Shown: positions 1 through 64,000 of the stretch, piece by piece
How positions within the stretch are numbered: the first letter of the stretch is position 1
Layout: the number at the start of each line of letters is the position of its first letter
DNA from: Hamadaea flava
GTDB lineage: Bacteria > Actinomycetota > Actinomycetes > Mycobacteriales > Micromonosporaceae
NCBI RefSeq assembly: GCF_024172085.1
Contig: NZ_JAMZDZ010000001.1
Span: 5,208,001-5,272,000 of the forward strand
Direction of reading: 5' to 3'
DNA: 64,000 bases
The notes under the pieces: generated by a model
Told to the model about the DNA's origin: nothing
Databases searched by the model: none
What the model saw: only the letters and a program-made list of their open reading frames with translations
Position numbers and translations under genes: made by a program

Positions 1-349
1 CCGGCAGGCCGACCTGATGGTGGTCAGCGGGACGGTCACCGACAAGATGGCCCCGGCGATCAAGCGGCTCTACGACCAGATGCCCGAGCCGAAGTACGTC
101 ATCTCGTTCGGCGCGTGCAGCAACTGCGGCGGTCCCTACTGGGACAGCTACTCGGTGACCAAGGGCGTGGACCAGATCATTCCGGTCGACGTCTACGTGC
201 CCGGCTGCCCGCCCCGCCCCGAGGCGCTGCTGCACGGCATCCTGCGCCTGCAGGAGAAGATCGCGGCCGAGGACCCGGGCATCGGCGGCGTCGACCGGCC
301 CGATCCGCTCGCACTCACCGCCCCCGTGGTGCCGCCGCCCGCCCAGTGA
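1..349 (+). CDS. nuoB: NADH-quinone oxidoreductase subunit B (NuoB), 5' partial
   Basis: This is the C-terminal part of NuoB, the peripheral-arm subunit that holds the last iron-sulphur cluster (N2) before quinone. The reading frame is already open at base 2, so the gene begins upstream of the window. Visible family motifs are [16 protein letters not shown] and [15 protein letters not shown], which contain the conserved C-x-x-C and PGCPPRP cluster ligands. A short Pro-rich tail follows. The gene opens the nuo cluster, but the next gene downstream runs on the opposite strand, so nuoB is separated from nuoC by about 1.26 kb. The assignment is secure; only the N terminus is unseen. Confidence 0.95.
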
Positions 350-353
350 CCCG

Positions 354-1013
354 TCAGGGGCACTGGATGGAGGCGTAGCCGGTGAGGTTCTCGTCAGGGC
401 GTCCGGTCGCCTCGTAACGGGCCGACACTCGCACGAAGTCGCCGGTCTCGGTGGCCGCCGTGGCACATGCCTGGTCGAGGCTCAGCCCGATGACCTCGAC
501 GAATTCGTTCCGTCCCGTCCCGGTGACCACGAAGGTCTCCTCCTCGGTCGCGTACGCGAACCTCCCGGTCGGATAGGCGAACTGGACCGTCACCCGGATC
601 GACCCGAACCCGCTGGTACGCACCACGATGTGGGCGGCGACCTCGGCCTCGGTGAGCAGCGCGGTCACCGCCAGCGGCTGGACCTGCAACCGGGGCAGTG
701 CCCGCGCTGGGGAGCTGATCGGCCGGCGATCGTCATCGCGACCGCCGCCGGCGATGCTGGGCGGCTCGGGCGGGTCATCCGAGGGGGTGGGTGGCGGCGT
801 CACCGCCAGCGGCACCCGGTCGGGGCCGCGTACGTGCGGGGCGAGGAACAGGCCCGTGACGGTCAGTGCGACGGCCGCCCCGGCAGCCGCGGAGCGGGCG
901 AGTTTCCTTCGGCGTACCCGTTGCTGCACGTGAGCGAGCGGCGGGACCGTGACGTGCGCGCGCAGCTCGGCCTCCGCATGCCTCAGCAGCGCGCGGAACC
1001 GGTCATCCGACAT
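354..1013 (-). CDS. single-pass membrane protein partnered with ECF sigma factor (putative anti-sigma)
   Basis: A 219-residue protein with a short Arg-rich cytoplasmic N terminus (about residues 1-38), one hydrophobic segment (about 39-58) and a predicted external domain that starts with a Pro-rich linker. Its ATG lies inside the 3' end of the upstream sigma factor gene (11-bp overlap), which indicates translational coupling. The layout of small cytoplasmic region, one helix and outer sensor domain matches many membrane anti-sigma factors. I see no clear ZAS-type H-x3-C-x2-C motif, so the anti-sigma role rests on gene position and topology. It ends only 4 bp from the convergent nuoB. Confidence 0.6.
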   Translation of the reverse strand: MSDDRFRALLRHAEAELRAHVTVPPLAHVQQRVRRRKLARSAAAGAAVALTVTGLFLAPHVRGPDRVPLAVTPPPTPSDDPPEPPSIAGGGRDDDRRPISSPARALPRLQVQPLAVTALLTEAEVAAHIVVRTSGFGSIRVTVQFAYPTGRFAYATEEETFVVTGTGRNEFVEVIGLSLDQACATAATETGDFVRVSARYEATGRPDENLTGYASIQCP

Positions 1014-1500
1014 GATCCACCGCCCGCTCGGGGAGGAGGTGTTCGGCGAGGGTGGCGCGGGCCCGGTGCAGCCAGGACTTGACCGTCCCCTCTGCGGCGC
1101 CGGTCAGCGAGGCGATCTCGGCGATCGTCAGATCCTCCAGGTAGAACAGGATCACGGCCTGGCGGTGGCGGTCGGGCAGCAGCCGCAGGGCGCGATGCAG
1201 CGCGACCCGGTCCGGCGTGGGGCCCGGCGTCTCCACCTCGACCCGATGCTGATGCATCAGCTCCATCCCGCGCCGCATCCGCCGCCACCGGCTGGTCGCC
1301 AGGTTCCAGGCCACCCGGCGCACCCAGGCCATCGGATCGTCGTATCCGCCGACCTCACGCCAGCGGATCAGGGCGCGGCAGAACGCCTCCTGCGCGACGT
1401 CCTGCGCCTCGGCCAAATCCCCGGTATGCAGGTAGACCTGGGTGGTCAGCGAGGAGAACGTGCTCGCGTAGAACTCCGCGAAGTCGCGGGGCTCCGGCAC
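1003..1500 (-). CDS. ECF (sigma-70 family) RNA polymerase sigma factor
   Basis: A 165-residue ECF sigma factor. Region 2 is visible as GDLAEAQDVAQEAFCRALIR followed by a Trp/Arg-rich stretch (WVRRVAWNLATSRWRR). Region 4 contains LPDRHRQAVILFYLEDLTI and the helix-turn-helix EIASLTGAAEGTVKSWLHRA. I place the start at the GTG at 1500 because a strong Shine-Dalgarno (GGGAGGC) sits just upstream; the longer open frame towards 1704 is Arg-rich and antisense to nuoC. It is followed, with overlap, by the membrane protein at 354-1013. The pair sits reversed between nuoB and nuoC and is probably transcribed from the roughly 110-bp gap shared with nuoC. Confidence 0.88.
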   Translation of the reverse strand: MPEPRDFAEFYASTFSSLTTQVYLHTGDLAEAQDVAQEAFCRALIRWREVGGYDDPMAWVRRVAWNLATSRWRRMRRGMELMHQHRVEVETPGPTPDRVALHRALRLLPDRHRQAVILFYLEDLTIAEIASLTGAAEGTVKSWLHRARATLAEHLLPERAVDHVG

Positions 1501-1610
1501 ATCGCCTCCCGAGGGGACACCGGCGGCCGAGCCGCCGAGAGAAACCTGAGTGTACAAACGGGCCGCATCCGCGTAGCTCCCGATTCCCAGCAGCGGTTTA
1601 GGATCGGCGC

Positions 1611-2198
1611 ATGACTCCCGAAGAGGTCGGCGCCCGGCTGACCGGCCGGCTGGCCTCCGCCGGGCTGGACGCGGCCGAGGTCGGCGTCTCCGGCGGCGGC
1701 GCACACGCCCGAGCCGTGGCCGACGTGCCGTCCGCCCAGTGGGTCGCGGCCGCGCGTACCGCCCGGGACGGGCTCGGCCTGGACTTCTTCGACTGGCTGT
1801 CGGCCGTTGACGAGCTGGACGAGGGCTTCACCGTCGTGGCGCACCTCTGGTCCATCCGCGAGCGATTCGGGCTGCTGCTGCGTACGCGGCTGCCGCGGGA
1901 AGACGCCAGCCTCGCCTCGATCGTCGAGGTCTATCCGGGCGCTTCGTGGCACGAACGCGAGACCAACGAGATGTTCGGCATCGGCTTCCCCGGCGACCTG
2001 CCGCGCCTGCTGCTCACTCCGGAGTTCGAAGGCCACCCGCTGCGCAAGGACTTCGTCCTGGCCAGCCGGGTCGCCAAGCCGTGGCCTGGAGCGAAGGAGC
2101 CCGGCGAAGGCCACGGCGACGCGCCGCGCCGACAGGCGGTCCGGCCGCCCGGCGTACCGGCTCCCGGCGAATGGGGACCCTCGCCCTCAGCCAAATAG
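1611..2198 (+). CDS. nuoC: NADH-quinone oxidoreductase subunit C (NuoC)
   Basis: The 195-residue protein has the NuoC/30-kDa signature: WHERETNEMFGIGFPGD followed by EGHPLRKDF, where the peripheral-arm subunit contacts NuoD and NuoB. The N-terminal half shows the family pattern FDWLSAVDELDEGFTVVAHL. The last 35 residues are a Pro/Gly-rich tail with no recognised domain. NuoC is normally followed by, or fused to, NuoD (the 49-kDa quinone-site subunit). Here the next gene encodes an unrelated secreted protein and no nuoD is present. Confidence 0.93.
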   Translation: MTPEEVGARLTGRLASAGLDAAEVGVSGGGAHARAVADVPSAQWVAAARTARDGLGLDFFDWLSAVDELDEGFTVVAHLWSIRERFGLLLRTRLPREDASLASIVEVYPGASWHERETNEMFGIGFPGDLPRLLLTPEFEGHPLRKDFVLASRVAKPWPGAKEPGEGHGDAPRRQAVRPPGVPAPGEWGPSPSAK

Positions 2199-2266
2199 AG
2201 GGCGCGCAGTGCGTTGGCGCGGCTATAAGATCACGCGCACTTGATCTCTCTCACCGGGGAATCCGC

Positions 2267-4231
2267 ATGCTCTCCTTCCGGGCCGTGTCCTTGTCCGCCG
2301 CTGTCGTCGCGGTGTTGTTCGTCCAGACCGCGAGTGTTTCCGCGGCTGAGACCCCGCGACCGCGCGGAATGTCGACGACTGCCGACGTCGTCGCGTCCGC
2401 TACTCGCGACACCGTCCTAACGGCACCCGCCACGGGCAAGACCGCGGCCCGCGGCGCTCGGGAGGAAGCCGCCGGGCTATGGGACATGACGCTGACCGGC
2501 ACGGTGATCGATTACACCACCGGCGCGGCGTTGGCAGGCGCGTGCGTCGACCTGCTCACCAGTGAATCCGTAGTCGTGGCCGGCAACTGCACCGGCGCGG
2601 ACGGCCGTTACTCGATCGTCGCCCCGAAGGGGGACTACGCGGTTCGGGCGACCTCGGCCGGATACCGCGAACTGTGGTGGAAGAACCGGTTGACCGCGGC
2701 GACGGTCTTCTTCGGCTCCGACTCGACCGCCGACTTCCGGATGATCCACCAGGCGCCCTCAGCGCATGGCCGGATCACGGATGATCAGGGGCAGCCGGTC
2801 AAGGACGCGCAGGTCACCTTCAGGAGCGCCGGCAAGGGCGATCCGGACGTTCTCGTCCGCACGGATGCCGAGGGCGATTACTCGATTCCCGAGCTGCCCC
2901 CAGGTCCCCGAACCATCTGGGTCTATGCGATCGGCAAGGGCAGCCAGCAGGTGCCCGGGCAGACGTACGGCGGAAACGTCTATCAGCTGGACGACGGCAC
3001 CGACCTGGTCATCAACGAGCAGTTCCTGCCGATGTCCCGGATCGAGCTGACGATCACCGATTCCGGGACGGGCCAAGGCGTCCCGAACCTCTGCGTGGAG
3101 ATCACGCCGAATCAGCTCCAAACTCCGATGTGCACCGACGCGACCGGGCATTTCGCCTCAGACATCCCGTGGGGTTCATACGCGGTGACCGTTCCAGACG
3201 CGTTGTCGAGCACCCAAACCGTCCGCTACTACCCTCAGCCTGGACAGAGTGAGAGCCACGCCCTGGTCGTGTCGCTCGGTGGGCGGCTGCACATCCCGTC
3301 CCTCACGAGTGTCAAGACCGGATCGACCGTGCCTGGCTGCGTCCTCGTCGTTCCAGTCGATACCGGCGGCGGGCGATCGGTCGTCAACGGACGCTATCCC
3401 TCGGCCTGTAGCGGGCTGACGAACGACTTCACGATCTTCCTGCCGTTCTCTGGCAAGGTGCGGCTGTTCGCGTACTCGCGCACCGGCTCCTACGGAGCCC
3501 AGTGGGTCGGACCGACCGGCGGCACCGGCGACATGACCGAGGCGCGTGTCGTGGACGTCGGCTTCAGCGCGACGACGGAAGCCCCCGCGATCCGGTTCGA
3601 CGGCTACGGCGAGATCTACGGATCGTTGTCCACCTCCACCGGCGCGGACGGGGTCTGCGTCAGCCCGCTGGGGCTGCCGTTCGTCGACACCGATCCGGTG
3701 GGCGCCTGCGCTTTCACCGTGGCTGAAGGCTCGCCTCGATTCGTCGTCAAATACCTCGGGCCGTACACCTGGCCGTTGCGCTTCACCTCGGCAAGCGGCC
3801 GACCGGCAATCTGGTCGGGCGGCTCCCCGACTCGTGCGGGCGCCCTGCGCATCCCCGTCAGCGAAGACCGGCGGACCACCATTGACCAGGCAATCCCCGA
3901 GGTAGTCGGTGGTCGCGTCCAGGCCACGGTGAAGTCGGCCGCCGACGGTGACCTCCTTCTGGCGTACGACGCCGCCACCGGCGACTACCTCGGCAAGGGC
4001 ACGGTCAGCGGCGGTGTGGCCATGATCGGCGGCCTCACCAACCGGCGACTGGTCCTCCAGTACTACTCGCCCGGAAAGGTGTGCTGGCCGCGGCCGCCCG
4101 CGACATCGATTCGCACTCGTGGCGACGCCAGCGTGGCCGTGACCATCGGGCAGCTCACCACCGTCAGTCTCGACGTCACGCAGCGGTGCTCGCTGCAGAC
4201 GACGGTGTCCACCCCGCTACCGCGCCGCTGA
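2267..4231 (+). CDS. secreted protein with carboxypeptidase-regulatory-like beta-sandwich domains
   Basis: A 654-residue exported protein. The ATG at 2267 gives a typical signal peptide (hydrophobic residues about 5-24, then VSA-AE as a likely cleavage site); the frame upstream overlaps nuoC and was rejected. At least three repeated modules resemble CarboxypepD_reg/Cna-B folds, each with a G-x-V/I-x-D-x-x-G start and a DGRYSI/EGDYSIPEL/TGHFASDI core (about residues 75-140, 165-225 and 255-310). The C-terminal half is less clear and has scattered Cys that could form disulphides. I see no enzyme motif or membrane anchor. It occupies the place of nuoD in the nuo cluster, but nothing links it to respiration. 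Confidence 0.75.
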   Translation: MLSFRAVSLSAAVVAVLFVQTASVSAAETPRPRGMSTTADVVASATRDTVLTAPATGKTAARGAREEAAGLWDMTLTGTVIDYTTGAALAGACVDLLTSESVVVAGNCTGADGRYSIVAPKGDYAVRATSAGYRELWWKNRLTAATVFFGSDSTADFRMIHQAPSAHGRITDDQGQPVKDAQVTFRSAGKGDPDVLVRTDAEGDYSIPELPPGPRTIWVYAIGKGSQQVPGQTYGGNVYQLDDGTDLVINEQFLPMSRIELTITDSGTGQGVPNLCVEITPNQLQTPMCTDATGHFASDIPWGSYAVTVPDALSSTQTVRYYPQPGQSESHALVVSLGGRLHIPSLTSVKTGSTVPGCVLVVPVDTGGGRSVVNGRYPSACSGLTNDFTIFLPFSGKVRLFAYSRTGSYGAQWVGPTGGTGDMTEARVVDVGFSATTEAPAIRFDGYGEIYGSLSTSTGADGVCVSPLGLPFVDTDPVGACAFTVAEGSPRFVVKYLGPYTWPLRFTSASGRPAIWSGGSPTRAGALRIPVSEDRRTTIDQAIPEVVGGRVQATVKSAADGDLLLAYDAATGDYLGKGTVSGGVAMIGGLTNRRLVLQYYSPGKVCWPRPPATSIRTRGDASVAVTIGQLTTVSLDVTQRCSLQTTVSTPLPRR

Positions 4232-4308
4232 GCTACGGGGCCGCTGCCGGTGGTCCCGTATGCTGCGCGTGAGAGGGGCTGCGCACGACGATCGGGATGG
4301 GGTGAGCG

Positions 4309-5268
4309 ATGCCGGTCTGGCTGGAGTTGGCGCTGCGGGTGGGCGGCGTCATGATCGCCTTCCTCGTCCTGCCCCTGATCGTCGGACAGACCGAGCACAA
4401 GGTGATGGCGCACATGCAGGGCCGGCTCGGCCCGATGTACGCCGGCGGCTTCCACGGCTGGGCGCAGCTCGTGGCCGACGGCGTGAAGTTCGCGCAGAAG
4501 GAGGACGTCACGCCCCGGGCGGCCGACCGGCCGGTGTTCAAGTTCGCGCCGATCATCGCGTTGCTCCCGTACATGCTGGCCCTGCTGGTGATCCCGCTCG
4601 GACCCGGCGACCTGGTCGGGCAGTCCCTCGACATCGGCCTGTTCTTCGTCCTCGCGGTCCTCGGCATCGGCGTGGTCGCCGTGCTCATGTCCGGCTGGGC
4701 CTCGGCGAACAAGTATTCGCTGCTGGGCGCTTTGCGGGCGGCGGCACAGCTGATGGCGTACGAGTTGCCTCTTGTGCTGTCGGCGGCCAGTGTCGCCATG
4801 GCGGCCGGGACCCTGTCGCTGAGCGGCATCGTGGAAGCCTGGCGGCCGTGGTGGCTCGCCTGGCAGCTGCCCGCGGCGATCATCTTCTTCATCGCCGGCC
4901 TGGCGGAGATCCGGCGTCCGCCGTTCGACATGCCGGTCGCCGACTCCGAGCTGGTCTTCGGCTACATGACCGAGTACACCGGCCTCCGCTTCGCGTTCTT
5001 CCTGCTCGCGGAGTACGTCGGCATCGTGGTCATCTCGGCGTTGACCTCGGTGCTGTTCCTCGGCGGCTGGCACGGTCCCGGCCCGGACAGCCTCGGCTGG
5101 CTCTGGATGCTGATCAAGACCTTCGCCGTGGCGTTCGTCGTGATCTGGATCCGGGTCTCCTACCCCCGCCTCCGGGAGGACCAGCTGCAGCGGTTGTGCT
5201 GGCTGGTCCTGGTTCCGGTGGCGTTGGCGCAGCTCGTGCTGACCGCGGTGGTACGCGTACTGGGGTGA
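4309..5268 (+). CDS. nuoH: NADH-quinone oxidoreductase subunit H (NuoH)
   Basis: A 319-residue multi-spanning membrane subunit that forms the quinone entry region between peripheral and membrane arms. Diagnostic segments are MAHMQGRLGPMYAGGFHGW, the loop ADGVKFAQKEDVTP, and EIRRPPFDMPVADSELVFGY (family: E-x-x-R-x-P-F-D-x-x-E-x-E). The first loop reads TEHKV rather than the usual ERRV/ERKV. A good Shine-Dalgarno (GGGGTGAG) precedes the ATG. It restarts the nuo cluster after the secreted-protein gene. Confidence 0.96.
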   Translation: MPVWLELALRVGGVMIAFLVLPLIVGQTEHKVMAHMQGRLGPMYAGGFHGWAQLVADGVKFAQKEDVTPRAADRPVFKFAPIIALLPYMLALLVIPLGPGDLVGQSLDIGLFFVLAVLGIGVVAVLMSGWASANKYSLLGALRAAAQLMAYELPLVLSAASVAMAAGTLSLSGIVEAWRPWWLAWQLPAAIIFFIAGLAEIRRPPFDMPVADSELVFGYMTEYTGLRFAFFLLAEYVGIVVISALTSVLFLGGWHGPGPDSLGWLWMLIKTFAVAFVVIWIRVSYPRLREDQLQRLCWLVLVPVALAQLVLTAVVRVLG

Positions 5269-5397
5269 GCCCGCGAGGGCGCACTCACAGGGATGCGGCT
5301 CGTCCGATCTGATGATCAATCGGCGGATCGGCCGAGTTCCGCCTCTGGTGCTGACCCGGTGCTCGCGCGTGTCGGCTGTACAGGGAATGATGTGCGC

Positions 5398-5919
5398 ATG
5401 AGTGAGGGCGGTTTCCCGGGAGCGGGCCTGGCGAAGGGGCTGGCGGTCACGCTCAAGACGATGACCCGCCGGTCGCACACCCAGCAGTATCCGGATGTCG
5501 CGCCGGATCTTCCGCCGCGGTCCCGGGGGGTGATCGCGCTGCTGGAGGAGAACTGCACCGTGTGCATGCTCTGCTCGCGCGAGTGTCCCGACTGGTGCAT
5601 CTACATCGACTCGCACAAGGAAGAAGTCCAGGTGCCGGGCGCGGCCCGGCCTCGGCAGCGCAACATGCTGGACCGGTTCGCGATCGACTTCTCGCTCTGC
5701 ATGTACTGCGGGATCTGCATCGAGGCGTGCCCGTTCGACGCGCTCTACTGGACGCCCGAGTTCGAGTACGCCGAGTACGACATCCGTGATCTCCTCCACG
5801 AGAAGGAGCACCTGGGCGCGTGGATGCCCACGGTTCCGCCGCCGCCGGCGCACGATCCGATGGGCGAGCCGGCCAAGGAGGAACAGGCCGCCACGAAGAA
5901 GCAACAGGCTTCGTCATGA
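5398..5919 (+). CDS. nuoI: NADH-quinone oxidoreductase subunit I (NuoI), 2x[4Fe-4S]
   Basis: A 173-residue ferredoxin-like subunit with two complete tetracysteine motifs: Cys53/56/59/63 ([12 protein letters not shown]) and Cys101/104/107/111 ([12 protein letters not shown]), binding clusters N6a and N6b. AGGGA at 5382-5386 could serve either the ATG at 5398 or an in-frame GTG at 5392; ATG is preferred. The 129-bp gap after nuoH is unusual in an otherwise overlapping operon and may hold a promoter. The C-terminal tail is Lys/Gln/Ala-rich and overlaps the nuoJ start. Confidence 0.95.
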
Positions 5920-6410
5920 CGGGTCTCGACCTGCTGCTCGCGGGGGTCGGTCTGCTCGCGGTCGGCGCCGGCTGGGCGGTGGTCGCCACCAACCAGGTGG
6001 TACGCGCCGGGCTCTGGCTGGTGGTCTGCCTGGGTGCCCTGGCGGTGGAGTTCCTGCTGCTCGGGGCCGAGTTGGTGGCCTGGACGCAGGTGCTGATCTA
6101 CCTCGGTGCCGTCGTCGTGCTGCTGCTGTTCGCGGTGATGCTGACACGGGCTCCGATCGGGCCGAGCCAGGACTTGGACCGCCGGATCGGCCCGGCGAGC
6201 GTCGTCGGCGTCGGCGTCGGGCTGAGCCTCGGCACGCTGTTCGCGGTGGCGTACGGGTGGACGAGGTATGAGCTGCCCGCCCAGCATGGCAACGCCGAGA
6301 CGGTCGGCGGGCCGATCTTCACCACCTGGGCGCTGCCCTTCGAAGTCGTCTCCGTCCTGCTGCTGGGCGCTCTGATCGGGGCCGTCGTGGTGAGCCGGGG
6401 GGCCAAATAA
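5916..6410 (+). CDS. nuoJ: NADH-quinone oxidoreductase subunit J (NuoJ)
   Basis: A 164-residue membrane-arm subunit with about five hydrophobic helices and the family segment [20 protein letters not shown] (typically QVLVYVGAVMVLFLFVVM). The ATG at 5916 overlaps the nuoI stop by 4 bp (ATGA), which fixes the start. It is followed by nuoK with a 1-bp overlap. Confidence 0.94.
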
Positions 6411-6805
6411 TGCACCCCTTCATCCCGTACGCCGTCGCCAGCGCACTCTTCGGCCTCGGCGTCCTCGGCGTGCTGCGGCGGCGGAACGCGATTCTGCTGC
6501 TCATGTCGGTCGAGCTGATGCTGAACGCGGTGAACCTGATCTTCGTCACCGCCGACGCCACGCTGCCCAAGGCGGCGCCGACCGGCCAGATCTTCACCTT
6601 GTTCGTGATCGTCCTCGCCGCCGCCGAGATCGGCGTGGGCCTGGCCGTCGTGCTGCAGCTGTTCCGGCTGACGGCGGCGATCAACGTCGACGAGATCCCG
6701 CTGGCGGTGGCGGGCGACGACGACGCCGATGACTCCGGTGTGGCCGGTGCGGCGGCCGAGACTGCTGTTTCCGCTGACAAGACGGGGGTGACGGATGTCG
6801 CCTGA
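6410..6805 (+). CDS. nuoK: NADH-quinone oxidoreductase subunit K (NuoK)
   Basis: A 131-residue, three-helix proton-channel subunit related to MrpC. Helix 2 carries the conserved glutamate in LLMSVELMLNAVNL and helix 3 has IVLAAAEIGVGLAVVLQLF. The usual length is about 100 residues; here an acidic, Ala-rich cytoplasmic-type tail of about 35 residues has been added. It overlaps both nuoJ and nuoL. Confidence 0.94.
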   Translation: MHPFIPYAVASALFGLGVLGVLRRRNAILLLMSVELMLNAVNLIFVTADATLPKAAPTGQIFTLFVIVLAAAEIGVGLAVVLQLFRLTAAINVDEIPLAVAGDDDADDSGVAGAAAETAVSADKTGVTDVA

Positions 6806-8672
6806 CACCCTCGGCCCGCTGCTGCCCGCCGTTCCCGCCGTGCTCGGCCTGGCCGGCTTGCTGACTCCGCGGGGCAGCCGGCGGATCGGGGCGGCGCTCG
6901 GCGTGACCGGCGCGGCCGTGTCGCTGTTGATCGTGATCGCGCTGCTGGCGAACGACACCGCGCGCGCCGGGTTCGAGACCACCCGGGACTGGGTGACCTT
7001 GGGGAGCTTCCGGGTCACCCTCGGCGTCGCCATCGATCTGCGGGCCTTGTTGGTCGCGCTCGCCGTCGCGATCGTGGCCCTGGCGGTGCAGGTCTACTCC
7101 ATCGGCTATCTCGGCGGTGCCGCTGTGGGCGGCACCGGCCGTCCTCCCGCCTCGCCTCGCGCGGCGGATCGAGCGACCGGAGCCGCTGGTGACGACCGCT
7201 ACGGCCCGTACGCCGCACAGATCAGCATCTTCACCGCGGCGATGCTGGCGGTGGTCGTCGGCGGCGACCTGATCCTGGTGCTCGTCGGCTGGGAAGTGAT
7301 GGGCGCCTGCTCGTACCTGCTGATCGCGCACGATCGGAGCCTGCCCGAGGCGCCGGCCGCGGCGATGAAGGCGTTCCTCGTGACCCGGGTCGGCGACGTC
7401 GGCTTCCTGCTGGGCATCGCCCTGCTCGGGGTGAACGCGCACAGCTTCCGGATCGCCGAGGTCATCCCGGCGCTGCCCCAGATGAGCCCCGGTACGCTCA
7501 CCGCCGCCGCGATCCTGTTGCTCGCCGGAGTGGCGGGCAAGAGCGCGCAGTTCCCGCTGCACACCTGGCTGCCCGACGCGATGGCTGGTCCGACGCCGAT
7601 CTCGGCGTTGATCCACGCCGCGACGATGGTCGCCGCCGGGGTCTACTTCGTGGCGCGGCTCTACCCGGTCTTCGAGCAGGCTCCCGGCGCGTTGACCGTC
7701 CTCGGCGTGATGGCCGCCATCACGCTGTTGCTGGGTGCGTTCGCCGCGACCGCGCAGGACGACATCAAACGCGTACTGGCGTGGTCGACGGTCAGCCAGC
7801 TCGGTTACATGACCGGCGCGCTCGCCGTCGGAGCGCCCGATGCGGCGATCTTCCACCTGCTCACCCACGCCGCCTTCAAGTCACTGCTGTTCCTCGCGGC
7901 GGGCTGCGTGATCCACGCCGTCGGGACGAACCTGATGTCCCGGATGGGTGGCCTGCGCAAGGTGCTGCCGGTGACCTTCTGGTCGATGACGATCGGGCTG
8001 GCCGCGCTCGCCGGCATCCCGCCGATGGCCGGGTTCTGGAGCAAGGAGGCGATCCTCGCCGCCGCCGAGCACGGCTCCGGCGGGACGGCGCTGGCCGTCT
8101 ACCTCGCGGGTCTGCTCGGCACCTTCGTCACCGCCTGGTACGCGACCCGCCTGTGGCTGCGCGTGTTCTTCGGACCGGGCTACAACGACCACGTGCACGT
8201 GCCGAGCTGGGTGATGCAGGCTCCGGTGCTGGTCCTGGCGGTTCCGTCGGCCGGGCTGGGGCTGGGGGCGTACGCCGCGAATCAGGAGCTGACCGAACTG
8301 GACGCGCTGGCGCTGCTGCCGATCGTGCTGGTGATAGCCGGGATCGTCGCCGCCTGGTGGGGCTGGCGGCGTACGGGGGATCCGGCGAGCGTGCTCGGCG
8401 GGGCGCGCGGCTTCATAGCGTCGGCCTTCGGGCTTGACGCCGTCCAGAACGCGCTGGTCGTCGCCCCGGTACGCGGGCTGGCCCGGCTCACGCGTACGGC
8501 CGACGAGTCCGGCGTGGACGGCGTGGTGACCGGCGTCGGGGTGGGCACGCTTGCCCTCGGCGGCTCGCTCAGCCGCTGGCATCGCTCGGGCATCCCCCGG
8601 GCGCTGGCTGGGGTGCTGATGATCGCCGCGGCCTCCGTCGTGGTCTTCGCCCTGAATGGACTGCTGAGATGA
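6795..8672 (+). CDS. nuoL: NADH-quinone oxidoreductase subunit L (NuoL)
   Basis: A 625-residue antiporter-like proton-pumping subunit at the distal end of the membrane arm. Family motifs include WEVMGACSYLLIAH, GKSAQFPLHTWLPDAMAGPTP, SALIHAATMVAAGVYFVAR and DDIKRVLAWSTVSQLGYM. These contain the conserved Glu and Lys residues of the antiporter core. A Pro/Ala/Arg-rich insertion near residues 110-135 extends an early loop. The start lies 11 bp inside nuoK. Confidence 0.95.
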   Translation: MSPDTLGPLLPAVPAVLGLAGLLTPRGSRRIGAALGVTGAAVSLLIVIALLANDTARAGFETTRDWVTLGSFRVTLGVAIDLRALLVALAVAIVALAVQVYSIGYLGGAAVGGTGRPPASPRAADRATGAAGDDRYGPYAAQISIFTAAMLAVVVGGDLILVLVGWEVMGACSYLLIAHDRSLPEAPAAAMKAFLVTRVGDVGFLLGIALLGVNAHSFRIAEVIPALPQMSPGTLTAAAILLLAGVAGKSAQFPLHTWLPDAMAGPTPISALIHAATMVAAGVYFVARLYPVFEQAPGALTVLGVMAAITLLLGAFAATAQDDIKRVLAWSTVSQLGYMTGALAVGAPDAAIFHLLTHAAFKSLLFLAAGCVIHAVGTNLMSRMGGLRKVLPVTFWSMTIGLAALAGIPPMAGFWSKEAILAAAEHGSGGTALAVYLAGLLGTFVTAWYATRLWLRVFFGPGYNDHVHVPSWVMQAPVLVLAVPSAGLGLGAYAANQELTELDALALLPIVLVIAGIVAAWWGWRRTGDPASVLGGARGFIASAFGLDAVQNALVVAPVRGLARLTRTADESGVDGVVTGVGVGTLALGGSLSRWHRSGIPRALAGVLMIAAASVVVFALNGLLR

Positions 8673-10150
8673 GCGTGCTGCTGATTCTGCTGCTCGCCGT
8701 GCCGCTGGCCGGTGCGATCGCCGCCGGGCTGCTGCCGGATCGGGCCGGGCGGATCGTGGCCACGGCCGCCGCGGCGCTCACGTTCGTCGCGTCCTTGCCG
8801 TTGGCCGCCGATCGGGGCGACGGACTCTGGCATCAGGTCGGCTACGACTGGGTGGAAGGCTTGGGGATCCGCTTCGCCCTCGGCGTCGACGGGATCTCCT
8901 ACCCGCTGATCGTGTTGACGACCCTGTTGACGCTGCTCTGCTGCGCGTACACGGCGTGGCGGGCTCCGGCGGACCGGCCGTCCGGCGGCAAGCTCGCCGC
9001 GCTGCTGCTCGCCATCGAGGTCGGCCTGATCGGCGTCTTCACCTCGCTCGACCTGGTGCTGTTCTTCATCTCGTTCGAGGTCGTGCTGCTTCCGATGTAC
9101 GCCGTGATCGCCGGCTGGGGCGGGCCGGACCGCCGCCGCGCCGCCCGGAAGTTCGCGCTGTACACGCTGTTCGGCTCGGTGCTGCTCCTGGTGGGCGTCC
9201 TGGGCATCGGAACCTCGGCGGGAACCTTCGACATCGCCGCTCTGACCGCCAACCCCACCCTCTCCCGCGGTACGCAGATCGGCCTGTTCGTGGTGCTCGC
9301 CATCGCGTTCGCGGTGAAGGCGCCGTTGTGGCCGCTGCACACCTGGCTGCCCGACGCGCACACCGAGGCGCCGACGGTCGGCAGCGTGATCCTCGCCGGC
9401 GTGCTGCTGAAGATGGGCACGTACGGGCTGATCCGGGTCGGGCTGGGCGTCCTGCCCGAGGGCGCGAAGGCGGTCGCCGGCGTGCTCGGCGTGCTGGCCG
9501 TCGCCGCCATCGTCATCGGCTCGCTGGTGTGTCTGGCCCAGCGCGAACTCAAGCGGCTGATCGCGTACTCCAGCGTCGGGCACATGGGCTTCGTCCTGCT
9601 CGGCATCGCCGCCGGGGCGGCGAGCGGCGGGCTGGCCCAGTCCACCGGGGTTCAGGCAGCGCTGCTCGGCAACATCGCCCACGGCATCATCACCGGCCTG
9701 CTGTTCTTCCTCGCAGGCGCGATCAAGGACCGCACGCACACCGGTGACCTGCACGATCTCGGCGGACTGCGGGAGACCTCCCCCGCCCTCGCCGGGATCC
9801 TCGGCTTCGCCGCCCTCGCCAGCCTCGGACTGCCCGGCCTGGCCGGCTTCTGGGGCGAGGCGTTCGCCGTCGTCGCCGCCGTTCAGCAGGGTGGCGGCTG
9901 GCTCTGGCTGGCCGTCATCGCCGCCGTCGGCGGAGCGCTGACAGCGGCGTACCTGTTGAGATTGTTGAGGCGGGTGACCCACGGTCCGGCGGCGCCCGCG
10001 GTGACCGGGATTCCCGCGGTGACCGTGGCCGAGGGCCTGGCCTGGGCGCCGCTGGTGCTGCTCGCGCTGCTCATCGGCCTGGTGCCCGCGCTGGTCAACG
10101 GGTACGTGCTGGAGTCGATGCCGAGTCTGGTCGAGGCGGTGGCGCGATGA
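8669..10150 (+). CDS. nuoM: NADH-quinone oxidoreductase subunit M (NuoM)
   Basis: A 493-residue antiporter-like subunit. It contains FFISFEVVLLPMYAVIAGWG (channel Glu), KAPLWPLHTWLPDAHTEAPT and LKRLIAYSSVGHMGFVLLGI, all standard NuoM segments. It overlaps nuoL and nuoN by ATGA junctions, consistent with a single transcript and coupled translation. Confidence 0.95.
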   Translation: MSVLLILLLAVPLAGAIAAGLLPDRAGRIVATAAAALTFVASLPLAADRGDGLWHQVGYDWVEGLGIRFALGVDGISYPLIVLTTLLTLLCCAYTAWRAPADRPSGGKLAALLLAIEVGLIGVFTSLDLVLFFISFEVVLLPMYAVIAGWGGPDRRRAARKFALYTLFGSVLLLVGVLGIGTSAGTFDIAALTANPTLSRGTQIGLFVVLAIAFAVKAPLWPLHTWLPDAHTEAPTVGSVILAGVLLKMGTYGLIRVGLGVLPEGAKAVAGVLGVLAVAAIVIGSLVCLAQRELKRLIAYSSVGHMGFVLLGIAAGAASGGLAQSTGVQAALLGNIAHGIITGLLFFLAGAIKDRTHTGDLHDLGGLRETSPALAGILGFAALASLGLPGLAGFWGEAFAVVAAVQQGGGWLWLAVIAAVGGALTAAYLLRLLRRVTHGPAAPAVTGIPAVTVAEGLAWAPLVLLALLIGLVPALVNGYVLESMPSLVEAVAR

Positions 10151-11577
10151 TCGACCATATCGGACTGTTGCCGCTCTACCTCGCGGCCGGCACCGCCGTC
10201 CTCGTCCTCGTCGCGGACCTGCTGGTCGGCCGGGTCGCGGTCACGCTCGGCGCGGGCGTGCTAGGCGCGCTCGCGACCGCGGTCGGCTCGGCGATCGTCG
10301 GCTCGGGCGACGCACGCACCGCGTTCTGTGTGGACAGTGGCTGCTCGTGGGTCTTCGGCGACACGGCCACCCTCCTCGCGGTCGCGGTGGCGGCGATCGC
10401 CGCGCTGGTGCTGCTGCTCTCCGCGCCTACGCTCACGCGCGGCGACCTGCCCACCGGCGAGTACGCCTTCCTGCTGGCCGCCTCCATGACGGGCGGTGTG
10501 GCGCTGGGCGGGGCCCAGGATCTGATCACGCTCATCGTGGCGCTCGAAACGCTGACCTTGCCGCTTTACGCGCTGGTCGGGTTGCGCCGCAAGTCCGCCG
10601 AGTCGGCGCAGGCGGCGGTCACGTTCCTGCTGACCAGCGTCGCCGCGACCGCGGTGACCCTGCTCGGCGCGGCGCTCATGTACGCCGCCACCGGTCAGGT
10701 GCACTTCCGGGCGCTGTCGACCGCGCTCGACGTGACCGGACCCGGGCGGCCGCTGGCCGGGGCGGGCCTGGTCCTGCTGCTGGTCGGGCTGGCGTTCAAG
10801 GTCGCCGCCGTCCCCGCGCACGCCTGGGCGCCGACCACCTACGACGGTGGTCCGCTGCCGATCGCGGCGTACCTGTCGACCGCTTCGAAACTCGGCGGCC
10901 TGGTCGCCATCGTCTACGCCGCCGTCCAAGTCGGACCGGCGTGGACCCGGGTCACCGGCCCGGTGCTCGGCATCATCGCCGTCGCCACGCTGCTCGTGGG
11001 TACGCTCGTCGCCCTGCGCCAGCAGCGGATGGTGCGCCTGCTCGCGTGGTCGTCGGTGGCGCAGGCCGGCTTCATGCTCGCCCCGTTGGCCGCCCTGCAC
11101 GTCGTCGAGGCCGGCCCACTGGTCACCGCTACCTTGGCGTACGCCGTGATTTATGTGGCCGTCGAACTGGGCGCCTTCGCCGGAGTGATCTCGTTGCGTC
11201 CGGCCGGAGCCGACGGCGGCACCCTTGCCGAGTACGCCGGACTGGGCCGGACCGCGCCGGTGCGTTCGGCGGCGTACGCGTTCGCGGTGGTGGGGCTCGC
11301 CGGGCTGCCGCCCGCGCTCGCCGGCCTGTTCGCCAAGGTCTTCGTGATCCGGGCGCTGGTCGACGCCAAGGCGTGGTTCGTGGTGGCCGCCGCTGCGATC
11401 GCCGCCGTCGTCGGGCTCGCCGTCTACCTGCGTGCGGTTCTGCCGCTCTACCGCGACGGGGAGGGTACGCCCGCGCCGCGCGCCTCGATCGCTGTCGCGA
11501 TCGTGCTCGCTGTCGTGACGCTGGCCGCGGTCGTGGTCGGCTTCTTCCCGCAGTTCGTCCTCGACCTCACCACCTGA
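10147..11577 (+). CDS. nuoN: NADH-quinone oxidoreductase subunit N (NuoN)
   Basis: A 476-residue third antiporter-like subunit of complex I. Visible signatures are LETLTLPLYALVGLRR, GLAFKVAAVPAHAWAPTTYDGGPLP and RMVRLLAWSSVAQAGFML. It is the last gene of the nuo cluster. The convergent LacI-type gene ends about 190 bp downstream, across a tandem repeat and a palindrome. Confidence 0.94.
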   Translation: MIDHIGLLPLYLAAGTAVLVLVADLLVGRVAVTLGAGVLGALATAVGSAIVGSGDARTAFCVDSGCSWVFGDTATLLAVAVAAIAALVLLLSAPTLTRGDLPTGEYAFLLAASMTGGVALGGAQDLITLIVALETLTLPLYALVGLRRKSAESAQAAVTFLLTSVAATAVTLLGAALMYAATGQVHFRALSTALDVTGPGRPLAGAGLVLLLVGLAFKVAAVPAHAWAPTTYDGGPLPIAAYLSTASKLGGLVAIVYAAVQVGPAWTRVTGPVLGIIAVATLLVGTLVALRQQRMVRLLAWSSVAQAGFMLAPLAALHVVEAGPLVTATLAYAVIYVAVELGAFAGVISLRPAGADGGTLAEYAGLGRTAPVRSAAYAFAVVGLAGLPPALAGLFAKVFVIRALVDAKAWFVVAAAAIAAVVGLAVYLRAVLPLYRDGEGTPAPRASIAVAIVLAVVTLAAVVVGFFPQFVLDLTT

Positions 11578-11579
11578 CC

Positions 11580-11684
11580 GTTCGCAGCTCCCGCCGGCCG
11601 CACGTTCGCTGCTCCCGCCGGCCGCACGTTCGCTGCTCCCGCTGGCCGCACGTTCGCCGCTCCCGCCGGCCGCACGTTCGCTGC
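11580..11684. repeat. 24-bp tandem repeat, about 4.4 copies
   Basis: Four near-identical 24-bp units, each beginning GTTCGC and ending CCGGCCGCAC, run head to tail from 11580 to 11675, with a partial fifth. Units differ at one or two positions. There are no spacers. The array begins immediately after the nuoN stop and runs into the palindrome at 11682. Confidence 0.85.
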
Positions 11685-11742
11685 GGATCACGGTTATGCA
11701 GCCATCCTGGGCCGCGGGAGGCATGCGTAACCGTGATCTGCA
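11682..11742. repeat. 61-bp palindromic element, copy 1
   Basis: The left arm TGCGGATCACGGTTATGCA (11682-11700) pairs with the right arm TGCGTAACCGTGATCTGCA (11724-11742). The same arms, differing by a single base, recur at 30666-30726 with the same total length but a different 23-bp core. The element lies between convergent nuoN and the LacI-type gene, where it could act as a bidirectional terminator; there is no strong T-tract. Confidence 0.8.
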
Positions 11743-11768
11743 CGGAAGCACTGAGGAGCGAAAAGGGG

Positions 11769-12770
11769 TCAGGCGGAGGAGCGGACGACGAGTTCGGTCG
11801 GCAGCACCACCGACGAGGGGATGTCCTCCCCGGCGACGAGCCGGAGCAGCTGCCGGGCCATCTCCCGGCCCTGGCCGATGATCGGCTGCCGCACCGTCGT
11901 GAGTGGAGGTTCGGCGTATCGGGCTTGTTCGACGTCGTCGAAGCCGACCAGGGCCACGTCGTCCGGCACTCGCCGACCGGCCTCGCGGAGCGCCGTCAAC
12001 GCGCCGAACGCCATCAGGTCCGACGCCACGAAGACGGCGTCGAGGTGGGGGTCGTCCGCGAGGAGCTGGCGCATCGCGACCGCACCGGATTCGCGGGTGA
12101 AGTCGCCGACGGCGACGATCGAGCGCCGGTCGGAGTCCTGGAGTTCGCGCCGGTAGCCGGCGAGCCGGTCGATGCCCGCGACCATGTCCTGCGGGCCGGC
12201 GACGGTGGCGATCCGGGTCCGGCCGCGCTCCAGCAGGTGGCGTACGGCCAGCCGGGCTCCGCCGACACTGTCGACCTCGACATACGGAACGGTGCTGCGC
12301 CCGAGCGGGCGGCCGCCGCAGACCACCGGGATCCCCATCCGGTGCAGCGAGTTGGGCAGCGGATCCGCTCCGTGCATCGAGGCGATGATGACCCCGTCGA
12401 CGTGGCGTGCGAGCGCGTACCGCTCGATCCGGTCGTGGGCCGACGGCGAGCCGCCGACCATGAGGACGAGCTGTTTGTCGGCCGCTTCGAGTTCTTGCGA
12501 CACGCCCCGGATGAAGCCGGGGATGGCCTGGTCCTCAGAGAAGACCCGGAACTCGCTCTCTGGGAGGATCAGCGCGATCGAGTCCGTACGCTGCGTGACC
12601 AGGCTGCGGGCGGCCTGGTTCGGCACATAGCCGAGTTCGGCGATGGCCCGCTGGACCGTCTCGCGGATCGCCGGGGTGACGGTGGGGGAGCCGTTGACGA
12701 CGCGGGAGACGGTCGCCCGGGACACCCCCGCGCGCTCAGCCACCTGCTCCAGAGTGGGTCTGCCGGTCAT
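11769..12770 (-). CDS. LacI-family transcriptional regulator
   Basis: A 333-residue repressor-type protein. The N-terminal helix-turn-helix is classical LacI (LEQVAERAGVSRATVSRVVNG, then the hinge-helix region VPNQAARSLVTQRT). It is followed by a periplasmic-binding-protein-like sensor domain (IALILPESEFRVFSEDQAI ... VALVGFDDVEQARY). Start at 12770 is chosen because GGTGGAAAG lies upstream; an upstream in-frame ATG would add ten residues. No sugar-utilisation operon is adjacent, so the ligand is unknown. Confidence 0.9.
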   Translation of the reverse strand: MTGRPTLEQVAERAGVSRATVSRVVNGSPTVTPAIRETVQRAIAELGYVPNQAARSLVTQRTDSIALILPESEFRVFSEDQAIPGFIRGVSQELEAADKQLVLMVGGSPSAHDRIERYALARHVDGVIIASMHGADPLPNSLHRMGIPVVCGGRPLGRSTVPYVEVDSVGGARLAVRHLLERGRTRIATVAGPQDMVAGIDRLAGYRRELQDSDRRSIVAVGDFTRESGAVAMRQLLADDPHLDAVFVASDLMAFGALTALREAGRRVPDDVALVGFDDVEQARYAEPPLTTVRQPIIGQGREMARQLLRLVAGEDIPSSVVLPTELVVRSSA

Positions 12771-12794
12771 CTTTCCACCCCGCATCGCCGCGTT

Positions 12795-12887
12795 GATCAT
12801 GGACTTTTCACCCCCGACACTCTGACTGCACTCCTGGCGGCTCGCGCAAGCGCTCCCCGGCGCGAGACCAGGGTTAACTCCATGATC
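12795..12887. repeat. inverted repeat enclosing dispersed repeat copy A
   Basis: GATCATGGA (12795-12803) is mirrored by TCCATGATC (12879-12887). Between them, at 12822-12866, lies copy A of a roughly 40-bp dispersed repeat that begins CTGACTGCACTCCTGGCGG and ends with a small stem CTCGCG (12841-12846)/CGCGAG (12861-12866). The other copies are at 23366 and 44964. The region lies between the LacI-type gene and the upstream gene on the same strand. Confidence 0.75.
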
Positions 12888-12911
12888 GACGAGGCGGGAA
12901 GAGGCCAGGGG

Positions 12912-13703
12912 TCAGCCGACTCGGAGCGCCTCGAGCAGGGACTCGTCCCCGGCCAGCTCTAGCACGTCGAAGCCGACGCGGCCGTACATCGCCAGGAGCA
13001 GGTCGGACGCGGTCCCGGACGCGGAGACGCGCGGGTCGGGCTCCTCGCTGTCGAGGATCGTGTCGGTGTCCAGCAGGGCGACTCCCGGGCCGCGCAGCCG
13101 CAGGAACCACTCCTCGTCGGTGTCGGCGGCGAGCAGGTGCACCACCCCGATCTTGTCGATCGGCCCCTTGCGGCGCGTCCCGCCCGCCGGGAGCCAGGTG
13201 TCGAGCACCTCGCTGACGCCGTCGGCGGCCAGCTTGTCCTCGATCGGTTCGGCACGTGCGATCGCCATCTGGGCGTCCCAGCGGTGCACCGCGGTCTCCA
13301 ACGCGAGGCGGCGGTCCCAGAACGCGACCTTCTTCGCCTGCGGCGCCCAGTTCCAGGCAGGCATGTCGGGGTCGAGCGCGTCCAGCGTGGTGAGCAGCCG
13401 CTCGGCCCGTTCGTCGAAGACCCCGATGGCCTCGGCGGCCGGGGGACGCTGGTCGGCGGGGGTGCCGGCGTCGATCGGGGGTAGCTGCGGGTCGGTGCTC
13501 AGCCCGCGGCTGAGGTGCGACAGGTGCCGTTCATAGACATAGGTGAGGTGGTGAACCAGATCGAGGATGGTCCACCCCGGGCATGAGGGAACCTCGATGT
13601 CCGGGTCGGCGTCGAGCGCCTCGGCCGCCGCCGATCGGAAGGCCGAGATCTCAGGCCGCAGAGCGGCCAGCCAGAACTCCTTGCTGCCGTGCGTCCTGCT
13701 CAT
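12912..13703 (-). CDS. maleylpyruvate isomerase family mycothiol-dependent enzyme (DinB-like fold)
   Basis: A 263-residue protein of the actinobacterial family with an N-terminal metal-binding four-helix bundle. Visible motifs are VPSCPGWTILDLVHHLTYVYERH and RRLALETAVHRWDAQMA, which supply the conserved His residues of the metal site, followed by a smaller C-terminal SCP2-like domain. The ATG at 13703 has a strong Shine-Dalgarno (GGGAGGACC). Family members use mycothiol as a cofactor, which fits mshA 6.4 kb away; the substrate of this one cannot be deduced. It is divergent from murB across 48 bp. Confidence 0.82.
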   Translation of the reverse strand: MSRTHGSKEFWLAALRPEISAFRSAAAEALDADPDIEVPSCPGWTILDLVHHLTYVYERHLSHLSRGLSTDPQLPPIDAGTPADQRPPAAEAIGVFDERAERLLTTLDALDPDMPAWNWAPQAKKVAFWDRRLALETAVHRWDAQMAIARAEPIEDKLAADGVSEVLDTWLPAGGTRRKGPIDKIGVVHLLAADTDEEWFLRLRGPGVALLDTDTILDSEEPDPRVSASGTASDLLLAMYGRVGFDVLELAGDESLLEALRVG

Positions 13704-13751
13704 CCGGTCCTCCCGCGTACCGCCGTCCCGAGCACAGCTTAGGGTGAGTGC

Positions 13752-14795
13752 GTGCCTGAGGTCAGCCCTGATGTGTCGCTCGCTCGCTGGACCACCCTTG
13801 GCCTGGGCGGTCCCGCCCAGCGGATGATCGTCGCGAACAGCGTCGATGAGATCGTGCAAAGTGTACGGTCCGCCGCCGACGGCCCCGCGTTGATCCTGGC
13901 GGGCGGGAGCAATGTCGTCGTCGGAGACGACGGCTTCCCCGGTGTCGTCGTGCTCGTGCGGTCGGCCGGCTGGACGGTGACCGCCGACGACGGCGGCACC
14001 GTTGACCTGGTGGTTCAGGCCGGTCAGGACTGGGACGGCTTCGTCGCGTACACGGTCGCCGAGGGGCTGGCCGGAGTCGAGTGCCTGTCCGGCGTACCGG
14101 GGTCGACGGGCGCCACGCCGATCCAGAACGTCGGCGCCTACGGCCAGGACGTGTCCGAGGTGATCACGGCGGTGACGGTCCTCGACCGGCTCGCCGACGA
14201 GGTCGTGGAACTGTCCGCGGCCGAGTGCGAATTCGCGTACCGCGGCAGCCGGTTCAAACACAACGACCGGTGGGTGGTCCTGTCCGTGGCCATGCGCCTG
14301 GTCCGTTCGCCGCTCTCCACGCCCATCCGGTACGCGGAACTGGCGCGACGCCTCGGCGTGGAACCCGGCGACCACGTGAATCTGGGGCAGGTTCGCGAAG
14401 CGGTGCTCGCCCTTCGCCGGGGCAAGGGCATGGTGCTGGATCCGGAGGATCCCGATACCCGGTCGGTGGGCTCCTTCTTCATGAACCCCGTGCTGTCCGC
14501 TTCCGCGTACCAGATGTTCTTGGCGAAAGCCGACGGCCGGGAGGGTACGACGTGGCCGGAGGCGGACGGCAAGGTGAAGGTGAGCGCGGCCTGGCTGATC
14601 GAGAACGCCGGATTCCGCAAGGGGTACGCGCGCGGCGGCGCGGCGATCTCGGGCAAGCACACGCTGGCCCTGACCAACCGGGGTGGCCGGACCGAGGATC
14701 TGCTGGAGCTGGCCCGCGAGGTACGCGACGGTGTGCACGCGCGATTCGGCGTGACCCTGCGCCCGGAACCGGTACTGATCAACTGCGAGCTGTAG
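13752..14795 (+). CDS. murB: UDP-N-acetylmuramate dehydrogenase (MurB)
   Basis: MurB reduces UDP-GlcNAc-enolpyruvate to UDP-MurNAc in cytoplasmic peptidoglycan precursor synthesis, using FAD and NADPH. The 347-residue protein shows the FAD-binding segment LAGGSNVVVGDDGFPGVVV, the substrate motif SGVPGSTGATPIQNVGAYGQ, the catalytic Ser in SVGSFFMNP and the C-terminal WLIENAGFRKG. The GTG start at 13752 follows AGGGTGAG. It is a lone cell-wall gene here; murB lies at the start of the equivalent M. tuberculosis neighbourhood. Confidence 0.96.
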   Translation: MPEVSPDVSLARWTTLGLGGPAQRMIVANSVDEIVQSVRSAADGPALILAGGSNVVVGDDGFPGVVVLVRSAGWTVTADDGGTVDLVVQAGQDWDGFVAYTVAEGLAGVECLSGVPGSTGATPIQNVGAYGQDVSEVITAVTVLDRLADEVVELSAAECEFAYRGSRFKHNDRWVVLSVAMRLVRSPLSTPIRYAELARRLGVEPGDHVNLGQVREAVLALRRGKGMVLDPEDPDTRSVGSFFMNPVLSASAYQMFLAKADGREGTTWPEADGKVKVSAAWLIENAGFRKGYARGGAAISGKHTLALTNRGGRTEDLLELAREVRDGVHARFGVTLRPEPVLINCEL

Positions 14796-14832
14796 GTCGT
14801 TACAGCAGGTCAGGGCGGTCGTTACGTCCAAT

Positions 14833-16605
14833 ATGGGCGTTTTGCTAAAAACGCGGCGATGGGGTACGCCCGTCGCCGCTCTTCTTATGGCGGCCGGATC
14901 ATCCGCTCTTCTGGCCGCCGGATCATCCGCGGTGGCGCATGCCGCACCAGTCGCCGGACCGCGGGCGCTGCCCGCTCCGCCGGCCGCGACGGACGCGTGG
15001 GCGACCTGCCCGAACTACGCGTACATGGTGACGTTGCCGGAGGGCAGCGGACGGTCGACCTTCAACCGGTACGACATCGGCACGGCGTCGCTGGTCCCGA
15101 TCAAGCAGTTCGATTTCGTCGTGAACGCGATCGGCTACTCCAAGACGCAGAACCTGGTGTGGGGCGTGCACTCGGTCGACAACGAGCCCGACACTCTCGT
15201 CCGGTTCGGCTCGCAGGGCGACCTCGTTGAGGTGGGCGTACCGGAGGACGCGTCCGGCAACCCGTTGACGAAGTTCGAGGCGCTGGCCGGCACGGTCGAC
15301 GGAAACACCTACATCGCGCATACGCGTACGCCGGCGAACCACCTGATGACGATCGACATCGACCCGGCCAGCTCGACGTTCGGCCAGGTGAAGACGGATG
15401 TGGCGCTGTCGCGTACATCGCCGGGGCGGAGCTATCTCAACGTCGGCGACTGGGACGTCTACGACCAGGACGGCCTCCTGTACGCCGTCGAACTGGACAG
15501 CAACTTCCGCAAGCTGGTCAAGATCGACCCGGCGACGGGCCAGGTGACCGACGCGGCGACCGTGACCGCCGACCTGCCCGACAGCGCCAACTACGGTGCG
15601 GCCTTCATGGAGGACGGCAGCGGCAACTTCTACGTCGGCGCCAACAACGTGCTCTCCGGCGGTACGCCGACCGGCCAGAGTCAGACCTTCATGCTGCGTA
15701 CCGGGCTCACGCCGCCGCTGACCACGGCGTACGGGAAGGGCGGGGCGCTGCGTGTCAACGACGGCGCGGACTGCCTGCTCGCGACGGACTTCGGCGACGC
15801 GCCCGACTCGTACGGCACGCTCGACGACTCCGGCGGTCCGGCACACGTGCTGTCGTCGTACCTGCACCACGGCAAGAAACTGCGGATCGGGGCGAACATC
15901 GACGCCGACCTGGACGGGTTCAACGACGCGGACGCCAAGGTCGACGACGACAACGTCCCCGGCATGAACGACGAGGACGGCGTACCGGCCGGGACGAGGT
16001 TCACCTCGACCAAGCCGAAGCTGACGGTGAAGATCACGAACACGACCGGGCTCGCGGCCGTGCTCGCCGGGTGGCTGGACAGCAACCGGAACGGCGAGTT
16101 CGACGACGCCGAACGGGCCATGGTCCCGCTCAGCGCCTCGGCGACGAGCGCGACGCTCACGTGGAAGGCGTTCTCGCTGCCGAGCGCGTCGGCGAAGTCG
16201 TTCCTGCGGCTGCGTGTCTACGAGGCGGGCCGGACCGAGGCCGCCGGGCGTACCCGCGCCGGCCGCACCGAGGCCGGGCCGACGCCGGGCGGCTGGGTCG
16301 ACGGCGGCGAAGTCGATGACCACGAAGTCACCCTGGTACGCACCACCGCCGCGCGCGCGGTGACCGCGGTGTCGAAGCCGAAGGTTCAGATCGACCCGGA
16401 CACCTGGCCGGCGAACAGCGACGGACCGAAAGACCTCGACGACGACGGTGACGTCGACCAGCACGACCTGGACCTGGCGCTCGCCGCCACCGGGTTCGTG
16501 CTGCGGCCCTACCTGTTGCTCGGGGTCGGCATGGTGCTGCTCGGCCTGGTCATCCTGATCCTGGCCCTGATGGTCGGCCCCAAAAAGGTACGCCGCCGGA
16601 TCTGA
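14833..16605 (+). CDS. secreted, membrane-anchored DUF6923/GEVED-domain protein, paralogue 1
   Basis: A 590-residue exported protein. A signal peptide (about residues 1-38, ending VAHA-AP) is followed by a repeat-rich region resembling six-bladed propeller or DUF6923 proteins (about 50-290), then a GEVED-type domain beginning ATDFGDAPDSYGT with DVDGD-like acidic loops and GWLDSNRNGEFDDAERA. The C terminus has the sequence LAATG, one hydrophobic helix and a KKVRRRI tail. This fits a LAXTG sorting signal of actinobacterial class E sortases, although the Gly is followed directly by hydrophobic residues. No sortase gene is in the window. It is followed by a paralogue. Confidence 0.78.
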   Translation: MGVLLKTRRWGTPVAALLMAAGSSALLAAGSSAVAHAAPVAGPRALPAPPAATDAWATCPNYAYMVTLPEGSGRSTFNRYDIGTASLVPIKQFDFVVNAIGYSKTQNLVWGVHSVDNEPDTLVRFGSQGDLVEVGVPEDASGNPLTKFEALAGTVDGNTYIAHTRTPANHLMTIDIDPASSTFGQVKTDVALSRTSPGRSYLNVGDWDVYDQDGLLYAVELDSNFRKLVKIDPATGQVTDAATVTADLPDSANYGAAFMEDGSGNFYVGANNVLSGGTPTGQSQTFMLRTGLTPPLTTAYGKGGALRVNDGADCLLATDFGDAPDSYGTLDDSGGPAHVLSSYLHHGKKLRIGANIDADLDGFNDADAKVDDDNVPGMNDEDGVPAGTRFTSTKPKLTVKITNTTGLAAVLAGWLDSNRNGEFDDAERAMVPLSASATSATLTWKAFSLPSASAKSFLRLRVYEAGRTEAAGRTRAGRTEAGPTPGGWVDGGEVDDHEVTLVRTTAARAVTAVSKPKVQIDPDTWPANSDGPKDLDDDGDVDQHDLDLALAATGFVLRPYLLLGVGMVLLGLVILILALMVGPKKVRRRI

Positions 16606-16663
16606 TCCAGCCGAATCCGCGTCTGACCAGCATCTCGGGCATGATCGACTCGTTGGGTATTTC

Positions 16664-18289
16664 GTGCTGTTTATCCGAATCGGGAAACTTGTCGGAATAG
16701 CGGTGATCGGCTCGGCGGCGGTGGGACTCGCGCCCACCGCCGCCTTCGCCGCGCTGACGCCGCCCGCCCCGCCGACCGTGCCCTTCACCGAGTGCCCCAA
16801 CCTCGGATACCAGGTCCAGTCGCAGGACGGGAAGACGTCCACCTACGGCTACTTCGACCTGAACACCTCGACGTTCGTGCCGATCAAGAAGTTCGCGACG
16901 GCCGTCAACGCGACGGGGTACTCCCGCGCGCAGGGCGTCTTCTGGGGAATGCTCACGAACTACGACAACAACCACCTGGCGCGCTGGGATCGACTCGGGA
17001 ACCTCGTGGACGTCGGGCCGCTGGACGGCGTACCGGCGGGTCAGGTGATCCGGACCAATGTGGGCACCATCGACGACCAGGATCACCTGCTGATCCAGAC
17101 CCGGGACCCGGCCGCCGACAAGCCCGGCCTCGTCGGGCCGACCAACGCGCTGATCACCGTCGACGTCGACCCGGACAGCGCGACGTTCGGCGAGATCCTG
17201 GGCAACGTGCCGTTGAGCCGGGCCACGCCCGGCATGGACTTCCTGCGGATCGGCGACTGGGACTACAACCCGACCGACGGAATGCTCTACTCGCTGGAGA
17301 TGGTGGGCGACACCAAGCGAGAACTGGTCAAGATCGACCCGTCGACCGGGCAGGTCACCGACGTCAAGGACCTCACGGCGCAGCTGCCCGACTCGCAGAA
17401 CTACGGCGCGGTCTACGTCGAGGACGTCAGCGGCACGGTCTACGTCTCGGCGAACGACGTCGACGACAAGCTGGCGCACAAGCAGCCCGGTGCGTCCAGC
17501 CGGACCTACGCGATCTACGCGCCGTACTCGAATCCGCACATCATCGCGTACACGCCGGGTGCGCCGCTGCTCATCAACGACGGCGCGGACTGCCTTGTGG
17601 CCACCGACTTCGGGGACGCACCCGACAGCTACAAGACGCTGAACCCGCACGGCGGACCCGGGCACATCTTCACCGAGGTCGAGCACCCCGGTCAGCAGTT
17701 GCGCATCGGCAAGCTGATCGACCCCGACCTCGACGGCATCCCGACCCCGAACGCGGACGGCGACGACAAGAACCTCCCCGTCAACGACGAGGACGGCGTA
17801 AAGCCCGGTACGACGATCTTCGCCAACTCGCCGGCGTTGAGCGTACCGATCACGAACACGACCGGGGCGAAGGCGACCCTGGCCGGATGGCTGGACCTGG
17901 ACGGCTCGGGCACCTTCGAAGACTCCGAGCGGGCCATGGTCACCCTCGAACCCGGGCAGACCAGCGGCGAGCTGACCTGGCCCGCGCTGGAGAACGGCCG
18001 GACCGAGAGCCTGACGCAGACCTTCCTGCGGCTGCGGCTCTACCCGGGCGAGGTCGCCGACCCGAAGCCGACCGGAGCACGGTTCATCGACGGCGGCGAG
18101 ATCGAGGATCACAAGGTCGTGTTCGGACTTCCCGCCACCGGCGACAAACTGATGCCGATCCTCGGCCTGGGACTTGGACTGCTCGCGGCCGGCCTGGTCA
18201 TCACCGGGGTCACCGGGCCCGGCCGGCGACGGCCGACCCCGGCCGGGCCGACGAACCGGCGGCCAAGCCCTCGCCCCGCCCGCACCTGA
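16664..18289 (+). CDS. secreted, LPATG-type DUF6923/GEVED-domain protein, paralogue 2
   Basis: A 541-residue paralogue of the preceding gene, with the same order: signal peptide (about 1-29, ending TAAFA), propeller-like region (KIDPSTGQVTDVKDLTAQLP closely matches KIDPATGQVTDAATVTADLP in paralogue 1), and a GEVED domain from ATDFGDAPDSYKT. The C terminus reads LPATGDKLMPILGLGLG, then a helix, then RRRP and a Pro/Arg-rich tail of about 18 residues. That is a sortase-type signal with an unusually long tail. The GTG start at 16664 is supported mainly by the signal peptide; the Shine-Dalgarno is weak. Confidence 0.78.
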   Translation: MLFIRIGKLVGIAVIGSAAVGLAPTAAFAALTPPAPPTVPFTECPNLGYQVQSQDGKTSTYGYFDLNTSTFVPIKKFATAVNATGYSRAQGVFWGMLTNYDNNHLARWDRLGNLVDVGPLDGVPAGQVIRTNVGTIDDQDHLLIQTRDPAADKPGLVGPTNALITVDVDPDSATFGEILGNVPLSRATPGMDFLRIGDWDYNPTDGMLYSLEMVGDTKRELVKIDPSTGQVTDVKDLTAQLPDSQNYGAVYVEDVSGTVYVSANDVDDKLAHKQPGASSRTYAIYAPYSNPHIIAYTPGAPLLINDGADCLVATDFGDAPDSYKTLNPHGGPGHIFTEVEHPGQQLRIGKLIDPDLDGIPTPNADGDDKNLPVNDEDGVKPGTTIFANSPALSVPITNTTGAKATLAGWLDLDGSGTFEDSERAMVTLEPGQTSGELTWPALENGRTESLTQTFLRLRLYPGEVADPKPTGARFIDGGEIEDHKVVFGLPATGDKLMPILGLGLGLLAAGLVITGVTGPGRRRPTPAGPTNRRPSPRPART

Positions 18290-18333
18290 CCCGCCCGCTC
18301 ACGCCCGACGCGCCTGCCCGCACATACCCACCA

Positions 18334-18386
18334 GATCAGGGATATGCATGCGATCTTGGCCCAAGATCGCATGCATATCCCTGATC
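18334..18386. repeat. 53-bp perfect palindrome
   Basis: The 26-bp arms (18334-18359 and 18361-18386) are perfectly complementary around a single central C. The left arm starts GATCAGGGATATGCATGCG and ends in ATCTTGG. It lies between the GEVED gene and the convergent methyltransferase gene. The arms resemble other palindromes in this window (GATCA-GG-TATGCA core). Confidence 0.92.
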
Positions 18387-18387
18387 C

Positions 18388-18431
18388 AGCGCCAGAGCGG
18401 GGAGCGCCAGAGCGGGGAGCGCCAGAGCGGG
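18388..18431. repeat. 15-bp tandem repeat, three copies
   Basis: The unit AGCGCCAGAGCGGGG occurs at 18388-18402 and 18403-18417, and again at 18418-18431 without its last base. It starts immediately after the 53-bp palindrome and ends 6 bp before the methyltransferase stop codon. Confidence 0.85.
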
Positions 18432-18437
18432 CGCGTA

Positions 18438-19208
18438 CTAGAGGGAGGGCCAGGGGATGGTGAGTTCGCCGAGCCGCCACCGTGACGGCCCGTCCAGCAC
18501 GGCCTGCCCGCTGTCGGCGTACGCCCGGAGGGTCGCCAGCCAGCGTTGACGTGACCCGAAGACACCCATCGGGGCGGCCCGTTCCCAGTGCTCGGTGAGC
18601 GTCGCCAGGACGGTGTGGATCGGCGATCCCGGCACGTTGTGGTGGATCAACGCCTTGGGCAGCCGTTCGGCGAACACCGCCGGGCTCTCCAAGGTGGACA
18701 GTTTGGCCGCGAGCGTAAGGCTGTCCGGGGCGGTGGAACCGGCGGCCAGCAGCGCCCAGGTCGCGATTCGGCCCAGTTCGTCGCAGGTCCCTTCGACCAG
18801 CCAGCCGCCCGGGGCCAGCCGCTCGGAAACCGTACGCCACGCGTCTGCCACGGCCGATTCGTCGTACTGTCGCAGGACGTTGAACGCGCGTACCACTTGG
18901 GGGCGCAGCCCCGCCAGCTCGAAGCCGCCGCGGCGGAACTCCAGCCGGGGCGGGTCCGCCGCCGGCTGCGCCGCGGCTACGCGTACGGGATCGATCTCCA
19001 GTCCGATGACGTGGGGCCGGAACCGGGCCAGCCGGTCGGCCAGTTCCACGGCGGTGATGGGCGTGGCCCCGTAGCCGAGGTCGACGACGAGCGGCGAGTC
19101 CACCGAGGCGAGCGTGGCGGCCAGCCGCCACGCGATCCAGCGGTCGACGCGGCGCAACCGGTTGGGATTGGTCGTGCCGCGCGTGATCTCGCCGAGCGGC
19201 CGCCTCAA
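18438..19208 (-). CDS. class I SAM-dependent methyltransferase-like protein
   Basis: A 256-residue protein with a Rossmann methyltransferase pattern: motif I as VVDLGYGATPITAVELADRL (G-x-G-A variant), the acidic ribose-binding residue in VIGLEIDPVRVAAA, and a later APGGWLVEGTCDELGR strand-loop. A TTG at 19208 overlaps the stop of the upstream SDR gene (TTGA), suggesting translational coupling. No substrate-specific motif is evident. The coupling to the SDR may imply a shared pathway, which is inference. Confidence 0.75.
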   Translation of the reverse strand: MRRPLGEITRGTTNPNRLRRVDRWIAWRLAATLASVDSPLVVDLGYGATPITAVELADRLARFRPHVIGLEIDPVRVAAAQPAADPPRLEFRRGGFELAGLRPQVVRAFNVLRQYDESAVADAWRTVSERLAPGGWLVEGTCDELGRIATWALLAAGSTAPDSLTLAAKLSTLESPAVFAERLPKALIHHNVPGSPIHTVLATLTEHWERAAPMGVFGSRQRWLATLRAYADSGQAVLDGPSRWRLGELTIPWPSL

Positions 19209-19966
19209 AGCTTGCGGGCCACCTTGTGCTGGGCGGCCTGAGCGATCGGGCGAACCACGAGCCGGTCGACGTTGACGTGGTGCGGCCGGGTGGCGCACCA
19301 CGCGATGCAGTCGGCGATGTCGTCGGCGACCAGCGGTTCGGCGACCCCCGAGTAGACGGCCGCGGCCTTGCCGGAGTCGCCCCCGAACCGGTTGACCGCG
19401 AACTCGTCGGTCTTCACCATGCCCGGCTCGATCTCGATCACCCGGACGGGTTCGCCGTTGAGTTCGAGGCGCAGCGTGCCGGTGAGCGCGTGCTGCGCGT
19501 GCTTGGCCGCGGTGTATCCGCCGCCGCCCTCGTAGACGATGTGCCCGGCGGTCGACACGACGTTCACGATCGTGCCCGCGCCGGACTCGATCAGTGCCGG
19601 AAGCAGCGCTCGCGTGACCCGGAGGGTGCCGAGGACGTTGACGTCGAACATCCACTGCCAGTCTTCGACGGAGCCGGACGCGACCGGGTCGGCGCCGTGC
19701 GCGCCGCCGGCGTTGTTCACGACCAGGTAGAGCGGTTCGCCGAGGTCGGCCACTGTCTCCGCCAGCGAGCCGACCGAGGTGTCGGAAGTCACATCGCAGG
19801 CCACGGGAGTGATCCGGCCCTGGGCGACAGCGGCGAGCGCAGCGAGCCGTTCACTGCGACGAGCTGCGGCGACGACGTGGAAACCCTCTTCGGCCAGCCG
19901 CCGCGCCGTCGCGGCGCCGATGCCGCTGGACGCGCCGGTGACCACCGCGATGCCTCTGGACTGCAT
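19205..19966 (-). CDS. short-chain dehydrogenase/reductase (SDR) family oxidoreductase
   Basis: A 253-residue classical SDR. The NAD(P)-binding TGASSGIG is at residues 10-17, NNAG at 84-87, the catalytic Ser at about 138 and YTAAK (Tyr151/Lys155) at the active site. The Arg-rich loop after the first Rossmann strand (AARRSER) suggests NADP preference. It is divergent from mshA and coupled to the downstream methyltransferase. An SDR gene holds the same place next to mshA in M. tuberculosis (Rv0484c, from memory). Substrate unknown. Confidence 0.9.
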   Translation of the reverse strand: MQSRGIAVVTGASSGIGAATARRLAEEGFHVVAAARRSERLAALAAVAQGRITPVACDVTSDTSVGSLAETVADLGEPLYLVVNNAGGAHGADPVASGSVEDWQWMFDVNVLGTLRVTRALLPALIESGAGTIVNVVSTAGHIVYEGGGGYTAAKHAQHALTGTLRLELNGEPVRVIEIEPGMVKTDEFAVNRFGGDSGKAAAVYSGVAEPLVADDIADCIAWCATRPHHVNVDRLVVRPIAQAAQHKVARKL

Positions 19967-20122
19967 GGCACGATCATGCCCGGTTCACCTCGGCACTCGA
20001 CCGCCGGGTTGGGCCGGTCCGCCCGCCGGGACGGACAACCGCAAAATCGGCACAGCGTGATGTGGATCACGTCTGGCTGATGTGTCGGGATTATGAACAA
20101 CCGCTGCGCTGTTGGAGGCACC

Positions 20123-21448
20123 GTGAGCCCTCGGACCCCACGCCGCATCGCAACGCTGTCGGTGCACACGTCTCCCCTGCACCAACCCGGTACCGGCGAT
20201 GCGGGCGGCATGAACGTCTATATCGTCGAGGTCTCCAAACGCCTCGCCGAGGCGGGGGTCGAGGTCGAGATCTTCACTCGAACCACCTCCAGCGATCTGC
20301 CACGCAGTGTCGAGCTGGCTCCGGGCGTACTGGTGCGGCATGTGAACGCCGGTCCGTTCGAGGGGCTGGCCAAGGAAGACCTGCCCGCTCAGCTCTGCGC
20401 CTTCACGCACGGGGTGCTGCGGGCCGAGGCGTCCCGGCCGCCGGGTCATTACGACCTGCTTCACTCGCACTACTGGCTGTCCGGCCAGGTCGGCTGGCTC
20501 GCCAAGCAGCGCTGGGGCGTACCGCTGGTGCATACCGCGCACACCCTGGCCAAGGTGAAGAACCTGCAGCTGGCGGCGGGCGACCGGGCCGAGCCGCGGT
20601 CCCGCGTCATCGGTGAGGAGCAGGTCGTCGCCGAGAGCGATCGGCTTGTCGCGAACACGCCGACCGAGGCGCGCGAACTCATCGACCTCTACCAGGCCTC
20701 GCTCGACCGGGTCAGCGTCGTCGAACCCGGCGTGGACCTCGATCGCTTCCAGCCGCTGCCCCGGGTCGCCGCGTCGGCCGGCAAGCTCGCCGCCCGGAAG
20801 CGGCTCGGCCTGCCCGAGCGCGGGCGGATCGTCACCTTCGTCGGCCGCATCCAGCCGCTCAAGGCACCCGACGTGCTCATCCAGGCCCTCGCCGAACTCT
20901 GCGCGCGCGATCGCGATCTGGCCGCGGACACCACGCTGGTCATCGTCGGCGGCCCCAGCGGCAGCGGCCTCGACCGGCCCACCGCGCTCATCGAACTCGC
21001 CGCGTCGCTCGGGCTCCGCGACCGCGTGCGCTTCCTGCCTCCGCAATCCGGCGACGACCTGGTCGCGGTCTACCGCGCCGCCGACGTGGTCGCGGTCCCG
21101 TCGCACAACGAGTCGTTCGGCCTGGTCGCCCTCGAAGCACAAGCGACTGGTACGCCGGTAGTGGCGGCCGCCGTCGGCGGGCTCGTCACGGCGGTACGCG
21201 ATGAGGTGAGCGGTGTTCTCGTCGACGGCCACGTCCCGGGCGACTGGGCCCGGGTGTTCGACCGGCTGCTCCGGGCGCCGCATCGGCTGACCGAGCTGGC
21301 CCACGGCGCGGTCGAGCACGCCCGCGCGTTCTCGTGGGCTCGCACGGCGTCCGGGTTGCTGGACGTCTACCGTGAAGCCATGGAGGAGAACCGGGCACGC
21401 CTGCTGCTCCGCGACCACGCGGATCTCGCCGGCGCCGCGACGTGGTAG
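20123..21448 (+). CDS. mshA: D-inositol-3-phosphate glycosyltransferase MshA
   Basis: MshA transfers GlcNAc from UDP-GlcNAc to 1D-myo-inositol-3-phosphate, the first step of mycothiol synthesis. The GTG at 20123 has GGAGG upstream; the earlier ATG at 20093 is less likely. The 441-residue GT-B (GT4) protein begins with [22 protein letters not shown], the characteristic MshA N terminus. It also has [23 protein letters not shown] and the nucleotide-sugar motif [20 protein letters not shown] (E-x7-E). The downstream YbjN-like gene overlaps by 7 bp, the same pairing as in mycobacteria. Confidence 0.95.
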
Positions 21449-21927
21449 AGCTGGGCGCCCTGCTCGACGAGCTGGGCGTCGCGTACGAGGTGTCGGCGCA
21501 GGGCAGCCTGGTCGTCGTGCTGCCCGGTACGCACAAGCTGAAGACGACGGTCAACCTCATCCCGGGTGAGCACTCCCTGCGGATCGAGGCCTTCGTCGTC
21601 CGCCACCCCGACGAGAACCACGAAGCCGTCTGGGCTTGGCTGCTCCGCAAGAACGCCCGGATGTACGGGGTGTCCTTCTCCATCGACGGCAACGACGACA
21701 TCTACCTGACCGGCCGCCTGCCGAACCACGCGGTGACCGCCGAGGAACTCGACCGGCTGCTCGGAGCGGTGCTCTCGTACGCCGACGAGTCCTTCGACGC
21801 GCTGCTGGAGCTCGGGTTCGCCGAGGCGATCCGCCGCGAATGGGCTTGGCGGATCAGCCGTGGCGAACCGACGGAGAACCTGCGCGCCTTCCAGCACCTG
21901 GCGCCGGCGGATCACTTGCAGGAGTAG
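21442..21927 (+). CDS. YbjN domain-containing protein
   Basis: A 161-residue cytoplasmic protein of the YbjN / type III secretion chaperone-like fold. The pattern [46 protein letters not shown] is typical of the actinobacterial member that follows mshA. Start is a GTG within the last codons of mshA, so the two are probably co-translated. The 3' end overlaps the convergent pseudokinase gene by 16 bp. Molecular function is unknown. Confidence 0.85.
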
Positions 21928-23351
21928 GTGACCTCGGCGTTCGCGGTCATCTGCACCGGGGCCAGGATGTTCAGCGTCGCGGTGCCCTTGTGGCTGCCCT
22001 TGCCGCTGAAGCCCCAGTAGTAGTGCACCTGCACCGAGCCTTCGCCCTTGCGTACGGTCTGGTCGAGGCGGCCGCTGCGATGGCCGTCGCTGTCGACCCA
22101 CTCGTACGCGAAACTGCCGGGCTCGCCGTTGGTCACCACGGTCCCGACGACGTCCGCCTGCGTGTTGCACGTCGTCACGGCCACCTTCTGCACGGTGACC
22201 CCGGTGATCTGCGTCGAGCTGAACAGGCCCAACGGGTTGGGGATCCCGGCCTCCGGCAGGAACCGGAGCAGGAGGACGTAGCCCACGCCGAGCACGAGCA
22301 GCAGCGACACCAGGCTGCCGAGCACCCCGGTGACCCGCTTGAACAGGCTTTTCTTCGGCGGCTTGTACGCCGTCGGCGGCGGCGTCCAGTTGGGCGTCAC
22401 CGGTGTCGCGACCGGCCCTTGGCCGAACCGCAGTACGCCGTCCGCGTTCCGTTCGACGGGGGCCGGCTGCTGCGGCTGCGGTTCGGTCGTCCGCCGCGCC
22501 ATCTGCGTGGCCAGATGATCCTGCGCCACCGGCTGCTGTCGCACACCCTGCTGCATCGGCTGCTGCGGCATCGCCTGCTGGGGCATCGCCTGCTGAGGCA
22601 CGGCCTGCGGCATCGGCTGCTGGGGCACGGGCTGCTGGGGGACCGCTTGTTGCGGGACGGTCTGAACGGCGGCTTCGGTGGCCGCGCCGGGGAGCAGCGT
22701 CGTCGACTCCGGCGGGGGGATGTCCAGCGGCACGACGATCGGCGGGGGCTGCTTCCGAAGCGCCGCGAGCGCGGGGCGATCGCCGAAGCCCGGCAGGGCG
22801 GAAGCGTGCGCCGCGAGTACCCGCAACCCGGTCTCCAAACCGGCGGCGGCCGCGGCGGCCACGATCTGCAGCGTCTGGTCGCCGCCACCGATGCGCCGGG
22901 CCAACTCCGCCCACGCGGCGGCATCCTCGGCCGCGGTGGGCTGCCGGCCCGCGGTGGCCGCGGCGACGCCGACCTCGCTCAGCAGCGCGACCCCGGCCGG
23001 GCTCACCACGACCGTGCTCGGATCGACCGCGCCATGCGCCAGACCGGCCTGGTGCAGGCGCATCAGGGTCTGGCCGGTGTCGGACAGGACGGTCGCGGCG
23101 GTCCCGGGGGTCATCCGCGTCGCCAGGTCGGCCACGGACGGCCCGACCGGCGCACCCGAGATCAGCCAGGCGCGCCCGCCGTGCCCCACGAGGTCGGCGA
23201 CCGGCACAACCCCGGGCAGGGCGAGTTTGCGTACGGCGTTGACGGCCGCGACGACCCGCGTCAGCTGCTCCCGGTCCTGCTGCGGCAGGGCGAGCGCGCC
23301 CACCTTCCGACCGTCCGCAGTGGACGTCTCCTGCCACGTGCCGATGCTCAC
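21912..23351 (-). CDS. membrane-anchored protein kinase-like (pseudokinase) protein
   Basis: A 479-residue protein. Residues about 30-190 resemble the C-lobe of Hanks-type kinases (LMRLHQAGLAHGAVDPSTVVV), but the HRD catalytic motif is HGA, the DFG position reads SEV and no VAIK lysine is visible, so it is probably inactive. A long linker (about 225-300) is rich in PQQAV/PQQPM repeats, followed by one transmembrane helix (about 343-363) and an external beta-type domain of about 110 residues with two Cys. Start is the GTG at 23351. Actinobacterial pseudokinases can act as scaffolds read by FHA proteins; the FHA protein at 28901-30634 is a possible but unproven partner. Confidence 0.7.
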   Translation of the reverse strand: MSIGTWQETSTADGRKVGALALPQQDREQLTRVVAAVNAVRKLALPGVVPVADLVGHGGRAWLISGAPVGPSVADLATRMTPGTAATVLSDTGQTLMRLHQAGLAHGAVDPSTVVVSPAGVALLSEVGVAAATAGRQPTAAEDAAAWAELARRIGGGDQTLQIVAAAAAAGLETGLRVLAAHASALPGFGDRPALAALRKQPPPIVVPLDIPPPESTTLLPGAATEAAVQTVPQQAVPQQPVPQQPMPQAVPQQAMPQQAMPQQPMQQGVRQQPVAQDHLATQMARRTTEPQPQQPAPVERNADGVLRFGQGPVATPVTPNWTPPPTAYKPPKKSLFKRVTGVLGSLVSLLLVLGVGYVLLLRFLPEAGIPNPLGLFSSTQITGVTVQKVAVTTCNTQADVVGTVVTNGEPGSFAYEWVDSDGHRSGRLDQTVRKGEGSVQVHYYWGFSGKGSHKGTATLNILAPVQMTANAEVTYSCK

Positions 23352-23365
23352 GGCCCGCCCCCTGT

Positions 23366-23405
23366 CTGACTGCGCTCCCGCCGGCTCGCCCGACGGCTCC
23401 CCGGC
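23366..23405. repeat. dispersed 40-bp repeat, copy B
   Basis: It begins CTGACTGCGCTCCCGCCGG and ends GGCTCCCCGGC, matching copies A (12822) and C (44964) at most positions. It can fold through GCCGG/CCGGC. It lies in the 133-bp gap between the pseudokinase start and the response regulator stop. Confidence 0.75.
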
Positions 23406-23484
23406 TTGATCGGCGTCAGGCTACAACCGGCCGGATGGGTCGCACACTGGCCGAAGGTATGGGCCACTGTCCGGAGCACGACGC

Positions 23485-24123
23485 TCAGGCCACGAGGCCC
23501 GACTGAGCGGCCATCACCGCCAGTTGTACGCGGTTCCCGCTGCGCGTCTTCGTCATCAGATTGGCGACATGGGTCTTCACCGTCGTGACGCCGAGATGCA
23601 GTCGCTCGGCGATCTCCGGGTTCGACAGGCCGGTGCCCACCAGGGCCAGCACTTCCCGTTCGCGGTCGGTGAGGTTCGTCAGCGCGGGTCGCGGCGGCTC
23701 AGCCGGTCGCAGCGCCTTAGCGACCAAGCGCCGCAGCACGTCCGGGCTGAACGGGCTCTCTCCAGCCGCCGCTCGGCGTACGCCGTCGAGCAGTTCGCCC
23801 GGCGACGCGTCCTTCACCAGGAAACCGCAGGCACCGGCCGCCAACGCCGGGTACAGGTGATCGTCGTCGTCGAACGTCGTCAGCACGAGGATTCGCGTAC
23901 TGGGGCGGTCGGCGAGGATGCGCGCGGTCGCGGTGGTGCCGTCGACGCCGGGCATCCGGAGATCCATCACGATCACGTCCGGACGGAGTTGCTGGGCCAT
24001 GCGGACCGCCGGGCCGCCGTCGGCCGCTTCGCCGACCACCTCCATTTCGGGATCCGACTCGCACAGCATGCGCAGCCCCGCGCGTACAAGTTGTTGATCA
24101 TCGACCAGGAGCACCCGGATCAT
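23485..24123 (-). CDS. NarL/FixJ-family response regulator
   Basis: A 212-residue two-component regulator. The receiver domain has the acidic pair DDQ (residues 8-10), phosphoacceptor Asp54 in VIVMDLRMPGVDG and Lys in FLVKDAS. The C-terminal LuxR-type helix-turn-helix reads LTDREREVLALVGTGLSNPEI ... TTVKTHVANLMTK. Its ATG overlaps the kinase stop by 4 bp (ATGA), so the cognate pair is clear. Target genes are unknown; the upstream membrane protein in the same run of genes is one candidate. Confidence 0.93.
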   Translation of the reverse strand: MIRVLLVDDQQLVRAGLRMLCESDPEMEVVGEAADGGPAVRMAQQLRPDVIVMDLRMPGVDGTTATARILADRPSTRILVLTTFDDDDHLYPALAAGACGFLVKDASPGELLDGVRRAAAGESPFSPDVLRRLVAKALRPAEPPRPALTNLTDREREVLALVGTGLSNPEIAERLHLGVTTVKTHVANLMTKTRSGNRVQLAVMAAQSGLVA

Positions 24124-25247
24124 GACGCCGCCCGCATGGCCGGGACCAGCGCGGACAGGCGCCAGCCGGGGGTGGCTGGGGCGGCGAGCAGCCCGCCGCC
24201 CAGCAGTTCCACGCGCTCGCGCAGCCCCACGAGCCCGTGCCCGCCGTCGCCGGTCGGTGCGGCGCTGCCGCCGAAGTCGCGCAGCTCGAAGGCGACCTGC
24301 TCGCCGCGGACGTCGATGGACAGTTCGGCGCGAGCCGCTGTCCCGGCGTGCTTGGCCACGTTGGCGAGTCCTTCCTGGGTCAGCCGCAGCACCGCCAGCG
24401 CGGTACGCGAGTCCAGCTCGGTCACGGTCGGGTCGATCGCGGCCTCGACGGTCAGGCCGAGCCCCCGGCTGCGGTCGACCGCCGACTCCAGCGCGAGGAC
24501 GAGCCCGGCCGGGTCCACGAGATAGTCCGCCGGTTGCACGTCCCGGAGCACGGCGACCAGCCTTCGCAGATCCGTCAGCGCGGACGACCCCGTCGTACGC
24601 ACATCGTCGAGGACCTTGCGGACCCGGGCGTCCTCGATCGGCAGCACGTCGGCCGCGACCGAGACCCGGAGCACGATCGACGCGACGTGGTGCGCCACGA
24701 TGTCGTGCAGTTCGCGGGCGATCGTGGCGCGCTCCTCGGCTCGGACGCGGGACACCACCTGGGCCGCCCGGTCCGACGCCTGCCGGGCCAGTTCCCGCGC
24801 CATTCGCAGCTGTACGCCGATGAGCAGCGGCACGACCAGGATCGCCGACGCGAAGAAGACGGTGATCGGTTCGCGCCAGGCGTCGTCGAGATCGGAGACG
24901 ACACTGCCCAGCAGTCCCGCCGCGAGACCGATCCACATCGGACGCCCGGACCGGCGCATGCCCAGCTCGAACATGGCCCAGGCGAGGCCGACAGTCGGCA
25001 CGACGTCGTTGTCCGCGCCGAAGAACCAGCCGGCGCCGATCGCCGCCGCGAGCCCGGTCACCGACCAGAACGGTGACCAGACCGCGGCGAATCCGTAGAT
25101 CAGCGTGCCGATCGACAGAATCCAGTCCACAGTGTTGATCGACGCGCCGTCCGGCCGGATCGCGAGGTACCCGACGCCGGCCAGGCCCACGATGCTCAAG
25201 CGGCCGAAGGTGTGGCGCTCGGCGAACAGCCACTCCACCCAAGGCAT
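24120..25247 (-). CDS. NarL-type sensor histidine kinase (HisKA_3)
   Basis: A 375-residue membrane kinase. Residues about 15-145 contain four to five hydrophobic helices with little extracellular sequence, suggesting sensing in or near the membrane. The dimerisation domain has the phospho-acceptor His181 in RATIARELHDIVAHHV. The ATPase region is HATPase_c-like, with QEGLANVAKHAG (N box) and GHGLVGLRERVELLGG (G2 box). It forms an operon with the response regulator and, 10 bp upstream, an integral membrane protein. Confidence 0.92.
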   Translation of the reverse strand: MPWVEWLFAERHTFGRLSIVGLAGVGYLAIRPDGASINTVDWILSIGTLIYGFAAVWSPFWSVTGLAAAIGAGWFFGADNDVVPTVGLAWAMFELGMRRSGRPMWIGLAAGLLGSVVSDLDDAWREPITVFFASAILVVPLLIGVQLRMARELARQASDRAAQVVSRVRAEERATIARELHDIVAHHVASIVLRVSVAADVLPIEDARVRKVLDDVRTTGSSALTDLRRLVAVLRDVQPADYLVDPAGLVLALESAVDRSRGLGLTVEAAIDPTVTELDSRTALAVLRLTQEGLANVAKHAGTAARAELSIDVRGEQVAFELRDFGGSAAPTGDGGHGLVGLRERVELLGGGLLAAPATPGWRLSALVPAMRAAS

Positions 25248-25257
25248 GACGCGGATC

Positions 25258-26166
25258 CTATCGAGTCACCGCGTGACGGCGGACCATCGTTCGATCCCAG
25301 AACAACCCGATCACCGTGCCGACGACGAGCACTCCGGCAGCCGCCAGGGTCAGCCCGTCCGGCTGGGTCAGCGGCTGACCGCGCAACGCCTGCCAGGTCA
25401 CGAGCGCGAGAAGCCCGGCATAGGCGCCGCCGGCCACCTGAATCAGCCGCGGCCGCCCCGGGAACAACATCGCCAGCAGGATCATCGCCTGCAGGCCGTG
25501 CACCCCTACGAAATGGCCCACGCGCAGGTCGCCGCCCGTGGTGCTCCATCCGGTGATCGGCAGTCCAGCTCCACCATCGGGTACGCCGACCGCATGTGCG
25601 CCGAGCATCGGCTGATCCTCGATCTCGTCCAGCCGCAGCTGTTCCTTCGTCGGCACCACCATCAGGGCTGCCTGTCCCATCCCGGCGAGCAGCAACAGCA
25701 GCCCGACCTTGGCGGCCACCATCGTCGTCCGATCCCGCACCGCATTGCGCCAGATCACGACCGCGACGATCGCCGTACCGACGCCGAACAGCGCCGCCAT
25801 CGAACCCATCGCGTTCCAGATCATGTTGTCCAGCGCCGTCTCGACGTGGAAATGGCTCGCCCTGCCCCGCGCCGCCTGCGCGACGATAAGCGCGACCTCC
25901 AGATAGGACCCCACGATGATCAGGCCGACCGCGATCTTCTTCGTCCGCGTCGGCGTCACGAAACTCAGCAACCACGCCAGCGTGATGGCGTACACGGCGA
26001 ACGAGGTGCCGAACTTGAACGGCTTGAGCCACGTCGGCTGGCCCAGCACGGTACGGTCGTCGACGATCAGCCCCAGCAGCGCCACGACAGCGAGCGCGGT
26101 CATCGCCGCCGCCATCACGGTGAGCCACGAACTTCCCCGGTACGCGTTCCTCAGTGCATTCCTCAT
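25258..26166 (-). CDS. multi-pass integral membrane protein, unknown function
   Basis: A 302-residue hydrophobic protein with seven to eight predicted helices. ATG at 26166 is preferred over longer frames because upstream sequence is not hydrophobic and is antisense to the DUF559 gene. Recognisable features are WLKPFKFGTSFAVYAITLAWL and GHFVGVHGLQAMILLAMLFPG; the two histidines in the latter recall haem- or metal-binding helices, which is speculative. It lies 10 bp upstream of the histidine kinase, so it may feed a signal into that pair or be controlled by it. Confidence 0.7.
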   Translation of the reverse strand: MRNALRNAYRGSSWLTVMAAAMTALAVVALLGLIVDDRTVLGQPTWLKPFKFGTSFAVYAITLAWLLSFVTPTRTKKIAVGLIIVGSYLEVALIVAQAARGRASHFHVETALDNMIWNAMGSMAALFGVGTAIVAVVIWRNAVRDRTTMVAAKVGLLLLLAGMGQAALMVVPTKEQLRLDEIEDQPMLGAHAVGVPDGGAGLPITGWSTTGGDLRVGHFVGVHGLQAMILLAMLFPGRPRLIQVAGGAYAGLLALVTWQALRGQPLTQPDGLTLAAAGVLVVGTVIGLFWDRTMVRRHAVTR

Positions 26167-26220
26167 GCACCTGACGGTCCTCGGAATCGGCGTACACCTC
26201 TTCCTGCTGTCAGCCGCAAC

Positions 26221-26242
26221 GCCTCCTGCTATAGCAGGAGGC
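26221..26242. promoter_or_regulatory. 22-bp perfect palindrome between divergent genes (possible operator)
   Basis: Half-site GCCTCCTGCTA is followed by its exact complement TAGCAGGAGGC. A further CCTCCTGC half-site follows at 26245-26252. The site lies between the membrane protein start (26166, minus) and the DUF559 start (26311, plus), a good position for a dimeric repressor. No bound regulator is known. Confidence 0.55.
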
Positions 26243-26310
26243 CGTCCTCCTGCCTTTACTGCTGTGGACAACTCGCCGGCCGGCCGTCGTCGGCGCGCCA
26301 CTCTTGTCCG

Positions 26311-27204
26311 ATGCGCCTCCCGATCGAGCCGTTCCGGGCACGTGACCTGCTGGCTACCGGCGCTCTCAGCCGCGACAAGCTTCGAGGACCACGGTGTCGA
26401 CGGCTCTATCGGGGCATCTACGTCGACGCCGACATTCCGGTGGATCACCGGTTGTGGTGCTCGGCGGCCGCGTTGCTGCTTCCGCCCGGAGGTGCGATCG
26501 GTCTGCTCAGTGCGGCGGCCCTCTGGGACGTCCCGCTGCTCGGGCCCGCCGACCCGGTCACCGTGGTCGTGCCGCTCGGCACGAGCCTGCGTACACAGAA
26601 ACACCTCGTGGTACGGAGAGCGCAGCTTTCCGCGCTGGACGTTTCGGAGATCTTCGGGGTCCAGGTGACGTCGGTTCCCCGGACCGTGTTCGACGTCGCA
26701 CGGTTACTCCCCAGGGTGGACGCCGTCGTCGCCCTGGACGCGTTCTTCAAGCGGCGCAAGGCGTTCCCCGATCAGGTGCTGGCTTACCTTGACGCGCACA
26801 CGGCCTGGCCCCACGTGCGGGCGGCTCGCACAGCGCTGTCGCTCAGCGACGGGCGGGCCGAATCCGTGATGGAAACCAAGCTGCGGTTGGTTCTCCTCGA
26901 CGGTGGCCTGCCGTCGCCCGCATTGCAGGTCCGGATCACCCGTACGCTGCCCGACGGCCGGGTTCGGTTCCTGGCTCGGGTCGATCTCGCGTACGAGGAG
27001 TGGAAGCTCGCCATCGAGTACGACGGCGATCACCATCGGGACAAGGCCACCCACCGAAACGACATGGAACGGCAGAACGAGCTCTACGCCGCCGGGTGGA
27101 CCGTGATCCGGTTCAACGCCGACGACGTTCTCCGCTTTCCGGACAGAACGGTCGCCCTGGTACGCACAGCCCTCCACCGGCTGGGGTGGCGGGATCCCCG
27201 TTAG
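26311..27204 (+). CDS. AbiEi-like / DUF559 domain protein
   Basis: A 297-residue protein common in actinobacteria in many diverged copies. The N terminus resembles the AbiEi-type antitoxin/winged-helix region (RDLLATGALSRDKLRGPRCRRLYRGIYV). The C terminus resembles the DUF559/Vsr-like PD-(D/E)XK fold: VDLAYEEWKLAIEYDGDHHR then ELYAAGWTVIRFNADDVLRFP, with candidate active-site Asp/Glu in D-L-A-Y and I-E-Y-D-G. No toxin partner is adjacent, so it may be a stand-alone nuclease-like protein. ATG at 26311 starts the conserved region. Confidence 0.75.
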   Translation: MRLPIEPFRARDLLATGALSRDKLRGPRCRRLYRGIYVDADIPVDHRLWCSAAALLLPPGGAIGLLSAAALWDVPLLGPADPVTVVVPLGTSLRTQKHLVVRRAQLSALDVSEIFGVQVTSVPRTVFDVARLLPRVDAVVALDAFFKRRKAFPDQVLAYLDAHTAWPHVRAARTALSLSDGRAESVMETKLRLVLLDGGLPSPALQVRITRTLPDGRVRFLARVDLAYEEWKLAIEYDGDHHRDKATHRNDMERQNELYAAGWTVIRFNADDVLRFPDRTVALVRTALHRLGWRDPR

Positions 27205-27210
27205 TGCTGC

Positions 27211-27266
27211 GAGTGATGCGTTTGGGGGCTAGTTGATCTCCCCTCCACCCCCCAAACGCATCACTC
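27211..27266. terminator. bidirectional terminator-like hairpin
   Basis: An 18-bp perfect stem, GAGTGATGCGTTTGGGGG (27211-27228) with its complement at 27249-27266, encloses a 20-nt loop. It sits 6 bp after the DUF559 stop and 21 bp before the convergent kinase stop, so it probably ends both transcripts. No long T-run follows. Confidence 0.8.
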
Positions 27267-27287
27267 ACCTCACTTTCGACGCTAGCG

Positions 27288-28904
27288 TCACCCGATGCAG
27301 ACGTAGTCGGCGACGTTGTAGGGCGAACCGCTCTCCTTCGCCGGCGTCGTGATGATCGAGACCTTGATCTGGTAGCCGGAAGTGCACCGGTCGCGCCAGA
27401 GCGTAGCTACGTCGAAGTCATCGGTGTCGGAGTAGGAAAGCGAACCCTGGAGCGTCTTCGTGTCCGTGTAGAGCACGGTGCCGTACTCTCCGCCGTTGGG
27501 GTCGACCTGGACGAAACGGAGCCGGTAGGTCAGCTTGTTCGTGTTGGAGGCGCGGATCGCCCAAGTCGCGCGGATGAGACTGGTCGATGCGCCGCATTTG
27601 CCGGAGAAGTAGCACGCAGTCGTCACAGAGGCCGTTGTCACGCGCGGCGCGGTGGGGCTGGGCGACGGGCTCTTGGAGGTGGGCTTGGGCGTCGGCGACT
27701 TCGTCTTCGACTTCGTTGGCGTCGGCGATGCGGTCGTCGGCGACACCGAGGGCGACGCCGACGGAGAGTCGGACGGCAACGGGGAGTCGGTCGGCGAGGC
27801 CGAGGGGGACTCTTCCGGAAGCACGGAAGAAGGCGACGACGACGGGAGGGCGGACGTGTTGGCGGCGTCCGTCGGGTTGAGGGCCACACAGCCGCCGACG
27901 CTGCCGCCGACGACGACAACCGTGATGGTCCCGGCGACCAGGGCCTTCTTCACCCCGCTCGACAGCGAACGGAGTCGGTGGCCGACGCCCTTGCCCAGGG
28001 CGGAGTCCGCGACGGCGGTGCCGGACATCGAGGCGAGCGCGAGTGGGAAGAGCGCGGCGAGCAGCAGGGCGCGGCGGGCGAGCTTCTTCTTGCCCTCTTC
28101 CTCCCATTGCGGGCCATACGCCGCGCCAGCCACAGCCTCCAACTCGCGGAGAAACATCGAAGCGTTGGTGGGGCGCTGCGCCGGGTCCTTGGCGAGCCCG
28201 CGTCGCAGCAGTCCGCGTATCCCTTCGGGCGCGGCGTCGACCGGGATGGGCGCGGACTCGTGCTGCCGGCGGAGCTGGACCAGGTCGCCCGGGGCCCGGT
28301 AGGGCGGCGCGCCGGTGAGGCACTCGAAGAAGGTGGCGGTGGCCGCGTAGATGTCGGTCTGCGGGGTGGCCGTGCCGGCCGCCCACTGTTCGGGGGCCAT
28401 GTAGCTGGGTGTGCCCGCGAGCGCCCCGGTACGCCCGGCGCGGACGGCGATGCCGAAGTCCGCGAGCTTGCTCTGGCCTTGCGCGTCGACCAGCACGTTC
28501 TCGGGTTTGTAGTCGCGGTGGACGATGCCGAGTCTGTGTGAGGCGGCCAGGCCCAGAAGCGAGCCCTTGAGCACGACGAGCGCGGCCTCGGGTTCGGCCG
28601 GGCCCTGCTCCCGGATGATCTTGCGGAGGGCGACGCCGTCGACCAGTTCCATGACGATCGCCGCGCCGCCGGGGTTCTCGACGTACTCGTAGAGGCGGGC
28701 GACGTGGTCGTCTTGGACCTCGGCGAGGATGCGGGCCTCGGCCCGGAACTCGCGGAGGAAGGTCTCGTCGTTCTTCAGGTTGTCGGCGAGGTACTTGATC
28801 GCGACGGGCACCCCCGTCTGATCGTGCGTGGCGAGCACGACCAACCCGGACGCGCCGCGCCCCAACTCCTGAACCGCCGTATATCCCGGCACCGACCAGG
28901 TCAT
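27288..28904 (-). CDS. membrane Ser/Thr protein kinase with secreted C-terminal domain
   Basis: A 538-residue Hanks-type kinase with all catalytic residues: glycine loop GRGASGLVV (15-23), VAIK Lys37, HRDYKPEN (Asp131), DFG (149-151) and GTPSYMAPEQW. It has two hydrophobic stretches (about 278-298 and 321-342), then a Ser/Pro/Thr linker (about 350-420) and a roughly 115-residue external domain with Cys at 431, 437 and further on. GGGGAGGCGAC precedes the ATG, which overlaps the stop of the FHA/M50 gene (ATGA). The coupling suggests that the kinase phosphorylates something recognised by that FHA domain; this is inference. Confidence 0.9.
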   Translation of the reverse strand: MTWSVPGYTAVQELGRGASGLVVLATHDQTGVPVAIKYLADNLKNDETFLREFRAEARILAEVQDDHVARLYEYVENPGGAAIVMELVDGVALRKIIREQGPAEPEAALVVLKGSLLGLAASHRLGIVHRDYKPENVLVDAQGQSKLADFGIAVRAGRTGALAGTPSYMAPEQWAAGTATPQTDIYAATATFFECLTGAPPYRAPGDLVQLRRQHESAPIPVDAAPEGIRGLLRRGLAKDPAQRPTNASMFLRELEAVAGAAYGPQWEEEGKKKLARRALLLAALFPLALASMSGTAVADSALGKGVGHRLRSLSSGVKKALVAGTITVVVVGGSVGGCVALNPTDAANTSALPSSSPSSVLPEESPSASPTDSPLPSDSPSASPSVSPTTASPTPTKSKTKSPTPKPTSKSPSPSPTAPRVTTASVTTACYFSGKCGASTSLIRATWAIRASNTNKLTYRLRFVQVDPNGGEYGTVLYTDTKTLQGSLSYSDTDDFDVATLWRDRCTSGYQIKVSIITTPAKESGSPYNVADYVCIG

Positions 28905-30634
28905 GCCGTCGCCTCCCCAGGCTCGGTCAGCGAACGCTTTGCCGCCGTTCGCCGCACCAGTGTGGACACCTTCTTGTAGATGCGGAACCAGATCGGAAAC
29001 ATCAAGACACCCAGCCCGATGACGATCACCGGAATCGCGAAGCCGGCCGGGAGGTACTTCTGGACCATCCCGTCGAGTCGCGTACGCCAGCTGAACACGG
29101 CCATCACCATGAAGGCCGTCATGCCGACAACGGCCGTCATCCCGTAGGCCGCCATGCCCCACTGCTTCAGCCCGGGACGCTTACCGCCCCGCAGGTCGGC
29201 CCAGATCCCCTTGGTGAAGTAGGCCGACGCCTCCTCCCGCAGCCGTGGCATGCGAAGCGCGTCGGACAGCGCCTGGTAGCCGTCGAGCGGCATGAGCGGA
29301 TTGAGGTTGTAGATCGTGTTCAGATAGAGCGCGAAGGCGATCTGGAAGGCGATCCCGGAGACGACCGGCTGCGGCACATAGGCGGCGACGACCGAGGCGG
29401 CTCCCGCGACGGCTGCGGTCGACAGCGGACCCGACAACGTCACCACGATGCGCGACCAGCGCGTACCGAACCACATGTCGCTCGTGTCCACAAAGGCGAA
29501 CGGCATGCCCATCATCAGCATGAAGCCGCCGCGGGTCACTTTGCGGCCATACGATTTCACGGCCAGCGCGTGCGCGCTCTCGTGGATCGCCAGCGCGATC
29601 AGGCAGACCGCCGCCACCACGATCGCGCCGGCCAGGCCCGCGCCGCCCACATCGAACAGCTGCTGCTTGCGCTGCGCGACGAAGAAGGCGTAGAGACCAC
29701 CCAAGATCAAAATCCACAAGCCGACCACACTTGTACGCGTGAAGAAGCGCCACCCGAACGCTCGGTACATCCGGCCGACCAGGGCGTCCAAGCCCTTCAC
29801 CGACAGCTCCAGCCGTAGCAGCGCCCGGAAGATCGCCTGGCCGATCCGCTTCAGCAGCGGCGGCCGCTCCGGATCGCGTTGACCATAGAGCCCGCGGACG
29901 AGCCCGATCGCGGCGAACGTCCGCAGGGTGTGCTCGATCCGGGGGAGGGCCAGTTCGCCGTACTTGTCGGCGTACAGGAAGAGCAGGTCGCGAACGCTGT
30001 TCTCGCCGTCCAGACTGGTCCACAGGAACGCGTCCCGGTCGTCGAGCTGAAGATATTGCCCCGTACGCGTGTTGCTCAGCACCCACTGCTCGACCCCGCG
30101 ACTGTCCGGGACCTGCTTGAGCGCCCAACCCGACCGCCGCCGGGGAACCGCCGACAACGGCTCGGTCGCGGTGGCCGCCTCCGGCTGTTGCCTCGCCGCG
30201 GCGAGCATCGTGTATTCGGTGCCCTTGACCATCGTCTTGGAGCCGACAGCCGCGCTCCGCGGTTGCGCGAAGCGGACCGGGACGTCCCCGAAGAGCAGCT
30301 CCATCTCGTCGTTGAGGGCCGCTCGATCGCCGTGGAGCGTACGCCCGCCGACGGTGGTCCCGTTGAACGAGCTGAGATCCTCAAGCACGAAACCCTCGGG
30401 TCCCCGGGTGATCCGGGCGTGGTGCCGGGAGACGCTCGGGTCGTCCAGGATCAGGTCGTTGTCACTGGTACGCCCGATCGTCGTGACCGGACCGACCAAC
30501 GGGTACGCCTGCCCCGCGTGCCGCAGCTCCGGAGCCGCGAACTCGGCGATCTTGGCGCCTTTGCGCAGCGTGCCGCAGTGCAGGCAGTACGGGTAGTCCC
30601 GGCGCAGGTGCACGTGACAGGCGTGGCAGAGCAT
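28901..30634 (-). CDS. zinc-ribbon/FHA/PqqD-like/M50 membrane metalloprotease fusion
   Basis: A 577-residue multi-domain membrane protein. In order: zinc ribbon (Cys3, 6, 17, 20); FHA domain (about 47-122, GRTSDNDLILDDPSVSRHHARI and SSFNGTTVGG); PqqD-like winged-helix region (about 170-250, VLSNTRTGQYLQLDDRDAFLW ... GLVRG), the fold that binds RiPP leaders; then several helices with an M50 site-2-protease signature, HESAH at 351-355 and NPLMPLDGY (Asp451) at about 445-453. It resembles proteins annotated as putative peptide zinc metalloproteases. Gene order, with a leader-like protein upstream and a kinase downstream, suggests recognition and cleavage of that protein at the membrane. Architecture is clear; substrate is inferred. 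Confidence 0.85.
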   Translation of the reverse strand: MLCHACHVHLRRDYPYCLHCGTLRKGAKIAEFAAPELRHAGQAYPLVGPVTTIGRTSDNDLILDDPSVSRHHARITRGPEGFVLEDLSSFNGTTVGGRTLHGDRAALNDEMELLFGDVPVRFAQPRSAAVGSKTMVKGTEYTMLAAARQQPEAATATEPLSAVPRRRSGWALKQVPDSRGVEQWVLSNTRTGQYLQLDDRDAFLWTSLDGENSVRDLLFLYADKYGELALPRIEHTLRTFAAIGLVRGLYGQRDPERPPLLKRIGQAIFRALLRLELSVKGLDALVGRMYRAFGWRFFTRTSVVGLWILILGGLYAFFVAQRKQQLFDVGGAGLAGAIVVAAVCLIALAIHESAHALAVKSYGRKVTRGGFMLMMGMPFAFVDTSDMWFGTRWSRIVVTLSGPLSTAAVAGAASVVAAYVPQPVVSGIAFQIAFALYLNTIYNLNPLMPLDGYQALSDALRMPRLREEASAYFTKGIWADLRGGKRPGLKQWGMAAYGMTAVVGMTAFMVMAVFSWRTRLDGMVQKYLPAGFAIPVIVIGLGVLMFPIWFRIYKKVSTLVRRTAAKRSLTEPGEATA

Positions 30635-30665
30635 CTCGGGCCTTTCTGACTCGGCTCTGTTCCCT

Positions 30666-30726
30666 GCGGATCACGGTTATGCAGGTGATCTGGGGCCGAG
30701 ATCGCATGCGTAACCGTGATCCGCAG
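30666..30726. repeat. 61-bp palindromic element, copy 2
   Basis: The left arm TGCGGATCACGGTTATGCA (30666-30684) pairs, with one G-T mismatch, with TGCGTAACCGTGATCCGCA (30708-30726). The 23-bp core can pair further (GATCT/AGATC). Arms match the element at 11682-11742. It lies between the FHA/M50 gene and its upstream neighbour on the same strand, so it may attenuate read-through. Confidence 0.82.
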
Positions 30727-30826
30727 CCTTCGGGCTGACGGGTAGGGCCGGCCGGGGCGAGCACGGGGGAGACTCGGCCCCGGCCGGCGTACTCGGCGGA
30801 GGGTGGGTGCTCTCCGCGAGTCGGTG

Positions 30827-33265
30827 CTAAGCGTTGGGTTGCGTCTTGTCCTCGTCGTCGTCCTTGCCGGCGAACTTCGCGCCCGCGATGCCGCCCGCGA
30901 TCCCGCCGACCACCACGCCGGCGACCACGCCGCCCGCGCCCATGGCCAGCTCGGTCATGCCGATGCCGCCGTCGTCGCTCGCGCCGCCGCCCTGGGCGCC
31001 GCCCGCCTGACCGCCGTCGGCCGGCGGGGTCGTCGTGCCCGGGGCGTGCGAGGCGGCTGCCGCGTCGGCCGCGGCCACCGGGGACTCCGTCTCGGGCTGC
31101 TCGGCCGGCGGCTGCTCGGTCGAGGGCTCCGGGGTGGGCGTACCGGTGTGGCCGGTGCCGCCGCCCATGCCGCCCGTCCCGGTTCCTTCGGTGCCGGTCC
31201 CGCCGTCGGTTCCAGTGCTGTCGGAGGGCTCCGGCGTCGGCGTGCCGCCGTCGCTGCCCGGGTCGGTGGGACCGGGGTCGGTGGGACCGGGGTCGGTGGG
31301 ACCGGGGTCTGTGGGACCGGGGTCTGTGGGACCGGGGTCTGTGGGGCCGGGGTCGGTGGGACCGGGGTCGGTGGGTGCGCCGCCGTCGCCCGGGTCGAAG
31401 ACCGGCGGGTCGCCGAGTACGCCGCCCGGGTCGACCGGGTGCACCGGGTCCACGATGATGCCCGGGTCGAAGACGAGGTCGCCTTCGAGGATGTCCGGCG
31501 TGCCGTCGCCGTCGCTGTCGGCCAGCGTGCCCGGGAAGATCGGGTGGACCGGACCGTCGGGCGTCGGGTCGAGGTAGTTCGGCGTGCCGTCGCCGTCGTT
31601 GTCGCCGAACAGACCGGACAGATCCAGATCCGGCAGGCCGCCGGGGAAGACCGGGCTCGGCGGCGGGTCGCCGTTCGGCGTCGAGTCGAAGATGTCCGGG
31701 GTGCCGTCGCCGTCGGTGTCCAGCCCCAGGCCAGGCAGCCCGCCCGGGAAGCCCGGGAATCCGCCGGGGGTGTCTGCGCCGCCGTCGCCTTCGCCGCCGA
31801 GGCCCGGAATTCCGCCCGGCCAGGTGCCCAGCCCTTCCAAGGAATCGGGCAGGCCGTCGCCGTCGGTGTCGGGGCCGAAGTCCGGGAGGCCGCCGTCTGG
31901 TGCGTCGCCGCCGTCGGTGCCGCCGTCCCCGCCGAGGCCGGGAATGGCACCCCAGGTCCCGAGTCCTTCGAGCGAATCGGGCAGGCCGTCGCCGTCGGAG
32001 TCGGGGCCGAAGTCCGGCAGCCCGCCGTCCGGTGCGTCGCCGCCGTCCGAGCCGTCACCAGTCCCGGGAATGGTGGGGAAGATGTCGGGGAGCGATTCCA
32101 TGAAGTCGGGCACGCCGTCGCCGTCGCTGTCCGGGCCCCAGTCTGGTCCGCCGGAGCCGTCCGAGTCGGTGTCCGTCATGTTCGGGATGCCGTCGCCGTC
32201 GGCGTCCTCGAACGCGTCCGGCGTACCGTCGCCGTCGCTGTCCGGGCCGAAGTCCGGCAGGCCGAGGCCGCTCGGGAACGGGCTGCCGCCGTCCTCGCCA
32301 CCACTGTCGCCGTCGCTGAGGTTGCCGAGGTCGGGCAGGTGGAAGTCGGAGCCGACGAGGCCGGCGAGCCGACCGCCGGGCGGCAACGTGGCCAGCTCCT
32401 CGCCGCCGCCGGAGTCGCCGCCGCCGGAGTCGCCGCCGTCGGGACCGCCGCCGTCCGAGCCGCCGTCGGAACCGCCGTCACCGGTGCCGAAGTCCAGGTC
32501 GCCGATGAGTCGCAGCGGCTGCGGTGCGTCGCCGCCGGGCGCGATCGGGTCCGGCGAATCCGTGTGACCGAGGTCGGGCAGGACGAGGTTCATCGGCGTC
32601 GGGTCGCCGCTGGGCGGCGTGGGCGGAGTCGGCAGCCCACCGGGCCCACCGCTGGGGCCGCCACCGGGTCCGTCGTCGCCACCGGTGAGGTGCAGCGCGC
32701 CCGGGGTCAGGTGCAGGCTGCTCGGCGGCGGAGGCGCGGGGTCGTCCTGCTTCGGGCCGATCTCCAGACCGCCGTGGCCGCCGTCGCCGCCACCCGCGCC
32801 GTCCGGGGTCGGGTGCAGTCCACCCTGGACGATGATGGCCGGGGACGGCGTACCTCCGTTGCCGGACGGGGGCTCGCTGCCGCCGGGCGGGGTGGTGCTC
32901 GGGCCGTCGTCCGGGCCGGAGTCGCCGCCGCCCGAGTCGCCCGGACCGTCGTGGCCGCCGTCGGCCGGGGTGACGGTGTGCGGTGCGATGTGCACCTCGG
33001 GCGCCACGTGCGCGTCCACGTGCAGGTCGGGGCCGGAGGTCAGGGCGGTCGCCAACCCGCCGGTCGTCACACCGCTCTTGGAGAGGCGTACGCCGAGCGC
33101 CTGCGGGCCGCTGCCCGTGGAGGCGTCGGCCAGGCCGCGGAGGCGGTCGGACTCCTCGGAGGTCAACCCGTACTCGGCGGCCACCTGGTCGGGGTGGGAT
33201 CGCGCATGCCGGGCGAACTCCGCGTCCACCGCCATCCGCGCGATCACGTCGCGGAACTGGGACAT
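30827..33265 (-). CDS. leader-like N terminus plus TSP3-type calcium-repeat and PTDPG-repeat protein
   Basis: An 812-residue, extremely Gly/Asp/Pro-rich protein. Residues 1-50 form an amphipathic helical segment (MSQFRDVIARMAVDAEFARH, then HPDQVAAEYGLTSEE) resembling Nif11/LigA-like RiPP leaders, not a Sec signal peptide. Low-complexity Gly/Asp/Ser sequence follows, then about a dozen thrombospondin type-3-like units (DSDGDGTPD, DTDGDGLPDSLEGLG) expected to bind calcium, then eight PTDPG repeats. The C terminus has one Gly-rich hydrophobic helix (GGVVAGVVVGGIAGGIAGAK) and an acidic tail. GAAGGAC precedes the ATG at 33265. It appears to be the substrate of the downstream FHA/M50/kinase genes; I know of no named family for the whole protein. 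Confidence 0.8.
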   Translation of the reverse strand: MSQFRDVIARMAVDAEFARHARSHPDQVAAEYGLTSEESDRLRGLADASTGSGPQALGVRLSKSGVTTGGLATALTSGPDLHVDAHVAPEVHIAPHTVTPADGGHDGPGDSGGGDSGPDDGPSTTPPGGSEPPSGNGGTPSPAIIVQGGLHPTPDGAGGGDGGHGGLEIGPKQDDPAPPPPSSLHLTPGALHLTGGDDGPGGGPSGGPGGLPTPPTPPSGDPTPMNLVLPDLGHTDSPDPIAPGGDAPQPLRLIGDLDFGTGDGGSDGGSDGGGPDGGDSGGGDSGGGEELATLPPGGRLAGLVGSDFHLPDLGNLSDGDSGGEDGGSPFPSGLGLPDFGPDSDGDGTPDAFEDADGDGIPNMTDTDSDGSGGPDWGPDSDGDGVPDFMESLPDIFPTIPGTGDGSDGGDAPDGGLPDFGPDSDGDGLPDSLEGLGTWGAIPGLGGDGGTDGGDAPDGGLPDFGPDTDGDGLPDSLEGLGTWPGGIPGLGGEGDGGADTPGGFPGFPGGLPGLGLDTDGDGTPDIFDSTPNGDPPPSPVFPGGLPDLDLSGLFGDNDGDGTPNYLDPTPDGPVHPIFPGTLADSDGDGTPDILEGDLVFDPGIIVDPVHPVDPGGVLGDPPVFDPGDGGAPTDPGPTDPGPTDPGPTDPGPTDPGPTDPGPTDPGPTDPGSDGGTPTPEPSDSTGTDGGTGTEGTGTGGMGGGTGHTGTPTPEPSTEQPPAEQPETESPVAAADAAAASHAPGTTTPPADGGQAGGAQGGGASDDGGIGMTELAMGAGGVVAGVVVGGIAGGIAGAKFAGKDDDEDKTQPNA
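31263..31375 (-). repeat. 15-bp tandem repeat encoding PTDPG, 7.5 copies
   Basis: Seven full 15-bp units (plus-strand TCGGTGGGACCGGGG with small variants) and a partial eighth lie within the calcium-repeat protein gene. Being in frame, they encode a PTDPG spacer whose length could change by slippage without a frameshift. Confidence 0.9.
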
Positions 33266-33484
33266 GTCCTTCGATCCTTTCTCGGTGGCTGTCTGGGGGC
33301 TTGCCAGGAACGAGTACGAAGGTAGGAAGCGAGCCGCTCGGTGGTCATCGGGCCGGGTACGGAACTTTCCCATGCGCGGGTTCTCCGTACTGCCATCCGT
33401 ACCGCTCTGGGTACCCTCCGGGCGGAGGATGGCCGGTCGGCCGCAGGAGTGAATAGCGTCGCCGGAAAGGGTGGGGGTGAGGAC

Positions 33485-36076
33485 GTGCGGTTCGTCGGGC
33501 GCGCGGTGGAGCTGGGGGCTCTGGCCGGGCACGCCCGTGCGGTCGTCGACGAGCGGCGGCTCCGCGTGGTGCTGCTGATCGCCGAACCCGGCCGGGGGGC
33601 GAGCGGGCTGTTGGAGGAGTTCCATCGACGGACTCCGGCACTTCGATACGCACGTGTGGCGCCGCCCCGAGCCGCGGGCGCGCCCGCGCTCTGGCCGTGG
33701 CAGCGGGTGCTGGCCGACCTCGGTTCGCCGTCGGCTGTGGACGACGTCTGGTCGGCGCAGGCCGCCTTGTCCCAAGCCTTCGCGGAGACCGGGCCGGTGC
33801 TCGTCGCGCTGGACGACCTGCACCGCGCCGCCGAGGAGACGCTGACGCTGCTCGCCGAGTACGCCGATCAGCCGCCCGCGACCCCGACACTCGTCGTCGC
33901 GGTGGTACGCCCAGCCGTCGCGGAGACGCTGCCGTCCGGTCCGGCCGCGTACCGGGTGTGGTTGCCGGGGTTGAGCCGGGACGAGGTCGGCGAGATGCTG
34001 GCCGGAACGGTCGCCTGGCCGGTGCCGGAGGCGCTCGCGACGCAGCTGCGCCGCCGGACCGACGGCAGCCCCGCGTTGCTGACCGCGGTCGCCGGGCAGC
34101 TGCGGGAGTCCGACGACGGGCGGCGCCGGGTCGCCCTGCGCTGGCCGGAGTCGGCGACGGCACCGATCACCGGCCGCCTGGCCGCGCTGACCGAGCCCGC
34201 CCGGCACGTCCTCGGGATCGCCTCGGTCGTCGGCCGGGAGTTCGATCTGTCCATCGTGGAGGAAGTTGCCGGGGACGCCGCGTTGCCCGCGCTGGAGGAG
34301 GCGATCACGGCCGGGCTGATCCGGCCCGTGACCGATCGCGTCTTCGCCTTCGACTCCGCGCTCGTCCGTGAACTGAGCTACGACTCCCTCGGCCTGACCG
34401 AGACCGCCGGCCTGCACGAGGCGGTCGCCGACGCGTTGCTCTCGGTCGGCGCGCGGGCGGGCGAACGTGCGCCCACTGTGGCCGAGCTGTCCCATCACCT
34501 GGTCGCGGCGGCGGTGCTCGGCGGCGACGAACGCCTGGACCGGGCGGTCGCCGCCACCGTCGCGTCCGCTCGGGCCGCCGAACGTCCGGCGGAGGCGGCG
34601 GACGCTTTCGCCGTCGCGGTGGAACTGGCCTCCCGGGCGCAGTGGTCCCCCGGCCACCTGGGCCGGCTGCTGGTCGCGTACGGGTCCGCGCAACTGCAGT
34701 CCGCGCACCGGGAACAGGCCCGAGACGCGTTCGCGGCGGCGGTACGCCTCGGCCGCCAAGCGAAGGACGCCGGACTGCTCGCCGAGGCGGCGTTGGCGTA
34801 CGGGCCGCGATCGGGGTCGGGTGCGACGGCGGAGCCGACCGACCCGCAGCGGGCGACCGCGCTCACCGAAGCACTCGCCCTCCTCAACGCCCCGCTGCCG
34901 CCCCGACCGCCCGCCCCTGAAGACGAGCTGCGCGGCTATCTCCGTGGCGCCGATCTGTCCACTGTGGCTCGACTGCGCGCCCGGCTGGCGTTGGAGTCGA
35001 CCGGAGCGGCGGCTCGCACGCTCGCCGAGCAGTCGCTGGCGGCGGCCCGCGAATGCGCCGACCCCCGCGCGATGGCTGAAGCACTGCTCGCGCAGGTCGA
35101 GCCGGACGCCGACCAGCTGCGGCAGGCGCTTCGTGAGGCCGGGGCGCTGGACGACGGCGTACTGCTGAGCCGGGCGCATCGGGCGGTGGCCGCGCTGTCC
35201 ATGCGGGACGGCGACCTTGGTCTGGCCGACCGGCATCTGGCCGAGGTGGACGGCGTACCGGAGATCGCGGCGCATCGCCTCGTCCTGGCGGGCAAGGTGG
35301 CCGCCGCCCGAGAGCACCTCACGGTGACGGCTGACTTGGAAGGGCTCGCGGCATACGCCGGACTGCGGTTGCTCGACGGCGACCCGGGCGACCTCGGCGA
35401 TCGGTTGCGGGACGTCGGCGGTCCACTATGGATAACCGCCGCCCAGTCCTGGATCGCCCGCGCCGACGGGCGCGACGAACTGGCCGGCGCGCTGATCGAG
35501 GAGCTGGCCGCTCAGCCCCTCGACCCCTGGACGATCGCGTTCGTCGTCGCGGCCGAGCCCGACGCCGCTGCCGCCGACCGGCTCGGTGCGCGGCTTTCCG
35601 CGTATCAGGGGAAATGGATCGTGGCGGGACCGGCGACGGCGAGTGCCGGACCCACGGCGCTGATGGCAGCTCGACTGGAAGCGGACCCGAAGCGCGTCAC
35701 GGCCTGGCTGGACGACGCGACGCGCGTGGTCGGTAACACGCCGTGGCTCGCCTGGCTCCGTTGGGAGCGGGCGCGGCTGCGCGCGGACGCGCAGGACGTG
35801 AAGGGCGCGCGGACGTTCGCCGCCGAGCGCGGCCTTTCCGGCCTGGTACGCCGAATCGACCGGTTCGAGCCGCCGGACGGCCGGACGCTGACCCGGCGCG
35901 AGCAGGAAGTGCTCGAATTGGCCGCGGCCGGAGCCTCCGCGCGGGAGATCGCGGAACGGCTGGTGATCGGCGAGCGAACAGTCGAGACCCACCTCGCGAA
36001 CATCTACCGCAAGCTCGGCGTGCGCAGCCGGGTGGAATTGGTGGCTCATCTCCGGGACAGCAGGAGACCCGTGTGA
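33485..36076 (+). CDS. LuxR-family regulator with AAA-like domain, degenerate Walker A
   Basis: An 863-residue large LuxR regulator (MalT/AcoK-like). The N terminus is an ATPase-like module (RFVGRAVELGALAGHARAV), but the P-loop reads AEPGRGASG at residues 33-41 instead of G-x4-GK-S/T, so the catalytic Lys is missing. A Walker B-like VLVALDDLHRA remains. The middle is a long TPR-like helical array. The C terminus is a complete LuxR helix-turn-helix (LTRREQEVLELAAAGASAREI ... TVETHLANIYRKLGV). The GTG at 33485 follows GGGGTGAGG. It is divergent from the calcium-repeat gene across 219 bp, hence a plausible local regulator. Confidence 0.85.
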   Translation: MRFVGRAVELGALAGHARAVVDERRLRVVLLIAEPGRGASGLLEEFHRRTPALRYARVAPPRAAGAPALWPWQRVLADLGSPSAVDDVWSAQAALSQAFAETGPVLVALDDLHRAAEETLTLLAEYADQPPATPTLVVAVVRPAVAETLPSGPAAYRVWLPGLSRDEVGEMLAGTVAWPVPEALATQLRRRTDGSPALLTAVAGQLRESDDGRRRVALRWPESATAPITGRLAALTEPARHVLGIASVVGREFDLSIVEEVAGDAALPALEEAITAGLIRPVTDRVFAFDSALVRELSYDSLGLTETAGLHEAVADALLSVGARAGERAPTVAELSHHLVAAAVLGGDERLDRAVAATVASARAAERPAEAADAFAVAVELASRAQWSPGHLGRLLVAYGSAQLQSAHREQARDAFAAAVRLGRQAKDAGLLAEAALAYGPRSGSGATAEPTDPQRATALTEALALLNAPLPPRPPAPEDELRGYLRGADLSTVARLRARLALESTGAAARTLAEQSLAAARECADPRAMAEALLAQVEPDADQLRQALREAGALDDGVLLSRAHRAVAALSMRDGDLGLADRHLAEVDGVPEIAAHRLVLAGKVAAAREHLTVTADLEGLAAYAGLRLLDGDPGDLGDRLRDVGGPLWITAAQSWIARADGRDELAGALIEELAAQPLDPWTIAFVVAAEPDAAAADRLGARLSAYQGKWIVAGPATASAGPTALMAARLEADPKRVTAWLDDATRVVGNTPWLAWLRWERARLRADAQDVKGARTFAAERGLSGLVRRIDRFEPPDGRTLTRREQEVLELAAAGASAREIAERLVIGERTVETHLANIYRKLGVRSRVELVAHLRDSRRPV

Positions 36077-36158
36077 TCACCGTTACAGATTGTGACAGTA
36101 GAGACACGGAAACCGGTGGACGACGGAATACGCCCGGCGTAGCGTGATCCGTAACGCG

Positions 36159-36331
36159 CCTCGCTTGTGCAAACCGGGGGTTCGCCTAGTTGATCTGTTT
36201 CGACTTTGGCGCCGAGCGAGGAGCTGGGGGATGGGTGGCGTGACACCGTTGGGGGACGGTAGCCACCTGAACCGGCGCGCTGGCTGGCGACGCTAACGGG
36301 GGTGAGCGTCGCCAGCCGCCGCCGGCTTTTT
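36159..36331 (+). ncRNA. candidate structured RNA ending in an intrinsic terminator
   Basis: Three nested or serial stems are visible. CCTCGCT (36159-36165) pairs with AGCGAGG (36215-36221). GGTGGC (36234-36239) pairs with GCCACC (36262-36267) and encloses ACCGT/ACGGT with a TGGGGG loop. The 12-bp terminator stem follows at 36283-36316, with an AACGGGGGTG loop and then a T-run. The two G5 loops are striking. It does not match any riboswitch consensus I can recall and has no plus-strand gene directly downstream. It could be a trans-acting small RNA or the 3' UTR of the LuxR gene. Confidence 0.45.
36283..36331 (+). terminator. intrinsic terminator
   Basis: The 12-bp perfect stem GCTGGCGACGCT (36283-36294) / AGCGTCGCCAGC (36305-36316) is followed by CGCCGCCGGC and TTTTT. 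It ends the candidate RNA or the LuxR transcript. Confidence 0.85.
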
Positions 36332-36341
36332 CGTATCTGAC

Positions 36342-36376
36342 ACTTGTGGGGCGCCGCGATGCGACGCCCCACAAGT
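36342..36376 (-). terminator. terminator hairpin downstream of gpmI
   Basis: ACTTGTGGGGCG (36342-36353) pairs perfectly with CGCCCCACAAGT (36365-36376), 14 bp beyond the gpmI stop. There is no clear T-run on the minus strand. Confidence 0.7.
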
Positions 36377-36389
36377 CGATCGTCGGTTG

Positions 36390-38057
36390 TCAGGAGTCCA
36401 GCAGCGTCGGCTCGTATTCGACCGGCGCCTCGTAGCCGAGCAACTCGATCAGGGTCGACGCGACATTCGCGAGCCCGCCCTTCGGCACGTCGTCCCGGAA
36501 CGTGACGTCGCGGTCGGCGTAGTCGGCGATGATCAGCGGGATCGGGTTCGTGCTGTGAGCGGTCTTCCAGCGCGGCGTGCCGTCCGCGAGGAACACCGGC
36601 TCGCCCTGCTTGTCCCGCTCGATCATGTCTTCCGCGTTGCCGTGGTCCGCCGTGACGACGAGTGTTCCGCGGGCCGCCTTGACCGCCCGGTCGATCCGGT
36701 CGATCGCCAGGTCCACCGACTCCATCGCGACCACGGCCGCCTCGAAGACCCCGGTGTGGCCGACCATGTCGCCGCCGGGGAAGTTGGCCCGGATGAAGCG
36801 GAACCGGCCGGAGTGGATCGCCTCGATGATGGCGTCGGCGGTCTCGGCCGACTTCATCCAGGGACGCTCGTTGAACGGCACCTGGTCCGAGGGGATCTCG
36901 AAGTAGGTCTCGGTGGCTGGGTCGAACTTCTCCGAACGGTTGCCGTTCCAGAAGTAGGTCACGTGGCCGAACTTCTGCGTCTCCGCCCCGGCCCACTGGG
37001 TCACCCCGGTACGGGCGAGCAGCTCGCTGATCGTGTCCGGCACGGGCTCCGGTTCCACCAGCCGAAGTTTCGGCATGTCGGTGTCGCCGTCGTAGAGCGT
37101 CATCCCGGCGAAGAGCACGTCGGGCACGCGCTGCCGATCGAATCCCGCGAAGTCCGCGCCGGCCGTGAACGCCCAGGACAGCTCGATCGCCCGGTCGCCG
37201 CGGAAGTTGAAGAACACGACGCAGTCGCCGTCCTGGATCGCCCCGACCGGGCGGCCGTCCTCGTCGACGATCGTGTACGGGGACAGCAGTTGGTCGCTGA
37301 TGCCCGGGGTCTCCTTGCGGAGCTGCTCGATCGCCTCGGTGGCGGAGGCGAACGGTCGGGCGGCGCCCAGAACGTGTGCCTGCCAGCCGCGCTCGACGAT
37401 GCGCCAGTCGGCCTCGTACCGGTCCATGGTCGTGACCATGCGGCCACCGCCGGACGCGATCCGGTAGGTGCCGCCGGTCGCCTGCGCCGCCGCGCCCAGC
37501 TCTTGCTCGACCTCGGCGACGTACTTCTCTGCCGTCCGATCCGGAACGTCCCGCCCGTCGTGCAGAGCGTGCACGAACAGTCGGTGTACGCCTTTGTCGC
37601 GAGCCTTGCCGATCAAGGCGGCGAGGTGGGTCATGTTCGAGTGGACGTTGCCGTCCGACAGCAGGCCGATCAGGTGCAGCGCGGTGCCTCGCTGGGTGAC
37701 CTGCGCGATGATCTCCTGCCACGTCCCGGTCCAGATGGCGCCGGAGTCCACCGCGATGTCGATGCGCTTGGCGCCCTGGTCGAAGATCCGGCCCGCGCCC
37801 AGCGTGTTGTGGCCGACCTCAGAGTTGCCCATGTCGGTCTCCGACGGCAGCCCGACGTAGGGCCCGTGGGCGAGGATCGTGCGGTACGCGGCGTCCGAGC
37901 GGAGCGAGTCGAGGGCGGGCGTGCGAGCCACGGAGACGGCGTCGTAGGCGTCGTGCCGACCCTCGCCAACACCGTCCATGACCAGCAGGACGACCGGGCC
38001 CGGCGGCGGTGCCAGGCGAGGGTGCGGAGCGAGCTGAGACTTCTCAAGATCGGGCAT
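36390..38057 (-). CDS. gpmI: 2,3-bisphosphoglycerate-independent phosphoglycerate mutase
   Basis: This enzyme interconverts 3- and 2-phosphoglycerate in glycolysis without 2,3-BPG, using two Mn ions. The 555-residue protein has the metal-site start VVLLVMDGVGEGRHDAYDAV and the catalytic Ser in DMGNSEVGHNTLGAGR. The substrate loop is HALHDGRDVPDRTA, and the second metal cluster is VVTADHGNAEDM plus KTAHSTNPIPLI. It sits where M. tuberculosis carries the unrelated cofactor-dependent gpm1, so the same reaction may be supplied at this locus by a different enzyme family. That comparison is from memory. Confidence 0.96.
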   Translation of the reverse strand: MPDLEKSQLAPHPRLAPPPGPVVLLVMDGVGEGRHDAYDAVSVARTPALDSLRSDAAYRTILAHGPYVGLPSETDMGNSEVGHNTLGAGRIFDQGAKRIDIAVDSGAIWTGTWQEIIAQVTQRGTALHLIGLLSDGNVHSNMTHLAALIGKARDKGVHRLFVHALHDGRDVPDRTAEKYVAEVEQELGAAAQATGGTYRIASGGGRMVTTMDRYEADWRIVERGWQAHVLGAARPFASATEAIEQLRKETPGISDQLLSPYTIVDEDGRPVGAIQDGDCVVFFNFRGDRAIELSWAFTAGADFAGFDRQRVPDVLFAGMTLYDGDTDMPKLRLVEPEPVPDTISELLARTGVTQWAGAETQKFGHVTYFWNGNRSEKFDPATETYFEIPSDQVPFNERPWMKSAETADAIIEAIHSGRFRFIRANFPGGDMVGHTGVFEAAVVAMESVDLAIDRIDRAVKAARGTLVVTADHGNAEDMIERDKQGEPVFLADGTPRWKTAHSTNPIPLIIADYADRDVTFRDDVPKGGLANVASTLIELLGYEAPVEYEPTLLDS

Positions 38058-38239
38058 GAACGTTCCTTCCCGGATTCGTCGCGGAGCCGGTCAGCATCGA
38101 CCGGGCACACAGACGCCATCCTGCCCTACGCACGGAGAGTGACCACGGACACGTTCTAAATCGCGTGACCCTGTTACGGAGGCTGGCCTAGGTTGTAAGG
38201 CGTCCTTCTCGAAACGCTCATTACTCCTGGTGGTGGCAC

Positions 38240-39481
38240 GTGCGGAGCCTGCGTACCTGGGCCGGCGACACGGTAGGTGGCCTTCCGGCCACCTTCTGGT
38301 ATCTCTGGCTAGGCACGCTGATCAACCGCCTCGGTGCGGTGGCCGTGCTGTTCCTGGAGATCCACATGGTCTCGGGGTACGGCTTCTCCGCCACCCTCGC
38401 CGGCCTGGTGCTCGGTCTCTACGGCGGCGGCATGGCGCTCGGCTCCATCGCGGGCGGCGTCCTGGCCGACCGGTGGGGCCGCCGGCCGACGCTGCTACTG
38501 GCCAATATCGCGGGCGTCGTCACCGCGCTCGCTCTCGGGATCACCCTCACGCCCTGGTTCGTCGCGCTCACCGCGCTGGTCTACGGCTTCTGGAACGGTC
38601 TCGGGCGGCCGGCGTACAGCGCGACCCTGGTCGACGTGCTCGGCCCGACCAAGCGCATGCGCGGCATGAACCTCAACTACTGGGCGATCAACCTCGGGTT
38701 CTCCGGCGCGGCCTTCCTGGCCGGCGTACTGGCGCACACCCCGCGCATGGTCGTCTTCGTGCTGAACGCGGCGGTGCTCGCGATCACCACCGTGATCATC
38801 GCGGTGAAGGTCCCCGAGACCTCGCCTGGTCCGGCGTTGTCCGCGCCGAAGGAGGGCGGGGGGATCTCGCTAGTCCTGCGCGACCGGGTCTTCATGATCT
38901 ACGTGCTGCTCAATCTGGGCCTGTGGTCGATCATCGAGTCGTGCAAGCTCATCCCGATCGCCATGGTCAACCAGGGGATCGATCCCGCGAACTACGGCTC
39001 GGTCATCGCGGTGAACGGCGTCATGATCGTGGCGCTGCAACTGTTCATCCCCAAGCTCGTCGGGCGGCACCCGCGTAATCGCGTACAGATCGCCTCGGCG
39101 CTGCTGGTCGGGCTCGGGATGGGCGCGGTCGGCCTGGCCGGCAGCGTGCCCACGCTCGCGCTCACCGTCGCGGTGTGGACGCTCGGCGAGATGATCAACG
39201 CGCCGGTCAACGGCACGACCATCGCCGACCTGTCGAGCCCGGCGATGCGCGGTCGCTACCAGGGCGTCGCCTCGATGAGTTTCACGGCCGCCAACTTCTT
39301 CGCGCCGATCGTCGGCGGCCTGGTCCTGGACAACAGCCCGCACGCCACGCTGTGGTTCGGCCTCGGGGTCCTCGGCCTGATCCTCGCGGTCGGCCATCTC
39401 CTCTCCGGTCCCGCGCGCGAGCGCCGGGCCGCGCACCTCACTCAGCCGGAGGTGGTACGCGATGAGGCGCTGGTTGCGTGA
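38240..39481 (+). CDS. MFS transporter, tandem paralogue 1
   Basis: A 413-residue, 12-helix major facilitator. GTG start at 38240. The MFS loop 2-3 motif is GGVLADRWGRRPTLL; other landmarks are GGLPATFWYLWLGTLINRLGA at the N terminus and MRGRYQGVASMSFTAANFFAP in helix 10-11. Substrate unknown; the family resembles drug or metabolite exporters. It is the first of three paralogues in one operon, overlapping the next gene by 20 bp. Confidence 0.88.
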   Translation: MRSLRTWAGDTVGGLPATFWYLWLGTLINRLGAVAVLFLEIHMVSGYGFSATLAGLVLGLYGGGMALGSIAGGVLADRWGRRPTLLLANIAGVVTALALGITLTPWFVALTALVYGFWNGLGRPAYSATLVDVLGPTKRMRGMNLNYWAINLGFSGAAFLAGVLAHTPRMVVFVLNAAVLAITTVIIAVKVPETSPGPALSAPKEGGGISLVLRDRVFMIYVLLNLGLWSIIESCKLIPIAMVNQGIDPANYGSVIAVNGVMIVALQLFIPKLVGRHPRNRVQIASALLVGLGMGAVGLAGSVPTLALTVAVWTLGEMINAPVNGTTIADLSSPAMRGRYQGVASMSFTAANFFAPIVGGLVLDNSPHATLWFGLGVLGLILAVGHLLSGPARERRAAHLTQPEVVRDEALVA

Positions 39482-40757
39482 CACCACCGGCGGTCTGCCG
39501 CGACAGTTCTGGTATCTCTGGACCGGGACGCTGATCAACCGCGTCGGCGGTTTCGTCGTCATCTTCCTCACCATCTACCTGACGACCGTGCGGCACTTCA
39601 CACCGTCCCAAGCCGGCCTGATCATGGGGGTCTGGGCGGCCGGCGGCGCGTTGGGCAACATGCTCGGCGGTGTGGCCGCTGACCGGATCGGCCGCAAGGT
39701 AACCCTGCTCACCGGCCAGGTCGCCGGGGCGGCGACGCTGCTCGCGATGGCCTTCACCTCGGCGTACTGGGGCATCGCCGGGTTGGCGTTCCTCTTCGGG
39801 GTGTTCGCCGACGGGGCCCGTCCAGCGTTCGGCGCGATGCTGATCGACATCGTTCCGGAGAAGGACCGGCTGCGCGCGTTCACCCTGAACTACTGGGTGA
39901 TCAACCTCGGGTTCGCGTTCGCCGCGACGCTCGCGGGCCTCGCCGCGGCGGCCGACTATCACCTGGTCTTCCTGGTCGACGCGGCGACGACGCTCGTCAC
40001 CGCCACGTTCCTGTTCTTCACGTTGCGGGAGTCCAAGTCCGCCCGCCCGGCCTCCTCCTCGTCGGCCACCTCCTCCTCGTCGGCCTCCTCGTCGGCCGCC
40101 TCGGCGGTGGCGTCGGCCGCCAAGGGCGGGCTGCGGGTCGTGTTCACCGACCGGATCTTCCTGATCTTCGCCGGGCTGAACATCCTCAGCGCGTTCGTCT
40201 TCCTTCAGCACCTCACGACGCTGCCGATCGCCATGGCCGCCGACGGCATCTCCGGGCAGACCTACGGCTACGTGATCGCGTTGAACGGCGTGCTCATCGT
40301 GATCGGGCAGCTGTTCATCCCCAGGCTGACCAGAGGCATGACCCGTACGCGGATGCTGGCCGTCGCCTCGATCGTCACCGGGCTGGGCTTCGGGCTCACC
40401 GCGCTGGCGAACACCCCGCTGTTCTACGCCGCCACCGTCTTCGTCTGGACGCTCGGCGAGATGGTCAACGCCCCGGCCAACTCCACCACCATGGCCGCTC
40501 TCTCCCCAGCCGACCTGCGCGGCAGATACCAGGGCGTGTTCTCGCTCTCCTGGTCGATCGCCGGGTTCGTCGCGCCGACCGTCGGCGGATTCCTCCAAGA
40601 ACACGTCGGCAACACCTTCCTCTGGCTGCTGTGCGCGGGCATCGGATTGGCCGTCGCCGCAGCTCAGGTAGCCTCGGGACCGGCGCGCGAACGCAGAGCC
40701 GCGATCCTCGCCCCACCCCCACCGGCTGTGTCCCGGCAGCCGACCCCCGTTTCGTAA
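39462..40757 (+). CDS. MFS transporter, tandem paralogue 2
   Basis: A 431-residue major facilitator closely related to its neighbours: GGLPRQFWYLWTGTLINRVGG start, loop GGVAADRIGRKVTLL and LRGRYQGVFSLSWSIAGFVAP. The central cytoplasmic loop carries an unusual Ser/Ala run (SSSSATSSSSASSSAAS) absent from paralogue 1. The ATG lies within the end of paralogue 1. Confidence 0.88.
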   Translation: MRRWLRDTTGGLPRQFWYLWTGTLINRVGGFVVIFLTIYLTTVRHFTPSQAGLIMGVWAAGGALGNMLGGVAADRIGRKVTLLTGQVAGAATLLAMAFTSAYWGIAGLAFLFGVFADGARPAFGAMLIDIVPEKDRLRAFTLNYWVINLGFAFAATLAGLAAAADYHLVFLVDAATTLVTATFLFFTLRESKSARPASSSSATSSSSASSSAASAVASAAKGGLRVVFTDRIFLIFAGLNILSAFVFLQHLTTLPIAMAADGISGQTYGYVIALNGVLIVIGQLFIPRLTRGMTRTRMLAVASIVTGLGFGLTALANTPLFYAATVFVWTLGEMVNAPANSTTMAALSPADLRGRYQGVFSLSWSIAGFVAPTVGGFLQEHVGNTFLWLLCAGIGLAVAAAQVASGPARERRAAILAPPPPAVSRQPTPVS

Positions 40758-40768
40758 GGATTCGCGTC

Positions 40769-42082
40769 TTGTTCTCTCGCTTCTGGTCGCAGACCGCCGG
40801 AGGACTGCCCCGTGTCTTCTGGACGCTCTGGTCGGCGATCCTCGTCAACCGGATCGGCGCCTTCGGCATGCTGTTCCTCCCGCTCTACCTCAGCGCCGGG
40901 CGTGGGCTCTCGCTCACCGCGGCGGGCCTGGTCACCGCCGGGTACGGCATCGGCGGCGCGGGCGGCAGCCTGATCGGCGGCGTACTGGCCGACAGCTGGG
41001 GCCGCCGCGCCACCATGGTCACCGCGAACGGCATCGCCGCCGCGTTGATGCTGGCCCTCGCGTTCGCTCAGCCGCTGTGGCTCATCGCCGGGCTGACCCT
41101 GTTCATCGGGATCTTCCACTCGATGCCCGGCCCGGCGACCGTCGCGGCCATCATCGACATCGTTCCCGAGGAATCCCGGTCCCGCGCGTTCAACCTCCAG
41201 TTCTGGGCGTTCAACCTGGGCATGGCGATCGCCTCCGCCCTCGCCGGCGTGATCGCCGAGGTCGGCTTCTTCTTCCTCTTCGCCCTGGACGCGGCGACGA
41301 CCGCGATCACGGCGTACGTGCTCTTCCGGCATGTGCCGGAGACGCTGATGCTGCGGCAGGGCCGCCCGTCCCGTCCGTGGGCCACCCGGCCCTGGCCGGC
41401 CCGCCCGATCGGCTCCCGGCCGCACCCGGCCAGCGGGCAGGTCAAGCGCTCGACCACCCCGGGCGGCCTCGGTACGGCGCTCACCGACCCGATCTTCATG
41501 GTGTTCGTCGGGCTGACCTTCATCGCGGCGATCCTCAACTCGCAGACCTCGATCCTGCAGCTCGCCATGAACGCCGACGGCCTCTCGCCGGCGGCGTACG
41601 GGATCGTGGCGGCGGTGCCGGGCCTGCTGATCGTCCTCGGCCAGCTCTTCGTGCCCCGGCTCATCCAAGGCCGGCTGAAGGGCCGAGTCCTCGCGCTGTC
41701 CCTGGCCGTCTCCGGGATCGGCTACTTCACGCTCACCTTCGCCGACGTCTTCGGGGCGTACCTGATGGCGGCGGCGATCTGGACGATCGGCTCGATGATC
41801 GCGGCCCCGCCGAACGCCGAAGTCATCGCCGAACTCGCCCCGGCCCGGCTGCGCGCCCGCTACCAGGCGGTCTTCTTCCTGACCTTCCCGGCGGCCGGGT
41901 TCGTCGCCCCGGCGGTCGGCGGCTGGTCGCTGGAGCACCTCGGGGACGTGCACTGGGTTCTCATCGGCGTACTCGGCCTCGCGGCCGCCGCCGGGCACCT
42001 GCTCGCCAGCCGGCCGCGGGAACGCCGCGTCGCGCGGCTGCTGGCCGCGCCCGCCGCCCTCCCCACCAGCGCCACCGTCTAA
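40769..42082 (+). CDS. MFS transporter, tandem paralogue 3
   Basis: A 437-residue major facilitator. TTG at 40769 is taken as start: AAGGA lies 8 bp upstream, and it begins the conserved FSRFWSQTAGGLPRVFW. The frame upstream is open but overlaps paralogue 2. It has GGVLADSWGRRATMV and LRARYQAVFFLTFPAAGFVAP. The middle loop is Arg/Pro-rich (RPSRPWATRPWPARP), so the three copies differ most there. Confidence 0.87.
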   Translation: MFSRFWSQTAGGLPRVFWTLWSAILVNRIGAFGMLFLPLYLSAGRGLSLTAAGLVTAGYGIGGAGGSLIGGVLADSWGRRATMVTANGIAAALMLALAFAQPLWLIAGLTLFIGIFHSMPGPATVAAIIDIVPEESRSRAFNLQFWAFNLGMAIASALAGVIAEVGFFFLFALDAATTAITAYVLFRHVPETLMLRQGRPSRPWATRPWPARPIGSRPHPASGQVKRSTTPGGLGTALTDPIFMVFVGLTFIAAILNSQTSILQLAMNADGLSPAAYGIVAAVPGLLIVLGQLFVPRLIQGRLKGRVLALSLAVSGIGYFTLTFADVFGAYLMAAAIWTIGSMIAAPPNAEVIAELAPARLRARYQAVFFLTFPAAGFVAPAVGGWSLEHLGDVHWVLIGVLGLAAAAGHLLASRPRERRVARLLAAPAALPTSATV

Positions 42083-42113
42083 CCCCCGCTTTGGTCCGCC
42101 GCTTTGGTCCGCC

Positions 42114-42291
42114 GATCATGAACTTATGTGCGTGATCGACCGGCGTGTCGTGTCCGTGGCGCCCTGATCATTCCCCCGAGGCCGTGATCGATCTCGGGTG
42201 TCCGGTGCAGAAGTCGATCAGGCCGATACGGAGTTGATCAGGGTCTGGCGAACACGACACGCCGGTCGATCACGACCGATAGTTCATGATC
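42114..42291. repeat. 178-bp nested inverted repeat
   Basis: Three arm pairs are nested. GATCATGAACT (42114-42124) pairs with AGTTCATGATC (42281-42291). A 23-bp perfect arm at 42131-42153 (CGTGATCGACCGGCGTGTCG then TGT) pairs with 42252-42274. CCCTGATCA (near 42163) pairs with TGATCAGGG (42235-42243). It spans the gap between the convergent third MFS gene and the isomerase, and its right end covers the isomerase stop codon. Confidence 0.88.
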
Positions 42292-43084
42292 GCGCGGAAA
42301 GGGTGGTGAGGTGTTGGCGGGCGAAGGTCAGCGCCTCGGCCAGCAGCTCTTCGCGTTCGGCTCGGCTGGCCGAGCGCCGGGTCGCGACTTCCACCGCGAT
42401 GGACCCGGTGAAGCCGCGTTGGGCCAGCGACGACAACAGTTCGGCGCAGGGTTGCTTGCCTCGGCCGGGGACGAGGTGTTCGTCGCGGCCTTCGCCGGTG
42501 CCGTCGCCGAGGTGGATGTGGGCCAGGCCGGTGCCCATCGCGTCGGCCATCGCGAGCGAGTCCATCTTGGCTGCCGCGCAATGCGAAACGTCCAATGTGT
42601 ACGCGGCGTATCCGGTGCGGGTGGGGTCCCAGCCGGGGGAGTAGGGGACGAACTCCCGCCGGGCCATGCGGACGGGGTACATGTTCTCGACGGCGAACCG
42701 GATCTGCGGGTAGCGCTCGTTCAGCAGTCGCAGCCCCGACTCGAACGTACGCGCGTACTCCCGTTGCCAGGTGAACGGCGGGTGCACCACGACGGTGTCG
42801 GCTTCCAACGTCTCCGCCAACGCCGCCGCGCGCCGGAGGCGTACCCAGGGGTCACTGGACCAGACCCGCTGGGTGACCAGGAGGCAGGGCGCGTGGATGG
42901 ACCCCACGCGGACCCCGTAGTGCGAGGCGAGGCCGCGCAGCGCCCCGGCGTCCTGGCTGACCGCGTCGGTCCAGACCATGACCTCCACGCCGTCGTATCC
43001 GAGTGCGGCCGCCAGCTCGAACGCGGCGGCGGTGGGCTCGGGAAATACGGACGAACTGGAGAGGAGCACCGGAGTTCTGGGCAT
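42284..43084 (-). CDS. sugar phosphate isomerase/epimerase (xylose isomerase-like TIM barrel)
   Basis: A 266-residue TIM-barrel protein of the AP endonuclease 2 / xylose isomerase-like family. Motifs are AALGYDGVEVMVW, VGSIHAPCLL, DTVVVHPPFTW, RFAVENMYP, YTLDVSHCAA and LAHIHLGDGTGEGRDEHLVPGRG, which provide the usual Glu/His/Asp metal ligands. An ATG at 43084 begins the conserved MPRTPVLLSSSS; AGGAGG is present but only 1 bp away, so the upstream GTG at 43108 remains possible. It occupies the same neighbourhood as Rv0498 in M. tuberculosis (from memory). Substrate unknown. Confidence 0.83.
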   Translation of the reverse strand: MPRTPVLLSSSSVFPEPTAAAFELAAALGYDGVEVMVWTDAVSQDAGALRGLASHYGVRVGSIHAPCLLVTQRVWSSDPWVRLRRAAALAETLEADTVVVHPPFTWQREYARTFESGLRLLNERYPQIRFAVENMYPVRMARREFVPYSPGWDPTRTGYAAYTLDVSHCAAAKMDSLAMADAMGTGLAHIHLGDGTGEGRDEHLVPGRGKQPCAELLSSLAQRGFTGSIAVEVATRRSASRAEREELLAEALTFARQHLTTLSARS

Positions 43085-43135
43085 GCCTCCTAGGCTAGCC
43101 CGGTTCACGAAATGCGCCGGGAAGCCGAGCGCTGC

Positions 43136-43966
43136 TCAGCCGGCCGGATGGGGTGCGACCAGGCCCTTCTTCGCGCGGGCCGCACACAGCCGAGCCAGCT
43201 CGTCGTACGCGGGCTGACCGATGAGCGCGATCAACTCCGGCGCGTAGGAGACGTAGACCGGGGTGCGATCGACCCGGGCGTCCGGCGACGAGGTGCACCA
43301 CCAGTGCAGGTCGTGACCGCCCGCGCCCCAGCCGCGCCGGTCGAACTCGGTGATGCTGGTGATCAGCACCTTGGTGCCGTCCGGGCGCTTGTGCCACTTC
43401 TGATCGCGGCGGATCGGGAGCTGCCAGCAGACGTCGGGCTTGTACTCCAACGGGTGAACGCCGTCCCGCAGCGCCTGGCCGTGCAGCGCGCAGCCGCCGC
43501 CCCCGGGGAAGTCGGCGTCGTTGAGGAAGACGCACGGGCCGTCCTCACTCTGGGTCGCCGTACGCCGGGCGGGCTCCTCGTCGTTCAGCTCGTCGAGTTC
43601 CGTCCAGTTCTTGAAGCCCTTGCGGTAGTGCTGCCACGTCTCCGGGGTCAGCTTCCGGACGGCGGACTTCACGCGGCGGATGTCGTCGGCGTCGGTCAGG
43701 AACGCGCCGTGCGAGCAGCAGCCCTCGATCGCGCGGTCCTTGATGATGCCGTGGCAGCCCTTGCCGTAGACGCAACTCCACCGGCTCAGCAGCCAGGTGA
43801 GGTCGGCCCGGATGAGCTGCGTGTCGTCGGCGGGGTCGGCGAACTCCACCCACTCACGCGGGAAGTCCAGCCCCACCTCGCGGTCGCGGGGGTTCACCGG
43901 CGTCACCGGCAAGGTCTTGCGCGGCGCGGGCGCGCCTTGGCGCTGGGTGGTTTCGCTGATAGACAC
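43136..43966 (-). CDS. conserved actinobacterial Cys-rich protein, unknown function
   Basis: A 276-residue soluble protein with conserved-looking cysteines in [40 protein letters not shown] and DVCWQLPI. Such spacing suggests a bound metal or iron-sulphur cluster, similar to YkgJ/DUF3109-type proteins; this is inference. It is divergent from the Ppx phosphatase across 43 bp, as Rv0495c is from Rv0496 in M. tuberculosis (from memory), which supports orthology but not function. Confidence 0.75.
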
Positions 43967-44009
43967 ACACCCAGCCTACGGCGACGCGCGTCCCCGGTAC
44001 GGTATTCCC

Positions 44010-44930
44010 GTGCGTCTGGGCGTGCTCGATGTCGGATCCAACACGGTGCATCTGCTGGTCGTGGATGCCTACCACGGAGCTCATCCGTGGCCGGCCCACT
44101 CGGAGAAGGCGGTGCTGCGCCTGGCCGAGCAACTCGGCCCGGACGGCTCGCTCACTCCAGCGGGCGAACAGGCCCTGCTCGCCGCGGTCCGCGACGCCCG
44201 CCTGGCCGCGGACCGGCTCGGCGTCGACGAACTGCTGGCCTTCGCGACCTCGGCGGTACGCGACGCGCGCAACTCCTCACAAGTGCTGGCGCGCGTACGC
44301 GCGGAGACCGGAGTGGAGTTGCGAGTCCTGTCCGGCGCGGACGAGGCCCGGCTGACCTTCCTCGCCGTACGCCGCTGGTTCGGCTGGTCGGCGGGGCGGC
44401 TCGCCGTCCTCGACATCGGCGGGGGTTCGCTGGAGATCGCGGCCGGCATCGACGAGGAGCCGACCTTCGCCGTCTCGCTTCCGTTGGGGGCCGGGCGGAT
44501 CACCCGCGATCGGCTCGCTGGGGATCCGCCGGCCGCGTACGTCATCGACGAGGTGCGGGCGTACGTGGCGGCGACGATGGAGGAGTTGGACGTCTCCCGG
44601 CTGGAAGGGTTCGATCGGGCTGCGGCGACGTCGAAGACGTTCCGGTCGCTGGCCCGGCTCGCCGGGGCCGCCCCGAGTGGGAAGGGCCTCTGGGCGCCTC
44701 GGGCGTTGACGCGTACGGGGTTGAAGCAGGTCCTGGGCTTCATCCGGCGGATGCCCGCCGACGCCATCGCCGAGCTCGACGGGGTCAGCCCGCAGCGGTC
44801 GCACCAGGTGCTCGCCGGGGCGATCGTGGCGCTCGCCGCGATGGATCGGCTCGATCTCGACGCCGTCGACATCTGCCCGTGGGCGCTCCGGGAGGGCGTC
44901 ATCCTCCGCCAGCTCGACCTCTCGACCTGA
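44010..44930 (+). CDS. Ppx/GppA family exopolyphosphatase / pppGpp phosphohydrolase
   Basis: A 306-residue member of the ASKHA phosphatase family that hydrolyses polyphosphate and/or pppGpp. The GTG start at 44010 gives [19 protein letters not shown], the phosphate-1 motif. The phosphate-2 motif is [14 protein letters not shown] and the catalytic Glu region is [11 protein letters not shown]. It lacks the C-terminal HD-like domain of E. coli Ppx, as do the short mycobacterial homologues. Location near senX3/regX3/phoU fits phosphate metabolism. Confidence 0.9.
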
Positions 44931-44933
44931 GCC

Positions 44934-45031
44934 CTGGATCAGGGGTCCGGGTCGAATCTTGGCCTGACTGCACTCCTGGCGGCTCGCCCGAGAGGCTCCC
45001 CGGCGAGATTCGGCCGAGATCGCTGATCCAG
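44934..45031. repeat. palindrome interrupted by dispersed repeat copy C
   Basis: CTGGATCAG (44934-44942) pairs with CTGATCCAG (45023-45031). The inner left flank GTCGAATCTTGGCC matches the left arm of the palindrome at 58642. In place of that palindrome's centre lies copy C of the dispersed repeat (44964-45007; CTGACTGCACTCCTGGCGG start, stem CTCGCC/GGCGAG). After it the right arm resumes with ATTCGGCCGAGA. This looks like one element inserted in another. Confidence 0.8.
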
Positions 45032-45134
45032 CGCCCAACGGCGTCCGTACAGAGCCGCGTTCACGGATGTGGACGGCATGCCATATTCCGAACGGTCGTT
45101 GACTGTATGGACAGCGATCCATTAACTGTCTTTC

Positions 45135-47459
45135 ATGATGGACGCCCACCGATCTCTTGCCGGCGCGCTCGCCGCCGCCCTGACGGCCACCACGCTCCTG
45201 TCCGTCGCCCTGCTGACCCGCTCGGTCGTCGCCGACGAAGCCGCCGACCAAGCCGTCCCGCCCGGAGCCGCCCGCACCGGGCTCGATCTGTCCAGCGCCA
45301 ATCGGCGTACGCCGGTCGCCGGGCTCTATGACTGGAGCAAGGCCGGGTATCGCAACGGGGCGAACCTGCCCGGCACGAGCGAAGTGAATCCCGACGCCGC
45401 CTGCCAGATCACGCCGGCTGAACTCGCCAGTCAGTACGCCGTGCGCCCGGACGACGGCGTGGACGACACGACCGGTCTCCAATCCGCGATCGACTTTGTG
45501 CGTACCACTTGTTCGACGACCGCGAGTTTCACGAAGCTGTCGCTGATCACGCTGCCCGCAGGCGTCTTGAAGGTGACCCGCCAACTGGGCGTGGACGCGG
45601 ACTATCTGATCGTGCGCGGGGCCGGCGGCGACCCGGCGACCGGGACCCGCCTGGTCTTCGAGCCGGACGCGAACACGCGCTACGACACGCTGACCGACGA
45701 CGGCTCGGACTGGGACGAGGACGGCATGGTGTCGGGGCAGGGCAAGGGCGGCTGGCTCTGGCCTGGCCGGGGCCTGTTCCGGGTGCAGTCCCGTCAGGTG
45801 CACAGCGCCTACGCGAGCGATTACGCCGCCGCGCCCGCCAACCGGAAGGACATCTTCGAGGGCACGGTCAACGTCCACTGGAAGGCCGGGCAGAAGCTGG
45901 CCGCCAAGCCGGGCGAGACCGCCTACGCCGCGCGCACCGGCGATTCCGTGGTCTACGTCGCGAGCCTGACCGGGCTGACCGCCGGGACGCTGGTGAACAT
46001 CCGGGCCGCCAACTCGGTGAAGTTCTACAACTCGCAGAACGTCTTCGACACCGCGCTGATGAGCAACCTGCACATGCGGCAACAGATCTTCACGATCACC
46101 GCCGTGAACTCGTCGGCGAAGTCGATCACCCTGGACAAGCCGGTGGAGTACGACGTCCCGATCACCTCCACGTCGGACGGCTCCGCCGCTATCGGCGGCA
46201 CGGTGTACGACTCGAAGGCCGCCCCACTGGTCGACCCGGTCGTCGGCGTCGGTTTCGAGAATTTCTACTTGACCCAGGCCGAGCCCGGTCTGTCCGCGGC
46301 CGACGCCGTCCACAACTACGGCAACATGGATCCGGCCGGAGAGATGCACGGCATCGTCTTCAAATGGGCGGCGAACTCCTGGGTCCGCGGCATCCGTACG
46401 TCGATGACCGGTTCACATCCGATCGTCACGGAGGAGGCGGCCCATCTCACCATTGTGGACAACTATCTGGACGGCGCCTGGAACAAAGGCAAGGGCGGCA
46501 ATGGCTACTTCCGCGGCTCCCGGGTGTGGGACTCGGTTTATGCCGGCAACACCAGCCGCAATCTGCGCCACTTCACCTTCCAGTGGTCCGCCTCGGGCGA
46601 CGTCGCGATCGGCAACGACACCGACTCCGACTTCAATCTCCACGGCGGATGGGAACGCAACAACCTGATCGAGCTGAACACCGTGACCGTCCCCTACGCC
46701 CACCGATCGGCCAACTGCCGGGCGAACTGCGGCGAGGAAGGCGGCGGCGGTCCCGACGACTCGAACTGGTTCCCGATCTGGTGGGCGGCCGGGCAGAAGG
46801 CGGTCAAGTGGTCGGGTTCGTCCGGACCGCGCAACGTCTTCTTCAACAACACCATGACCAAGCAGCTCGGCTCGGACACCGCGCCCTACACGGCGTACTA
46901 CGCCGATCACACCCGGATCTACCAATTCGGGTGGTCCGGATCCGCGTGGCAGCACCTGGACGTGGGTGGCACGCCGATCACCGACTGGGCCGGCCACGAG
47001 CAGGCCGACTACACCAACGGCCACGGCGTCGACGCATCGCGTACCGATGCGGGCCCGTCGTTGTTCCTGCTCTCCCTCACTGGTACGCCCAGCGCATCAC
47101 CGTCGCCGTCCAGTGCGTCCCCGTCTGCGTCGTCCGCCTCGCCGTCGCCGTCGCCGTCCGGGGTGGTGGGGCTGCGCTGCACGTTCGCCCAGACCTCGGT
47201 CTGGAGCAGCGGTTACGGCGGGCAGGTGACGGTCTACAACGACGGGACGGCGACCGTGCCGGCGTGGACGGCCGAGTTCGACCTGCCGACCGGGACGAGC
47301 ATCAGTTCGATGTGGCGCGCGACGTACGCCAAGACCGGAAACCACTACGTCGTGACACCGTTGTCCTACGCGGCGGACATCGCACCCGGCGGCTCGGAGT
47401 ACTTCGGCTTCAACGTCGGCGGCCTCGGTACGCCGACCGGCCTGACCTGCCGCACCTAG
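45135..47459 (+). CDS. secreted right-handed beta-helix protein with C-terminal CBM2
   Basis: A 774-residue exported protein. A signal peptide of about 33 residues ends near SVVADEA. The body (about 60-650) has the pectate-lyase-like beta-helix pattern (DDTTGLQSAIDFVR, VRGAGGDP, repeated GI-x-F/NNTMTK strands), with several Trp-rich stretches. After an Ser/Pro linker (about 655-680) comes a family-2 cellulose-binding module (CTFAQTSVWSSGYGGQVTVY ... GFNVGG, terminal Cys pair). It is likely a polysaccharide-active secreted enzyme. The catalytic residues cannot be assigned. Start at 45135 or 45138; no clear Shine-Dalgarno. Confidence 0.8.
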   Translation: MMDAHRSLAGALAAALTATTLLSVALLTRSVVADEAADQAVPPGAARTGLDLSSANRRTPVAGLYDWSKAGYRNGANLPGTSEVNPDAACQITPAELASQYAVRPDDGVDDTTGLQSAIDFVRTTCSTTASFTKLSLITLPAGVLKVTRQLGVDADYLIVRGAGGDPATGTRLVFEPDANTRYDTLTDDGSDWDEDGMVSGQGKGGWLWPGRGLFRVQSRQVHSAYASDYAAAPANRKDIFEGTVNVHWKAGQKLAAKPGETAYAARTGDSVVYVASLTGLTAGTLVNIRAANSVKFYNSQNVFDTALMSNLHMRQQIFTITAVNSSAKSITLDKPVEYDVPITSTSDGSAAIGGTVYDSKAAPLVDPVVGVGFENFYLTQAEPGLSAADAVHNYGNMDPAGEMHGIVFKWAANSWVRGIRTSMTGSHPIVTEEAAHLTIVDNYLDGAWNKGKGGNGYFRGSRVWDSVYAGNTSRNLRHFTFQWSASGDVAIGNDTDSDFNLHGGWERNNLIELNTVTVPYAHRSANCRANCGEEGGGGPDDSNWFPIWWAAGQKAVKWSGSSGPRNVFFNNTMTKQLGSDTAPYTAYYADHTRIYQFGWSGSAWQHLDVGGTPITDWAGHEQADYTNGHGVDASRTDAGPSLFLLSLTGTPSASPSPSSASPSASSASPSPSPSGVVGLRCTFAQTSVWSSGYGGQVTVYNDGTATVPAWTAEFDLPTGTSISSMWRATYAKTGNHYVVTPLSYAADIAPGGSEYFGFNVGGLGTPTGLTCRT

Positions 47460-48979
47460 CGGCGATTCGGCAGTCCCCCGGCCGGCAGGTAGAGGTGGTA
47501 GTTGGCCGCCGTCTCCACCGGCCGGTCGGGGAAGGCCGCGGCCAGCGTCGTGTCCAGCGGCGACCCGATCGGGGCGAGGTAGGTGACCACCCGTGCCGCG
47601 CCGACCTCGTCCCAGAACGGGTGGTAGCGGTTGAGCCCCTCGGTCAGGTCGTCCCCGACGACGGCGCAGATCCGCTCCTCACCGGTCTGGTAGGAGATCC
47701 AGTTGCAGGTCCAGTAGTCGGCGTACACGCGGGTCTGGTCGTGCGCGGCGAGCGCGGCGATCACCTTCGGCTGGTTCGCCGCCGCGTCTGCGTACACCGG
47801 CACGTGGACGGCCAGCGTGACCGTGGCGTACAGGGCCATCGCCACTCCGGCGGCCAGCGGGACGCCGGCGGCGAGCCGTTGCCAGTTCGGCCGGGCGATA
47901 GCGGCGATGCCCCGCCAGAGCGGCTCCAGCCAGGCCGGCGTCGAGATCAGCAGGCAGCTCAGGTAGCGCGCGCTCTCGATCGGGGAGTCGCCGGCCGACG
48001 AGTTCCGGGCGTAGGAGACGACGGTGATCAGCGCCGCGACCGCCAGGGCCAGCCGCATCCCGCTTTCCGGCGTACGCGGAGACCGGTAGGCGAGCACGGC
48101 GGCGATGACGAGGAGGGCGGCGTACGCCGGACCCCACCACAGCTGCCAGCCGGCGCAGTGGCTCGGCGCGCACAGCCCGGTGCCCAGCGGTACGCCGATC
48201 AGTCCGCCGCCGTACAGCCGTTCACTCGCCGACGGATCGGTGCCGGTGGTCTGGAGGTGCCAGAACACGGCCAGGAAGCTCTTCGAGAACGTGTTGTGCA
48301 GGTCGTGCCAGATCAACGGGAACGCGCCGAGCAGCAGCCCGCCGGCCAGCGTCCAGCCCGCCCGGGTGGCCAGGTGCCGCCGGGCGAAGACGAGCAGCAG
48401 CACGGCCGCCGCGGCGAGGTAGGGCAACGGCAGCAGGTGGTTCCAGACGATCAGCCCGGCGAGGAGGCCGATGCCGCCGGTCAGCCAAGGCCGCGGCTTC
48501 TCGCTCCGGCTCACCGCCAGCACGCCCAGCAGCAGCGCGACCAGCATGGGCGAGGTCTCGGGATAGCCGCCCCCGGCGATGAGCTGGTTCTTCACGATCC
48601 GGTCGGAGCCCAGCGCCAGCAGGCCGACCGTCGCCGTCGCCAGCCACGGCGAGTAGACGCGGCGCACCAAGGCGTACATGAGGGGGAGGAAGAGCGCGAA
48701 CAGCGCGAGCGTGGGCAGTCTCAGCGCGAGCGTGGTCGGGCCGAGCAGGCCGACGAACGGCGCCGCCAGGTACGCCTCGATCGTGCCCATGTAGTGCTGG
48801 CCGTAGAAGTAGACCGGGAAGTCCTCGCCACGCCAGATGTGCAGAGCGGCGAGGCCGATGGTGGCCTCGTCGCTGTTGGTGAGGGGTGCGTCACGCGCGG
48901 TCAGCCAAACCCGGAAGCCGACGCCGAGCAGGCCGAGCACGAACGCCACGAGGGCGGGACGTCTCCAGACCGGGGGCAC
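47456..48979 (-). CDS. GT-C fold membrane glycosyltransferase-like protein
   Basis: A 507-residue protein with about 10-12 predicted helices. The first external loop contains NSDEATIGLAALHIWRGEDF, an acidic motif typical of ArnT/PMT-type GT-C glycosyltransferases that use lipid-linked sugars. The C-terminal 120 residues form a soluble external domain (TRVYADYWTCNWISYQTGEE). The GTG start at 48979 is the only reasonable one; the Shine-Dalgarno is weak. Its tail overlaps the convergent beta-helix gene by 4 bp. Donor and acceptor are unknown. Confidence 0.75.
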   Translation of the reverse strand: MPPVWRRPALVAFVLGLLGVGFRVWLTARDAPLTNSDEATIGLAALHIWRGEDFPVYFYGQHYMGTIEAYLAAPFVGLLGPTTLALRLPTLALFALFLPLMYALVRRVYSPWLATATVGLLALGSDRIVKNQLIAGGGYPETSPMLVALLLGVLAVSRSEKPRPWLTGGIGLLAGLIVWNHLLPLPYLAAAAVLLLVFARRHLATRAGWTLAGGLLLGAFPLIWHDLHNTFSKSFLAVFWHLQTTGTDPSASERLYGGGLIGVPLGTGLCAPSHCAGWQLWWGPAYAALLVIAAVLAYRSPRTPESGMRLALAVAALITVVSYARNSSAGDSPIESARYLSCLLISTPAWLEPLWRGIAAIARPNWQRLAAGVPLAAGVAMALYATVTLAVHVPVYADAAANQPKVIAALAAHDQTRVYADYWTCNWISYQTGEERICAVVGDDLTEGLNRYHPFWDEVGAARVVTYLAPIGSPLDTTLAAAFPDRPVETAANYHLYLPAGGLPNRR

Positions 48980-49004
48980 CGAGGGAGCTTACCGGGCGGC
49001 CGGA

Positions 49005-49688
49005 TCACGGCTCGAACTTGTAGCCCAGCCCGCGGACGGTGACGAGGTACCGGGGTGTCGACGGCTCCGGCTCGATCTTGGAGCGCAGCCGCTTGACGTG
49101 CACGTCCAGGGTCTTGGTGTCGCCGACGTAGTCCGCGCCCCAGACGCGGTCGATGAGCTGGCCCCGGGTCAGCACCCGGCCCGCGTTGCGCAGCAGCAGT
49201 TCGAGCAGCTCGAATTCCTTCAGCGGCAGCGGGACGGTGTCCCCGCCGACGGTGACGACGTGCCGTTCGACGTCCATGCGGACGGGCCCGGCGCTCAACG
49301 TCGCGCCGACCGCGTCGACCGGCTCCTGCGAGCGGCGACGCAGCACCGCACGGATGCGGGCGACCAGCTCCCGCGGGGAGTACGGCTTGGTCACGTAGTC
49401 GTCCGCGCCCAGTTCCAGCCCGACGACCTTGTCGATCTCGCTGTCGCGCGCGGTGACCATGATGATCGGAACGCCCGAGCGGGCCCGCAGCTGGCGGCAG
49501 ACCTCGGTCCCGGACATCTCCGGGAGCATCAGGTCGAGCAGGACGATGTCGGCGCCGGAGCGGTCGAACTCGGTGAGCGCCGCGGTGCCGGTGGCCGCCA
49601 CCGACACCTCGAAGCCCTCCTTGCGAAGCATGTAGGAGATGGCGTCCGAGAACGCCTCCTCATCCTCCACCACGAGTACTCGTGCCAC
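49005..49688 (-). CDS. regX3: OmpR-family response regulator RegX3 (PhoP-like)
   Basis: A 227-residue regulator. The receiver has EDEE (residues 8-11), phospho-acceptor Asp52 in IVLLDLMLPEMSG and Lys100 in DDYVTKPYSPREL. The winged-helix output domain ends with VHVKRLRSKIEPEPSTPRYL and TVRGLGYKFEP, typical of RegX3/PhoP. The GTG at 49688 is preferred over a longer frame with a charged N terminus. It lies 38 bp downstream of the kinase gene. PHO-like boxes upstream of phoU suggest it controls phosphate-starvation genes. Confidence 0.93.
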   Translation of the reverse strand: MARVLVVEDEEAFSDAISYMLRKEGFEVSVAATGTAALTEFDRSGADIVLLDLMLPEMSGTEVCRQLRARSGVPIIMVTARDSEIDKVVGLELGADDYVTKPYSPRELVARIRAVLRRRSQEPVDAVGATLSAGPVRMDVERHVVTVGGDTVPLPLKEFELLELLLRNAGRVLTRGQLIDRVWGADYVGDTKTLDVHVKRLRSKIEPEPSTPRYLVTVRGLGYKFEP

Positions 49689-49726
49689 GTGTTTCTCTCT
49701 TTCTCGGTGCTCAGTGAGTCTCATGC

Positions 49727-50833
49727 TCAGAACGGTTCGGACAGGCTGAGGCCGAACTCGTCCTCGGGCGGCCGGACCGGCAGCCGCAAGGTGAACGTCG
49801 AACCGCCGCCGACGCGGCTGGAGACGTCGACGCGACCGCCGTGATTGGTCGCGATGTGCTTGACGATCGCGAGGCCCAGGCCGGTGCCGCCGGCCTCCCG
49901 GGACCGCGCCTTGTCGGAGCGGTAGAACCGTTCGAAGACCCGGTCGACCTCGTCGGGGGCGATGCCGATGCCCTCGTCGGCGACCTCGATCTCGATCTTC
50001 TCCTCGTCGCCCTGCACCGTCACGGACACGGTCTTGCCCTCGTCGGAGTACGCGACGGCGTTCTCGATCAGGTTGCCCAGCGCGGTCGCGAGCTGGCTGT
50101 CGCTGCCGTACGCCTTCAGATCGAGCCGGCCGCGTACGGCGATGTCGATCGACTTGGCCTGGGCGGCCGTCCGCGACCGGTCGACCGCCTCGGCGACGAC
50201 CCAGTCGATCTGGACCGGCTCGGGGTCCGGCAGCGGTTCGGCGCCCTGCAGCCGGGTCAGTTCGAGCAGCTCGGTGACGAGGGTGCCGAGGCGGACCGAC
50301 TCCCGCTGCATCCGCAGGGCGAAGCGCCGGGTGGAGTCGACGTCGAGCTCGCCGTCGGTGGCGTCCAGGATCGCCTCGGCGAGCAGCTGCAACGCCCCGA
50401 TCGGAGTCTTCAGCTCGTGGCTGACGTTGGCCACGAAGTCCCGGCGTACGCGGGCGACCCGGTGCGCATCGGTGACGTCGAACGCCTCGACCGCGACGAG
50501 CCCGCCGCCGAGGGCGACCGCGCGGAGGCTGACCCCCATCGGTTCGACGTCGCTGCCCTCGGCTCCCCGGGGCAGGTCCAGCTCCACCTCACGGCGTACG
50601 CCGGTCCGCCGCACCTGGCCGGCGAGCGTACGGACGATGGGGTGGGCTACCGGGGTGCCCGGCTGGGCGCCCGCACGGAGCAGGCCCATCGCTCGGGCGG
50701 CCGGATTGGCCAAGGCGATCTGGTCGGAGTTGTCGAGGACGACGACGCCGACGCGCAGCGAGTCCAGGCTCTTGCGACCGAGCCCGGCGAGCGCGTCCAC
50801 CTCTGGGGCGGCTGGCGAGCGGCGGAGGAACAC
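49727..50833 (-). CDS. senX3: sensor histidine kinase SenX3-like, without N-terminal membrane helices
   Basis: A 368-residue kinase. Residues about 20-120 form a PAS-like domain (GVVVLDNSDQIALANPAARAM). Then come the HisKA domain with His139 in DFVANVSHELKTPIGAL and HATPase_c with LIENAVAYSDEGKT, VADEGIGIAPDE and GGTGLGLAIVKHIATNHGG. Mycobacterial SenX3 begins with two transmembrane helices; here the GTG at 50833 starts directly at the PAS region, and an in-frame stop lies shortly upstream. This kinase is therefore predicted to be cytoplasmic. Confidence 0.9.
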   Translation of the reverse strand: MFLRRSPAAPEVDALAGLGRKSLDSLRVGVVVLDNSDQIALANPAARAMGLLRAGAQPGTPVAHPIVRTLAGQVRRTGVRREVELDLPRGAEGSDVEPMGVSLRAVALGGGLVAVEAFDVTDAHRVARVRRDFVANVSHELKTPIGALQLLAEAILDATDGELDVDSTRRFALRMQRESVRLGTLVTELLELTRLQGAEPLPDPEPVQIDWVVAEAVDRSRTAAQAKSIDIAVRGRLDLKAYGSDSQLATALGNLIENAVAYSDEGKTVSVTVQGDEEKIEIEVADEGIGIAPDEVDRVFERFYRSDKARSREAGGTGLGLAIVKHIATNHGGRVDVSSRVGGGSTFTLRLPVRPPEDEFGLSLSEPF

Positions 50834-50906
50834 GCTGGAACGATAGCCGGTTGTTTACCAGACTGAACAGAAAAAGCCGGGCAAAACGACCAGGTCAGGA
50901 GTCAAA

Positions 50907-50950
50907 GTTCACCTATGCGCGGTTCGGCGTTCACCGTTGTTCATCTGACG
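50907..50950 (+). promoter_or_regulatory. PHO-box-like direct repeats upstream of phoU
   Basis: Successive 11-bp units start GTTCACCTATG (50907), CGCGGTTCGGC (50918), GTTCACCGTTG (50929) and TTCATCTGACG (50940). The GTTCACC core on an 11-bp period is the Streptomyces PhoP box pattern. The site is in the divergent senX3/phoU promoter region and is probably bound by the RegX3-type regulator. Confidence 0.7.
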
Positions 50951-51011
50951 GTCGCCCGGCGCACCTAGCGTGGCCCCCGACCGACCAACAACCGACCCAC
51001 AGGGACCTTAA

Positions 51012-51698
51012 ATGCGAGAGTCGTTCGGCGCCGCCCTGCACGAGGTGGGCAACCTGCTCGTCTCCATGGCCGAGGCGGCCCGCACCCAGATGCGCCAGGC
51101 GACGTACGCGCTGCTCACCGCGGACAAGGAGGCGGCCGATCGCGTCGTCGCCCGGGACGCGGAGATCAACGAGCTGTACCGCCAGGTCGAGGAGCGGGTC
51201 CTGCGCCTGCTCGCCCAGCAGCAGCCGGTCGCCCGCGACCTGCGCATGGTGATCACCGCCCAGCACGTCGCGACCGACCTGGAGCGCATGGGCGACCTCG
51301 CCGACCACGTCGCGAAGACCGCGCTGCGTCGGCACCCGGCCGCCGCCGTCCCGGCCGAACTGGCCACCGTGATCGCCGAGATGGCCGAGGTCGCCGACCG
51401 CATCGCCGGCAAGATCACGCTGGTGCTGGCCCGCTACGACACCAAGCGCGCGGCCGAGCTGGAGAACGACGACGACGTGATGGACGCGCTGGAGCGCGAC
51501 CTGTTCGCCGTCATCCTCGGCTCGTCCTGGCAGCACGGGGTGGAGGCGGCGATCGACGCGGCGCTGCTCGGCCGGTTCTACGAGCGGTACGCCGACCACG
51601 CGGTGAACGCGGGGCGCCACGTGATCTACCTGGTGACCGGCGAGATCGCCGACGGGCAGGCCTCGGACGAGGACCCGGAGCTGCCCGAGTCGCTCTGA
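51012..51698 (+). CDS. phoU: phosphate signalling regulator PhoU
   Basis: A 228-residue, all-helical protein made of two PhoU repeats, each with an E/D-x-x-x-D metal-binding pattern (DLERMGDLADHVAKTA in repeat 1 and FYERYADHAVNAGRHVIY in repeat 2). PhoU links the Pst phosphate transporter to the sensor kinase and dampens the phosphate response. It is divergent from senX3 and preceded by PHO-like boxes, the arrangement seen in Streptomyces. No pst genes are in the window. Confidence 0.95.
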   Translation: MRESFGAALHEVGNLLVSMAEAARTQMRQATYALLTADKEAADRVVARDAEINELYRQVEERVLRLLAQQQPVARDLRMVITAQHVATDLERMGDLADHVAKTALRRHPAAAVPAELATVIAEMAEVADRIAGKITLVLARYDTKRAAELENDDDVMDALERDLFAVILGSSWQHGVEAAIDAALLGRFYERYADHAVNAGRHVIYLVTGEIADGQASDEDPELPESL

Positions 51699-51723
51699 GG
51701 CTCGGCTGCTTCGTGAAGCTCGG

Positions 51724-52644
51724 CTACTTCTTGCTGGCGAGCGCCCGCGCGAAGAACATCATGTTCGCCGGGCGCTCGGCCAGCCGCCGCATGAGGTAGC
51801 CGTACCACTCGGTGCCGTAGGGAACGTAAACGCGTACGTGGTAACCCTCCCGGACGAGCCGGCGCTGTTCTTCCGGGCGTACGCCGTAAAGAAGCTGGAA
51901 CTCGAACTCGTCCGGACCCCGGTCGAACCACCGGGCCCGGTCCTCGCCGATGGCGATCAGCCGCGGGTCGTGGGTGGCCAGCATCGGGTAACCCTGCCCG
52001 GCCATGAGCACGTTCATGCAGCGTACGTAGGACTTGTCGACGTCCAGCGCGGACTGATAGGCCACGTGCTCCGGCTCGGAGTACGCACCCTTGCAGAGCC
52101 GGACGCGGGAGCCCGCGGTGGCCAGCTCACGGCAGTCCTGCTCGGTACGCCGCAGGTACGACTGGAGCACCGCGCCGGTGCTCGGATAGTCCTTGCGCAG
52201 GCTGTTCAGGATGGTCAGCGTCGAGTCGGCGGTGGTGTGGTCCTCCATATCCAGGGTGACCGTCGTGCCCGCCTCGGCCGCGGCCGCGCAGATCGCGCGC
52301 GCGTTCGTCTCGGCGAGATCCTCGTCGAACGCCTGCCCGAGGGCGGAGAGCTTCACGCTGACCTCGGCGACTCCGGTCAGCTCCGCCTCGCGCAGCGCGG
52401 CGAGCAGCGTCAGGTATTCGTCCCGGGTAACGCTCGCCTGCTCCGGCGTCAGCGTGTCCTCGCCGAGGTAGTCCAGCGTGGTCCGGAGCCCGGAGCCGGC
52501 CAGCTCCCCGGTCACCCGCAGGGCGTCGGGCGTACCGGTGCCGGCGACGAACCGCCTGACCACGTCCCGGCTCACCGGGGCGGAGCCGACGAACTTTTCG
52601 ACCTTGCCGGATCGCGACGCTGCGAGAATGACCGACCTGAGCAT
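51724..52644 (-). CDS. proline dehydrogenase (FAD-dependent, monofunctional)
   Basis: A 306-residue TIM-barrel flavoenzyme that oxidises proline to pyrroline-5-carboxylate, the first step of proline catabolism. Family motifs include VSVKLSALG, TLDMEDHTT, AVLQSYLRRTEQDCREL, VRLCKGAYSEPEHVAY, MLATHDPRLI and FQLLYGVRPEEQRRL. The length matches the short monofunctional class. The partner P5C dehydrogenase gene is not in the window. Confidence 0.94.
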   Translation of the reverse strand: MLRSVILAASRSGKVEKFVGSAPVSRDVVRRFVAGTGTPDALRVTGELAGSGLRTTLDYLGEDTLTPEQASVTRDEYLTLLAALREAELTGVAEVSVKLSALGQAFDEDLAETNARAICAAAAEAGTTVTLDMEDHTTADSTLTILNSLRKDYPSTGAVLQSYLRRTEQDCRELATAGSRVRLCKGAYSEPEHVAYQSALDVDKSYVRCMNVLMAGQGYPMLATHDPRLIAIGEDRARWFDRGPDEFEFQLLYGVRPEEQRRLVREGYHVRVYVPYGTEWYGYLMRRLAERPANMMFFARALASKK

Positions 52645-52764
52645 GTCAGCAGCGTATCTCCGATTCGGCGATGAGGTCGGATGTGAGGTACGTCCCGTCC
52701 GTCGGAAACGGTTCCGGTAAACCTCGGCACACCACTTCCGTCAAGATTGCTCTACCTTTGTCGG

Positions 52765-53352
52765 GTGGACTTCGATGCGTACGCCAAGACCGCCGTTGAC
52801 CTGGTCAATGTCCGGCTTGACACCCTCGACGACCTTCGTGCCCTTTTTGCGGACGACCGGGAGTGGATGCGGGAGTCGGTCGCCGATAAGGAGATGGCGG
52901 TCTTCCGGCGGGCTCAACGGAAGCTCCGCGACGTCTTCGAGGCCGGCGCGGCCGGCCGCGACGGCGACGCCGTGGCCGAGCTGAACGTGCTCCTGGAGAC
53001 CTTCCCGGTCCAGCCGCGGATCTCGGGTCACGACGCCGGGGACTGGCACATGCACGTCACCAGCCGCGGCGCCTCCGCCTCCGCCGAGTACCTGGCCGGT
53101 GCGGCCTGGGGGCTGGGCGTCTGGCTCTGCGAGTTCGGCAGCGCCCGGTTCGGGGTCTGCGCCGACGAGCGGTGCGGCAACGTCTACCTCGACACCTCTT
53201 CCAACAACTGTCGCCGGTTCTGCTCGGAGCGCTGCGCGACGCGGTCGCACGTGGCCGCGCATCGGGCGCGGAAGAAGGCCGCCGTCGACGAGGTGGCGGC
53301 GCTGCCGAGCGCCGCCGTCGCGCCGAAGGCTCCCGTCCCGGTCGGACGCTAA
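52765..53352 (+). CDS. CGNR zinc-finger / ABATE domain protein
   Basis: A 195-residue protein of the actinobacterial CGNR family, thought to be stress-related transcriptional regulators. The C-terminal zinc finger is clear: CADERCGNVYLDTSSNNCRR then FCSERCATRSHVAAHRARKK. The N-terminal region is a helical ABATE-type domain. The GTG at 52765 gives a start (VDFDAYAKTAVDLVN) like that of family members; a TTG at 52747 is also possible. It is divergent from proline dehydrogenase, so it may regulate that gene (inference). Confidence 0.85.
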   Translation: MDFDAYAKTAVDLVNVRLDTLDDLRALFADDREWMRESVADKEMAVFRRAQRKLRDVFEAGAAGRDGDAVAELNVLLETFPVQPRISGHDAGDWHMHVTSRGASASAEYLAGAAWGLGVWLCEFGSARFGVCADERCGNVYLDTSSNNCRRFCSERCATRSHVAAHRARKKAAVDEVAALPSAAVAPKAPVPVGR

Positions 53353-53382
53353 GCCGCTCGCTCTCGCTCGCGCGCTGACCTT

Positions 53383-53459
53383 CCTGATCATTGCGTCGGC
53401 CATGCTGTTTCCGGGGACATTTCGCCTCGTGAAACCGCGTGGCCGGCGCAACGATCAGG
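53383..53459. repeat. 77-bp palindrome downstream of CGNR gene
   Basis: CCTGATCATTGCGTCGGCCA (53383-53402) pairs with TGGCCGGCGCAACGATCAGG (53440-53459) with two G-T type mismatches. The inner part can continue as GTTTC/GAAAC. It lies 31 bp after the CGNR stop and before a gene on the same strand, so it may act as a terminator. Confidence 0.85.
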
Positions 53460-53530
53460 CTTGAGTGGTCGCCTGGATCGGCCGAAAGGACGATCCGCGC
53501 TCGGCTGGTCGTCCAGTAGCGTTGCGGCCC

Positions 53531-55315
53531 GTGCACCCCGGGGACCCCTCGCAGCCTGATCCGCGGCCCGCCGACTCGCAGCCCGCCGACTCGCAGCCGC
53601 CGACGCAACCGATCCCGCCGCAGCAGCCCTACCCCGGGGTGAATCAGTCCTATCCGGGCACGCCCGGCCCAGCCCCGTCCGGCCCGGTCCCGCCAGTGTG
53701 GAATCCGCAGATTCCCCAACAGCGGCAGGCCGGACAGCTCGGGGCGCCGGTGTACCCGCCGTCGGGTTACCCGACGTATCCGCCCGCGCCCGGGAATCCC
53801 GCTGCGCCCGCGTATCCGCCGGCGCCTGGGTATCCGCCCGCGCCGGGATATCAGCCCGTACCGGGGTATCCGCCAACGCCGCCGCACGGTGCACCGCCGG
53901 GCCTGCCACCGGCCTACCCGCCGGGGTACTCGACGCCGCCGGGCTATCCGACGCAGCCCTGGCCGGGTGCGTACGCCCCGCCGCCGCCTCCGCCCAAGCG
54001 GCCGTGGTTCGGCCGGGTGGCCGTCCTGGCCGTCATCGTGGTGCTGATCGCCTGCGCCATCCCGGTCGTCGGCGTGGTGGCGTACGTCGCGACGCGATCG
54101 ACGGCGGATCCGCTGGTGCAGCCGACCGCGTCCACCGGGGTCACCTCGAAGGCCTCGCCGAAGGTGTCCCGGTCGCCGGCGCGCCGCCCGAATCCCGGCG
54201 ACTCCCAGGCCGTCTTCCAGAACTGGGCGCAGGACCGTGTGCAGGCGGCGCTGGACCAGCAGTCGGACGCGCTGTTGCGGGGCGACCTCACCGGTTACGT
54301 GAAGGTGGTCGACCCGGCTAAGTCGACTCTCGTCGCCCGGCTCCGCAAGCAGTACGCCTCGCTGCGCAACATGAAGATCGGCGCCTGGGGCAACGACCTG
54401 CTGACCATCACCGCCAGCGGTGGCAAGGAGTTCGAGACCACCTGGCGCGTACGCGTCGACGGGCATCCCTGCTTCGGAGCCGTCACCTGCGACAACGACG
54501 ACTTCTCGATGCTCACCACGTGGCGGCTGGCCGATCCGGACACGGCGCTGATGACTTCGCTGGAGCCGGAGGACAGCGCGAACTCGCCCCGTCCGTGGGA
54601 GGCCAGCGATCTCATCGCGAAGGTCGGCGACCGGACCGTGGTGGCCACCACGAAGGCGTACGCGTCGCTGCTGGACAACGTCTGGACGCAGGCCGAGGCG
54701 GCGGCGAAGGTCGCCGACCGGCTGGCGTACCAGGGCAAGCCGCCGACCAAGTACGTGATCTTCTACGCCGGTCCGAGCGAGTGGAAGACCTGGTACGACT
54801 GGGATCCGCCGGAGTGGTCCGGCGGCGTGACCATCGAGGTCGGCGACGCCTCCAACATCGTGCTGAACGGCAAGGACCTCCAGGGCTGGTTCATCGACAA
54901 CCTGCTCCGGCACGAGATGACCCACGCCGCGACGCTGCCCGGCGGCAGCCGTTCCCGGGCCTGGTGGCTGATCGAGGGCATCGCCGAGTACGCCGACATG
55001 GACGGTGCGTCGGTCAGCCGCTACAGCGCGATCGAGGAGACGAAGAAGTTCGTCGAGGGCTCCTGGGACGGCAAGGTGGCGGTGAGCGCACCGGGCGACA
55101 GCGACGGGGACGCGAAAGCGGCCGCCGCTTACGGGGTCGCCTTCCTGGCCGTGCGCCACCTCGCCGAAAAGTATGGCGAACAGCGGATGCGCGAGTTCTT
55201 CGACGCCGTGGTGCACGACCACAAGACGGAAGCCGAGGCAGCTCCGGCGATCTTCGGCGAGTCCTGGACCACAGTGGAGGCCGGCTGCGTGGAGTTCATC
55301 CGTTCCTCGGTGTGA
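53531..55315 (+). CDS. Pro-rich membrane-anchored gluzincin-like metalloprotease
   Basis: A 594-residue protein. The cytoplasmic N terminus (about 1-160) is almost entirely Pro/Gly/Gln/Tyr repeats (PPAPGYPPAPGYQP), followed by one transmembrane helix (about 163-187) and an external region. Near the C terminus HEMTH (His461) and, 21 residues on, EGIAEY (Glu482) form an H-E-x-x-H...E zinc site like that of the peptidase MA superfamily. The start is uncertain because the N terminus is low complexity; GTG at 53531 or an earlier GTG at 53465. The next operon begins 24 bp downstream. Confidence 0.75.
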   Translation: MHPGDPSQPDPRPADSQPADSQPPTQPIPPQQPYPGVNQSYPGTPGPAPSGPVPPVWNPQIPQQRQAGQLGAPVYPPSGYPTYPPAPGNPAAPAYPPAPGYPPAPGYQPVPGYPPTPPHGAPPGLPPAYPPGYSTPPGYPTQPWPGAYAPPPPPPKRPWFGRVAVLAVIVVLIACAIPVVGVVAYVATRSTADPLVQPTASTGVTSKASPKVSRSPARRPNPGDSQAVFQNWAQDRVQAALDQQSDALLRGDLTGYVKVVDPAKSTLVARLRKQYASLRNMKIGAWGNDLLTITASGGKEFETTWRVRVDGHPCFGAVTCDNDDFSMLTTWRLADPDTALMTSLEPEDSANSPRPWEASDLIAKVGDRTVVATTKAYASLLDNVWTQAEAAAKVADRLAYQGKPPTKYVIFYAGPSEWKTWYDWDPPEWSGGVTIEVGDASNIVLNGKDLQGWFIDNLLRHEMTHAATLPGGSRSRAWWLIEGIAEYADMDGASVSRYSAIEETKKFVEGSWDGKVAVSAPGDSDGDAKAAAAYGVAFLAVRHLAEKYGEQRMREFFDAVVHDHKTEAEAAPAIFGESWTTVEAGCVEFIRSSV

Positions 55316-55339
55316 CCACCGTTCGCCCTGCTGTGAAAC

Positions 55340-56689
55340 ATGCTCGAGTTGACTACCATCACGCGAGTGCGGCGACCGATGGTGTTGGCAGGAGCGGTGA
55401 CCGTCCTCGTGGCGTTGAGTGCCGCGTCCTGCGGCAACGACGACGAGGGCATCGCGACGGCGGAGGTGGGCCGGGCCGACGTCGTCGAGATCGTCGACGC
55501 GCCCGCCTCGGTGGTGGCGCGGGCGGCCGCGACGCTGACCTCGCCAGCCGAGGGCACGCTGGCCCGGCTCGCGGTCACGGCCGGTGATCAGGTCGCCAAG
55601 GGTCAGGTCGTGGCGGTCGTCGACTCGCCGACGGCCCAGCAACGGCTGCGGGACGCGAAGAAGGCGCTGGATCTGGCGAAGCGGTCGACGGGCGGCGGCG
55701 GGGTCCGGGTGGACCTCAGCGGTTCGGCCAAGCACCTCGACGAGGCCGCCGCCAAGGCGTTCGACCAGGCGCGGGCGGCGGTGGCGTACATCGCCGACCC
55801 GGCGCTGAAGAAGGCGCTGCTCGCTCAGGTCGACGCGGCCGAGCAGCAGTACGCCGCCGCGTCGAAGGCGGTGACCTCGGCGGTACGCGGTGTGCAGCGC
55901 GGTCTCCAGTCGATCGGCAGCGCCATGAGCGCCCTGGGCGCCGCCCAGAAACTTCAGGCGCAGCAGGCGTACGACCTGGCCAAGGCCACCGTGGACGCGC
56001 TGACCCTGCGGGCGCCGATCGCGGGTGTCGTCCAGCTCGGCGGCGCGAGCGCCCCGGCGACGAGCGGAATCGACCTGTCCTCCCTGTTGGGGGCGGCGGG
56101 CGGCGGTCAGACTCCGTCGACCGGCGGCGCCGCATCGATCCCGGGCGTGTCGCAGACCGTCCCCGAGGGCGGCCTGGTGACGGCGGGCACTGCGATCCTC
56201 ACCGTCGTCGACGTCAGTGAACTCGGTCTGGTGGCCGAGGTGGACGAGACCGACATCCTGCTCGTCAAACCTGGGCTGGACGCCGAGGTCGAACTCGACG
56301 CCGCGACCGACGTCCGCTACCCGTCCCGGGTGGCCAGCATCGACGTGCTGCCGACGGCCAACGCGCGCGGTGGCGTGGCGTACCGGGTGCGGTTGACGCT
56401 CACCCCGCCGTCCGGCGCCCCGACGCCGCGGCCGGGCATGAACGCGGTCGCCCACCTGCGCGTACGCCAGGCGAACTCGGCCGTCGCGGTGCCGGCGGCC
56501 GCTGTCTTCACCGCCGAGGGCCAAGTCCTGACCTGGGTACGCGGCCCGGACGGCAAAGCCGAGCGGCGACCGGTGAGCGTCGGCGTCTCCGGCGAGGACC
56601 TGGTGCAGATCACCGACGGACTCCAGCCCGGCGACCGCGTGGTCGTCCGGGGTACGGACAAGGTTCATCCCGGAGACGAACTGCCGTGA
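55340..56689 (+). CDS. MacA/HlyD-like efflux periplasmic adaptor subunit
   Basis: A 449-residue exported adaptor. The N-terminal hydrophobic segment ends SAASCGND, a plausible lipobox. The halves of the biotinyl-lipoyl-like domain (SPAEGTLARLAVTAGDQVAKGQVVAVVDS and ALTLRAPIAGVVQL) flank a helical hairpin of about 130 residues. A beta-barrel domain and a membrane-proximal domain (VRGTDKVHPGDELP) follow. Its stop overlaps the ATPase start (GTGA), forming a three-gene operon. In a single-membrane actinobacterium it probably works with the MacB-like pair to move molecules away from the outer leaflet. Confidence 0.88.
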   Translation: MLELTTITRVRRPMVLAGAVTVLVALSAASCGNDDEGIATAEVGRADVVEIVDAPASVVARAAATLTSPAEGTLARLAVTAGDQVAKGQVVAVVDSPTAQQRLRDAKKALDLAKRSTGGGGVRVDLSGSAKHLDEAAAKAFDQARAAVAYIADPALKKALLAQVDAAEQQYAAASKAVTSAVRGVQRGLQSIGSAMSALGAAQKLQAQQAYDLAKATVDALTLRAPIAGVVQLGGASAPATSGIDLSSLLGAAGGGQTPSTGGAASIPGVSQTVPEGGLVTAGTAILTVVDVSELGLVAEVDETDILLVKPGLDAEVELDAATDVRYPSRVASIDVLPTANARGGVAYRVRLTLTPPSGAPTPRPGMNAVAHLRVRQANSAVAVPAAAVFTAEGQVLTWVRGPDGKAERRPVSVGVSGEDLVQITDGLQPGDRVVVRGTDKVHPGDELP

Positions 56690-57393
56690 CAGCCGCCGAC
56701 GTGACCCCGGCCGTCGCGGCGGTGAACATCGAGCGGACCTACGACCTGGGTGGAGTCACCGTTCCGGCGTTGCGGGGCGTCTCCTTCACCGTCGAGCGCG
56801 CCGCGTATGTGGCCATCGTCGGCCCCTCCGGCTCCGGCAAGTCGACACTGATGCATCTGCTCGGCGGGCTGGATCGGCCCACGGCGGGCACCTTGCGGAT
56901 CGACGGCCGCGACGTCGCCGCACTGACGCCCGCGGAGCTCGCTCAGCTCCGCAACGAGACCATCGGCTTCGTCTTCCAGTCGTTCCACCTCCTTGCGCGT
57001 ACCACCGCTTTGGACAATGTCGCGTTGCCGCTCGTCTATCGCGGCCTGAACGCCCGCGAGCGCCGGGCGCGGGCCCGCGAGATGCTGGCGCGCGTCGGCC
57101 TGGAGCACCGCGTGGATCATCGCCCGAACCAGCTGTCGGGCGGCGAGCAGCAGCGGGTGGCGATCGCGCGGGCACTCGTGACCGAGCCGACCGTGCTGCT
57201 GGCCGACGAACCGACCGGCAACCTCGACACCACGACCGGACTGGCCGTGATGGAGCTGCTGGAGCGGCTGAACGCCGAGTCGAGCGCGGCCCTGGTCCTG
57301 GTCACCCACGACCGGGAGGTGGCCGCGCGGGCCAAGCGCCGGATCCACATGCGGGACGGCGTCATCGAGGCGGACGAGGGCGGGGCGGCGTGA
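56686..57393 (+). CDS. ABC transporter ATP-binding protein (MacB/LolD type)
   Basis: A 235-residue ATPase. Walker A is GPSGSGKST (residues 46-54), followed by Q-loop FVFQSFHLLARTTALDNVALP, signature LSGGEQQR (151-158), Walker B VLLADEPTGNLD and H-loop LVTHD. The FHLL-x-x-x-T segment and the short length are typical of the MacB/LolD class that couples to a FtsX-like permease. It overlaps both neighbours, so all three are co-expressed. Confidence 0.95.
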   Translation: MTAADVTPAVAAVNIERTYDLGGVTVPALRGVSFTVERAAYVAIVGPSGSGKSTLMHLLGGLDRPTAGTLRIDGRDVAALTPAELAQLRNETIGFVFQSFHLLARTTALDNVALPLVYRGLNARERRARAREMLARVGLEHRVDHRPNQLSGGEQQRVAIARALVTEPTVLLADEPTGNLDTTTGLAVMELLERLNAESSAALVLVTHDREVAARAKRRIHMRDGVIEADEGGAA

Positions 57394-58574
57394 GGCTGGC
57401 GGAGGCGTGGCGGGTCGCGCTGGACGCGTTGCGGGCCAACCGGCTGCGCAGCGGCCTGACCATGCTGGGCATGGTGATCGGGGTCGCCGCGGTCGTGGTG
57501 CTGGTCGCGCTCGGCACCGGAACGAAGAACGAGGTCGAGTCGCAGGTCGAAGGGCTCGGCGCGAACCTGATGTTCGTGGTGCCCGGCAAAGTGGACTTCA
57601 ACTCCGCGCCGACCGCGTCGCCGCTGGACACGGGCGATCTCAACGCGGTCATCCGGACGGTCGGCGACCGGGATCGGGTGACGGTGTCGCTCACCTCCGG
57701 CGAAACCGTGCGAGCCGGGCGCAACTCCACCTTCACCTCGGTGCTCGGCGTCATGGAGACCACTCCGAAGGTGTTCGTACGCACCCTGCACAGCGGGACG
57801 TACCTGGCGCGTACCGATGTCGACACCGGGCGGCGGGTCGCCGTGCTGGGCGCGAAGACGGCCCGTCTGCTGTTCGGCGACCGGGACGCGGTCGGCCGGC
57901 AGATCACGATCGCGGGCGTACGCTTCCGCGTCATCGGGGTCTTCGCACCGCTCGGGCAGAGCCTCGGTGTCGACCGGGACACCGAGGTGCACATCCCGAT
58001 CAGCACGGCGCAGCGGCTGTTCGGGACGAACCGGATCGACGCCTTCGCGATCAAGGCGCCGGACGCGGAGTCGGTCGGCCCACTCGGCGACCGGGTCCTC
58101 GCCGAACTGCGCAAACGTCACCCGGACACCGAGTTCAGCGCCGTCACCCAGGATCAGATCCTCGGCGTACTGGCCGACATCCTCGGGGTGCTGACGACCG
58201 TGCTCGCCGCGATCGCCGGGATCTCTCTACTCGTCGGCGGGGTCGGCGTCTCCAACATCATGCTGGTGTCGGTCCGGGAACGGACCAAGGAGATCGGGCT
58301 GCGGAAGGCGGTCGGTGCGAAACCTCGTGACATCGGCGTGCAGTTCCTGCTGGAAGCGGTGCTGCTGACCACCATCGGCGGCGTACTCGGGATGGCGCTG
58401 GGCGTCGGCGCCTCGCTGATCACGGCGGCTCTCTCGCCGGTGCCCGCGACGGTCACGTGGTGGTCACTCGCGCTCGCGTTCGGCGTATCGGCCGGCGTCG
58501 GGATCATCTTCGGCGTCGTGCCCGCGCAGCGGGCCGGGCGGCTCGACCCGGTGGTCGCTCTACGCACTGAATAA
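57390..58574 (+). CDS. MacB-type ABC transporter permease
   Basis: A 394-residue permease with the MacB_PCD domain between helix 1 (MLGMVIGVAAVVVLVALGTGT) and the C-terminal FtsX domain. That domain contains SLLVGGVGVSNIMLVSVRERTKEIGLRKAVGAKPRDI and closes with the family ending PAQRAGRLDPVVALRTE. GTG start overlaps the ATPase stop. Substrate unknown; this class exports peptides, antibiotics or lipoproteins. Confidence 0.94.
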   Translation: MRLAEAWRVALDALRANRLRSGLTMLGMVIGVAAVVVLVALGTGTKNEVESQVEGLGANLMFVVPGKVDFNSAPTASPLDTGDLNAVIRTVGDRDRVTVSLTSGETVRAGRNSTFTSVLGVMETTPKVFVRTLHSGTYLARTDVDTGRRVAVLGAKTARLLFGDRDAVGRQITIAGVRFRVIGVFAPLGQSLGVDRDTEVHIPISTAQRLFGTNRIDAFAIKAPDAESVGPLGDRVLAELRKRHPDTEFSAVTQDQILGVLADILGVLTTVLAAIAGISLLVGGVGVSNIMLVSVRERTKEIGLRKAVGAKPRDIGVQFLLEAVLLTTIGGVLGMALGVGASLITAALSPVPATVTWWSLALAFGVSAGVGIIFGVVPAQRAGRLDPVVALRTE

Positions 58575-58641
58575 GCTTTCGCGCACGGAATAAGCCTTCG
58601 CGCGCCGGATGACCGTTTCGCGCTGTCTGGTTTAAGCCCCC

Positions 58642-58696
58642 GGATCACGGATCTGCGTCGAATCTTGGCCCAAGATTCGACCGGGATACCTGATCC
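58642..58696. repeat. 55-bp imperfect palindrome
   Basis: Arms 58642-58668 and 58670-58696 surround a central C. The inner 11 bp TCGAATCTTGG / CCAAGATTCGA are perfect, and the outer GGATCA/TGATCC pairs. It shares its left arm with the interrupted palindrome at 44934. It lies downstream of the ABC operon, after short GAATAAGC-TTCGCGC direct repeats (58569-58600). Confidence 0.82.
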
Positions 58697-58767
58697 AATG
58701 CCTAGCAGTGGCCTAGCGGCGCCGTGGTGGCGACAGGGGGTGTTCGGGCGATTACTGAAAGCTGTCG

Positions 58768-58793
58768 CGTTAGCCACATGAGCCCCGCTAACG
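58768..58793 (+). promoter_or_regulatory. inverted repeat upstream of HTH gene (possible operator)
   Basis: CGTTAGC (58768-58774) and GCTAACG (58787-58793) are exact inverted 7-mers with a 12-bp spacer, about 30 bp before the start codon of the small HTH protein. The position suits autoregulation or control by another dimeric factor. Confidence 0.5.
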
Positions 58794-58823
58794 TTCTACT
58801 TACACGCTGGATGGGGGAAAGGC

Positions 58824-59039
58824 ATGAATTCGCGCGGGACGCCACACGACAACGAGCTGGCGGAGGTGCGCTTCCTCACGGTCGCCGAGGTCGCGACGCT
58901 GATGCGGGTGTCGAAGATGACCGTCTATCGGCTGGTCCACTCCGGTGACCTGACCGCGGTCCGGGTCGGGCGCTCCTTCCGGGTGCCCGAGCACGCGGTC
59001 CACGAATACTTGAGGGGCGCGTTCTCCCAAGCCGCATGA
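58824..59039 (+). CDS. small helix-turn-helix protein, excisionase/MerR-like family
   Basis: A 71-residue DNA-binding protein: LTVAEVATLMRVSKMTVYRLVHSGDLTAVRVGRSFRVPEHAV is a compact winged HTH of the excisionase (MerR-like) type. GGGGGAAAGG precedes the ATG. It directly precedes bS22, epimerase and acyltransferase genes, the same order as Rv0500A-Rv0500B-Rv0501-Rv0502 in M. tuberculosis (from memory). It is probably a chromosomal regulator and not a phage excisionase; no integrase is near. Confidence 0.88.
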   Translation: MNSRGTPHDNELAEVRFLTVAEVATLMRVSKMTVYRLVHSGDLTAVRVGRSFRVPEHAVHEYLRGAFSQAA

Positions 59040-59206
59040 GGATGAGACCGCCCGGTTTCACGAACACACATGCGTGCGGTTACCCTGGACAGCGGCTCCG
59101 GCCCCGTTCGCGCATTCGCGGACCGAGGGCGGAGCGAGATGTCCAACTTCCGCCGTGGCGCATACGCGCCGGGCGAAACCGAAGCGTGTGATGAGAGGGC
59201 TGCCGT

Positions 59207-59308
59207 ATGGGCTCCGTGGTCAAGAAGCGCCGCAAGCGCATGGCTAAGAAGAAGCACCGCAAGCTGCTGCGCAAGACCCGCGTCCAGCGTCGCCGTCTCG
59301 GCAAGTGA
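59207..59308 (+). CDS. small ribosomal protein bS22 (AURKAIP1/COX24 domain)
   Basis: A 33-residue, extremely basic protein ([20 protein letters not shown] ... ending RRRLGK) matching the tiny actinobacterial ribosomal protein bS22 nearly residue for residue, as I recall the mycobacterial form. GAGAGGG lies upstream of the ATG. More than half of the residues are Lys or Arg, as expected for rRNA binding in the small subunit near the decoding region. It is easily missed in annotation because of its length. Confidence 0.92.
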
Positions 59309-59399
59309 CCCGCGCCGGTTCGCCGGCGTCTTGAAGCGGGTGCCTGAGCCCGGTGCGTTGCCGACCAGCAGCGGCCGGGCTCGGCTTAGGTGGGGGAGC

Positions 59400-60452
59400 A
59401 TGGCGACGAGACCCACGAGACCCGAGGTGGTCCTGGTCACCGGCGTGAGCCGGTTCCTCGGCGCGCGAATCGCGGCTACCCTCGCCACGCGTACCGGGGT
59501 CGGCCGGGTGATCGGGCTCGACTCGTTCGCGCCTCAGGGCGAAGTCGAACATCTGCTCGCGGACAGCTCCGTCGAGGTCGTCCAGGCGGATCTGCGTGCC
59601 TCCGGCGAGGTCATCGCCGACCAGGGCGTCGAAGCCGTGGTGCACCTCGCCGTCATCTCCTCGCCCGACCAGGCGCGGGGCGGTCGCGCAGCGATGAAAG
59701 AGCAGAACGTCATCGGCACGATGCAGCTGCTCGCCGCCTGCCAGCAGGCCGAATCGCTGCGCCGGTTGGTCGTGCGGTCGTCGACCGCCGCGTACGGCGC
59801 GTCCTTCCGCGACCCCGCGGTCTTCACCGAGGACACCGAGCCACGCGAGGTGCCGCGTGGCGGCTACGCCCGCGACATCCTCGACATCGAGAGCTACGTA
59901 CGCGGGTTCCGTCGCCGTCGGCCCGACGTCACCGCGACGGTCCTGCGCTTCGCTCCGTTCATCGGGGCCACCGCCGAGACCGCGCTGCTGCGCTACCTCG
60001 CCCGGCCCACCGTGCCGACCGTGCTCGGGCGCGATCCCCGGATGCAGTTCGTCCACGTCGACGACGCCCTGGAGATCATCGAGCGCTCGGTGCTGGAAAG
60101 CCACCCGGGCACCTTCAACGTGGCCGGTCCCGGCGTCATCACGCTGTCGCAGGCCATCCGCCGGGCAGGCCGGATCGCGCTGCCGATCGTCGAGCAGGCC
60201 CTCGCGGTCAGCGCCGCGACCGGCCGCGGGCTCATCAGCAACGACCAGATCGACCTGTTCGTGCACGGCCGCGTCGTCGACACCACGCGCCTGGTCCGCG
60301 AGTTCGGGTTCACGCCGCGTTCCACTCCCGACGCCTTCGCGGACTTCGTCCGCACGCACCGGGCCGGCGCGCTGGTCACCCCCGAACGGCTGGCGGCGGC
60401 CGAGGAATCCTTCCTCGACATGATCCAACGGGTACGCCAGGAGGTGCGGTGA
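59400..60452 (+). CDS. NAD-dependent epimerase/dehydratase (extended SDR)
   Basis: A 350-residue Rossmann-fold protein. The start VVLVTGVSRFLGARIAATLA carries a TGxxxxLG variant of the nucleotide-binding motif. VVHLAVISSPDQ, VRSSTAAYGAS and FVHVDDALEIIERSV follow the epimerase pattern, but the usual Y-x-x-x-K is not obvious (YARDILDIE at that place), so catalysis may differ. The ATG at 59400 follows GGGGGAGC. It is adjacent to the acyltransferase with no gap. M. tuberculosis carries galE2 here (from memory); sugar substrate is unproven. Confidence 0.85.
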   Translation: MATRPTRPEVVLVTGVSRFLGARIAATLATRTGVGRVIGLDSFAPQGEVEHLLADSSVEVVQADLRASGEVIADQGVEAVVHLAVISSPDQARGGRAAMKEQNVIGTMQLLAACQQAESLRRLVVRSSTAAYGASFRDPAVFTEDTEPREVPRGGYARDILDIESYVRGFRRRRPDVTATVLRFAPFIGATAETALLRYLARPTVPTVLGRDPRMQFVHVDDALEIIERSVLESHPGTFNVAGPGVITLSQAIRRAGRIALPIVEQALAVSAATGRGLISNDQIDLFVHGRVVDTTRLVREFGFTPRSTPDAFADFVRTHRAGALVTPERLAAAEESFLDMIQRVRQEVR

Positions 60453-61325
60453 ATGACCTCTCCTGAGAATCTGCCCGAGCAGGAAGACGTCTGGGATCGG
60501 CGGGTCGCCTCCGGGCTGTCCTTCCTGCGCCGCCGGCTGTCCGGGGCGTACGAGGTCGACGAGTTCGGCTTCGACGCGGAGCTGACCGAGGGTGTCTTCC
60601 ACCCGATGCTGCGCCTGTTGCAGCGGGACTGGTTCCGGACCGAGATCATCGGCGCGAAGCACATCCCGGTCGACAGCGGCGCGCTGCTCGTCGGCAACCA
60701 CTCCGGCACCGTGGCGATGGACGCGCTGATGCTGTCGATCGCCTGCCACGACGAGTCGGAGGGCAACCGCCACCTGCGGCTGCTCGGCGCGGACTTCGTC
60801 TTCAAGCTGCCCGGCCTGAGCGAGCTGGCCCGCAAGTCGGGCGCGACGCTGGCCTGTACGCCGGACGCCGAGCGCCTGCTCTCGGGCGGCGAACTCGTCG
60901 GCGTCTTCCCCGAGGGGTTCAAGGGCGTCGGCAAGCCCTTCCGCGACCGTTACAAGCTGCAGCGGTTCGGCCGGGGCGGCTTCGTGTCCGCCGCGCTGCG
61001 TACCGGGGTGCCGATCATTCCCGTCGCGATCGTGGGCGCGGAGGAGATCTACCCCCTGATCGGCAACATCAAGCCGCTGGCCCGGGTGCTGGGCGCGCCC
61101 TACTTCCCGGTGACGCCGACGTTCCCATGGCTCGGTCCGCTGGGTCTCGTGCCGCTGCCGAGCAAGTGGCTGATCGAGTTCGGCCAGCCGATCCCGACCG
61201 AGGATCTCGTCGACCAGGCCGACGATCCCATGGTCGTCTTCAACCTGGCCGACCAGGTTCGGGAGACCATCCAGGAGATGATCCACGGGCTGCTGGAGCG
61301 GCGGCCGGATCCGTTCGCCCAGTAA
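60453..61325 (+). CDS. lysophospholipid acyltransferase family protein (PlsC-like)
   Basis: A 290-residue acyltransferase. The catalytic block is VGNHSGTVAMDALM (His83, Asp90), the spacing seen in this actinobacterial subgroup in place of strict H-x4-D, and the glycerol-binding block is GVFPEGFKGVG (residues 151-160). VPIIPVAIVGAEE is the fourth conserved block. It starts directly after the epimerase stop. It probably acylates a phospholipid or lipid precursor at the inner membrane face. Confidence 0.88.
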   Translation: MTSPENLPEQEDVWDRRVASGLSFLRRRLSGAYEVDEFGFDAELTEGVFHPMLRLLQRDWFRTEIIGAKHIPVDSGALLVGNHSGTVAMDALMLSIACHDESEGNRHLRLLGADFVFKLPGLSELARKSGATLACTPDAERLLSGGELVGVFPEGFKGVGKPFRDRYKLQRFGRGGFVSAALRTGVPIIPVAIVGAEEIYPLIGNIKPLARVLGAPYFPVTPTFPWLGPLGLVPLPSKWLIEFGQPIPTEDLVDQADDPMVVFNLADQVRETIQEMIHGLLERRPDPFAQ

Positions 61326-61342
61326 GCAGTAGCTTGTCTCAA

Positions 61343-62455
61343 GTGCCCCATGGTCAGCACCGCCGGCGGTCGACGCTGCGGATCGGCGGAGCGGCGGGTC
61401 TCGTCGTCGCTCTGGTCGCCGCCGTCCGTCTACTCACCCTCCCAGCACCACACGCGCCGGGTACGGACTGGACGCTGACCGAGTCCTTCCCGTCGGCCGC
61501 CGTGGTGGACGTGCCCGGCTACGTCGACGGCGACTGGGCGTACGAGCCGATGTTGTTCCTCGACGAGCAGACCTCCCTGGGCACGGCCACCCCGTCCGAC
61601 GACCGGCAGAGCGCCCTGGTGATCCTCGGGCCGGACGGCCGGATCAGCACGGTACGCACGCTCGGCGCGGACGAGGCGCCGCAGTTCGGCGGCTTCGCTT
61701 CGGGCGACGACCGGGTCGCCTGGCTGGAGCAGACCGCCGGGGACGACGGGCAGGGCGACGCCGCGATCTGGATCGCGGGCCGGGACGGCTCGAACGCCCG
61801 CGTCCTCACGCGCGACCTGGGCGACTTCGCCTTCTTCAACTCGCAGTACGATCTGCACATCCGGGACGGCCGGGTCCACTGGGTGGCGGCAGTGCCCGGC
61901 GATGTCCTGGCCTCGGAGATCCGCTCGATTCCGGTGTCCGGCGGCGACGTCTCGGTACGCCGCATCGACGGTGGCTGGCAGTCGGTCGGCGGCGACTGGC
62001 TGGTCAGCGCGATGACCGCCGGTGGGGGAGCGACCGCTCTGGTCAACTGGAAGACGGGGCGCCGCACCGCCATCCCGAACCAGCCGTCGGAGCTGGTCAG
62101 CTGCAGTTCGGTGCTGTGTCGCGTACTGGTGCTCGGCGGGGACGGCGGCGCGACCCGGATCGACGTCATGCGTACCGACGGCGGTGATCGGCAGCGGGCG
62201 GCGTCAGGCTCGGTGACCGCCGCGCTCGTCGACGTCGGCCTGCTCGACCGCTGGGAGGTCTACTCGCGACAGGGCTCCGGCACGTCCGTGCTGGCTCGCC
62301 AACAGGTCCTGCTGTACGACGTCCACGAACGCAGGACGATCAACCTTGCCGACGGGGTGGGTCAGATCATGGGCCGCGGCGGCTTCGTCTGGTGGGGCAG
62401 CGGCACTGGCGACGACGTGACCTGGCACGTCCTGGATCTCCACTCGCTCCGCTGA
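61343..62455 (+). CDS. membrane-anchored extracytoplasmic beta-propeller-like protein
   Basis: A 370-residue protein with an Arg-rich start, one N-terminal hydrophobic segment (about residues 11-31, signal anchor) and an external domain of repeated beta strands (SALVILGPDGRISTVRTLG, AAIWIAGRDGSNARVLTRD), suggesting a propeller. No catalytic motif. Start is GTG at 61343 or TTG at 61334. It follows the acyltransferase by 17 bp. Function unknown. Confidence 0.65.
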   Translation: MPHGQHRRRSTLRIGGAAGLVVALVAAVRLLTLPAPHAPGTDWTLTESFPSAAVVDVPGYVDGDWAYEPMLFLDEQTSLGTATPSDDRQSALVILGPDGRISTVRTLGADEAPQFGGFASGDDRVAWLEQTAGDDGQGDAAIWIAGRDGSNARVLTRDLGDFAFFNSQYDLHIRDGRVHWVAAVPGDVLASEIRSIPVSGGDVSVRRIDGGWQSVGGDWLVSAMTAGGGATALVNWKTGRRTAIPNQPSELVSCSSVLCRVLVLGGDGGATRIDVMRTDGGDRQRAASGSVTAALVDVGLLDRWEVYSRQGSGTSVLARQQVLLYDVHERRTINLADGVGQIMGRGGFVWWGSGTGDDVTWHVLDLHSLR

Positions 62456-62464
62456 CCTGTCGGG

Positions 62465-63253
62465 TCAGTCGCGGCGGGCGCGGATCGCCAAGCCGGCCGC
62501 GACCGCACCGGCGAGGACGCCGGCCGCCAGCGTCGCCGGAACCGCTACCTTCGCCGCCTTGCGGCCGGTGCGGAAGTCGCGGATCTGCCACGAGCGCGCC
62601 CGGGCGTGCCGGCGCAACGCGCCATCCGGGTTGACCGCGGTGGGGTGCCCGACCGAGCTGAGCATCGGCAGGTCGTTCACCGAGTCCGAGTACGCGTAGC
62701 AGTCGGCGAGGTCGAAGCCCTCGGCGGCGGCCATCGCCCGGACGGCGGTCTCCTTCGCCGGCCCGTGCAGCATCTCGCCGACCAGCCGTCCGGTGTAGAC
62801 GCCGTCGCGGATCTCCGCCACCGTGCCGAGCGCCCCGGTCAGCCCGAGGCGCCGGGAGATCACCTCACCCAGCTCGACCGGGGCGGCGGTGACCAGCCAG
62901 ACCCGGTCGCCGTCGGCGATGTGCTGCTCGGCGATGGCTCGGGTGCCTGCCCAGATCCGCTCCGCCATCAGCTCGTCGAAGATCTCCTCGCTGAGCCGCC
63001 GGACGTCCTCGACCCGCCAGCCCTCGATGAAGGCCAGCGCCGCCTGCCGCGCCTCGGCGATGTCTCCGGCGTGCTCGGCCGCCAGCAGCCGGAACTTCAC
63101 CTGGCTCCAGCCGAACCTGAGCAGATCGGTGGTGGTGAAGTACTTCCGGGCGGCGAGACCGCGCGCGAAGTAGTACAGCGATGCGCCCTGCATGAGGGTG
63201 TTGTCCAGATCGAAGAAGGCAGCCGCCTTGACGTGCTCGCGTGGCTCCGTCAC
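62465..63253 (-). CDS. HAD-IB family phosphatase (SerB-like)
   Basis: A 262-residue HAD-superfamily hydrolase. Motif I is AAFFDLDNTLMQGAS (nucleophile Asp), motif II VTAAP, motif III Lys in GPAKETAVRAM and motif IV YAYSDSVNDLPML. The helical cap matches subfamily IB, which includes phosphoserine phosphatase. A C-terminal hydrophobic stretch (PATLAAGVLAGAVAAGLAI) could tether it to the membrane. GTG at 63253 has GGAGGC 8 bp upstream. The substrate is not certain despite the serB1-type location. Confidence 0.88.
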   Translation of the reverse strand: MTEPREHVKAAAFFDLDNTLMQGASLYYFARGLAARKYFTTTDLLRFGWSQVKFRLLAAEHAGDIAEARQAALAFIEGWRVEDVRRLSEEIFDELMAERIWAGTRAIAEQHIADGDRVWLVTAAPVELGEVISRRLGLTGALGTVAEIRDGVYTGRLVGEMLHGPAKETAVRAMAAAEGFDLADCYAYSDSVNDLPMLSSVGHPTAVNPDGALRRHARARSWQIRDFRTGRKAAKVAVPATLAAGVLAGAVAAGLAIRARRD

Positions 63254-63310
63254 GACCGCTTCGCCTCCTGTTTCCGGCAACACGCTTCCGAGCGTAGCGG
63301 GTGGATGCGA

Positions 63311-63342
63311 TCGGGGGCGCCACCCTGCGGTGACGCCCCCGA
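63311..63342 (-). terminator. terminator hairpin downstream of DUF5667 gene
   Basis: TCGGGGGCG (63311-63319) pairs with CGCCCCCGA (63334-63342), with an additional inner CACC/GGTG pair. It lies about 36 bp beyond the stop of the minus-strand gene. No T-run. Confidence 0.65.
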
Positions 63343-63377
63343 ATCTCGAAGGTGAATCCCGAACGGCCGTTCGGTGA

Positions 63378-64000
63378 TCAGTTCCCGAGTAGATCGCCCA
63401 GGATTCGGCCGAGTTCGCCGAGCAATCCCTCGTCGCCCTCGGTGCTCGCCGACGGCTGCGGCGTCGCCGAGGCGGACGGAGCGATCTGTGCCGGCGTCGT
63501 CGCCTCACCGCTCGTCCCCACGGTCGGCGTCGTCGCCGGTCGCGGGGTGACGGTCGTGGTGCTCCGCGGCAGGCTTGTCTCGGGCTGCTGACCGGCGGGG
63601 GCCGGGCACGGCGACGTTGCCGGACCCAGCGCGTCCGCTGTCGACGCCTTCGCCCCACAGGCAAGCGCGGCGCGCAGCGAGTGCGAGCGATCCGAGATGG
63701 CGTCCAGCAGAGTCGTCGACGCGTCGGCCCGCTGCCGGGACGGCCCGTCGACCAGCGCCGTGAGCTGGCCCATCAAGGATTTCTGGTCGGCCGCGAACCG
63801 GTCGACGGTGTCGAGGGCGGCGGTGCCACCCTGCCCCATCGCCGACGTGGTCAGCAGGCGTACGCCCTCGATCGTGTCCTTGTCCATGTCGCCCAGGGCG
63901 GCGGCGAAGCCGTCCCCGTTGGACCGGACGGCACTGGCCTCGGTCAGTCGCGTACGGGCGAACTCCAGGTAGAGCTGCCCCCGGGACAGATCGGAGCTGG
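63378..64000 (-). CDS. DUF5667 domain protein, probable RsbN-like membrane protein (5' partial)
   Basis: The frame is open to the right edge, giving at least 207 residues. The visible part begins with RGQLYLEFARTRLTEASAV, characteristic of DUF5667, a helical domain found outside the membrane in actinobacterial proteins such as the BldN anti-sigma factor RsbN. A long Pro/Thr/Ser-rich tail follows, then LLGELGRILGDLLGN. The expected anti-sigma and transmembrane regions would lie outside the window. The link to RsbN is inference from the domain and from the neighbouring HAD gene. Confidence 0.7.
   Translation of the reverse strand, partial: SSDLSRGQLYLEFARTRLTEASAVRSNGDGFAAALGDMDKDTIEGVRLLTTSAMGQGGTAALDTVDRFAADQKSLMGQLTALVDGPSRQRADASTTLLDAISDRSHSLRAALACGAKASTADALGPATSPCPAPAGQQPETSLPRSTTTVTPRPATTPTVGTSGEATTPAQIAPSASATPQPSASTEGDEGLLGELGRILGDLLGN

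Follow-up and report, generated by a model that had tools for sequence, protein, structure and literature searches.

A possible FHA-gated relative of the daptide protease MpaP, paired with large leader-tagged proteins in actinobacteria

Why should a protein of more than 800 residues begin with what looks like the leader of a RiPP precursor, and why should its gene stand beside those of a membrane protease carrying a phosphothreonine-reading domain and of a membrane Ser/Thr kinase? The question is raised by a locus in Hamadaea flava, whose genome is a single 8.86-Mb contig; in what follows, the window is the 64,000-nucleotide stretch of this genome that was analyzed, coordinates count from its first letter, and features lie on its reverse strand unless stated otherwise. 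Three genes run in one direction: P0001 (30827-33265; 812 aa from an ATG start), a leader-tagged cargo protein with a Gly/Pro/Asp-rich middle; P0002 (28901-30634; 577 aa), a zinc-ribbon/FHA/RRE(PqqD)/M50 site-2 protease according to profile matches and a structure model; and P0003 (27288-28904; 538 aa; Pfam E 1.1e-44), a membrane Ser/Thr kinase whose ATG sits within the ATGA closing the overlapping P0002 gene. An AAA/LuxR regulator, P0004 (33485-36076, forward strand; 863 aa, with an uncertain GTG start), is divergent from them, as its relatives are from the leader genes in other loci. These features had all been described in a sequence-only reading of the locus, and each is present: the 812-aa protein, the FHA/PqqD/M50 protein, the overlapping kinase, and the divergent LuxR regulator. 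The locus is confirmed as real and beyond chance by the recurrence of its linkage in other genera and in a Chloroflexi metagenome-assembled genome (MAG). The explanation that we favor, at a probability of roughly 0.55, is that P0002 is an FHA-gated relative of the daptide protease MpaP that trims large leader-tagged proteins in response to a kinase signal.

The leader domain of P0001 (residues 1-50; 33116-33265) is of the Os1348/NHLP type. When the first 90 residues are scanned, residues 5-51 match the NCBIfam model NF038399 ('Os1348 family NHLP clan') with 28.9 bits (E 9e-7), and the whole protein scores 23.7 bits; both scans fall below the curated cut-off of 40 bits, and Pfam gives no match anywhere in P0001. 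What we propose is kinship with the Os1348/NHLP clan, which is likely given that NF038399 is matched at E<=0.01 by all 37 rows of an alignment (A3) consisting of the window leader and 36 leaders from the FHA-type loci described below; membership of the named family itself is not claimed. Among solved chains, the A3 profile matches an 85-residue 'nitrile hydratase alpha' chain (6lk7, E 3.3e-4), which from its agreeing length we presume may be Os1348 itself, as well as SonA, a borosin RiPP precursor (E ~0.03), and an NHLP chimera (E 0.74). Other matches include nitrile hydratases and methyltransferases of the OphMA type, and the best E value (4e-5) belongs to a 22-residue match to 8vd6 ('CAP REPEAT') in which no stretch passes alone. 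In the AlphaFold2 model (mean pLDDT 68), four helices are predicted at residues 3-13, 15-23, 25-32, and 36-50, with block-mean pLDDT of 76-87 over residues 1-50 and low confidence past residue 50. The earlier suggestion of a leader-like N terminus is thus borne out by the family match together with the helices, and the prediction is not one of a disordered N terminus. Foldseek returns 13 matches to this model, all weak (E 4.5 and above); seven of them, with the top five among these, come from SonM/SonA complexes as short chains with lengths that fit SonA. Directly after the helices, the rows of A3 share the motif LxxRLSKS, in which L57 and R60 are invariant and L61 and S62 are at least 90% conserved; its RLSKS portion (residues 60-64; 33074-33088), just 3' of the leader helices, is a candidate recognition or cleavage region, and a similar R[LIV]SK occurs in the leader-like proteins of two further loci (L105 and L107). 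Three weak leader-like matches (L003, L004, and L005; E 0.17-1.4) were rejected; by eye, that of L003 lies in an apparent primase gene and that of L004 in a frame that looks non-coding.

The partner protein, P0002, opens with four zinc-ribbon cysteines (3, 6, 17, and 20; CxxC...CxxC; 30575-30628) that are conserved in 36/36 FHA-type rows. The FHA domain that follows (residues 51-116; 30287-30484) is matched by Pfam at E 2.6e-16 and by Foldseek to GarA/OdhI at E 7.5e-7, its nearest folds being those of GarA, OdhI, and EmbR. FHA domains read phosphothreonine through a binding site of conserved G, R, S, H, and N residues; here G54, R55, S69, H72, N91, and G92 are each kept in all 36 rows. Between the FHA and RRE domains runs a linker, predicted to be disordered (residues 127-157, pLDDT under 50), within which Thr134 (30233-30235) is invariant in the same rows and is a candidate phospho-switch. 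The PqqD/RRE domain (residues 170-242; 29909-30127; block-mean pLDDT 67-84 in a model with mean pLDDT 74 and pTM 0.48) is modeled as three strands and then three helices, the order that characterizes such domains. Taken singly, P0002 scores below the Pfam cut-offs for both PqqD (17.5 bits against 23.4) and M50 (24.6 against 27.2), but these matches are backed by the structure model and by the family: across alignment A2, whose 37 rows are the window protein, 35 FHA-type loci, and one group-B protein (L069, L086, and L098 left out), Pfam at E<=0.01 finds M50 in 37/37, FHA in 36/37, and PqqD in 35/37. The zinc-ribbon/FHA/PqqD/M50 make-up read earlier from the letters therefore stands on Pfam, family rows, and model alike, including the PqqD-like character that it gave to residues 170-250. 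The HExxH motif of the M50 domain (HESAH, residues 351-355; 29570-29584) and its distal Asp451 (29282-29284) are each intact in 36/36 rows, and residues 180-538 match the daptide protease model NF041824 with 147.5 bits, short of the equivalog cut-off of 300.

It is this last match that points to a known precedent: for daptides, PMC10036551 assigns leader removal to a protein in which an RRE is joined to an intramembrane site-2 protease. P0002 resembles that protease, MpaP, in having an RRE N-terminal to an M50 domain, HExxH plus a distal Asp, and a leader-bearing neighbor gene; it differs in its added zinc ribbon and FHA domain, in its large proposed substrates, and in reaching half the NF041824 cut-off score. 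Unlike in daptide clusters, no daptide modification enzyme (oxidative decarboxylase, aminotransferase, or methyltransferase) was found among the proteins scanned here, namely those of the operon, ten window neighbors (23485-43966), and ten neighbors in the Streptomyces locus L076. Proteases of the SpoIVFB/RseP type are membrane M50 enzymes with a regulatory domain, and P0002 shares that plan, but it has a predicted leader-recognizing RRE and an FHA input. The TMcin protease TmcP, a site-2-like member of the DUF3267 family, is treated under leader removal in the membrane in PMC13252029, and so resembles P0002 as a site-2-type protease with proposed leader removal in the membrane; its substrate is small, however, and that text mentions no FHA, PqqD, RRE, or kinase.

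Does the pairing of protease and leader extend beyond the window? Scanning contigs with alignment A1, which favors close relatives since it rests on two short conserved peptides, gave 45 loci, of which 38 are FHA-type (L063-L100) and align with P0002 from residue 1. On the family side these belong to Hamadaea, Catellatospora, Catelliglobosispora, Rhizocola, Longispora, and a Micromonosporaceae MAG, and elsewhere to Streptomyces, Actinomycetospora, Catenulispora-type MAGs, a Jatrophihabitans MAG, and a Chloroflexi MAG. With the leader profile, 36 leader genes are detected, spread over 29 of the 38 loci and ranging from Hamadaea to Streptomyces and Chloroflexi, so that the co-occurrence of an FHA/PqqD/M50 fusion with a leader-tagged neighbor, on which the sequence-only reading depended, is a recurrent arrangement. 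The outcomes that this reading had named as refuting it, namely missing linkage in related genomes or a region 170-250 unlike PqqD with a disordered N terminus of the repeat protein, did not arise. As for the nine leaderless loci, the contig starts inside the cargo gene in three, leaving its C-terminal part visible (L063, L068, and L069); in three the sequence reaches less than 1.4 kb past the protease gene on its upstream side (L075, L077, and L095); two are short MAG contigs (L092 and L094); and in Longispora (L097) a leader gene lies 30 kb away. The leader gene ends about 9 bp before the protease gene in 11 of the 14 leader-bearing Streptomyces loci. The single leader gene of L091 and four of the five in L099 occupy another position within their locus.

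A wider census gives the same association. Across 300 genomes of the family, P0002 is matched (E<=1e-25) in 136 and the leader (E<=1e-6) in 80, counts that are lower bounds because both searches score few candidates per genome; all 80 leader-positive genomes fall within the 136 that have an M50 relative (hypergeometric 4e-36, not corrected for kinship). Of the 106 leader matches, 76 have an M50 relative no more than 20 kb away, always on the same strand: 21 are found upstream of an FHA-type gene (17 loci; one at a distance of 19 kb), and the other 55 are downstream of genes of a second class of relative, group B (55 loci; 2.1-4.5 kb). In one genome (G207) the protease gene is 19 kb off, yet the leader, kinase, and LuxR genes stand together. 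Within the family, kinase and protease genes are neighbors at 18 of 20 loci, and no P0003-type kinase is found in 6 of the 38 FHA-type loci, at least three of these being on short or cut contigs. At the level of the order, the FHA type is patchy, with matches (E<=1e-30) in 2 of 150 genomes, namely the window's own and one that matches from residue 153 only.

In most group-B relatives, the alignment with P0002 begins near residue 158; they lack the FHA domain and mostly occupy frames of 1050-1200 aa. All three group-B proteins scanned, two of them from outside the family, contain a cNMP-binding domain; Pfam PqqD passes its cut-off in one (Elusimicrobia L107) and is not found in the other two, so that the RRE of this group rests on alignment to P0002. 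In one locus (L150), the group-B gene lies between an HtrA-like gene (Trypsin_2, PDZ) and the leader gene. Since leader genes adjoin group-B genes in 55 loci, the protease/leader pair persists under a changed input domain, and retention of the leader partner while the FHA input is replaced would fit a design with interchangeable sensors.

What stands behind the leader varies by genus. P0001 carries nine DxDxDG motifs (TSP3-like, putatively Ca-binding; residues 342-591; 31493-32242) and a C-terminal Gly/Ala/Val-rich hydrophobic helix (residues 773-796; 30878-30949; KD maximum 1.87). The cargo of its Micromonosporaceae relatives is Pro-rich or DxDGDG-bearing, mostly with the C-terminal helix kept. 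In Streptomyces, the cargo is 36-45% Gly in 13 unbroken cases; the leader proteins of Actinomycetospora have 2216 and 3120 aa, and that of L091 has 92 aa; the Chloroflexi MAG has five leader proteins, the last cut by the locus end. We tabulated these proteins in 45 rows, leaving L093 and two of L096 out of the counts as repeats. Of the 20 group-A leader proteins from Micromonosporaceae, 9 contain at least two DxDxDG motifs, against 0 of 22 others (the Streptomyces, Actinomycetospora, Catenulispora-type MAG, and Chloroflexi MAG rows), and calcium binding, which had been proposed for the substrate, is accordingly rejected as a general, defining property. DxDGDG-type motifs also appear in the C-terminal parts of all six group-B cargo proteins read by eye, from six of the 55 linked loci. 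The proposal that the substrate is a surface protein likewise lacks support as a general claim: none of the 45 rows has a hydrophobic stretch in the first 60 residues (KD maximum 0.73), so that no ordinary signal peptide is visible, and the recurrent gene set of the mapped loci contains no transporter.

The C-terminal helix suggests a different use of the protease, in which the leader only recruits and the cut falls in the helix, releasing the substrate from the membrane by regulated intramembrane proteolysis. Site-2 proteases cut helix-breaking membrane segments, and among the 20 Micromonosporaceae group-A leader proteins, all but one carry a hydrophobic segment rich in Gly near the C-end (19 proteins; KD maximum 1.69-2.22). 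In Streptomyces, Actinomycetospora, and the Chloroflexi MAG, however, the orthologous protease is accompanied by leader proteins without such a segment (KD maximum <=1.37 in 22 rows, including one Catenulispora-type MAG), and we consider this reading unlikely, the helix being disfavored as a general cleavage site by its absence from those rows. The helix noted earlier is thus found in P0001 and in most Micromonosporaceae group-A leader proteins, as a trait of some genera and not of the system.

The input side of the locus is no less variable than the cargo. In P0003, a hydrophobic stretch and then a Pro/Ser-rich linker connect the kinase domain to an ectodomain (residues 421-538; 27291-27644), and VxIK, HRDxKPxN, and DFG are intact in 35 of the 36 kinases checked, P0003 included, the exception being L095, which has no VxIK pattern. 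The ectodomain is a swapped cassette. Among 19 Micromonosporaceae kinases, dissimilar ectodomains are joined to near-identical kinase domains (percent identity of kinase/ectodomain: L047/L049, 100/18, rounded; L048/L052, 98/29; L050/L053, 98/22; window/L043, 96/26; L043/L044, 97/23), and other pairs share theirs (L049/L053, 97/92; L047/L054, 96/91). Between L047 and L049, DNA identity is 93-97% from the kinase start to +1050 and 88% at +1200, drops to 53, 44, and 60% in the 150-bp bins to +1650, and returns to 94-98% in the next three; a drop so flanked by near-identity indicates local replacement of the ectodomain. Ectodomain groups, set by hand from BLAST and identity with L059 and L060 added on looks, require 11 changes on the kinase tree against a shuffled mean of 11.4 (103 of 200 shuffles give a count as low, and the minimum possible is 5), and so the ectodomain group is not clustered on this tree, several forks of which are unsupported. 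No correlation between leader type and ectodomain type is seen in 13 pairs, and the leader middles of Catellatospora are 67-84% identical whether the ectodomains agree or not.

A polymorphism of this kind could mean that the kinase ectodomain marks self and non-self, or kin, with the tagged proteins as the response, a reading that is compatible with FHA-gated trimming. Local replacement between near-identical kinases and the scatter of ectodomain types over the kinase tree speak for it, as does the absence of a second copy in the own genome for the two ectodomains searched. No local donor pool was found for these two: in searches of 4 and 11 genomes, each gave a single match in its own genome and a single match in one other. 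The sample, however, is only 19 kinases, and by BLAST (E 1e-3) 15 of the 19 ectodomains form one loose cluster, the other holding L044, L046, L047, and L054, so that many of the types are distant relatives even if the two clusters are not detectably related. Moreover, the ectodomains of Streptomyces resemble one another, and the pattern could equally be driven by phages, toxins, or nutrients; we regard recognition of self or kin as a doubtful explanation. In the Actinomycetospora kinase L087, a Gly/Ser repeat at the end takes the place of the ectodomain.

Under the FHA-gated trimming that we favor, the PqqD-like RRE of P0002 would recruit the NHLP/Os1348-type leader of the large substrate, and the site-2 protease domain would remove that leader near RLSKS, as MpaP is assigned to do on short daptide precursors. 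P0003 would sense an outside cue through its ectodomain and phosphorylate P0002, with Thr134 the likeliest acceptor. In GarA and OdhI, a phosphothreonine docks on the FHA domain of the same protein, and by such self-docking the phosphothreonine of P0002 might likewise switch the protease on or off. GarA and OdhI are among the nearest FHA folds, and P0002 has its invariant Thr in a flexible linker that borders the FHA domain; unlike in GarA and OdhI, this Thr follows the FHA domain on the C-terminal side and a membrane protease is the output. Self-docking is proposed by analogy. In such a scheme, the cargo behind the leader would be free to change, and so would the kinase sensor. We infer each of these elements, from RRE-leader binding through cleavage, its site, and the phosphorylation target to the direction of the switch and the destination of the product.

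The leader could instead be a sorting tag for an export machine or scaffold, with the protease acting on something else. In keeping with this, 30 of the 106 leader matches are unlinked to an M50 relative (2 of them near contig ends), and several of these measure 91-269 aa and carry different cargo. Catellatospora has an unlinked family of leader proteins of 101-104 aa, eight of which were read, and two Hamadaea genomes have unlinked ones with CNGH/CDGH repeats. Set against it are the presence of an M50 relative in every one of the 80 leader-positive genomes and the retention of the RRE by the FHA-type protease, and we think a pure sorting role improbable. Least probable of all is that the locus is a RiPP cluster whose product is a modified peptide cut from the precursor, for although it has an NHLP/Os1348-type leader and a daptide-type protease, NHLP clusters with a large Ser/Thr kinase are reported in PMC2887384, and P0003 and P0004 match parts of a TOMM kinase/cyclase and P0003 lanthionine synthetase models (all far below cut-off), these kinase-model matches fit the shared kinase domain, the cargo reaches 3120 aa, and no RiPP modification family was found in the operon proteins, the ten window neighbors, or the ten L076 neighbors. 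PMC7726476 describes Os1348 as an 85-aa protein encoded with a predicted acetyltransferase, an HExxH protein, and a SagB-type enzyme; the leader domain here is of the type found in Os1348/NHLP-clan proteins (NF038399; Pfam Frankia_peptide), but unlike Os1348 it heads proteins of up to 3120 aa.

Beyond FHA-gated trimming in the window, we tentatively entertain a broader possibility: a sensor-coupled maturation system of actinobacteria and Chloroflexi in which RiPP-type leaders may tag large, rapidly changing proteins for an RRE-site-2 protease with interchangeable input (FHA/phosphothreonine or cyclic nucleotide), the FHA form being driven by a membrane kinase with a cassette ectodomain traded between species, as expected for the recognition of variable partners or enemies. 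A literature search, with most subscription journals outside it, yielded no paper that describes an FHA-RRE-M50 protein together with large proteins bearing such leaders. If true, the proposal would take leader-peptide recognition out of small-peptide chemistry and into the processing of giant proteins on command, join RiPP biosynthesis, site-2 proteolysis, and bacterial Ser/Thr kinase signaling, and point to a possible function for a group of large low-complexity proteins in which no signal peptide is seen. Its claims are directly testable: that the RRE binds the leader, that Thr134 is the switch, and that the swapped kinase ectodomain sets specificity.

Several observations concern the surroundings of the operon. 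By Pfam, the ten window neighbors comprise a two-component pair, a DUF559 protein, a phosphoglycerate mutase, three MFS transporters, a TIM-barrel protein, and two proteins without a match. A promoter/terminator scan found nothing, and a search for phage carriage gave no match; 28 plasmid records match, none covering 80% of the query, with coverage of at most 58% among the 20 matches listed. P0003 and a further window protein, P0005, are matched by PADLOC, but the models concerned (PD-T4-6, MAD6, and others) are kinase models, so these matches are not counted as evidence of defense and an anti-phage label was rejected. P0005 (21912-23351; 479 aa) is a pseudokinase-like membrane protein without HRD or DFG that gives weak kinase-model matches only; its gene was absent from the sequence-only reading, as were the ectodomain polymorphism, the invariant Thr134, and the group-B M50 relatives. 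In other genomes, relatives of P0005 lie directly 3' of the kinase gene, as seen both by eye and by BLAST.

The space between the leader-tagged cargo gene and the protease gene holds an imperfect inverted repeat with 31-nt arms (window 30664-30726), which is a dispersed REP-like element: allowing at most one mismatch, its half-site CTGCRGATCACGGTTAYGCA occurs in 143 copies genome-wide, compared with 0 for a reversed-pattern control, and in the same genome it is found several times as pairs with a spacing of 43 bp.

The window's own genome also encodes a second, unlinked leader-type protein of 91 aa (G000:C1:6185167-6185343; L012:5069-5344), and two further Hamadaea genomes carry proteins that resemble it. 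Other Hamadaea leader proteins, encoded away from the protease gene, contain repeated CNGH/CDGH units (L146:4435-5211 and L147, about 4360-4926) and are possibly metal-binding. At L146, the leader gene and an AAA/LuxR gene are divergently oriented.

In an Elusimicrobia MAG, a cNMP-PqqD-M50 gene is preceded upstream by three small Os1348-type leader peptides in tandem (L107:7454-8100); the one of the three that was scanned scores 58.5 bits, above the model's cut-off. At L150, the gene order is an HtrA-like gene (Trypsin_2, PDZ), a group-B M50 relative (the relatives lacking FHA) and a leader gene, and the first two may form a site-1/site-2 protease pair. A histidine-kinase-like gene, identified by eye, lies upstream.

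Elsewhere in the window, three successive plus-strand genes for MFS transporters (38240-42082) are apparently tandem paralogues.
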